A DNA stretch of 25,450 nucleotides. Origin: a virus. Each line of letters opens with the position of its first letter. The first letter of the stretch is position 1. The DNA is taken from positions 1-25,450 of the IMG/VR virus record IMGVR_UViG_3300031280_000017; one strand, 5' to 3'. Positions 1 to 25,450 of this stretch are shown here, piece by piece. The notes beneath the pieces were generated by a model. It saw nothing but the letters and a program-made list of their open reading frames with translations, did not search any database and was not told the origin of the DNA. The translations under genes were made by a program, and so were the position numbers.

Positions 1-2
1 TG

Positions 3-1382
3 GCCAGGAAGAACGGCAAGAGCACGCTGGGGGCCGGGATCGGGCTGTACCTGCTGACGCTGGATGGGGAGCCGGGGGCGGAGGTTTACAGCGCGGCGAC
101 GAAGCGGGACCAGGCGGCGATCACGCACAGCGAGGCGACGCGGATGGTGAAGGCCTCGCCGGAGTTGCGCAGGCGGGTGGCGATATTCCGGAACAACCTG
201 CACATCCCGGGAACGGCCAGCAAATATGAGCCGCTTTCAGCCGATGCGAGCTCGATGGACGGGCTGAACGTGCACGGGGCGATCGTGGACGAGCTGCACG
301 CGCACAAGACGCGGGAGCTGTGGGACCTGCTGGACACGGCGACGGGCTCGCGACGGCAGCCGCTGATGTTCGCGATCACGACGGCGGGATTCGACCGGGA
401 GTCGATCTGCTTCAAACAGCACGAGTACACGGAGAAGGTGCTGGAGCAGGTGATCGAGGACGATTCGTTCTTTGGGATCATCTTCACGCTGGACAAGGCG
501 GATGGCGACCATCCGGAGGATGCGTGGGAAGACGAGACGGTATGGGTGAAGTCGAATCCGAACCTGGGCGTCTCGAAAAAGTGGGACGATATGCGGCGCA
601 AGGCGCAGCGGGCGAAGGAGATGCCGAGCGCGCTGAACGCGTTCCTGCGGCGGGAGCTGAACGTGTGGACGCAGGCGGAGACGAAGTGGGTGCCGTGGGA
701 TGCGTGGAAGGCGTGCGGGAAGGCGGTGGACGCCGAGGGGCTGCGGGGGCGGACGGGTTACGGCGGGCTGGACCTTTCGAGCAACACGGACATCACGGCG
801 TGGGTGATGATGTTCCCACCGCAGTCGGAGGAGGACGATTACCAGGTGCTGTGCCGATTTTTCATCCCGGAGGAGGCGATGCACGAGCGGACGCACCGGG
901 ACCGGGTGCCGTACGAGGCGTGGGTGCGGCAGGGGTACATCTTCGCGACGCCGGGGAACGTGATCGATTACGCGTTCGTCCTGCACCAGATCGACGAGGA
1001 TATGCAGGCCTACGACATCCCGGAGGTGGCGTTCGACCGGTGGGGGGCGACGAAGATTCAGACGGAGCTGACGGAGCTGGGCGGGGAGGATTTCCTGGTG
1101 CAGTTCGGGCAGGGGTTCCGATCGATGAGCCCGCCGATGAAGGAGCTGGAGAAGATCATCCTGGCTGAAAAGCTGGCGCACGGAGGGAACCCGGTGCTGA
1201 CGTGGATGGCGGACAACCTGGTGGCCAGGCAGGACCCGGCGGGGAACATCAAGCCGGACAAGGAGAAGTCAACGGAAAAAATTGACGGGATGGTGGCGCT
1301 GATTATGGGGCTGGACCGGGCGGTGCGGCACCAGAAGAAGGCGCGGAGTGTGTACGAGGAGCGGGGTTTGGAGGTGGTATGA
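3..1382 (+). CDS. terL: Phage terminase large subunit (5' partial)
   Basis: This is the ATPase-nuclease motor that cuts concatemeric phage DNA and pumps it through the portal. The window opens inside the gene: the frame is open from base 3 and begins at the Walker A-like loop ARKNGKST (bases 3-26), so only the extreme N-terminus is missing. ATPase features follow in order: EVYSAATKRDQA, the Walker B segment IVDELHAH (Asp codon 288, Glu codon 291) and the coupling motif ITTAG. The C-terminal nuclease half carries YGGLDLSSNTDITAW with the first metal-binding Asp, and a later VAFDRWGA segment with another candidate acid. Together these match the Terminase_1 type found with HK97-like heads. The ATG at 144 is internal, since it lies after Walker A. 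The stop overlaps the next gene by four bases (ATGA), indicating translational coupling. The small terminase is presumably upstream, outside the window. Confidence 0.96.
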   Translation, partial: ARKNGKSTLGAGIGLYLLTLDGEPGAEVYSAATKRDQAAITHSEATRMVKASPELRRRVAIFRNNLHIPGTASKYEPLSADASSMDGLNVHGAIVDELHAHKTRELWDLLDTATGSRRQPLMFAITTAGFDRESICFKQHEYTEKVLEQVIEDDSFFGIIFTLDKADGDHPEDAWEDETVWVKSNPNLGVSKKWDDMRRKAQRAKEMPSALNAFLRRELNVWTQAETKWVPWDAWKACGKAVDAEGLRGRTGYGGLDLSSNTDITAWVMMFPPQSEEDDYQVLCRFFIPEEAMHERTHRDRVPYEAWVRQGYIFATPGNVIDYAFVLHQIDEDMQAYDIPEVAFDRWGATKIQTELTELGGEDFLVQFGQGFRSMSPPMKELEKIILAEKLAHGGNPVLTWMADNLVARQDPAGNIKPDKEKSTEKIDGMVALIMGLDRAVRHQKKARSVYEERGLEVV

Positions 1383-2851
1383 GCGGGCAGGCTATCGTGT
1401 CGCTGGCGATCACTCCGAGGGTGATCAGGGTGGGGGAGATGGTGACGGCGACGGCGTGCTCTGCGGTGGGGCTGACTCACGTCGCGTTTTCTGTCGTTTT
1501 TGGCGACACGGTTTATCCGTTCGATATCACGAAGATGTGGAAGAGTGGCGGCGGCCTGCACTACTGGAGGACCGAGTTCCGGGTGAACGATCCTGGTGAG
1601 CATTCTGTGAGGGTGGTGAGTGACAGCGCGGAGGCCAGTGTGAGTTTCGAGGTGATGGCGCCCAGGGGGAAGCCGCGGGAGCCGTACGAGCGGACGTACG
1701 TGCTGCTACCGCCCAAGGCGGATGCGGAATGGGCGCGAGCGGTGGTGGAGGCAACGTGGGACGAGCATCGGTACACGCTGGGCGGGAGTGCGGACGACGC
1801 GGGGATCGGCGACCTAGACGTGCGGCGGGTGATGCTAGTGAATGCGGCGGGTTGGGGCGGCGAGCGGGTGATGCGTGAGTGGTACGCAGAGTGGTACCCG
1901 GGTGTGGATCTATCGTTTGTGAACGCGGATTCGCCGGAGCAGTTGAAGCGGGTGCTGGGGCTGCCGGGGGCGCATCACGATGCGCCCTTACAAGTGGGCT
2001 TGCACGATGAGGCGGGTGGGGCGGATATGGCCAGCCACGGGATGAAGGGTGTGTGCCTGGTGCACGCGGTGGTGCAGCGGGAGGCGCGGAAGCTGGATTT
2101 CCGTCCCCTGCAGGATGCGGGGATCACGGTGATCTGCCGATTGGGCTGGGGGTACGCGGATGGGACGGGGACGCTGCCGAGACCGGCGGACAAGGAGGCG
2201 TTCATCGACGCGGCGGCCGGGACGATCCTGCAGGCGGATGGGGTGGATTATTTCCACGTGGGCAATGAGCCGAACAACCCGGGCGAGTGGCCAGGCGGCC
2301 CGGGCGGGTACGCGCTGACGGCGGATTACGTGGTGGAGATCTACAACGCGCTGTGGTACCTGGTGGGCAAGCGGGCGAAATTGGGGCCTCCTCCGATCGA
2401 TCCTTATTTCGGGCCGGGGTCGGACAACGGGGATTATTGGGCGCACATCATCGAATACATCGCGGGGGCGGACGCGATCTTTTTGCACGCCAAGACGCAG
2501 TCGAACCTGGTGGCGCAGGTGTGGTCGATGGAGAAATTCGCGGATGAGCCGCTGTGGTGGCAGTATTTGCACCTGCGGACGGTGGAGACGGGGAAGGCGA
2601 TCGCGCGGGCGCGGTTCTGGGACGCGCCGGTGTTCGTGACGGAGTGCAATCCACAGCGGCGGGGGGATGGATCGCTGGGGTGGGAGGCGCAGAACCTGGC
2701 GTGGATCCACGAGGCGTGCGCGTATTTGCGGGAGCAGGAGGTCGCCGGGGTGGCGTTCTACCGGTACGAGTTGGCGGGGGACCAGGCGGGGTTCGGGCTG
2801 GAGGATAAGCCGGTGATCCTGGAGGCGATCCGGGCCGAGGCTGGAGATTAG
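1379..2851 (+). CDS. Clan GH-A-like glycoside hydrolase with N-terminal Ig-like domain
   Basis: This 490-residue protein starts in the ATGA overlap with the terminase stop. Residues 1 to about 100 look like an immunoglobulin-type beta domain: alternating beta strands ending in DPGEHSVRVVSDSAEASVSF. From about residue 105 onward it looks like a TIM barrel. VGNEPNNPGEW puts Glu297 directly after Asn, the usual acid/base position at the end of strand beta-4 in clan GH-A. PVFVTECNPQ places Glu422 as the candidate nucleophile at the end of beta-7. The 125-residue spacing fits the clan. The family suggests retaining glycosidase activity, but the substrate cannot be read. A hairpin repeat is inserted in frame (bases 1968-1991, giving AHHDAP). 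There is no signal peptide. Its place between terminase and portal is unusual; it could be a virion-borne depolymerase or a lysis enzyme, since no classical endolysin is visible. Confidence 0.72.
   Translation: MSGQAIVSLAITPRVIRVGEMVTATACSAVGLTHVAFSVVFGDTVYPFDITKMWKSGGGLHYWRTEFRVNDPGEHSVRVVSDSAEASVSFEVMAPRGKPREPYERTYVLLPPKADAEWARAVVEATWDEHRYTLGGSADDAGIGDLDVRRVMLVNAAGWGGERVMREWYAEWYPGVDLSFVNADSPEQLKRVLGLPGAHHDAPLQVGLHDEAGGADMASHGMKGVCLVHAVVQREARKLDFRPLQDAGITVICRLGWGYADGTGTLPRPADKEAFIDAAAGTILQADGVDYFHVGNEPNNPGEWPGGPGGYALTADYVVEIYNALWYLVGKRAKLGPPPIDPYFGPGSDNGDYWAHIIEYIAGADAIFLHAKTQSNLVAQVWSMEKFADEPLWWQYLHLRTVETGKAIARARFWDAPVFVTECNPQRRGDGSLGWEAQNLAWIHEACAYLREQEVAGVAFYRYELAGDQAGFGLEDKPVILEAIRAEAGD
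1968..1991 (+). repeat. Hairpin repeat inserted within the glycosidase gene
   Basis: One copy of the window's palindromic family: 5' arm GGGCGCAT, loop CACG, 3' arm ATGCGCCC. It is followed by TTAC instead of the usual CTAC. It is read in frame as AHHDAPL and adds no stop codon. It lies in the loop after the predicted VLGLPG segment, a place where an insertion could be tolerated. Confidence 0.85.
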
Positions 2852-2869
2852 AGATTGGAGACTAGAGAT
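2841..2869 (+). repeat. Low-complexity GGAGA/TTAGAGA spacer with ribosome binding site
   Basis: The junction between the glycosidase stop and the next start is made of near-repeats of GGAGATTAGAGATT / GGAGACTAGAGAT. The repeat supplies both the TAG stop of the upstream gene and the GGAG (2857-2860) that serves the ATG at 2870 at 9-nt spacing. It looks like a small spacer repeat in a different style from the hairpin family. Confidence 0.5.
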
Positions 2870-3394
2870 ATGGATATTGAGCGAATGACGGTCAAGGAGT
2901 TCCGCGAGTTCGGTTTTCTCCAGGAATTGAATCGCCAATTTTTGCATCCGCTGGGCTTGGCATTGGAGGTCATTATCGATGAGGAAGATGGCAGCGAGAG
3001 ATTCGGCGAGGTGTGGGATTACCGTTGCGATCCAGAAGGAATCAGGTTTGCCGAATTTAGCGTGGATGAGATGGAGCGAGGCCTGCGAATCAAGGAGCTG
3101 CAGGAAGAAAAGGGCAAAACTCGGAGATCCCATCTTGGCTATATCATCCAACCATTTGTGGAGGTTCAGCCATTAGTTGAGGGCGAGGGGAAACATAGGT
3201 GCGAACCGGGTTACGACTTCGACGAGGAGAGGCAGGTTTTCCCATCGGCGGGTTTCGGCGCGGCGATAATCGCGTGCTACGAGGATGAAGAGGGAAAATT
3301 GTGGGCCGTGAATAGTGAGTATTGCATACAGGTGAACTTTTGCCCATTCTGCGGATATGCGGCCAGGGAGCAGGTGGAATGGAAACCTTCTTGA
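2870..3394 (+). CDS. Phage protein of unknown function with C-terminal CxxC
   Basis: This 174-residue protein has no assigned function. The ATG at 2870 is preferred over the TTG at 2855 because GGAG sits 9 nt upstream. Residues 1 to about 60 (MTVKEFREFGFLQELNRQ, then FLHPLGLALEV and VWDYRCDPEGI) resemble a conserved segment I associate with small phage accessory proteins. The middle is charged and coil-like (VDEMERGLRIKELQEEKGK). The C-terminus has CIQVNFCPFCGYAA, one CxxC pair plus an extra Cys that could bind metal. Base composition is clearly lower in GC than in the neighbours, and codon use is mixed rather than G-ending, which suggests later acquisition. The end overlaps the start of the following small gene by 16 bases. 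It could be a fusion of two small phage modules. Confidence 0.7.
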   Translation: MDIERMTVKEFREFGFLQELNRQFLHPLGLALEVIIDEEDGSERFGEVWDYRCDPEGIRFAEFSVDEMERGLRIKELQEEKGKTRRSHLGYIIQPFVEVQPLVEGEGKHRCEPGYDFDEERQVFPSAGFGAAIIACYEDEEGKLWAVNSEYCIQVNFCPFCGYAAREQVEWKPS

Positions 3395-3600
3395 TGCACT
3401 TGCGATATCCGGTGCTGAGGCGGGTGATCGTGAACACGAAGACGGGCAAGGCGTTCCGGGGGGTGCTGTGGCGCAGGCGCTGGGGGTACGTGGTGCTGCG
3501 CGGTGCGGAGCTGCTGAAGGGTCGCGGGGAGACGGTGCCGGTGACTGGCGAGGTGGTGATCCCGGCCGATAACGTGGATTTCATCCAGGTGGTGGCATAG
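3379..3600 (+). CDS. Small beta-rich phage protein, possibly Sm-like fold
   Basis: This 73-residue protein starts at ATG 3379, with AGGGAG (3365-3370) 8 nt upstream; ATG 3394 is an alternative. After a short leader (METFLMHLRYPVLRR) the chain looks like five short beta strands: VIVNTKTGKAFRGVLWRRR, YVVLRGAELL, ETVPVTGEVVIPADNVDFIQVV. This order resembles the Sm1/Sm2 pattern of LSm/Hfq proteins (strand, G-x-L turn, hydrophobic strand, then a final GEVVI...NVxFI). The resemblance is my pattern match, not a database result. Small proteins of this size commonly sit between terminase and portal in tailed phages. The role is unknown. Its stop codon's last base is the first base of a hairpin repeat. 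Confidence 0.7.
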   Translation: METFLMHLRYPVLRRVIVNTKTGKAFRGVLWRRRWGYVVLRGAELLKGRGETVPVTGEVVIPADNVDFIQVVA

Positions 3601-3646
3601 GGCGCATCACGATGCGCCCCTACAGGGGGGCACGATGCGCCCCTAC
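3600..3646 (+). repeat. Two hairpin repeats upstream of the portal gene
   Basis: A complete copy (3600-3623: arms GGGCGCAT/ATGCGCCC, loop CACG, then CTAC) begins on the last base of the preceding stop codon. It is followed by a 5'-truncated copy ending CGCCCCTAC near 3645. The G-run directly after the second CTAC forms the ribosome binding site of the portal start at 3658. Confidence 0.9.
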
Positions 3647-3657
3647 AGGGGGATGGG

Positions 3658-5697
3658 ATGACGGTCGTGCAGAGCGGTTTGACGTTGGTGGATGCGACGC
3701 CATGGTGGCAGTTGTCGGGCAGCACGGGCAGCCTGACGCTGTACGATCAGTACGCGTACGATTACGCGACGATCTACCGGACGCAGCCAAACGTGCGGAC
3801 GTGCGTGGATTTTCTGGCGCGGAATATCGCGCAGTTGGGGCTGCACGTATTCCGGCGGGTGAGCGATACGGACCGGCAGCGACTGCGGGATCATCCGTTG
3901 GCGCGGGTGCTGGCCAGGCCGCTGCCGGAGGACTACAAGGTGACGACTTACAGGCTGATGGAGAGCCTGATGGGCGACCTGGGGGTGTATTTCAACGCGT
4001 TCTGGCTGAAGATACGGGTGGAGGGCGCGGGGGAGGGCGGTTCACGAACCGCCCCTACAGCGGGGTTATTGCGGGTGCCGCCGACGTGGATGACTGTGAG
4101 CGGGGCGCTGGGGCCGACGAAGTACACGGTGACGTTCCCAGGCAAGGCGCCGAAGGAGTACAGGCCGGACCAGGTGGTACATTTTCGGGGCTATGGTCCT
4201 GGTAACAATATCGAGGTGGTGTCGCCGCTTGAGACGCTGCGGCGGGTGCTGGCGGAGGAGCACGCGGCGGGGGATTACCGGGAGCATTTCTGGCAGAACG
4301 CGGCGCGGATCGAGGGCGTGATCGAGCGACCCACTACTGCGCCGGAGTGGAGCGAGGCGGCCCGCAAGCGATTCAGGGAAGAGTTCGGGGCGATCCATAG
4401 CGGCGGAGAGGGCAGCGGCAAGACGGCGATCCTGGAAGAGGGGATGGTGTGGAAGGAGGCGGGGTTCAACGCGCAGGAGAGCGAGTACCTGATGGGTCGC
4501 AAGCTGACGCGGGAGGAGTGCGCGCGGGCGTACCACATCCCGCTGCCGATGGTGGGGATCCTGGATCACGCGACGTTCTCGAACATCAAGGAGCAGCACA
4601 AGAATTTGTACCAGGATGCGCTGGGTCCGTGGCTGGCGATGATCGAGCAGGACGTGGAACTGCAGCTCCTGCCGGAGTTCGAGGATACGAAGGGTGTGTA
4701 CGTGGAGTTCAACATCGCGGAGAAGCTGCAGGGGAGTTTCGACGAGCAGACGGAAGCGTTGCAGAGCGCGGTGGGGCGGCCGTGGATGACGGCGAACGAG
4801 GCGCGGGCGCGGTTCAATATGCCGAGTATGGGCGGGGACGCGGACCGGCTGGTGACGCCGCTGAACGTGCTGGTGGGGGGGCAGGCGTCGCCCAGGGATG
4901 TCGATGGAGCACAGGGCGCGTCACGGGGCGATTCACAGGGCGTGTCACGGGGCGATTCACAGGGCGCATCACAGGGCGATTCGCGAATCGCCCCTACGGC
5001 GGCGAAGGCGCTGGACGTGCACAACGGGGAGTTGCGGGAGCGGCACGAGGAAAAGTGGCGGGCGGCGCTGATGCGGCATTACAGGCGGCAGGAGGCGGCG
5101 ATTGTGGGCCGGGTAGAGGAGGGCGCGTCGCGACGCGCCCCTACGGATGCGAAGGTCGATATCGGGGGTGTGTGGTACGACGAGGAGCGCTGGAACCGGG
5201 AGCTGTACGAGGACCTACTACCGCTAAACGTGCTAACGGCGATGGCGTGGGCCGAGCTGGCGGCCGGGGCGCTGGATGCGGAGGTGGACATCGAGCGGAT
5301 GATGGCGTGGCTGCGCGAGCACAGCCGGGTCCAGGCGGCGTATATCAACGGGTACACGCGGGATCAATTGGAAGTCGCGCTACGGGACCCGGAGCCACGA
5401 GAGGCGGCAGGCCGGGTATTTGAATTGGCGCTGACGGTGTGGGCTATCAGAGAGGCCACGAGCGCAGTCACCACGGCGCTGAATTTCGGAGCGGTGGAGG
5501 GGGCGAGCGCGGGTGGGATGCGGTACAAGACGTGGCAGGTGAATAGCTCGAACCCGCGCCCCGATCACGCGGCGCTGAACGGGACGACTGTGGGGATCCG
5601 GGACAAATTCCCGAACGGGCTGCGCTGGCCGGGTGATCCACAGGGTGGGGCTGAGCAGAACGCGAATTGTCAGTGTACGGTGAGGTTTAGTGCGTGA
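3658..5697 (+). CDS. Portal protein fused to MuF-like head morphogenesis domain
   Basis: The portal forms the dodecameric ring at the DNA-entry vertex. Residues 1 to about 415 are HK97-type portal: NVRTCVDFLARNIAQL, DHPLARVLARP, VVHFRGYGPGN, SPLETLRRVLAEE and FSNIKEQHKNLYQDALGPW are recognisable landmarks. Residues about 455-679 match a Mu gpF-like minor head protein, ending in NPRPDHAALNGTTVG and QNANCQCTVRF, the Cys-containing end of that family. In most phages these are two genes. Here the joint is a run of hairpin-derived repeats (residues 419-447), and further single insertions lie at about residues 126-134 and 488-496. The start at 3658 follows a G-rich ribosome binding site. The 679-residue length is explained by the fusion plus insertions. 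Confidence 0.95.
   Translation: MTVVQSGLTLVDATPWWQLSGSTGSLTLYDQYAYDYATIYRTQPNVRTCVDFLARNIAQLGLHVFRRVSDTDRQRLRDHPLARVLARPLPEDYKVTTYRLMESLMGDLGVYFNAFWLKIRVEGAGEGGSRTAPTAGLLRVPPTWMTVSGALGPTKYTVTFPGKAPKEYRPDQVVHFRGYGPGNNIEVVSPLETLRRVLAEEHAAGDYREHFWQNAARIEGVIERPTTAPEWSEAARKRFREEFGAIHSGGEGSGKTAILEEGMVWKEAGFNAQESEYLMGRKLTREECARAYHIPLPMVGILDHATFSNIKEQHKNLYQDALGPWLAMIEQDVELQLLPEFEDTKGVYVEFNIAEKLQGSFDEQTEALQSAVGRPWMTANEARARFNMPSMGGDADRLVTPLNVLVGGQASPRDVDGAQGASRGDSQGVSRGDSQGASQGDSRIAPTAAKALDVHNGELRERHEEKWRAALMRHYRRQEAAIVGRVEEGASRRAPTDAKVDIGGVWYDEERWNRELYEDLLPLNVLTAMAWAELAAGALDAEVDIERMMAWLREHSRVQAAYINGYTRDQLEVALRDPEPREAAGRVFELALTVWAIREATSAVTTALNFGAVEGASAGGMRYKTWQVNSSNPRPDHAALNGTTVGIRDKFPNGLRWPGDPQGGAEQNANCQCTVRFSA
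4035..4058 (+). repeat. Hairpin repeat in the portal domain
   Basis: Arms GGGCGGTT/AACCGCCC around loop CACG, then CTAC. Read as GGSRTAPT. The arm bases differ from the GCAT version, but both sides have changed together, so the stem is preserved. Confidence 0.9.
4914..4997 (+). repeat. 12-bp tandem array of hairpin left arms at the portal/MuF junction
   Basis: Five 12-bp steps of the type GGGCGnnTCACr precede a complete perfect palindrome (GGGCGATTCG/CGAATCGCCC) plus CTAC. It is read as GASR-GDSQ-GVSR-GDSQ-GASQ-GDSR-IAPT. Because the step is 12 bp, the reading frame is kept whatever the copy number. Confidence 0.9.
5121..5144 (+). repeat. Hairpin repeat in the MuF-like domain
   Basis: Perfect palindrome with arms GGGCGCGTCG/CGACGCGCCC followed by CTAC, read as GASRRAPT. 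It sits in a charged loop between two predicted helices. Confidence 0.9.
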
Positions 5698-5711
5698 TGA
5701 AGCGTGGTGAA

Positions 5712-5735
5712 GGGCGCATCACGATGCGCCCCTAC
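5712..5735 (+). repeat. Hairpin repeat upstream of the prohead protease gene
   Basis: Complete intergenic copy (arms GGGCGCAT/ATGCGCCC, loop CACG, then CTAC). It lies immediately before the AGGGAGG ribosome binding site of the protease. Confidence 0.9.
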
Positions 5736-5749
5736 CAGGGAGGATGAAG

Positions 5750-6388
5750 ATGGAACGCAAGCAAAAGACGTTTACGGGGCGGGTGGAGCTGAAGGATGAC
5801 GGCGAGGAAGGGACTTTCCGGTCGGTGTTCGCGACGCTGAACGTGATCGATCTCGATGGGGACGTGACGCCGCCGGGCGCCTTCACCGATGGCCAGGAGG
5901 TGATGGTCGAGGGCTGGAACCACGATTACGGCCTGCCACCGGGCAAGGGCGTGATTCACTCCGACGAGGAGGAGGCGTGGATCGACGGGCGCTTCTTCCT
6001 GGAGACGGACCAGGGACGGAATCACTACAACACGCTGAAGGCCCTGGCTGGATTGGAAGAGTGGTCGTACACGTTCACGATCGAGGAGGGCCAGGCGGGC
6101 CAGTTCGAGGGGGAGGACGTATACTTCCTCAACGCGCTGGACGTGTGGGGCGTAGCGCCGGTGACGCGCGGCGCGGGGATCGGGACGCGGACGGTGGCGC
6201 TAAAGAGCAGCGGGTTGACGGACGACGAGATCGCGGGCGTGCGAGCGTTGTTGAAGGAAAGAGAGAAAGCGCCGGGCGATACTGAAGGCCAGGCCGAGGC
6301 GGGCGATCCGCCTGGCGAGCCGAGCGGTATGCCTGCGAGCGATGTATTGTTACAGATCGAGATTCTAAAGTTGCAAGCGGAAGGTTAG
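5750..6388 (+). CDS. HK97-family prohead protease
   Basis: This is the serine protease that trims scaffold and capsid delta domains during prohead maturation. It is 212 residues from ATG 5750. The ATG at 5744 is less likely because AGGGAGG ends directly against it, whereas 5750 has a normal 6-nt spacing. Family landmarks are FRSVFATLNVIDLDGDVTPPGAF, the histidine in GWNHDYGLPPGKG (His58) and the serine in EEWSYTF (Ser106), matching the His/Ser pair of Caudovirales prohead proteases. ALDVWGVAPVTRGA corresponds to the conserved strand after it. The C-terminus from about residue 155 is acidic, Pro/Gly-rich and probably flexible. The gene sits directly upstream of the capsid gene, as expected. 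No separate scaffold gene is visible; the capsid N-terminus probably fills that role. Confidence 0.95.
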   Translation: MERKQKTFTGRVELKDDGEEGTFRSVFATLNVIDLDGDVTPPGAFTDGQEVMVEGWNHDYGLPPGKGVIHSDEEEAWIDGRFFLETDQGRNHYNTLKALAGLEEWSYTFTIEEGQAGQFEGEDVYFLNALDVWGVAPVTRGAGIGTRTVALKSSGLTDDEIAGVRALLKEREKAPGDTEGQAEAGDPPGEPSGMPASDVLLQIEILKLQAEG

Positions 6389-6422
6389 GGTCAAAACAGT
6401 TTTCAAATAATGGAGGTGTAAG
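6389..6422 (+). promoter_or_regulatory. AT-rich leader and strong ribosome binding site of the capsid gene
   Basis: A 34-base spacer, far richer in A/T than its surroundings, contains the small palindrome AAAACAGTTTT, then AATAATGGAGGTGTAAG. GGAGG (6412-6416) lies 6 nt before GTG 6423. An unstructured A/T-rich leader fits high translation of the major capsid protein. I could not identify a clear promoter. Confidence 0.45.
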
Positions 6423-7718
6423 GTGAGCAAGAAAGAACGGATGCTGACTCTGCTGGGAGATGCAGAGAAGATCACGAAAGCGGCCGAGGAGGAAGAGCGG
6501 GCGCTGAGTGACGAGGAGCGTACCGAGGTCACGAAGCTGATGGGCCAGGCGATGGAGCTGCGCGACGAGATCAAGAGTGACGAGGTCGACGTGGAGCTGA
6601 AGGCGCAACTGGCGGAGCTGCTGGACGGGGTGAAGGAGAGCGACGAGCGCGCGGAGCCGAAGTCGGCAGCGGAGAAGGGAACGATCGGCGAGCAGTTCGT
6701 CAGTTCGGCGGAGTTCAACGCGTGGATGAAACAGGTGGCGCCGAACGGGCAGATCCCGGACGGGATGAAACGGTTCACGTCGCCGCCGGTGAACTTCAAG
6801 GGGCTACTGCGCAAGCTGCTGGTGCAGCGCAAGGACCTGATCACGGGGGCGGACGACACGAGCGCAGGCGCATTCGTGGAGACGGATTACACCGGAATCT
6901 ACGAACCGATCGGATACTGGCCGTTGACGATCCGAGACCTGATCTCGGTGGGCACGACGGGAAGCGACCTGGTGGAGTTCGTGCGCCAGACGCAACAGGT
7001 GACAGAAGCGACAACGGTGCCGGAGGCGAACGTGACCGAATACTCCGGGGCGACCGGCGAGATCAGCGGCGAGAAGCCGGAAGGCGCGACGGCGTGGGAA
7101 AAGGTGCAGGAGCCGGTGAAAACGATAGCGGTGTGGATCCCGGCGACGAAACGGGCTCTGGCCGACGTTGGGCAGTTGCGCTCCCTGATCGACCTGGAGC
7201 TGAGGGAGGATCTGGGGCAGGAACTGGAGGATCAACTGCTGAACGGCGACGGCGTGGGCGAGAACTTTACCGGCCTGGCCAACACGGCGGGGACGCTGGT
7301 GCAGGCGTGGGACACGGACATCCTGAGGACATCCCGGCGGGCGATCACGACCTTGCTGGTGACCGGACGTCAGATCCCTACAGCCTGGGTGCTCAATCCG
7401 GAGGACTGGGAGACGGTGGAGCTGACGCAGGATGCGGAGGACCGGTATTACTACGGTGGGCCGCTGGCGCAGGCTACACCCCGGTTGTGGGGCGTGCCGA
7501 TAGCGCAGAGTTTTTACCAGCCGCAGGGAACGGGTTGGCTGGGGAACTGGCGCAAGGCGAGGCTGTGGGACCGTGAACAGGCGACGATCAGCGTGAGCGA
7601 CAGCCACGAGGATTTCTTCATTCGCAATCTGGTGGCGATCCTGGCCGAGATGCGGGCGGCGTTCGGGGTGATCCGGCCGAGCGCGTTCGTGGAGATGGAT
7701 CTGGAATCCGGGTCGTGA
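6423..7718 (+). CDS. HK97-fold major capsid protein
   Basis: This is the main shell subunit. It is 431 residues from GTG 6423. Residues 1 to about 85 are highly charged and helical (EKITKAAEEEERALSDEERTEV and onward), the coiled-coil delta/scaffold region normally removed by the protease. The mature part contains landmarks of the family: an E-loop/N-arm region leading to SVGTTGSDLVEFVRQT, then EKVQEPVKTIAVWIPATKRAL, LEDQLLNGDGVGENFTGLANTAG, AWVLNPEDWETVE, LWGVPIAQSF and the closing FFIRNLVAILAEMRAAFGVIRPSAFV. There is no repeat insertion, in contrast to neighbouring genes. An Ig-like or other decoration domain is not present. If the cassette downstream modifies the virion, this protein is an obvious candidate acceptor, but that is inference only. 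Confidence 0.97.
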   Translation: MSKKERMLTLLGDAEKITKAAEEEERALSDEERTEVTKLMGQAMELRDEIKSDEVDVELKAQLAELLDGVKESDERAEPKSAAEKGTIGEQFVSSAEFNAWMKQVAPNGQIPDGMKRFTSPPVNFKGLLRKLLVQRKDLITGADDTSAGAFVETDYTGIYEPIGYWPLTIRDLISVGTTGSDLVEFVRQTQQVTEATTVPEANVTEYSGATGEISGEKPEGATAWEKVQEPVKTIAVWIPATKRALADVGQLRSLIDLELREDLGQELEDQLLNGDGVGENFTGLANTAGTLVQAWDTDILRTSRRAITTLLVTGRQIPTAWVLNPEDWETVELTQDAEDRYYYGGPLAQATPRLWGVPIAQSFYQPQGTGWLGNWRKARLWDREQATISVSDSHEDFFIRNLVAILAEMRAAFGVIRPSAFVEMDLESGS

Positions 7719-7760
7719 GTCAACGGATTCTGAACGGATAAACGGATAAACGGATGAACG
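7719..7760 (+). repeat. AACGGAT spacer repeat
   Basis: Directly after the capsid stop come five copies of a short motif, CAACGGATT, GAACGGATA, AACGGATAA, CGGATGAACG and similar. The same motif reappears at 15232-15272 and 15652-15662, each time at a gene boundary. It carries no gene. Confidence 0.75.
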
Positions 7761-7872
7761 TAGGGGCGCAGCGGGGCGCAACACGATGGGGCGCATCACG
7801 ATGGGGCGCAACACGATGGGGCGCAACACGATGGGGCGCAACACGATGGGGCGCATCACGATGCGCCCCTAC
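7760..7872 (+). repeat. Two-ended hairpin element with six 15-bp internal units
   Basis: The element starts with GTAGGGGCGCA and ends with TGCGCCCCTAC, so its ends are inverted copies of each other. Between them lie six 15-bp units GGGGCGCAwCACGAT (7773-7862). It is the only copy in the window that keeps the left GTAGGGGCG terminus. The following GGAGGGG is the ribosome binding site for the gene at 7884. There is no coding sequence in this 165-base gap. Confidence 0.9.
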
Positions 7873-7883
7873 GGAGGGGTAAT

Positions 7884-9746
7884 ATGCAGGTCAACGTGGT
7901 GTGCCGGAATCTGGGCGACGACCGGGTGCTCCCGCGTTTCTCGCGGTATCTGCGGGATGTGAACGGGTGGTCGCTGACGAGTGGGCCGGACGAGAGTGCG
8001 GATGCAATCTACCTGAGCGGGTATTTCGAGGTGCAGACGTGCAGGCGGGGCTGGCCGAGTGTGCCGGTGGCAGCGTATTTCACGCACCGGGAGGCGGAGG
8101 GGGACGGGAAGGCCAAGTTGTTCGACCGGGTGGCCACGCAGGTGCAGCTCAGGATCGCGACGGCGCGGATGTATGCGGAGTACCTGGGGCTGTTCGGGGC
8201 GGCGGTGCAGATCCGGCCGCCGGTGGAGCGGGAGAGGTTCACGATCCCGAAGGGCGCATCACGGGGCGATTCGCGAATCGCCCCTACGGTGGCGGGGTTT
8301 TCGGGATATTCGTATCGGAGCGGGCGGAAGGGGATGGATCTGGCGCACCAATTGGTGCGATCTTCCCAGGGCATCGAATGGCGGGCCTCGGGGCGGGGGT
8401 GGCCGGTGCAGACGACCCGATACAACTGGCGGGAGATGCCGGGTTTTTTCCAGGGGCTGGACGTCCTGGTGATCCCGTCGTTGATCGAGGGGGTACCGAT
8501 GCCGGCGCTGGAGGCGCTGAGCTGCGGGGTGAGTGTGGTGGTGCCGCGCGGGGTGGGGCTGCTGGACGAGCTGCCGCAGGTGCTGGGGATCCACCGGTAC
8601 GAGCGGGGGGACGCGGGGTCTCTGATGAAGGCGTTCGGGAAGGCGGTGAAGGCGCGGCCTGAGGTGGAGCGGGAGGCGCTGCGGGCGGTGACGGAGGGAT
8701 ACACGGTGGAGAACTGGTGCGCGGAGCACCGGCGGGTGATGGAGATGCTGGTCGATGGGGTGAGGGTGGGCGATGGCCAGGGCGCATCACGGGGCGATTC
8801 GCGAATCGCCCCTACGGTGGGCGGTCCGAATGCGGGGCTGGAAGAGGAGGTTGCGGATGAGGTACATCCGATGATGGGCGCATCACGATGGGGCGCATCA
8901 CGATGGGGCGCATCACGATGGGGCGCATCACGATGCGCCCCTACTAAACCTGTGAAGGTGAAGAAGGTGCCGAAGCCGGTGGAGCGGGGGACGGGGAGCA
9001 CGCGGGGGATCTATTGTGTGGCGTTTGGGGATCCGGCGCGGACGTGCGCGCTGAAGATGATGAAGACGGCGAAGCGGATGATGCCGGAGATCCCGATCTG
9101 TCTGTGCAGCGATCGCAAGATCGGGCCGGAGGACGTGCTGGTGAAGCAGCCCGATTCGGATATCGGGGGACGGCGGGCGAAGCTGAAGGCGTACGAGCTG
9201 AGTCCGGCGGAGTGGGAGAGTGTGCTGTACCTGGACGCGGACACGGAGGTGGTGGGGGACATCCGGTTCTACTTCCAACTGATCGAGGACGGGTGGGAAT
9301 TCGTGATCTGCAAGGACCCGCACCTGATGGATACGATGCACGCGTTCCGGCGGAAGAACAATCTGGAGGAGCTGGAGGAGACGGCGGCGAGGATTCACAC
9401 GATGCACACGCTGCAGTACAACGGGGGGGTATGGGCGTTCGGGAGGAACGAGCGGGTGGCGCGCTTTTTCGCGCGGTGGCTGGCGGAGTGGGAGCGGCAC
9501 GCGCAGCGGGACCAGGGGGCGCTGATCCGGGCGATGTACACGGAGCCGCTGCGGGTGTATTTGCTGGGGAATGAGTGGAACACGTTCCCGAAGTACACGA
9601 AGGGGATCAAGACGGCGGGGCTGATGCACTACCCGGGGCGGGCGCGGCGATGGACGGGGATCATCCCCGGGCGGATCGACAGCCAGACGGCGTGGGCGGC
9701 GGTGCGGCGGCACGAGGCGACCCGAGGGAGCAGGGGGCACCGGTGA
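7884..9746 (+). CDS. Bifunctional glycosyltransferase (GT4-like plus GT-A/GT8-like)
   Basis: This 620-residue protein is two sugar-transfer enzymes in one chain. Residues 1 to about 295 are a compact GT-B, family-4-like enzyme. VIPSLIEGVPMPALEAL carries the E-x7-E donor site (Glu202, Glu210), preceded by a SGRGWPVQTTRYNW segment and YSYRSGRKGMDLAHQL. Residues about 373-610 are a GT-A enzyme with the metal-binding DAD in LYLDADTEVVGD (Asp451, Asp453) and NGGVWAFGRNE, GT8-like in style. The linker (about 299-354) consists of two hairpin-derived arrays, and a third insertion sits at residues 124-135. The second domain is a paralogue of the next gene; the codon matching that gene's GTG start is ACG here (9000-9002). 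Sugars and acceptor are unknown. Confidence 0.88.
   Translation: MQVNVVCRNLGDDRVLPRFSRYLRDVNGWSLTSGPDESADAIYLSGYFEVQTCRRGWPSVPVAAYFTHREAEGDGKAKLFDRVATQVQLRIATARMYAEYLGLFGAAVQIRPPVERERFTIPKGASRGDSRIAPTVAGFSGYSYRSGRKGMDLAHQLVRSSQGIEWRASGRGWPVQTTRYNWREMPGFFQGLDVLVIPSLIEGVPMPALEALSCGVSVVVPRGVGLLDELPQVLGIHRYERGDAGSLMKAFGKAVKARPEVEREALRAVTEGYTVENWCAEHRRVMEMLVDGVRVGDGQGASRGDSRIAPTVGGPNAGLEEEVADEVHPMMGASRWGASRWGASRWGASRCAPTKPVKVKKVPKPVERGTGSTRGIYCVAFGDPARTCALKMMKTAKRMMPEIPICLCSDRKIGPEDVLVKQPDSDIGGRRAKLKAYELSPAEWESVLYLDADTEVVGDIRFYFQLIEDGWEFVICKDPHLMDTMHAFRRKNNLEELEETAARIHTMHTLQYNGGVWAFGRNERVARFFARWLAEWERHAQRDQGALIRAMYTEPLRVYLLGNEWNTFPKYTKGIKTAGLMHYPGRARRWTGIIPGRIDSQTAWAAVRRHEATRGSRGHR
8252..8287 (+). 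repeat. Hairpin repeat with one extra left arm, in the GT4-like domain
   Basis: GGGCGCATCACG followed by the full palindrome GGGCGATTCG/CGAATCGCCC and CTAC. Read as GASRGDSRIAPT at residues 124-135, between the N-terminal half and the start of the C-terminal GT-B half. Confidence 0.9.
8780..8815 (+). repeat. Hairpin repeat with one extra left arm, in the interdomain linker
   Basis: Same composition as the copy at 8252-8287: a 12-bp left arm, the palindrome GGGCGATTCG/CGAATCGCCC and CTAC, again read as GASRGDSRIAPT. It begins the linker between the two glycosyltransferase domains. The two copies look like one sequence copied twice. Confidence 0.9.
8876..8944 (+). repeat. 15-bp array ending in a hairpin, in the interdomain linker
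   Basis: Four GGGGCGCATCACGAT units (the first lacking one G) followed by GCGCCCCTAC. Read as GASRW repeated, ending GASRCAPT. The 15-bp period keeps the frame. Confidence 0.9.
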
Positions 9747-10408
9747 GGGGGATCTACTGCGTGGCGTTTGGCGAGCCGGCGCGCAGGTGCGCAGAGCAGA
9801 TGATGGCCAGCGTGCGGCGGTGGATGCCGGGGGTGCCGATTGCGCTGTGCAGCGACCGGGCGCTGGGGCCGGAGGACGTGCTGGTGAAGCGGCAGGATAC
9901 GGACGTCGGCGGGCGGCGGGCGAAGGTGGGGATGTACGAGTTGAGCCCGCAGGAGTGGGATGCGGTGCTGTACCTGGACGCGGACACGGAGCTGGTAGCG
10001 GACGTGGGGTTCCTGTTCGAGGTGGTCGAGGACGGGTGGCAACTGGCGATCTGCCGGGCGATCGTGCAGGAGATGAGGGACTATCCGTTCGTGAGCGAGG
10101 GGCAGCGGCGGCGGACGCGGGCGGCGCTGGGCACGCTGAGGGTGACGCAGTGGAGCAGCGGGGTGATGGCGTTCGGGCGGGACGAGGAGACGGCGCGGCT
10201 GTTCAGGCGCTGGCGGCGGGAGTGGCGGCCGGCCGAGAGGCGCGACCAGGCGGCGCTGATGCGGGCGATTTACAGGAGCCCGGTGCGGGTGTACACGCTG
10301 GGGTACGAGTGGAACACGGTGGCCAATTACGTGCGCAAGCGGAACATCGTGACGGCGGGGGTGATGCACTATCCGATGCGGGCGCGGCGGCCGGCGAGGG
10401 GAAGATGA
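9743..10408 (+). CDS. GT-A glycosyltransferase, GT8-like
   Basis: This 221-residue enzyme starts at GTG 9743, overlapping the previous TGA in GTGA; the frame upstream of it is only a shadow. It is closely similar to the second domain of the preceding protein from its first residues (RGIYCVAFG, then SDR, GPEDVLVK, DVGGRRAK, YELSP, LYLDADTE), so the two arose by tandem duplication. The metal-binding DAD is Asp79-Ala-Asp81. The region after LAICRA has diverged and lacks the HTMHTL insertion, suggesting a different acceptor. WSSGVMAFGRDEETARLF and YEWNTVANYV are conserved with the paralogue. It is a predicted cytoplasmic nucleotide-sugar transferase. Its stop overlaps the next start. Confidence 0.88.
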   Translation: MRGIYCVAFGEPARRCAEQMMASVRRWMPGVPIALCSDRALGPEDVLVKRQDTDVGGRRAKVGMYELSPQEWDAVLYLDADTELVADVGFLFEVVEDGWQLAICRAIVQEMRDYPFVSEGQRRRTRAALGTLRVTQWSSGVMAFGRDEETARLFRRWRREWRPAERRDQAALMRAIYRSPVRVYTLGYEWNTVANYVRKRNIVTAGVMHYPMRARRPARGR

Positions 10409-11097
10409 TGGAGGCGGTGATCAGCCTGACGACGATTCCGAGCCGGGCCGGGTACCTGCGGCGGTGCGTGGAGAGCCTGGTGGGGCAGGGGCCGCCGGTG
10501 TACGTGTGGCTGCCGCGATATATCGTGCGATTGATGGCGCCGGGATTCGAGGAGGCGCCGGGGTTCCTGGCGGAGCTGGGGGCGCACGCGGAGATCGTGG
10601 AGGACCGGGGACCGGCGACGAAGCTGCTGCCGGCGCTGGAGCGGTTCGAGATGGTGATCACGGCGGACGACGACCACGTGTACGGGCCTGGATGGGCGGC
10701 GGGGCTGATGAGGTGGGCGGAGCGCCGGCCGGGAGCGGCGCTGGGATACCGGGGGCGGCGGTTCGTGAACGGGTTGGATTACAAGCGGAGCCGCAAGATA
10801 CTGAATCCGGCGCGGCCGATGCGGGTGGACCTGATCACGGGGGTGCACGGGGGGCTGTACCGGCGCGAGTTTTTCGGCGAGGGGTTCGCCGAGGAGTGGG
10901 CGAGCTGGCCGCTGAACGACGATATTGTGGCGAGCGGGCACCTGTGGCGGCGGGGGGTGCCGATGCTGATCGTCCCACGGCGGTGCAAGATCACGGCGAT
11001 GGAGGCGCGCTCGGTCGACCGGTTGATGGCGGGGAATATGCGGCTGAACAACGCGGGGTTGACTATGGCATACCGGGGGTGGGGCCGTGCCGGGTAA
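10405..11097 (+). CDS. GT-A fold glycosyltransferase
   Basis: This 230-residue enzyme starts at ATG 10405 in the overlap with the previous stop, with GAGGGGA just upstream. The N-terminus AVISLTTIPSRAGYLRRCVESLV resembles the nucleotide-binding first strand of GT-A glycosyltransferases. EDRGPATKLLPALERF and VITADDDHVYGPGWA give the DxD metal site (Asp88-Asp89-Asp90). LNDDIVASGHLWRRGVPM carries a second acidic pair, a common site of the catalytic base. It is not a close relative of the GT8-like pair, so it probably adds a different sugar. It overlaps the following methyltransferase by 11 bases. Donor and acceptor cannot be told from sequence. Confidence 0.85.
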   Translation: MMEAVISLTTIPSRAGYLRRCVESLVGQGPPVYVWLPRYIVRLMAPGFEEAPGFLAELGAHAEIVEDRGPATKLLPALERFEMVITADDDHVYGPGWAAGLMRWAERRPGAALGYRGRRFVNGLDYKRSRKILNPARPMRVDLITGVHGGLYRREFFGEGFAEEWASWPLNDDIVASGHLWRRGVPMLIVPRRCKITAMEARSVDRLMAGNMRLNNAGLTMAYRGWGRAG

Positions 11098-11623
11098 GCC
11101 GAAGGGGATGGTGCAGCCGGAGCCAACGCTGGCGCGGGCGGCGACGATTTTGTTGGGGGCGCTGACCGAGGGGGCGACGGTGTTCGAGTTCGGCAGCGGC
11201 GGCTCGACGCTATTCCTGGCGCAGCGGGCGGCGCGGGTGGTGAGTGTGGAGCACGACGCGGACTGGTGCGCGGCGGTGGCAAAAGGATTGGAGGCGCGCG
11301 GATTGCAGGCCGATGTGTGGCTGGTCGAGACTGAAGAGATGGCGAACGCTATCACGGACGAGGATGAGTTCGACGTGGTGTTCGTGGATTGTTACGGGCC
11401 ACAGCGGGCGCAGGCGATCGGCCAGGGTGCGCGACACGTGAGACCGGGTGGATGGCTGGTGGCGGACGATTACGACAGCAAGCCGAAGGTGCGGCGGGCG
11501 GTGGAGTGGCTGCGGGGCGCGGGCTGGGACGTGGCGCTGGTGGATGGTATCAAGGTGCATCTGCGCAAGGGATCGGTGCATACATCGACGGCGTTCTGCC
11601 AGAGGGGTGCTAGATGTTCCTGA
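11087..11623 (+). CDS. Class I SAM-dependent methyltransferase
   Basis: This 178-residue protein starts at GTG 11087; ATG 11108 is possible. It shows the Rossmann methyltransferase order: motif I FEFGSGGSTLFLA (residues 33-45), an acidic end of strand 2 in VVSVEHDADW, motif IV FDVVFVDCYGPQ, and post-motif VRPGGWLVADDYDS. No DNA-methyltransferase target domain and no catalytic PCQ or DPPY motif is present, so a small-molecule or glycan/protein O-methyltransferase is more likely than a DNA modifier. It lies in an overlapping run with glycosyltransferases upstream and sulfotransferase-like genes downstream, which points to methylation of a sugar. The C-terminal residues overlap the next gene by ten bases. 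Confidence 0.85.
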   Translation: MPGKPKGMVQPEPTLARAATILLGALTEGATVFEFGSGGSTLFLAQRAARVVSVEHDADWCAAVAKGLEARGLQADVWLVETEEMANAITDEDEFDVVFVDCYGPQRAQAIGQGARHVRPGGWLVADDYDSKPKVRRAVEWLRGAGWDVALVDGIKVHLRKGSVHTSTAFCQRGARCS

Positions 11624-12177
11624 TCACGGGGAGCGGACGGAGCGGGACGAAGTATATGGCCACGGTGCTGCAGAAGTGCGGGCTGGACGTGGGACACGAG
11701 CGGCTGGGGCGGGATGGGGTCGTATCGAGTTATTATTGTTTCGAGGTGACGTGGTATCCGGGCCACCACGCGGCGCCACGGCCGGCGTTCGACGTGGTGC
11801 TGCACCAGGTACGGCACCCGCTGCGCAGTATCGCCAGCATCCAGACGGGGCATTCGTGGAAATGGACGTGCCAGTTTCTGCCGGTGGGGGAGAATGCGCC
11901 GCTGCTGCGGCGGGCGTGCTGGAATTGGCTGGTGTTCAACGAGGAGGCGGAGCGGCAGGCGGCGTTGACGTATCGGGTCGAGGATCTGGAGGAGACGTGG
12001 GGGGAGATCGAGCGGCTGCTGGGTTTCGAGGCCGATTACGGGTCGATCGCCGACGTGCCGAGGGACATCAACACGCGCCGGCATACGGCGGTGACGTGGG
12101 CGGACGTGCGGCGGGTGGCGCCAGGGGTCTACGAGCGCATCCGCGCGGCGGCGAGGCGCTACGGGTATGGAGGGTGA
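11614..12177 (+). CDS. Sulfotransferase-fold protein (PAPS-type P-loop)
   Basis: This 187-residue protein starts at ATG 11614, overlapping the methyltransferase. The N-terminus MFLITGSGRSGTKYMATVLQ contains the 5'-phosphosulfate-binding loop (SGRSGTKY), and VRHPLRSIASIQ (about residues 67-77) is the 3'-phosphate-binding element with Arg and Ser in the expected places. YRVEDLEETWGEIERLLGF near residue 110-140 matches the common sulfotransferase end region. Known family members move sulfate from PAPS to carbohydrate hydroxyls or other acceptors. It is small for the family but both cofactor-binding segments are present. Position in the glycan cassette suggests sulfation of a sugar. Phage-borne sulfotransferases are uncommon as far as I know. 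Confidence 0.8.
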   Translation: MFLITGSGRSGTKYMATVLQKCGLDVGHERLGRDGVVSSYYCFEVTWYPGHHAAPRPAFDVVLHQVRHPLRSIASIQTGHSWKWTCQFLPVGENAPLLRRACWNWLVFNEEAERQAALTYRVEDLEETWGEIERLLGFEADYGSIADVPRDINTRRHTAVTWADVRRVAPGVYERIRAAARRYGYGG

Positions 12178-12934
12178 CGTGGCAAGGGATAACGATCATA
12201 CCAAGAATATGGCCCAGGGGGCGCTGATCGTGGCGGCGATCCGGTCGGGTGGGACGTTCCTGGCGCATTGTCTATCGAATCACAGCCAGATCTATTGCGA
12301 CCGGGCCGAGTCACTGCACCACCGCAGTGTGTGGTGCAAGGTGGGGATGGATCGGCGGCACCTGCTGGCGGCGCTGCTGAATCAGAGCGGGTACCAGGTA
12401 TCGATGTGCAAGCTGATCTACGTGCAGGCATTCACGGAGGGCATCTGGGAGTGGATCGTCAAGCGGCAGCCGCGCGTGATCTGGCTGTATCGCGAGAACG
12501 TGCTACGCCAGGCGCTGAGTGTATATCTGAACCGGCAGGTGCGCCAGGCGGGAGTGCTCAAGCGGCCGCAACACACGTTCAGGGAGACGAAGCCGATCAC
12601 GGTGGAGATCGAGCCGATGCGGTTTGTCCGGCTGGCGCGGAGCCTGATAGCCTACGACAAGCAGGCGAAGGCGCGGCTGGCAGCGCTGCGGGAGGTGCTG
12701 CCGTTGACGTACGTGGATGTGGTCGGCGGGGAGGACGCAAGAGCCGAGCGGCTGCCGCTGGCGACGACGAAGCGGGTGTGCGCATTCCTGGGGGTGGATT
12801 ACGAGCTATTGCGGTGCGAACTGAAGCGGGTCAACCCGTTCCCGCTGCACGAGATGATCGGCAACTGGCGGGACGTGAGGAAGGCGATCAAGGAAAGCGA
12901 GTTTGCAGATCTATTGGAGGCCGAGAATGGGTGA
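12167..12934 (+). CDS. Second sulfotransferase-like protein (Stf0-like)
   Basis: This 255-residue protein could start at ATG 12167 or, with GGAGGG four bases ahead, at GTG 12179. IVAAIRSGGTFLAHCLSNHSQI (near residue 20-41) is a sulfotransferase-type P-loop with SGG in place of SGT. RVIWLYRENVLRQALSVYLN (near 103-122) is the 3'-phosphate-binding segment with Arg and Ser, in the arrangement seen in Stf0-like enzymes. LPLTYVDVV and TTKRVCAFLGVDYELL near the end match the usual closing region. It is longer than and clearly different from the preceding gene, so the two may sulfate different positions. The stop overlaps the start of the next gene by eight bases. The assignment is by motif, without a search. 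Confidence 0.72.
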   Translation: MEGDVARDNDHTKNMAQGALIVAAIRSGGTFLAHCLSNHSQIYCDRAESLHHRSVWCKVGMDRRHLLAALLNQSGYQVSMCKLIYVQAFTEGIWEWIVKRQPRVIWLYRENVLRQALSVYLNRQVRQAGVLKRPQHTFRETKPITVEIEPMRFVRLARSLIAYDKQAKARLAALREVLPLTYVDVVGGEDARAERLPLATTKRVCAFLGVDYELLRCELKRVNPFPLHEMIGNWRDVRKAIKESEFADLLEAENG

Positions 12935-13736
12935 AAAAAAGGGCATCGTGTTGAGCGGGCCGGATGGGACGATCGAGGCGCAGACGCGGAACAAGAAGCT
13001 GGGTGTGGTGGTCGGCGGATTGGGCGATGGACAACCACAAGGGTTATCCCTACCATTCGACAAGGTGCTGTTCGTCGAGCCGGGGACGGAGGTGCCGTGG
13101 GACTTGCTGCCGGCGGCGTGGCATTTCCTGGAGCGGTGGGACGCGGCGGTGCCGCTGTGGCGGTACGGGGTGACGGCGGCGGACGTGGGATCGAAGGAGG
13201 AGCGGAAGCGGACGCAGGCGGTGGTGCGGGATCTGCGGGTGCTACTGCACAGTGTGGAGCTGCTGTTCGTGCGAAATACCCCGGATCAAGATGGGCAGAC
13301 ATTGGGAAGAGATCTGATAGCGGCGTACCGGGAGGAGCTGGGGATAGATCACGATGGGGCGGATCACGATGGGGCGGATCACGATGGGGCGGATCACGAT
13401 GGGGCGCATCACGATGGGGCGGATCACGATGGGGCGGATCACGATGGGGCGCATCACGATGCGCCCCTACAGGAGGGGGTGAATAGGCGGCTGGCGTTTT
13501 TGCGGGCGCTGTACCGGGTGAAGCCACGGCTGTGCGTGCTGCCGGTGACGTGGCTGGCGAAGGTGGCGGCGCGATCGAAGCAGGATGCGATTGCGGTGCG
13601 GGGACGAGGGAGGCCGACGGGGCAGCGGTTGGTGGAGGTGGAGCTGGGGCCGGGGCGGTTCGTGAAGTGCAATCCGGGTGACGAGGATGCGGTTTTGAAG
13701 ATGCTATCGGGGAGGCGTGGCGATGATAAAAAGTAG
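12927..13736 (+). CDS. Phage protein of unknown function split by a repeat array
   Basis: This 269-residue protein starts at ATG 12927, with GGAGG (12916-12920) 6 nt upstream; the longer frame from 12903 lies inside the previous gene. I do not recognise a function. Residues 1-140 include GIVLSGPDGTIEAQT, WHFLERWDAAVPLWRYG and a charged helix RKRTQAVVRDLRVLLHSVELLFV. Residues 141-181 are a 15-bp-step array read as DHDGA repeats. The second part begins EGVNRRLAFLRALYRVKPRL and ends RLVEVELGPGRFVKCNPGDEDAVLKML, a motif also found at the start of the next gene. An AGGAGG and an in-frame GTG (13479) directly after the array hint that the second part was once its own gene. The gene lies between the glycan cassette and the head-tail connector. 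Confidence 0.75.
   Translation: MGEKKGIVLSGPDGTIEAQTRNKKLGVVVGGLGDGQPQGLSLPFDKVLFVEPGTEVPWDLLPAAWHFLERWDAAVPLWRYGVTAADVGSKEERKRTQAVVRDLRVLLHSVELLFVRNTPDQDGQTLGRDLIAAYREELGIDHDGADHDGADHDGADHDGAHHDGADHDGADHDGAHHDAPLQEGVNRRLAFLRALYRVKPRLCVLPVTWLAKVAARSKQDAIAVRGRGRPTGQRLVEVELGPGRFVKCNPGDEDAVLKMLSGRRGDDKK
13347..13470 (+). repeat. 15-bp array with seven full units, inside the unknown gene
   Basis: GATCACGAT, then seven units GGGGCGsATCACGAT, then GCGCCCCTAC. Most units read GGATCACGAT and two read GCATCACGAT, giving ADHDG and AHHDG. The last unit pairs with the closing arm as a normal hairpin. Adding or losing units cannot shift the frame. Confidence 0.92.
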
Positions 13737-14112
13737 GGGTCCATTGGTGCGGGTAGAGCTGGAGCCGGGACGGTTCGTGAAGATGTACAAGAAGGACGCG
13801 GGGGCGCTGGGGTTGCTGAAGCCTTCAGCCCAGGGGAAGGTGCGGCGGCCGGGAGGAGATAAGATGCGGCGGCCGGAGGGCGATAAGGGACAGCCCCCGC
13901 CCCAACCCTCCCCCAAGGAGGGGGAGGGGGCGGAGGTGAGTACGCGGGTAATCACTGACGATTTCACGGTGATCCCGGGGATCGGGGAGGCGACGGCGGC
14001 GATGCTGCGAGAGCGGGGGATCCTGACGCTGGAGGTGCTGCGAGAGATGGAGACGGGTGATCTGCCGGCGCGGGTGGCGCGGGCGATCGAAAGGTGGCGC
14101 GATGGCGAGTAA
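13723..14112 (+). CDS. Helix-hairpin-helix phage protein
   Basis: This 129-residue protein starts at ATG 13723 (GTG 13717 is possible) with GGGAGG upstream, overlapping the previous gene by 14 bases. Residues 1-25 (LVRVELEPGRFVKMYKKDAGAL) repeat the motif that ends the previous protein. Residues about 41-56 are a doubled RRPxGDK. Residues about 57-70 (PPPQPSPKEGEG) come from an inserted hairpin sequence. The C-terminal domain VITDDFTVIPGIGEATAAMLRERGILTLEVLREM has the helix-hairpin-helix pattern with the GIG turn that binds DNA backbones or forms protein contacts. Such small proteins occur near the connector genes of other tailed phages; I cannot say if it is structural or DNA-binding. Confidence 0.75.
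   Translation: MIKSRGPLVRVELEPGRFVKMYKKDAGALGLLKPSAQGKVRRPGGDKMRRPEGDKGQPPPQPSPKEGEGAEVSTRVITDDFTVIPGIGEATAAMLRERGILTLEVLREMETGDLPARVARAIERWRDGE
13841..13888 (+). repeat. 24-bp tandem duplication
   Basis: Two consecutive 24-bp copies starting TGCGGCGGCCGG and ending GATAAG encode VRRPGGDK and MRRPEGDK. The duplication is in frame and lies in the linker before the helix-hairpin-helix domain. Confidence 0.8.
13898..13932 (+). repeat. C-run/G-run hairpin repeat inserted in the coding sequence
   Basis: CCCTCCCCC (13906-13914) pairs perfectly with GGGGGAGGG (13920-13928) around AAGGA; flanking CGCCCC and GGGGCG can extend the stem. It encodes PPPQPSPKEGEG. This looks like a widespread class of bacterial hairpin repeat with CCCTCCCC/GGGGAGGG arms, distinct from the GGGCG family. 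Confidence 0.8.
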
Positions 14113-14461
14113 AGGCAAGGGGGCGCTGTCCGGCGATCTGGAGGCGGCGCGGCTCAAAGTGGAGGCGGCGGTGACGCTGCTGGATTCGGAGACGGCGGAC
14201 GGGATCATCGAGACGTCGACCGAGGAACTGGCCACGCTCGAGCGCGGGGCGCAGGCGGCGGTGACGCTGCTGTGGGGGATGGTGCAGGCCTGCGGGGTGC
14301 GGAAGGTGGCCCTGGTTAAGAAGGCGATGGCGCAGGCGATGCTGGTGCTGGCGACGCTGGTGCACATTGCGTACGCGCTGGGGATCAGGGTGGGGGAGGC
14401 ACGGGGCGATTCACGGGGCGATTCACGAATCGCCCCTACGGGAGGGGGCCAGGATGGCTGA
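14102..14461 (+). CDS. Small phage protein with one hydrophobic helix
   Basis: This 119-residue protein starts at ATG 14102, overlapping the previous stop by 11 bases. It is helical throughout: a charged N-terminal half (LSGDLEAARLKVEAAVTLLDSETADGI, then STEELATLERGAQAAVTLLWGM) and a hydrophobic stretch AMAQAMLVLATLVHIAYALGI that could be one membrane helix. The function is not recognised. The last residues (ARGDSRGDSRIAPTGGGQDG) come entirely from a hairpin repeat and the ribosome binding site of the next gene, so the original stop seems to have been lost and the protein extended into the spacer. The stop TGA overlaps the next gene's start region. Confidence 0.65.
   Translation: MASKGKGALSGDLEAARLKVEAAVTLLDSETADGIIETSTEELATLERGAQAAVTLLWGMVQACGVRKVALVKKAMAQAMLVLATLVHIAYALGIRVGEARGDSRGDSRIAPTGGGQDG
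14403..14439 (+). repeat. Hairpin repeat forming the 3' end of one gene and the spacer of the next
   Basis: A 12-bp left arm GGGCGATTCACG plus a second arm and closing AATCGCCCCTAC. Read as GDSRGDSRIAPT. GGGAGGGGG directly after it is the ribosome binding site for ATG 14454. Confidence 0.88.
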
Positions 14462-15074
14462 TTTCTGTGCGGTGGCGGACGTGGAGTTGTTTCTGCAGGT
14501 GGATATCGCGTCGGATGCGGACAAGGTGGCGGCGTGCGAGCGGGCGATCACGGAGGCGTCGGCGGCGATCCGCAATTATTGCCACCAGACCATCGAGGAG
14601 GTGGCGGACGACGCAACCACGTTCGACGTGGGGGCGGGCCGGGTCAAGTTGTTCCTGCCGGAGCTGCCGGTGACGGGGGTGGCGAGCGTGGTGGAGGACG
14701 GGGAGGCGCTGGTCGAGGGATCGGATGAGGATTACCAGGTGGCGAATCACGGGGTGCTGCACCGGGTGGGGCAGGATTGGGTCGAGGGGGTGCAGATCGT
14801 GGTGGTGACGTATACGCACGGGTACGCGGAAATCCCGGACGACGTGGCGGCGGTGTGCACGCGGGCAGCGGCGCGGGCGTACCAGGCGGGGCTGAAGGCC
14901 TCGGAGGACGACGGGGTGCCGGGGATTGCGAGCAAGAGCCTGGGGGATTTCGCGGTAGCGTTCACGTCAGGTGCGGGGGGGGTGGGCGAGGGTGTGATGG
15001 GGGCGAGCGGCAGCCGGATGCTGCTGCTGAGCGAGAAGGATATGTTGAACAGGTACAGGTACGTAAGGCAGTAG
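14454..15074 (+). CDS. Head-tail connector, HK97 gp6-like
   Basis: This adaptor sits under the portal and joins the head to the neck. It is 206 residues from ATG 14454, with GGGAGGGGG upstream; a longer frame from 14367 runs through the previous gene and the repeat and is not credible. The N-terminal helical part (DVELFLQVDIASDADKVAACERAITEASAAIRNYCHQ) matches the gp6/gp15-like connector family. A beta-rich middle follows (VKLFLPELPVTGVASVVEDGE, YTHGYAEIPDDVAAVCTRAAARAYQ), with DDVAAV as the usual conserved turn into the last helix. GDFAVAFTSGAGGVG and LLLSEKDMLNRYR close it. Location two to four genes before the neck and tail tube is as expected. Confidence 0.9.
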   Translation: MADFCAVADVELFLQVDIASDADKVAACERAITEASAAIRNYCHQTIEEVADDATTFDVGAGRVKLFLPELPVTGVASVVEDGEALVEGSDEDYQVANHGVLHRVGQDWVEGVQIVVVTYTHGYAEIPDDVAAVCTRAAARAYQAGLKASEDDGVPGIASKSLGDFAVAFTSGAGGVGEGVMGASGSRMLLLSEKDMLNRYRYVRQ

Positions 15075-15130
15075 GGAAGGGAGTAGGGGGGTATGGGTGT
15101 GTGGGAGTGTGGGAGTGTGGGAGTGTGGGG
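15071..15130 (+). repeat. G-rich simple repeat GGGAGTGT
   Basis: After the connector stop the sequence is G-rich with AGGGAAGGGAG and three or four copies of the 8-base GTGTGGGA step. It forms both the leader and the first 14 codons of the zinc-ribbon gene. Confidence 0.7.
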
Positions 15131-15230
15131 GTGGTTGGTGCTGCTGGCGGGCGGGTGGCGATGCTGGAATTGCGGGGAGTTCAATCCTGACAGTGCGTTC
15201 TGCTGCCGGAAGTGCGGGGCGAGCCGGTGA
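15093..15230 (+). CDS. Small zinc-ribbon protein (45 residues)
   Basis: ATG 15093 opens a 45-residue frame ending at TGA 15228-15230. The last 24 residues, GWRCWNCGEFN followed by PDSAFCCRKCGASR, form a compact zinc ribbon: C24-x2-C27, ten residues, C38-x2-C41. The ribbon has the FNPDSAFC spacing typical of short double-Cys zinc ribbons fused to membrane or signalling proteins. Residues 10-22 (GVWGWLVLLAGGW) are hydrophobic. The 5' part is built from the GTGTGGGA simple repeat, so the true start could differ. A GGGAGTAGGGGG run precedes it. The function is unknown, perhaps a tail or neck accessory or metal-binding adaptor. Because it is shorter than typical ORF cut-offs it would be missed easily. 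Confidence 0.55.
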   Translation: MGVWECGSVGVWGWLVLLAGGWRCWNCGEFNPDSAFCCRKCGASR

Positions 15231-15231
15231 G

Positions 15232-15272
15232 GTCAACGGATGGCTCAACGGATGGAACGGATTAAGCGGATG
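15232..15272 (+). repeat. CAACGGAT spacer repeat
   Basis: Four near copies (TCAACGGAT, TCAACGGAT, GAACGGAT, AAGCGGAT) fill the gap before the head-closure gene. Same motif as 7719-7760. GGATGGGAG at its end may act as ribosome binding site for ATG 15281. Confidence 0.75.
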
Positions 15273-15280
15273 GGAGATCG

Positions 15281-15649
15281 ATGACGGTCTTTGAATCTTT
15301 ATTGAATAATACATTTGCGGTGGAGCGGCGGCAGCGGGTGAGCGATGGGCAGGGCGGCTGGATCGTCGTGTACGTGGCTGTGGGAACAGTTGAGGGGCGG
15401 ATCTGCCCGACCAGCTCAAAGGAGCGGGTGGTGGCGGACGCGGAGCAGCAGCAGATCACGCACGTGCTGTACGTGGCGGCGGGGGAGGACGTGGCTCGGG
15501 GGGACCGGGTGACGTACGCGGATGCGGATGGTGTGCATCCGTTGGCGGTGGAGGTGCTGGGGATCAGGGAGCCGAGCGAGGCGGGGACGCATTGGGAGAT
15601 CGACTGCCTGGAGCGGCAGTACGAGGAAGTGGGGGAGGAGGGGTCGTGA
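15281..15649 (+). CDS. Head closure / head-tail joining protein
   Basis: This 122-residue protein closes the connector and contacts the tail (SPP1 gp16 / Phage_H_T_join family). Landmarks: NTFAVERRQRVSDGQGGWIVVYVAVGTVEGRI, a strongly conserved opening with DGQGG; then SSKERVVADAEQQQITHVLYV; then EDVARGDRVTYADADG and LAVEVLGIREPSEAGTHWEIDCLERQ, where the final strand before the end is typical. The start is ATG 15281 after GGATGGGAG. The stop is followed 10 bases later by the next start, which lies in a CAACGGATGAG repeat. Length is normal for the family. Confidence 0.9.
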   Translation: MTVFESLLNNTFAVERRQRVSDGQGGWIVVYVAVGTVEGRICPTSSKERVVADAEQQQITHVLYVAAGEDVARGDRVTYADADGVHPLAVEVLGIREPSEAGTHWEIDCLERQYEEVGEEGS

Positions 15650-15659
15650 GGGTCAACGG

Positions 15660-16022
15660 ATGAGCCACATCAGCCAATGGCGGCAGCGGGAGGTGATCGA
15701 GGAGATCGCCGACCAGGTGGCGGCCGATATGGAGACGGCGGGCAAGGTGGTGGAGGTGGATGCCCGGCGGCGGCTGCTGCGGATCCACGACCCGGAGTTC
15801 GGGCGGGCGTACCGGCGGGTGTTGGCATTATACCGGCTGATGAGTTTCGTGCGGCGGACGGGGTCGGTGATCGAGGCGCTGGTGGGTATCCCCAGGGGTG
15901 AAAAGGGCGAGGATTATGGCTTCTGGATCGAGGTGGGGAGCAAGACGGCGGCGGCGCAGCCGTGGCTGCGGCCGGCGCTGCTGACGAATCTGAAGCGGAT
16001 AATGGAGTTCCTGGGGCAATGA
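15660..16022 (+). CDS. Neck protein, HK97 gp10-like
   Basis: This 120-residue protein starts at ATG 15660, which is part of a CAACGGATG repeat copy; the longer frame upstream overlaps the previous gene and is rejected. The N-terminal helix (WRQREVIEEIADQVAADMETAGKVVEVDARRR) and the C-terminal pattern YGFWIEVGSKTAAAQPWLRPALLTNLKRI match the HK97 gp10 family, in which a glycine-rich strand, AAQPWLRPAL and a last helix are diagnostic. It works in the head-to-tail neck. Its stop overlaps the next start by four bases (ATGA). Confidence 0.88.
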   Translation: MSHISQWRQREVIEEIADQVAADMETAGKVVEVDARRRLLRIHDPEFGRAYRRVLALYRLMSFVRRTGSVIEALVGIPRGEKGEDYGFWIEVGSKTAAAQPWLRPALLTNLKRIMEFLGQ

Positions 16023-16432
16023 GTGTGCTGACGCAGGCGATCTACGACAGACTGGTAGGCGACGGGACGCTGACGGCGCTGCTGAACACGTACGAGGGCG
16101 CGCCGGCGATCTTTACGACCGACCCGGCCCCAGGGGACGCGGTGCCGCCGTACGTGGTGACGGCGGGGGAGGTGGCACAGGAGGCATTCGATACGAAGAC
16201 GACGCGGGGCAGGACGGCGACGCGCGACGTGCGCTGCTACACGGCGGCGGGCGGGAGCGCGGCGACGGTGGAGACGATCGCGGAGCGGGTGCGGACTTTA
16301 CTGCACCGGCAGCCGCTGACGATCGCGGGATACACGTGGATGATGACGGAATGCTCGGGGCCGATGGCGGCCGACGAGCAGGACGCGTATGGCAGGATCG
16401 TAACTGCCAGAATCACATTTCAGGAGGATTAG
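16019..16432 (+). CDS. Tail completion/terminator protein (DUF3168-like)
   Basis: This 137-residue protein starts in the ATGA overlap. MSVLTQAIYDRLVGDGTLTALLNT is the usual helical opening of tail completion proteins (lambda gpU / SPP1 gp17 / DUF3168 type). It is followed by PPYVVTAGEVAQEAFDT and a strand-rich part (TRDVRCYTAAGGSAATVETIAERVRTLL) with the VRTLLHRQPLTIAGY segment common in the family, and ends GRIVTARITFQ. It caps the tail tube and joins it to the neck. It lies directly upstream of the tail tube gene, as expected. Confidence 0.88.
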   Translation: MSVLTQAIYDRLVGDGTLTALLNTYEGAPAIFTTDPAPGDAVPPYVVTAGEVAQEAFDTKTTRGRTATRDVRCYTAAGGSAATVETIAERVRTLLHRQPLTIAGYTWMMTECSGPMAADEQDAYGRIVTARITFQED

Positions 16433-16435
16433 AAA

Positions 16436-16843
16436 ATGGGTATGAATGGAACGGACGTATTGTTGCTGGTGAACACGGGGACGCCGGCGGTGCCGGTATA
16501 CGAGGTGGTCGGTGAGCAGCGGGACGTGGCGTTCGACGAGTCAACGGAGGAGATCGACGTCTCGTCCAAGGCCAGCCGGGCCAAGCGGGTGCTACCCGGG
16601 CGGTACTCGGCCAGCCTCTCGCTGGATCAGCTGTACGTGTGGACGCAGATCGGTTACCAGGAGCTGCGGGACGCGATGCGGGACGGGGAGCTGATCCTGG
16701 TGGCGAAACAAGAGGGCGGCGTGACGCTGGAGACGGCGGACGCGCTGGTGACGAGCCTGAGCGAGAGCTTTCCCGACCAGGGCGAGGCGACGGTCTCGAT
16801 CAGCCTGACCATCGACGGGTTCTGGACGGAGCTGGTATCGTGA
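16436..16843 (+). CDS. Major tail tube protein
   Basis: This 135-residue subunit of the tail tube starts at ATG 16436, with AGGAGG (16423-16428) 7 nt upstream, a strong site in keeping with high expression. GTDVLLLVNTGTPAVPVYEVVGEQRDVAFDES, EEIDVSSKASRAKRVLPGRYSASLSLDQLY and ATVSISLTIDGFW follow the TP901-1 / Phage_tail_2 tube pattern. EIDVSSKAS plus the ISLTIDGF strand near the C-terminus are typical. No Ig-like C-terminal extension is present. The stop codon overlaps the GTG start of the first tail chaperone (GTGA). Confidence 0.92.
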   Translation: MGMNGTDVLLLVNTGTPAVPVYEVVGEQRDVAFDESTEEIDVSSKASRAKRVLPGRYSASLSLDQLYVWTQIGYQELRDAMRDGELILVAKQEGGVTLETADALVTSLSESFPDQGEATVSISLTIDGFWTELVS

Positions 16844-17289
16844 GCGGCGCACGCGGAGAAGAGACGATCCAGGTCGGCGAGCGCGAGGTACGGGTGCTGT
16901 TCACGAACCGGGCGCTGGCGGAGGTGGAGGGGAAGCTGGGCAAGTCGATCATCCGGGTGATGAAGGATTTCATCAGCGGCGATAGCGGGGTCACGGAGCT
17001 GGCACACCTGCTGCAGGTTGGGATGGAGGCGCACCGGAAGGACGCGCAGCTCGGCGGGCGGATGGTCAAGATCACGGACGCATTCGCGATCCTGGAGCAG
17101 ATCGGGTTCGCGGGGGTGGCCGAACCGGTAATGCTGGCTGTTTCGGCGGTGCTGGATTACGGTACCTCCGAAGACGAGGCGGACGGGGTGGACGGGACGT
17201 CCGGAGACGACGACCCAAACGTACTAGACGGGAGCGCCTCGATTGGCAAGCGCTCCTTGAAAGCGCGCTTAGGTCTGGGGTCGGAGTAG
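16840..17289 (+). CDS. Tail assembly chaperone G (zero-frame product)
   Basis: This 149-residue protein starts at GTG 16840, overlapping the tail tube stop; the longer frame from 16639 is a shadow. It has the features of the first tail chaperone: GEETIQVGEREVRVLFTNRALAEVEGKLGKSI, a helix with FISGDSGVTELAHLLQVGMEA, and KITDAFAILEQIGFAGVAEPVMLAVSAVL. The last 40 residues are acidic (SEDEADGVDGTSGDDDPN). At Pro-Asn (17215-17220) lies the slippery heptamer C CCA AAC. Most ribosomes continue in frame to TAG 17287-17289; a minority would slip back one base and produce the GT fusion. The chaperone coats the tape measure while the tail assembles and is absent from the virion. Confidence 0.9.
   Translation: MSGARGEETIQVGEREVRVLFTNRALAEVEGKLGKSIIRVMKDFISGDSGVTELAHLLQVGMEAHRKDAQLGGRMVKITDAFAILEQIGFAGVAEPVMLAVSAVLDYGTSEDEADGVDGTSGDDDPNVLDGSASIGKRSLKARLGLGSE
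17214..17256 (+). promoter_or_regulatory. Programmed -1 ribosomal frameshift signal
   Basis: The heptamer C CCA AAC (17214-17220) is in the zero frame of the chaperone gene and fits X XXY YYZ exactly (CCC, AAA, C). Ten bases downstream, GGAGCGC (17231-17237) pairs perfectly with GCGCTCC (17250-17256) over a 12-base loop, a likely stimulatory stem. The -1 frame is open from well before the heptamer through to 17567 with no stop, and it encodes sensible chaperone sequence before the downstream ATG. Confidence 0.88.
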
Positions 17290-17567
17290 CCGAGTTCTGG
17301 GAGATGACGCCGCGCGAGACGTTCGCGGCGATCAAGGCGGCCGGGTGGCGGATCGAGCTGGAGCAGCGGCGGGACGTCGTGCTGGCGTGGCAGACGGCGG
17401 CGCTGGCGCGCGCCAAGCGGTTGCCATCGCTGCGGCGGCTGCTGGTGCCTGCCAGGTCGCGGCCGCTGAAGGGGGAGGAGCTGGCCAGGCGGCGGCGGGA
17501 GCGGGACGAGATGCTGGAGCGGATCGACGTGACGAAGATCAACGAGGCGGTGAGACGTGGGCGTTGA
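17220..17567 (+). CDS. Tail assembly chaperone T domain, made as GT by -1 frameshift
   Basis: This frame is entered by slipping at 17214-17220, giving a fusion of 127 G residues and 115 T residues. The first codons after the slip read RTRRERLDWQALLESALRSG, then VGVAEFWEMTPRETFAAIKAAGWR. The EFWEMTPRET segment is the conserved heart of the T domain, and part of it lies upstream of the only nearby ATG (17304), so a separate start at 17304 would make a truncated protein. The rest is basic and helical, with RRRERDEMLERIDVTKINEAVRRG at the end, similar in tone to other T domains that contact tape measure and tail tube. The last 11 bases overlap the tape measure start (GTG 17557). Confidence 0.85.
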   Translation, partial: RTRRERLDWQALLESALRSGVGVAEFWEMTPRETFAAIKAAGWRIELEQRRDVVLAWQTAALARAKRLPSLRRLLVPARSRPLKGEELARRRRERDEMLERIDVTKINEAVRRGR

Positions 17568-20076
17568 CGCGAATCTAGGCCGGGCGAGTGTGGCCATCCG
17601 GGCCACGCTGGACAGGCTGGACGGGGATCTATCGAAGGCGCACGGGACGGTGGACGGCGCCGTGGGCAAGATGGCGCGTCTGGTGGGCAAGGGGTTCAAG
17701 GCGGCGGGCGTGGCAGCCGTGGCGGGGATCGGCGTGGCGACGACGGCGGTGGCGGGCCTGGCGACGACGCTGGGCAAGCTGGCGATCGACGCGGCGCCGG
17801 TGGAGGGGATCGCGTCGGCGTTCGACGGGCTGGCGGAGAGCGCGGGATACGGCAGTGGCGAGATGCTGGCGGCGCTGCAGCGCGGGTCGGCGGGGATGAT
17901 CAGCCAGCGGGACCTGATGCTGAGCTTTAACAAGGCGGCGCAGTTGGTGAGCACGGATTTTGCCACGCAGCTACCTGAGGCGATGGGCTATCTGGGCAAG
18001 GTGGCGGCGGCGACCGGGCAGGATATGGACTATATGATGAACAGCCTGGTGGTCGGCGTTGGGCGCGTGTCGCCGATGATCCTGGATAACCTGGGGATCC
18101 AGGTGAGCCTGGCGGATGCTACCAAACGCGCGGCGCTGATGTACGGGGTGGAGGAGAGCGCGCTGACGAAGGCGCAGCAGCAGGCCGGAATGATGGCCGT
18201 GGTGATGGAGCGGCTGGAGGCGAACACGGCGGCGATGCCGGACACGACAGAGTCGGCGGCGGCCAAGCTGGCGCAGATGAAGGCGCGGGTAAAAGACGTT
18301 ACGGATGAGATCGGGCTGGATTTTGTGCCGACGCTGAACGTGCTGCTGGGCACGGTGGGCGACCTGGCGGACCGGGTCCTGCCGCCGCTGCTGGGAAAGA
18401 TCGGCGAGCTGGCGCCGAAGGTGGCCGAGGGAGCCGAGGCGGTGGGCGAGTTCGTGGGGGCGCTGCTGGAGGGGGAGAGCCCGCTGGAGGCGTTCAAGGA
18501 TCTGCTGGGCGACCTGTTCCCGGCGATCGCGGATATGGACTGGGGGGCGCTGGGGCGCGACGTCCTGGAGCGGATCGGGGAGGGGCTGGCGCAGGGAGCG
18601 CGATGGGTGCGGGGCTGGGCGGACGATCACATCGTCACGCCGCTGTGGACGCATATCACGGAGACGGATTGGGGCGAGGTGGCGCGCTCGATCCTGTCCA
18701 AGATCGGCGAGGGGCTGGGGGCGGGGGCGGCGCTGGCGCGGGGTTGGGTATCGGAGCACATCGTCACACCTATGGCCACGTCTATCACGGAGACGGACTG
18801 GGGGGTAGTGGCGAGCGGGATCCTGTCCAAGATCGGCGAGGGGCTGGGAGCGGGGGTCGAGATCGTGCGGGGGTGGGTGACGGAGCACATCGTGGCGCCG
18901 GTGGCCACGTTCATCACGGAGACGGATTGGAGCGCGGTGGGGCAATCCATCCTGGCCAAAATCGGCGAGGTATTGGGGTCCATCAAGGAGAGTGCGTCCG
19001 AAAAATTCGGGGAGCTCTTCAGCTCTATCACGGGGGCCGGGATCGAGATGCCTGCGGAGGGAGGCGTCTTCGGCATTTTAGATAAGATCACCGGATTTGT
19101 GAATGGGCCTGGTGGAACGGCGCTGAGCGTGATCGGGGCGATCGTGGGGCTGATCACGGGGATCGGGGCCCCGATTGCGGTCATTATTGGATTGGTGAAG
19201 CTGCTGAGTTGGGCGTGGGAGAGCGACTTTGGCGGCATCCAGGAGTTCACGGCGGGGTTCGCCGAGGACGTCAAGGGGTGGTTCGGGGATATCCGCGAGT
19301 CGGCGGGGTCGTTCATCGATCGGTTGGAAAAGGGCTGGGCGTGGATCACGGGGGTGGCCATCCCGACGCTGAAGCGGTGGGGCAAGGCATTTAGGGAGGG
19401 TTTGCAACCGCACCTGGATCGGATGACGGAGCGGCTGGCCGAGTTCCAGGAAGACGTGGGACCGAAGCTGCAGCGGATATGGGACAAGCTGAACAGGGCG
19501 TGGGATCGAATCAGCGGGGTGGTGATGGAGAAGCTGTGGCCGGCGATCCAGAAGCTGATGGAGGCGCTGGGAATCACCGATGTGGAGCAGGTGGCCGGCG
19601 GCTTTGGTGAGCTGATCGGCGTCATCCTGGAGGGGAACCTGGAGATGCTGCTGTGGGGCATCGGGGCAGCGCTGGACGTGCTGAGCGTAGTGATCGATGG
19701 GGTGGCATTCATAATCGAGGGGATAGTGTTGAATCTCACGATGTGGGTGGACGTGATCGCGGACGTGATCGACGCCATCGACCGGCTGAGCAAGATGGAC
19801 GTGGCGGAGATCTTCGAAGAGATCACGGGCGTGGAGCTGCCGGAGTGGCTGAAGCCAGGATCCCCGCCCCCCCTATACTACGCGCTGATGGACATCGGGA
19901 AGGCGATGGATGCGCTATCGGGGAAGGAGATGCCGGCGTTCGGCGGGTTGGAGGCCGAGGCACGCGGCGGTGCTGGCGGCGGGTCACAGGTGACGACACT
20001 GTACGGGCCGGTGATCCTGGAGGGCGTGCAGGATGGGCGCGGGTTCCTGGAGGAGCTGCAGGCGCTGGCGGTGTGA
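17557..20076 (+). CDS. Tape measure protein
   Basis: This 839-residue protein from GTG 17557 sets tail length and is ejected ahead of the DNA. At the known rate of about 1.5 angstrom per residue it implies a tail near 125 nm. Residues 1 to about 85 start with helix and a Gly/Ala-rich hydrophobic stretch (GVAAVAGIGVATTAVAGLATTL). The segment PVEGIASAFDGLAESAGYGSGEMLAALQRG to MSFN-like LMLSFNKAAQLVSTDF and MYGVEESALTKAQQQAGMMAVVMERL is typical of phage minor tail/tape measure proteins. Residues 326-469 hold 43-residue tandem repeats. A second hydrophobic stretch, TALSVIGAIVGLITGIGAPIAVIIGLVKLL, lies near residue 520. No lysozyme or peptidase domain was seen. Confidence 0.95.
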   Translation: MGVDANLGRASVAIRATLDRLDGDLSKAHGTVDGAVGKMARLVGKGFKAAGVAAVAGIGVATTAVAGLATTLGKLAIDAAPVEGIASAFDGLAESAGYGSGEMLAALQRGSAGMISQRDLMLSFNKAAQLVSTDFATQLPEAMGYLGKVAAATGQDMDYMMNSLVVGVGRVSPMILDNLGIQVSLADATKRAALMYGVEESALTKAQQQAGMMAVVMERLEANTAAMPDTTESAAAKLAQMKARVKDVTDEIGLDFVPTLNVLLGTVGDLADRVLPPLLGKIGELAPKVAEGAEAVGEFVGALLEGESPLEAFKDLLGDLFPAIADMDWGALGRDVLERIGEGLAQGARWVRGWADDHIVTPLWTHITETDWGEVARSILSKIGEGLGAGAALARGWVSEHIVTPMATSITETDWGVVASGILSKIGEGLGAGVEIVRGWVTEHIVAPVATFITETDWSAVGQSILAKIGEVLGSIKESASEKFGELFSSITGAGIEMPAEGGVFGILDKITGFVNGPGGTALSVIGAIVGLITGIGAPIAVIIGLVKLLSWAWESDFGGIQEFTAGFAEDVKGWFGDIRESAGSFIDRLEKGWAWITGVAIPTLKRWGKAFREGLQPHLDRMTERLAEFQEDVGPKLQRIWDKLNRAWDRISGVVMEKLWPAIQKLMEALGITDVEQVAGGFGELIGVILEGNLEMLLWGIGAALDVLSVVIDGVAFIIEGIVLNLTMWVDVIADVIDAIDRLSKMDVAEIFEEITGVELPEWLKPGSPPPLYYALMDIGKAMDALSGKEMPAFGGLEAEARGGAGGGSQVTTLYGPVILEGVQDGRGFLEELQALAV
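18532..18963 (+). repeat. 129-bp tandem repeats in the tape measure gene
   Basis: Three full copies (18532-18660, 18661-18789, 18790-18918) and a partial fourth (18919 to about 18963). Each encodes 43 residues of the pattern ETDWG..A..IL.KIGEGLGAG...RGW..EHIV.P..T.IT. The first copy is the most diverged. Copy-number change would alter tape length by 43 residues per step without shifting the frame. Confidence 0.92.
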
Positions 20077-20078
20077 GC

Positions 20079-20115
20079 GGGCGTATCACGATGGGGCGCA
20101 TCACGATACGCCCCT
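20079..20115 (+). repeat. Hairpin repeat with nested inner arm, upstream of the distal tail gene
   Basis: Outer arms GGGCGTAT and ATACGCCC match each other and enclose an inner GGGGCGCATCACG arm. It is followed by CTCATTGGAGGGG, which carries the ribosome binding site for ATG 20130. The outer arm bases (TAT/ATA) differ from other copies but are complementary. Confidence 0.88.
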
Positions 20116-20129
20116 CATTGGAGGGGTAG

Positions 20130-23100
20130 ATGAGCGAAGAAGTCGAGATCCAACAGTTTCCGTGGGCGATCGACGATCTGATTATACACGACGAGACGAC
20201 GATCAGGAGCGTGCTGACGGGCGGGGATGGGCTGCCGGCGGCGCGGGTGTGGCTCTCGCAGCGGCACGGGTACTGGCCGCGGGGGAGCGGGCTGCTGCGG
20301 CAGGGGGACCGGCTGACGCTGGAGACGTATCTCCTGGAGGCGGCGACGCGGAAGGCGGCGCGGATCGACCTGCTGCAGCACCTGAACCCGGAGCTGGAGG
20401 AGCCGGTGCGGCTGCTGGCGGTGGACGAGGTGATCGAGGGTGTGGGGCGGGATGGGGTGCTGCTGGCGCTGGGGCCGTGGGACGTGTACTGCGACGACGA
20501 CGGGGCGTGGCACGTGCGGGATCTGCTGCGGCCGGAGGATGTGGAGGCGGATCTGAGTGGAGCGTGGTGGATGGGGCCGGGGGAGGGGATGAGCCTGTGC
20601 GAGGGTTTCACTGAACTTGTGACAAACCCTTCGTTCGAGGTGGATTTGACAGGGTGGACGTACACGACGGACGGAGCAGGCGGTGGGCAAAGCAGGATAA
20701 CCACAGATGCTAAGTTCGGCTCGGCTTGTAATCAGATCACTAGGGCAACAGGTGGCACGTACTGTTCTTCCTACTCTTCGGTTATCGCCGTGTCTGCTTC
20801 CACGAATTACGCATTGTCCTGCTATTGCAAGCAGCTAAGTGGCACTGGAGCTCTCCAGTTAAGAGTCGATTGGTACACAGCAGGAGATGTGTACATAAGC
20901 CACAGCGCGATCTCTGGTTTTCCATCAGGGACTCACGACTGGGTGAGGCGCATTGAGGTTTTGGAATCACCTGCTATGGCAGCGAAGGCTTACATAATTA
21001 TCAATGTTAACGGAGTGTCGGATGGTGCAGTTGTGAATGTCGATGCTGTCAACTTCGTAGAGTCTGACTATGGGTTACCCTTCCGTGATGGCTCGATGCC
21101 CGGTTGCGCGTGGACAGGTACTGCTCACAACAGTACGACGACGGTGACGGCGGCGGAGTTGTACTGGGATGACTTCACAGGGGATGAGGAGCAAGGCAGC
21201 GTCTCGTTCTGGTGGCAGCCATCGTATGATTGGGATGCCCCGCTGGATGAGTACACGCTTTTGTGGCGATGGTATGCCACAGCCGGGGCGCAGAACGATA
21301 TTTTAATTTTTCAACATAACGCAAACAACAATGTTTATTGCCAAGCGTATGGAGGTGGCGACCCTCAAGCCAACGCAAACGCAACTCCTTCGTGGTCGGC
21401 GGGCGACTGGCTGCTCATCACGCTGACCTGGGATTGGATAGATGCCGGTGAGGTGATCTTGTACGTCAACGGCGAGGAATTTTGCAAGGATACCAGCATC
21501 GGCTCAGCCCCACAGGGAATGGACAGGATGATCGTCGGCGCAGTCACGCCTGGAAACAACATCGCCAATGGCACGTATGACGAGCTCTTCGTGCTCGACC
21601 GTGCAATGAGCGTCGATGAGGTAACTCGTTGGTATGGCTATGGGCGCGATGCGCTCAACGCCCGGTGGATGGATGTGCTGTGCGAGAGTGCGGTGGCGTG
21701 GGCGCCGGGCGGGGTGCCGAGCGGGCGGGGGCTGGTATCGACGCTGGTGGTGGATGGGGACGTGCGCTGGCGGCAGCGGGACGGGGACGTGGCATTCTGG
21801 CGGATCTATGACGAAACGTGGGACATCACGGTGGACAACCAGGGCCAGGACGATGCCTGGCCCGAGTTCAGGATCACGCCCAGGACGGCGAAGACGAGCG
21901 GGTTCGCGTACAAGCAATGGCACGCGGTGAAGTGGGCGGCGGCGAACGAGGCGGCCAATTACCCGGTGCTGATCGGGCCGACCGACTATACCGGCAAGGC
22001 GCAGGCCGACGGGGACGACATCCGGGTATACGTGGACGGGGAGGAGGCCGACCGCTGGCTGGGCGGGACGCTGATCAACGACGTGAACGTGTGGATCAAC
22101 CTGGATTTCGATCCCGACATCAGCCTGACGCTGGCGGAGGCGATCGCGGCGGCGGGGGACATCGACTACGTCCAGTTCAACGAGGACATCGCGGATCTGC
22201 CGGTGGAAGGGATCATCACCGTCGAGGATGAGGCGTTCTACTATACCGCCAAGAACAACCGGACGCGGAAGGTGAGCGGGGTCACGCGGGCCACCAGGGG
22301 GACGGCGGCGGCGGGCCACGCAATCGACACGGCGGCCTACTGGATCCAGCACGACGTGTGGGTTCATTACGACGACGCGACGCTGGCCGCACCGGTGGTG
22401 GACGACGACTACGAGCCGGCGTTCGATCTGGACAACTCGGACAACGGCTCGTGGGTGTACGCAGATTTCGGTGAGGACGACGGGCTGCGGGCTGGGCAAT
22501 GGTATGAGGAGGTGGTTTTGAGAGGGCCGTATTTTTACCACGGCAACCACGCGGCAGCAGCAGATCCGTGGGAGGAGCTTGGTATCAAATGCTGGGCAGA
22601 AGTTGCGGCGAATGCTGGGGCCAACACGATATTGTTGCCTGGACTGATCACAAATGTTAATTTCTCCAACGGCGAGAAGTATGCACCAGTCGTTGCCAAA
22701 TGGCACGGCTATGTCCAATCGTCGCCGGATGGCACGACGTGGGCAACAGAGTACACTATTCCGCAGCCTGTGAATCCTGACGCGTGGGAAGCGTGGAGCT
22801 ACAATGCGGCAATCGCTGCTGATTCGCGGGCTGTCCGGCTTCTCCTAGCCCCAGCACTGATATCTCCCGGTCCAAACTACGTGGAATGCGCCGACGTGAC
22901 ACTGACTCTCGGCGATTATCCGACGGCCACGGCGGCATCCGAGCTGGATAATTATCCACTCGAATGCACGATCACGAACGAGACGACCGGAGAGGCAATC
23001 GCGATCACGGCGGGGATGGTGCTGGACCAGACGCTGGTGGTCAATACCGACGAGAAGAGCGCCATCCTGGACGACGGCACGCGGCTGGCCACGGCGGTCG

Positions 23101-23225
23101 AGCCGGATACGGTGCGGCGGGACTGGCTGCGGCTGGTGCCCGGCGAGAACGCGCTGTCGTTCGAGGAAACGGGGGCGCAGGAGGTGGAGATCGACGTCCT
23201 GTGGGACCGGAGGTTGTTCGAGTGA
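20130..23225 (+). CDS. Distal tail protein with inserted carbohydrate-binding domains
   Basis: This 1031-residue tail-tip protein starts at ATG 20130. The N-terminal 160 residues and the C-terminus (NYPLECTITNETTGEAIAI, LRLVPGENALSFEET, EVEIDVLWDRRLFE) look like the two parts of a distal-tail (Dit/Sipho_tail) scaffold. Between them lie a jelly-roll module starting VTNPSFEVDLTGWTY (about 166-320, CBM4/9-like) and a LamG/lectin-like module ending YDELFVLDRAMSVDEVTRWYGYG (about 320-508). Next comes a phage tail segment with TVEDEAFYYTA and VTRATRGTAAAGHAI (about 692-735), and a third insert near 785-915. The inserts are much less GC-rich than the rest, suggesting recent acquisition of receptor-binding parts. 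It probably sits at the tail tip and contacts surface sugars. Confidence 0.85.
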   Translation: MSEEVEIQQFPWAIDDLIIHDETTIRSVLTGGDGLPAARVWLSQRHGYWPRGSGLLRQGDRLTLETYLLEAATRKAARIDLLQHLNPELEEPVRLLAVDEVIEGVGRDGVLLALGPWDVYCDDDGAWHVRDLLRPEDVEADLSGAWWMGPGEGMSLCEGFTELVTNPSFEVDLTGWTYTTDGAGGGQSRITTDAKFGSACNQITRATGGTYCSSYSSVIAVSASTNYALSCYCKQLSGTGALQLRVDWYTAGDVYISHSAISGFPSGTHDWVRRIEVLESPAMAAKAYIIINVNGVSDGAVVNVDAVNFVESDYGLPFRDGSMPGCAWTGTAHNSTTTVTAAELYWDDFTGDEEQGSVSFWWQPSYDWDAPLDEYTLLWRWYATAGAQNDILIFQHNANNNVYCQAYGGGDPQANANATPSWSAGDWLLITLTWDWIDAGEVILYVNGEEFCKDTSIGSAPQGMDRMIVGAVTPGNNIANGTYDELFVLDRAMSVDEVTRWYGYGRDALNARWMDVLCESAVAWAPGGVPSGRGLVSTLVVDGDVRWRQRDGDVAFWRIYDETWDITVDNQGQDDAWPEFRITPRTAKTSGFAYKQWHAVKWAAANEAANYPVLIGPTDYTGKAQADGDDIRVYVDGEEADRWLGGTLINDVNVWINLDFDPDISLTLAEAIAAAGDIDYVQFNEDIADLPVEGIITVEDEAFYYTAKNNRTRKVSGVTRATRGTAAAGHAIDTAAYWIQHDVWVHYDDATLAAPVVDDDYEPAFDLDNSDNGSWVYADFGEDDGLRAGQWYEEVVLRGPYFYHGNHAAAADPWEELGIKCWAEVAANAGANTILLPGLITNVNFSNGEKYAPVVAKWHGYVQSSPDGTTWATEYTIPQPVNPDAWEAWSYNAAIAADSRAVRLLLAPALISPGPNYVECADVTLTLGDYPTATAASELDNYPLECTITNETTGEAIAITAGMVLDQTLVVNTDEKSAILDDGTRLATAVEPDTVRRDWLRLVPGENALSFEETGAQEVEIDVLWDRRLFE

Positions 23226-23256
23226 GCGCGAACTGCGCTCGTCATAGAGGGATGAT

Positions 23257-24294
23257 ATGAACGCCGTGATCCTGAAGTTGTTTGCCAAGACGGGGGCGGC
23301 GCTGGGCGAGTTCAAGGACGCCGAGTTCAAGAGCGCGCTGTGGCGGCTGGGGCAGACGGGCGTGGCGAAATACACGTTCGCGCCGAAGGGAGCCCGGGTG
23401 GTGCGCTCGAACCTGCGGCCGGGAAATCGGGCGCTGATCCAATTCGACGACGGGCTGCCGGACTGGGGTGGGGTGATGGATTGGCCGATCAACCTGGCCT
23501 CCGACAGGGACATCGACGTGACGTTCTGCGAGGGGGACCGGTTGCTCGACTGGCGGGCGAGCGGTCAGAATGAATCATATAGCAGCACGGCCGTCGGGGA
23601 GATCGTCGCGGCGCTGGTGGAGACTGCCAACGCATCGTACCCGACGGGGATCTCGATGGGGGATGTGTACGACGAGGGCACGGTGCAGACGCGGGAGTAT
23701 CACTATCGCTTGTTGCTGGAGGCGATGCGCCAACTGCGGAGCGAGTCGGGGCACGATTACGCGGTCGTGCCGGTGCTGGCCGGCGGGAAGCTGCTCTTCG
23801 ATCTGAATTGGTACGAGCGGCGGGGGACTGACCGGCGCGACGAGCTGGCGCTGATCGAGGGGGCGAACGTCGGCACCGTCAGTATCTCCGAGCAGGGGCC
23901 GGTGTACAACCGCGTCATCGTCGTGGGGAAAGGGGATGACTGGAGCGATAGTAGGCCGGTCAAATTCGCCGAGAGCGCGGAGAGCATATCCCTCTACGGC
24001 CTGCGCGAGGCGCCCAAACTGTACCTGGACATCTCTGACGAGACGACGCTGCAGGCCATCGCCGACGCACTGCTGGCAGCCACGGCGCAGCCGTGCGCGC
24101 GGGCGACGCTGATGGGCGTGCTCAATAAGGAGCCGGCGCCGTTCTCGACATATCACGTGGGGGACATCCTCACGCTGCGGGCGCTGCAGACGTACGGGGA
24201 GTTTTCGTACGACGTCCCGGCGCGGATCCTGTCGCGGTCGCGGCTGGCAGATGGCACGTGCACGCTGGAGGTGGAGCAATGGCAGCAGGATTGA
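23257..24294 (+). CDS. Tail hub protein (Gp37-like/tail-associated)
   Basis: This 345-residue protein starts at ATG 23257 behind GAGGGATGAT. The N-terminus LKLFAKTGAALGEFKDAEFKSALWRLGQTGVAKYTF and FDDGLPDWGGVMDWPINL match the opening of siphovirus tail-associated/Gp37-like proteins, which form the baseplate hub with a gp27-like fold. The middle carries EIVAALVETANASYPTGISMGD and GHDYAVVPVLAGGKLLFDLNWYERRG. VSISEQGPVYNRVIVVGKGDDW is the typical second beta domain, and FSTYHVGDILTLRALQTYG the last. No lytic domain is fused to its C-terminus. The stop overlaps the next start. Confidence 0.88.
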   Translation: MNAVILKLFAKTGAALGEFKDAEFKSALWRLGQTGVAKYTFAPKGARVVRSNLRPGNRALIQFDDGLPDWGGVMDWPINLASDRDIDVTFCEGDRLLDWRASGQNESYSSTAVGEIVAALVETANASYPTGISMGDVYDEGTVQTREYHYRLLLEAMRQLRSESGHDYAVVPVLAGGKLLFDLNWYERRGTDRRDELALIEGANVGTVSISEQGPVYNRVIVVGKGDDWSDSRPVKFAESAESISLYGLREAPKLYLDISDETTLQAIADALLAATAQPCARATLMGVLNKEPAPFSTYHVGDILTLRALQTYGEFSYDVPARILSRSRLADGTCTLEVEQWQQD

Positions 24295-24494
24295 TCGTGC
24301 GCGATCACCTGGTGAACGACCCGCTGGATCGCATCGCGGCGCTGGAGGCAAAGGTGGCGCAGTTGGAGCGTGCGCTGGCTAACGTGATCAAGGTCGACGC
24401 CGCCGGCTCGGCCGGGGCGACGGAGCAGGCGTGGTACCAGATCACCGATCCCGACGGCAACACCGGTTACGTGCGGGTGTACGCAGCAAAGTGA
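24279..24494 (+). CDS. Small coiled-coil tail protein
   Basis: This 71-residue protein starts at ATG 24279, with GGAGGTGG 4 to 6 bases upstream, and overlaps the hub gene by 16 bases. Residues about 13-38 (DPLDRIAALEAKVAQLERAL) are a short heptad coiled coil that suggests trimerisation. The end, AWYQITDPDGNTGYVRVYAAK, is a small beta unit. Such small proteins follow the hub gene in many phages as the first part of a tail fibre or tip peg. It is the last plus-strand gene in the window. It ends 7 bases before the convergent integrase stop. Confidence 0.8.
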   Translation: MAAGLIVRDHLVNDPLDRIAALEAKVAQLERALANVIKVDAAGSAGATEQAWYQITDPDGNTGYVRVYAAK

Positions 24495-24501
24495 TCACTC
24501 G

Positions 24502-25059
24502 TCATAGATGCCAATTGTCGGCTGGGCTGGCGCGGCGGTGGACGTCGGCGAGGTCCTGCTCGGCCAGGCGGATGTAGACCTTGACCATATCGAGGGATGA
24601 GTGGCCGAGGAGGGCCTGGAGGGTAAATGGATCTCCACCGTTGCGCAGATAGGTGATGGCGAAGGTGTGGCGGAAGCGGTGAGGGTAGACGCCGGGGACG
24701 CCGGCGCGGTCGGCGCAGCGGTAGAGCATCCGGCGGATGGCGTGTCGATCCAGGCGGGTGCGCCAGTTGGTGGCGGCGATGAGGGGGGCGTCATCCTCGA
24801 TGGTTTCCCCGAGCTTTTCCTCGCGGTCGGCCAGGTAGCGCCAGAGAGCCTTGCGGGTGACCTTGCCCAGATAGACGTGGCGGGTCTTTGTCGTCATCCT
24901 GTGTTTGGAATCGCGGACGACGACGAGGCCCCGGGCCAGGTCGACGTCGACGCGGTTGAGCTTGCACAGCTCGGTGACACGGATGCCGGTATCGAGCAGG
25001 ATGAGGATGACGGCCTTGGTGTTGGTGAAGGTTTGTTGCAGAGCGATCGTTGCGGACAT
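24502..25059 (-). CDS. Tyrosine recombinase, catalytic domain only
   Basis: This 185-residue protein starts at the ATG at 25059, with AAAGGAGG 7 bases upstream on the minus strand; a longer frame to 25227 only reads through the neighbouring gene. All active-site positions can be seen: Arg27 in LDTGIRVTEL, Lys58 in MTTKTRHV, His127 and Arg130 in PHRFRHTF, His153 in LLGHSS, and the nucleophile Tyr162 in VKVYIRL. The family strand breaks and rejoins DNA at att or dif sites. Normal integrases carry a further 80 to 180 residues of N-terminal core-binding domain that are absent here, so it may be a reduced enzyme, a partner of another protein, or a remnant. It is convergent with the virion genes. 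Confidence 0.9.
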   Translation of the reverse strand: MSATIALQQTFTNTKAVILILLDTGIRVTELCKLNRVDVDLARGLVVVRDSKHRMTTKTRHVYLGKVTRKALWRYLADREEKLGETIEDDAPLIAATNWRTRLDRHAIRRMLYRCADRAGVPGVYPHRFRHTFAITYLRNGGDPFTLQALLGHSSLDMVKVYIRLAEQDLADVHRRASPADNWHL

Positions 25060-25072
25060 TTGAGATCCTCCT
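25060..25072 (-). promoter_or_regulatory. Strong ribosome binding site of the recombinase
   Basis: On the minus strand AAAGGAGG precedes ATG 25059 by about 6 to 7 bases, and it lies right after the stop of the small upstream gene. This near-perfect site decides the start of the catalytic-only recombinase against the longer frame. Confidence 0.75.
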
Positions 25073-25188
25073 TTACTTTCCACAGGTGATGACGACCTGG
25101 GCGATAATGACGACCAGTCCCAGCAGGCCGATGATGGCCAGCAGGGGGCAGTTACCCGGTCGATTTGGTCACGGAAAAAGTTGCGCAT
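25073..25188 (-). pseudogene. Small single-span membrane protein gene with a one-base frameshift
   Basis: On the minus strand ATG 25188 (GGAGG 5 bases before it) opens MRNFFRDQIDRVTAP. In the neighbouring frame the sequence continues as LLAIIGLLGLVVIIAQVVIT followed by CGK and a TAA at 25073. Adding one C to the five-C run (plus-strand GGGGG at 25144-25148) would join the two parts into a 38-residue protein with one membrane helix, of the size seen in many small phage membrane proteins. As written the frame continues out of register into the recombinase. It is either a real frameshift or an error in a homopolymer. The start overlaps the upstream stop as TGATG. Confidence 0.5.
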
Positions 25189-25450
25189 CAAGCCTCCGGC
25201 GATGTGTCGATGATGGATACAAGACATTGAATCTGAGCGGCCCAGGCGCCGTCCCCGGCGGCGTCCCAGGCGGCGGCCCCGGCGGCGTCCCCGGCGGCCC
25301 AGGCGGCGGCCCCGGCGGCCCAGGCGGCGTCCCAGGCGGCGGCCCAGGCGGCGGCCCCGGCGGCGGCCCCGGCGGCCCCGGCGGCCCCGGCGGCGGCCCA
25401 GGCGGCGTCCCAGGCGGCGTCCCCGGCGGCGTCCCAGGCGGCGGCCCCGG
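25188..25450 (-). CDS. C-terminus of an Ala/Trp/Gly-rich repeat protein (partial)
   Basis: The minus-strand frame runs from the window edge to a TGA at 25188-25190 that shares one base with the next ATG, a coupling arrangement. It ends with the unrepetitive AAQIQCLVSIIDTSPEA. Before that the visible part is made of 9- and 12-base units encoding (W/G)AA, (W/G)AAA or (W/G)DAA, such as AAWDAAWAAAG. Trp and Gly alternate through one-base changes (TGG/GGG). Alanine-rich AAWDAA repeats of this kind are seen in many uncharacterised phage and bacterial proteins. The function is unknown. The start and size are outside the window. Confidence 0.6.
   Translation of the reverse strand, partial: GAAAWDAAGDAAWDAAWAAAGAAGAAGAAAGAAAWAAAWDAAWAAGAAAWAAGDAAGAAAWDAAGDGAWAAQIQCLVSIIDTSPEA
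25236..25450. repeat. 9/12-bp GGC-rich minisatellite
   Basis: About 215 bases of units GTCCCmGGCGGC, GGCCCmGGCGGC and CCmGGCGGC run to the window edge. The bases are almost entirely G and C. All unit sizes are multiples of three, so frames stay open on the coding strand. A region like this is prone to slippage and to assembly collapse, so the true length could differ. Confidence 0.9.

Follow-up and report, generated by a model that had tools for sequence, protein, structure and literature searches.

A modular gene cassette behind the capsid gene of uncultured tailed phages is predicted to glycosylate the virion

Results and discussion

Layout of the cassette

The window analysed here is the whole stretch of 25,450 nucleotides from IMG/VR virus record IMGVR_UViG_3300031280_000017. 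Six genes lie head to tail at 7884–12934, with neighbours overlapping by 4–11 nt. They are flanked by the gene of an HK97-type major capsid protein (MCP; PF05065, E 2e-40) on one side and by the connector and further head–tail genes on the other, with coordinates and overlaps exactly as in an initial annotation that had been made from the letters alone. A seventh gene (g7, 12927–13736), unnoticed there, overlaps gene 6 by 8 nt and belongs to the cassette. The features are as follows.

6423..7718, + strand: MCP, HK97 type (PF05065, E 1.9e-40; C-terminus ...MDLESGS)
7884..9746, + strand: core gene, GT4 (GT-B)–GT8 (GT-A) fusion of 620 aa (PF13692/PF00534 above cut-off, PF01501 below cut-off; 218 viral relatives)
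9743..10408, + strand: gene 2, second GT8-type glycosyltransferase (repeat D4, LYLDADTE motif, PF01501 E 0.014)
10405..11097, + strand: gene 3, GT2-like glycosyltransferase with a DDD motif (PF00535, 20.5 bits, below the cut-off of 23.3)
11087..11623, + strand: gene 4, SAM-dependent methyltransferase of the Methyltransf_24 type (PF13578, 29.9 bits, above the cut-off of 26.3)
11614..12177, + strand: gene 5, putative sulfotransferase ST1 (tentative; 5' loop and 3' loop residues only)
12167..12934, + strand: gene 6, sulfotransferase ST2 (Sulfotransfer_3; PF13469, 34.9 bits, AlphaFold, Foldseek)
12927..13736, + strand: g7, conserved GT8-like protein without DxD that closes the cassette (profile–profile match to GT8)
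13717..14112, + strand: g8, small head protein flanking the cassette (directly after the capsid gene in the cassette-free phages L178 and L200)
16436..16843, + strand: tail tube protein (PF06199, E 4e-13; C-terminus ...WTELVS)
24502–25227: integrase (PF00589)

Functions of the encoded proteins

The initial annotation had proposed a phage-borne glycan pathway with methylation and sulfation steps, and the protein families support it. The GT4 half of the core gene scores above the Pfam cut-off (PF13692, 29.8 vs 27 bits), and its E-x7-E site, which had been read as a GT-B site, shows no variation at E202 and E210 in an alignment of 10 relatives. The three predicted GT-A sites are present as DxD in the GT8 half of the core gene (D451/D453, invariant in the alignment of relatives), DxD in gene 2 and DDD in gene 3, but all three family scores fall below their cut-offs (for PF01501, 21.8 bits in the GT8 half and 15.4 bits in gene 2, vs 24.3). 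Judged by sequence, gene 2 is a duplicate of the GT8 half, with which it shares 77% DNA identity over 300 nt. Gene 3 had no relative among the fetched cassettes.

Whereas the DxD is kept in GT8 glycosyltransferases, including the core gene half and gene 2, it is missing from g7 in all 62 members examined. The GT8-like g7 has thereby lost the metal site. It matches GT8 in a profile–profile comparison (97.9%, E 6e-13); its AlphaFold model (pLDDT 90.6) yields weak Foldseek matches to GT-A enzymes (TM about 0.35), and its GT8 kinship therefore rests on the profile comparison.

Among the modifying enzymes, the methyltransferase (gene 4) was recognised as such by its family profile, which matched in 7 loci. 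Two sulfotransferases had been proposed, and for gene 6 this is confirmed by profile (34.9 vs 27 bits, above the curated cut-off) and by fold, as the best Foldseek matches of its AlphaFold model (pLDDT 88) are sulfotransferases (3RNL, 3-OST). ST2 thus shares sequence family and fold with PAPS-dependent sulfotransferases such as 3RNL and the 3-O-sulfotransferases, and differs from them by its location in a phage. Relatives of ST2 occur in about 20 cassettes. Gene 5 had no family match in profile searches and is tentatively assigned as a sulfotransferase from its motifs: the residues of the 5' loop (G6/R9/G11/T12) and the 3' loop (R67/P69/S72/S75) are kept in phage homologues of 26–30% identity, one of which is a protein of phage C48C1 (26% identical). 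The function of phage sulfotransferases has been called unclear (PMC10580990). When genes 2, 5 and 6 were queried singly in IMG/VR, no close relatives were found; the relatives of gene 6 surfaced only via the capsid and core-gene searches.

Distribution and exchange among phages

The core gene has at least 218 relatives in IMG/VR, and it is absent from 50,697 records of cultured phages. Right behind the capsid gene, at least a hundred relatives carry such an enzyme set. An upstream capsid gene was found in 88 loci, and in 80 of these no more than 170 bp separate it from the core gene, so that the linkage to phages is strong. Of 19 loci retrieved with the capsid protein as the sole query, 18 have the core gene behind the capsid gene, and the remaining one has a methyltransferase at that position. 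The cultured nearest relatives have an empty site (MCP–small gene–connector), and the order in the cassette-free L178 and L200 is MCP–g8–connector.

Modifiers between the core gene and g7 are swapped freely among phages. Among 59 closed cassettes, that is from the core gene to g7, we counted at least 38 with methyltransferases, at least 24 with sulfotransferases and at least 15 with both; these are lower bounds because the automatic calls of accessory genes overlook genes fused with spurious ORFs (e.g. the methyltransferase in L004). Some cassettes contain acetyltransferases or sugar-nucleotide dehydrogenases.

Such a gene content could also serve to alter the surface glycan of the infected or lysogenic cell, blocking competing phages or reabsorption; the initial annotation had held this and glycosylation of the capsid or tail to be both plausible. 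Glycosyl-, methyl-, acetyl- and sulfotransferases are frequent in surface-glycan loci, some cassettes include UDP-sugar dehydrogenases or epimerases, and the window encodes an integrase, so that lysogeny is possible. Systems of this kind are the gtr seroconversion cassettes of temperate phages, which encode glycosyltransferases with exchangeable specificity genes. They require a membrane flippase and a lipid-linked sugar transferase and sit outside the structural operon. The cassette resembles gtr in its phage-borne glycosyltransferases and swappable specificity genes; in contrast, it lies inside the structural operon, and among 146 accessory genes we found neither a flippase nor a lipid-carrier transferase, nor did a hydropathy scan of the 146 proteins detect a convincing membrane segment. 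Furthermore, an effect on the host surface leaves the terminal residues of capsid and tail proteins, described below, unexplained. We thus consider this explanation unlikely. A palindromic repeat gave no host assignment: it was absent from all 11 MAGs that hold relatives, and within a single phylum it occurred in 3 of 400 genomes.

Terminal residues of virion proteins

Among the relatives, the last residue is Ser or Thr in 72 of 74 tail tube proteins and 64 of 82 MCPs. The comparison proteins rarely end this way (terL 2/46, portal 8/71, connector 4/70, g7 0/68). For 40 phages, both capsid and tail tube were seen. All 39 cassette carriers among them have at least one Ser/Thr end (the capsid is without it in 8 and the tail tube in 1), and in L178, the sole cassette-free phage, neither protein ends in Ser/Thr. 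The capsid C-terminus is ruled out as a universal acceptor, as the capsids of one group of cassette phages end in ...ELA; the tail tubes of this group end in Ser. Only two tail tube homologues from phages without the cassette were found (L178 and Bacillus phage Silence).

The pattern recurs in unrelated phages that carry the core gene: the capsid of L057 (phrog_1005) ends in ESGS and that of L026 in EEGS, and cultured members of both capsid families are without such ends. Across divergent capsids, Ser/Thr ends occur in 8 of 8 cassette-bearing and 2 of 20 cassette-free cases (Fisher p 1.4e-5), where the p-value, like the counts of terminal residues above, overstates independence because the sequences share kinship. 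The cassette and the terminal Ser/Thr of tail tube and capsid thus go together. A terminal Ser is neither sufficient nor exclusive, since it also occurs on cassette-free capsids (HK022, SSGS; Kevin1/BIB7, ASS) and on the head-closure protein.

This last protein, which is Ser/Thr-ended in 60 of 75 cases, raises the question of whether another virion component is glycosylated instead of capsid and tail tube, be it the head-closure protein, a tail fibre with a LamG domain, or g7 or g8. As g7 is conserved with the cassette, it could itself carry the glycan. However, the terminal Ser of the head-closure protein persists in the cassette-free L178 (VTGS), so that a link to the cassette is ruled out, g7 never ends in Ser/Thr, and in the known examples it is capsid and tail tube that are modified (PMC12363180). 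We therefore regard another virion target as quite improbable. DNA is often the target of phage glycosyltransferases (reviewed in PMC12619734), and the enzymes might glycosylate modified bases of the phage DNA as in T4 and its relatives. This is very improbable: among the scanned genes of the window we recognised no enzyme for pyrimidine modification, and neither the placement behind the capsid gene nor the pattern of protein ends would be explained. Taken together, the absence of membrane proteins, the position in the structural operon and the cassette-linked terminal Ser/Thr favour the virion as the target.

Comparison to known virion glycosylation

Virion glycosylation by phages that encode glycosyltransferase and methyltransferase genes is already known from mycobacteriophages. 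Che8 and the cluster O phages modify their capsid and tail tube by means of glycosyltransferases that are accompanied by methyltransferase domains or genes (PMC11600133, PMC12363180). Freeman et al. (2023), as cited in PMC12363180, PMC11256854, PMC11600133 and PMC12619734, described glycosylated virions for Che8, Corndog and Myrna, with glycans reported at C-termini. We observed that the capsid and the major tail protein of Che8 both end in -GS (-TGS, -DGS), comparable to ...ESGS of the MCP and ...ELVS of the tail tube in the window, where a glycan is predicted. Furthermore, Che8 gp108 combines GT2 and Methyltransf_24 domains, and the cassette likewise pairs glycosyltransferase with methyltransferase functions.

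There are also clear differences. The Che8 glycosyltransferases are GT2 and GT25 enzymes at the far end of the genome, whereas the cassette has a GT4–GT8 core beside the capsid gene. With hmmsearch and hhalign, Che8 gp108–110 gave no match to the GT4, GT8, g7 and GT3 profiles of the cassette, and we thus rejected them as homologues of the core gene; the cassette would therefore work like the Che8 system and is not a homologous member of it. Che8 gp108–110 also had no sulfotransferase match, and Che8 has no flanking GT8-like pseudo-enzyme comparable to g7. In view of the mycobacteriophage systems, the claim of the initial annotation that no such phage system had been described was too strong. 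Within the literature searched, the features that appear new are the GT4–GT8 core, the exchangeable arrangement with its linkage to the capsid gene, and the sulfotransferases.

Proposed mechanism and implications

We suggest that these genes probably form a modular cassette whose enzymes act in the cytosol and O-glycosylate the phage's own virion proteins at a C-terminal Ser or Thr. Late in infection, the GT4–GT8 core protein would place a sugar on the C-terminal Ser/Thr of new tail tube subunits in the cytosol and, in most members, likewise on capsid subunits. It may be assisted by g7, which would probably bind or position the acceptor. Further glycosyltransferases would lengthen the chain, and methyltransferases and sulfotransferases, or elsewhere acetyltransferases and sugar-nucleotide dehydrogenases, would cap or recolour it. 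Since the modifiers are swapped between phages, related particles would differ in their surface. A more far-reaching version is possible, though we hold it with less than even confidence: a widespread group of uncultured tailed phages, whose capsids belong to several lineages without kinship to one another, may share a transferable cassette. Its glycans, polymorphic and both methylated and sulfated, would sit on the terminal Ser/Thr of capsid and tail tube, and a dead GT8 paralogue would serve as the subunit that recognises the acceptor. Bacteriophage virions that bear sulfate would then be the first of their kind within the literature searched.

This proposal unites in one testable system the sulfo-, methyl- and glycosyltransferases that occur scattered among environmental phages as 'auxiliary' enzymes. 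The proposed acceptor signal is simple, a terminal Ser/Thr, often as -GS, on capsid and tail tube, and it also fits Che8, the only experimentally studied phage that we checked. If true, the glycosylation state of uncultured phages would be predictable from two protein ends and the adjoining cassette. Exchange of modifiers would then make close phage relatives differ in surface chemistry, similar to the O-antigens of bacteria.

Gene content of the cassette

The window (25,450 bases) is an IMG/VR virus record and a fragment, its 5' end lying inside a terminase gene. Its genes follow in this order:

terminase gene, 5' end missing
1379-2851, unassigned gene (490 aa)
portal and protease genes
6423-7718, HK97 capsid gene
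7884-13736, the cassette: genes 1-6 (7884-12934) and g7 (12927-13736)
13717-14112, small head protein gene (g8)
connector gene
15281-15649, head-closure gene (PF05521)
tail tube, tape measure and tail protein genes
opposite strand, last in the order, tyrosine integrase gene

The six genes proposed in the initial annotation are real, and neighbours share 4-11 nt. When compared to family profiles, gene 1 (7884-9746, hereafter the core gene) scores above the cut-off for GT4 and under it for GT8, gene 3 (10405-11097) scores under the cut-off for GT2, and gene 4 (11087-11623) and gene 6 (12167-12934) score above it for Methyltransf_24 and Sulfotransfer_3, respectively. The predicted model of the gene 6 product (pLDDT 88) matches the solved structure 3RNL, human 3-O-sulfotransferases and tyrosylprotein sulfotransferases. 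Gene 5 (11614-12177) matched no family profile; it is only a likely sulfotransferase, judged by two PAPS-loop motifs that are both kept in a homologue of phage C48C1 and in two viral contigs.

The unassigned gene between terminase and portal contains a stretch (HVGNEPNNPGEW) that resembles a glycoside hydrolase; it has no family match and no relative among the fetched loci.

Distribution and genomic position

A search with the capsid protein only returned 20 loci, 19 of them with readable downstream sequence. In 18 of these 19, the GT4-GT8 gene, intact or split in two, comes next or one inserted gene away, and the remaining locus (L019) has a methyltransferase at that place. The alignment of the core gene detected at least 218 viral loci, of which 80 were retained, and 12 loci in metagenome-assembled genomes (MAGs), many labelled Chloroflexota; it had no match in 50,697 cultured phage records. 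The capsid gene lies 5' of the core gene in 88 loci, at a distance of at most 170 bp in 80 of them. Phage context surrounds most MAG matches, so the genes do not form an ordinary host cell-wall cluster without phage linkage, the finding that the initial annotation had named as refuting its reading. In one locus (L016, 4607-5209), a putative HNH-type gene is inserted between the capsid and core genes.

Other relatives show the empty site. By capsid, the closest cultured phages (44-48%) are Moosehead and Reyja of Gordonia, Kevin1 of Mycobacterium, and RedFox and Cote of Arthrobacter; in these, a single small gene separates the capsid from the adaptor. Capsid, g8 and connector are consecutive in two uncultured relatives, L178 and L200, with a capsid-connector spacing of 509 bp in L178.

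Exchangeable genes between the core gene and g7

The interval between the core gene and g7 holds 0-4.4 kb of genes from many families.

Members of the accessory families
Methyltransferase family: 37
GT2: 20
Sulfotransfer_3 relatives: 20
Methyltransf_24: 15
UDP-glucose/GDP-mannose dehydrogenase: 8
Sulfotransfer_4: 4
Hexapeptide acetyltransferase: 3
Others

The counts are lower bounds from automatic gene calls. Among 59 closed cassettes we observed 30 arrangements; at least 38 carry a methyltransferase, at least 15 both a methyltransferase and a sulfotransferase, and at least 24 a sulfotransferase, where three sulfotransferase-like genes of the tally (K8) are tentative, as is gene 5. Accessory content turns over fast: its mean Jaccard similarity is 0.81 at a capsid identity of at least 90%, compared to 0.14 at 80-90%, and one pair with 93% capsid identity (L054 and L060) has no accessory family in common. 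Thus, the combination of methyl and sulfo genes highlighted at the outset is present in the window, but as one output among many of a modular locus.

The seventh gene

g7 shares bases with the end of gene 6 and is found in nearly all relatives that have enough downstream sequence. A profile-profile alignment with GT8 spans 121 columns (97.9%, E 6e-13). The DxD motif is absent from all 62 g7 proteins, where the corresponding site resembles VLFVEPGTEVPWDL, whereas the GT8 comparison set keeps it. The predicted g7 model is confident (pLDDT 90.6) but resembles GT-A enzymes of the PDB only weakly. Another cassette type lacks the GT4 gene (e.g. L151, L156, L166, L169, L172), and its gene at the g7 position retains a DxD-like LYVDADT in members with sequence read that far; g7 thus looks like a degenerate GT8.

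A short motif is alike at the C-terminus of g7 and the N-terminus of g8 (LVEVELGPGRFVKC, LVRVELEPGRFVKM; around 13660-13790), and the g8 start of the cassette-free L178 carries a similar one.

Repeated sequences

Thirteen palindromes of the form GGGCGnnnCrCGAnnCGCCC occur in the window (1968, 3600, 4035, 4974, 5121, 5712, 7849, 8264, 8792, 8921, 13447, 14416 and 20094). CTAC follows many copies, changes preserve the palindrome (e.g. GGTTC/GAACC, CGTCG/CGACG), and several copies sit in frame within genes, some of them at linker sites of the core gene. A 15-base palindrome half forms tandem arrays before the core gene (7773-7863), inside it (8876-8935) and inside g7 (13347-13461), adding the repeated peptides WGASR and DHDGA, which relatives lack. 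The two exact repeat forms used as queries were absent from 11 MAGs holding relatives, and one of them was found in 3 of 400 genomes from a single phylum. At the contig end (25237-25450), GGC/GCC-rich units of 9 and 12 bases form a low-complexity array.

Candidate acceptors

A hydropathy scan of the accessory proteins revealed no convincing membrane segment. The top values come from strands in the core of soluble folds, and a cytosolic acceptor is thus favoured. A published account places mycobacteriophage glycans at the C-termini of both capsid and tail tube (PMC12619734), which prompted our examination of protein ends. Among 74 distinct relatives, 72 have a tail tube with Ser/Thr as its last residue, and entropy is 0.61 bits at this position compared to 2.0 at the penultimate one. 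The capsid ends in Ser/Thr in 64 of 82. The larger control protein sets have such ends in 0-18%. The head-closure protein has them in 60 of 75 relatives and also in the cassette-free L178; terminal Ser occurs in head-closure proteins irrespective of the cassette, and on the capsids of HK022 and Kevin1.

Both capsid and tail tube were seen in 40 phages, 39 of which have GT genes, and all 39 carry a Ser/Thr end on at least one of the two proteins (30 on both, eight on the tail only, one on the capsid only). In the remaining phage, the cassette-free L178, neither protein ends in Ser/Thr; its tail tube is one of only two cassette-free homologues available for comparison.

Three phages share the core gene and have unrelated or very distant head genes:

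L057: phrog_1005 capsid, C-terminus ESGS
L026: cassette between terminase and portal, capsid C-terminus EEGS
L028: probable capsid, assigned from position and resemblance alone, C-terminus LGT

Within the capsid families of L057 and L026, cultured members have other C-termini. When these three capsids are pooled with five further divergent ones, all 8 end in Ser/Thr, compared to 2 of the 20 capsids from phages that lack the cassette (p 1.4e-5, a value that ignores relatedness and rests on a grouping picked after the data were seen). Any glycan, methyl or sulfate group on these proteins is predicted, and the order and timing of the steps that would add them, like the role of g7, are inferred.

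Comparison with known glycosylation systems

Virion glycosylation was reportedly established by Freeman et al. in 2023. In mycobacteriophage Che8, the C-terminus is NKTGS for the capsid and YSDGS for the major tail protein; among nine other Che8 head and tail proteins, only the small terminase has a Ser/Thr end. Two papers report that both capsid and tail tube of Che8 are glycosylated (PMC12363180, PMC11256854). Che8 gp108 joins GT2 and Methyltransf_24, gp110 is a GT25, and cluster O phages have an O-methyltransferase adjoining three GTs (PMC11600133). Sulfotransferases are known in phage genomes, where their function has been called unclear (PMC10580990).

The GT cores of Che8 and the cassette are unrelated by sequence, so we rejected the cassette as a homologous member of the mycobacteriophage system. 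We propose that it works in the same way.
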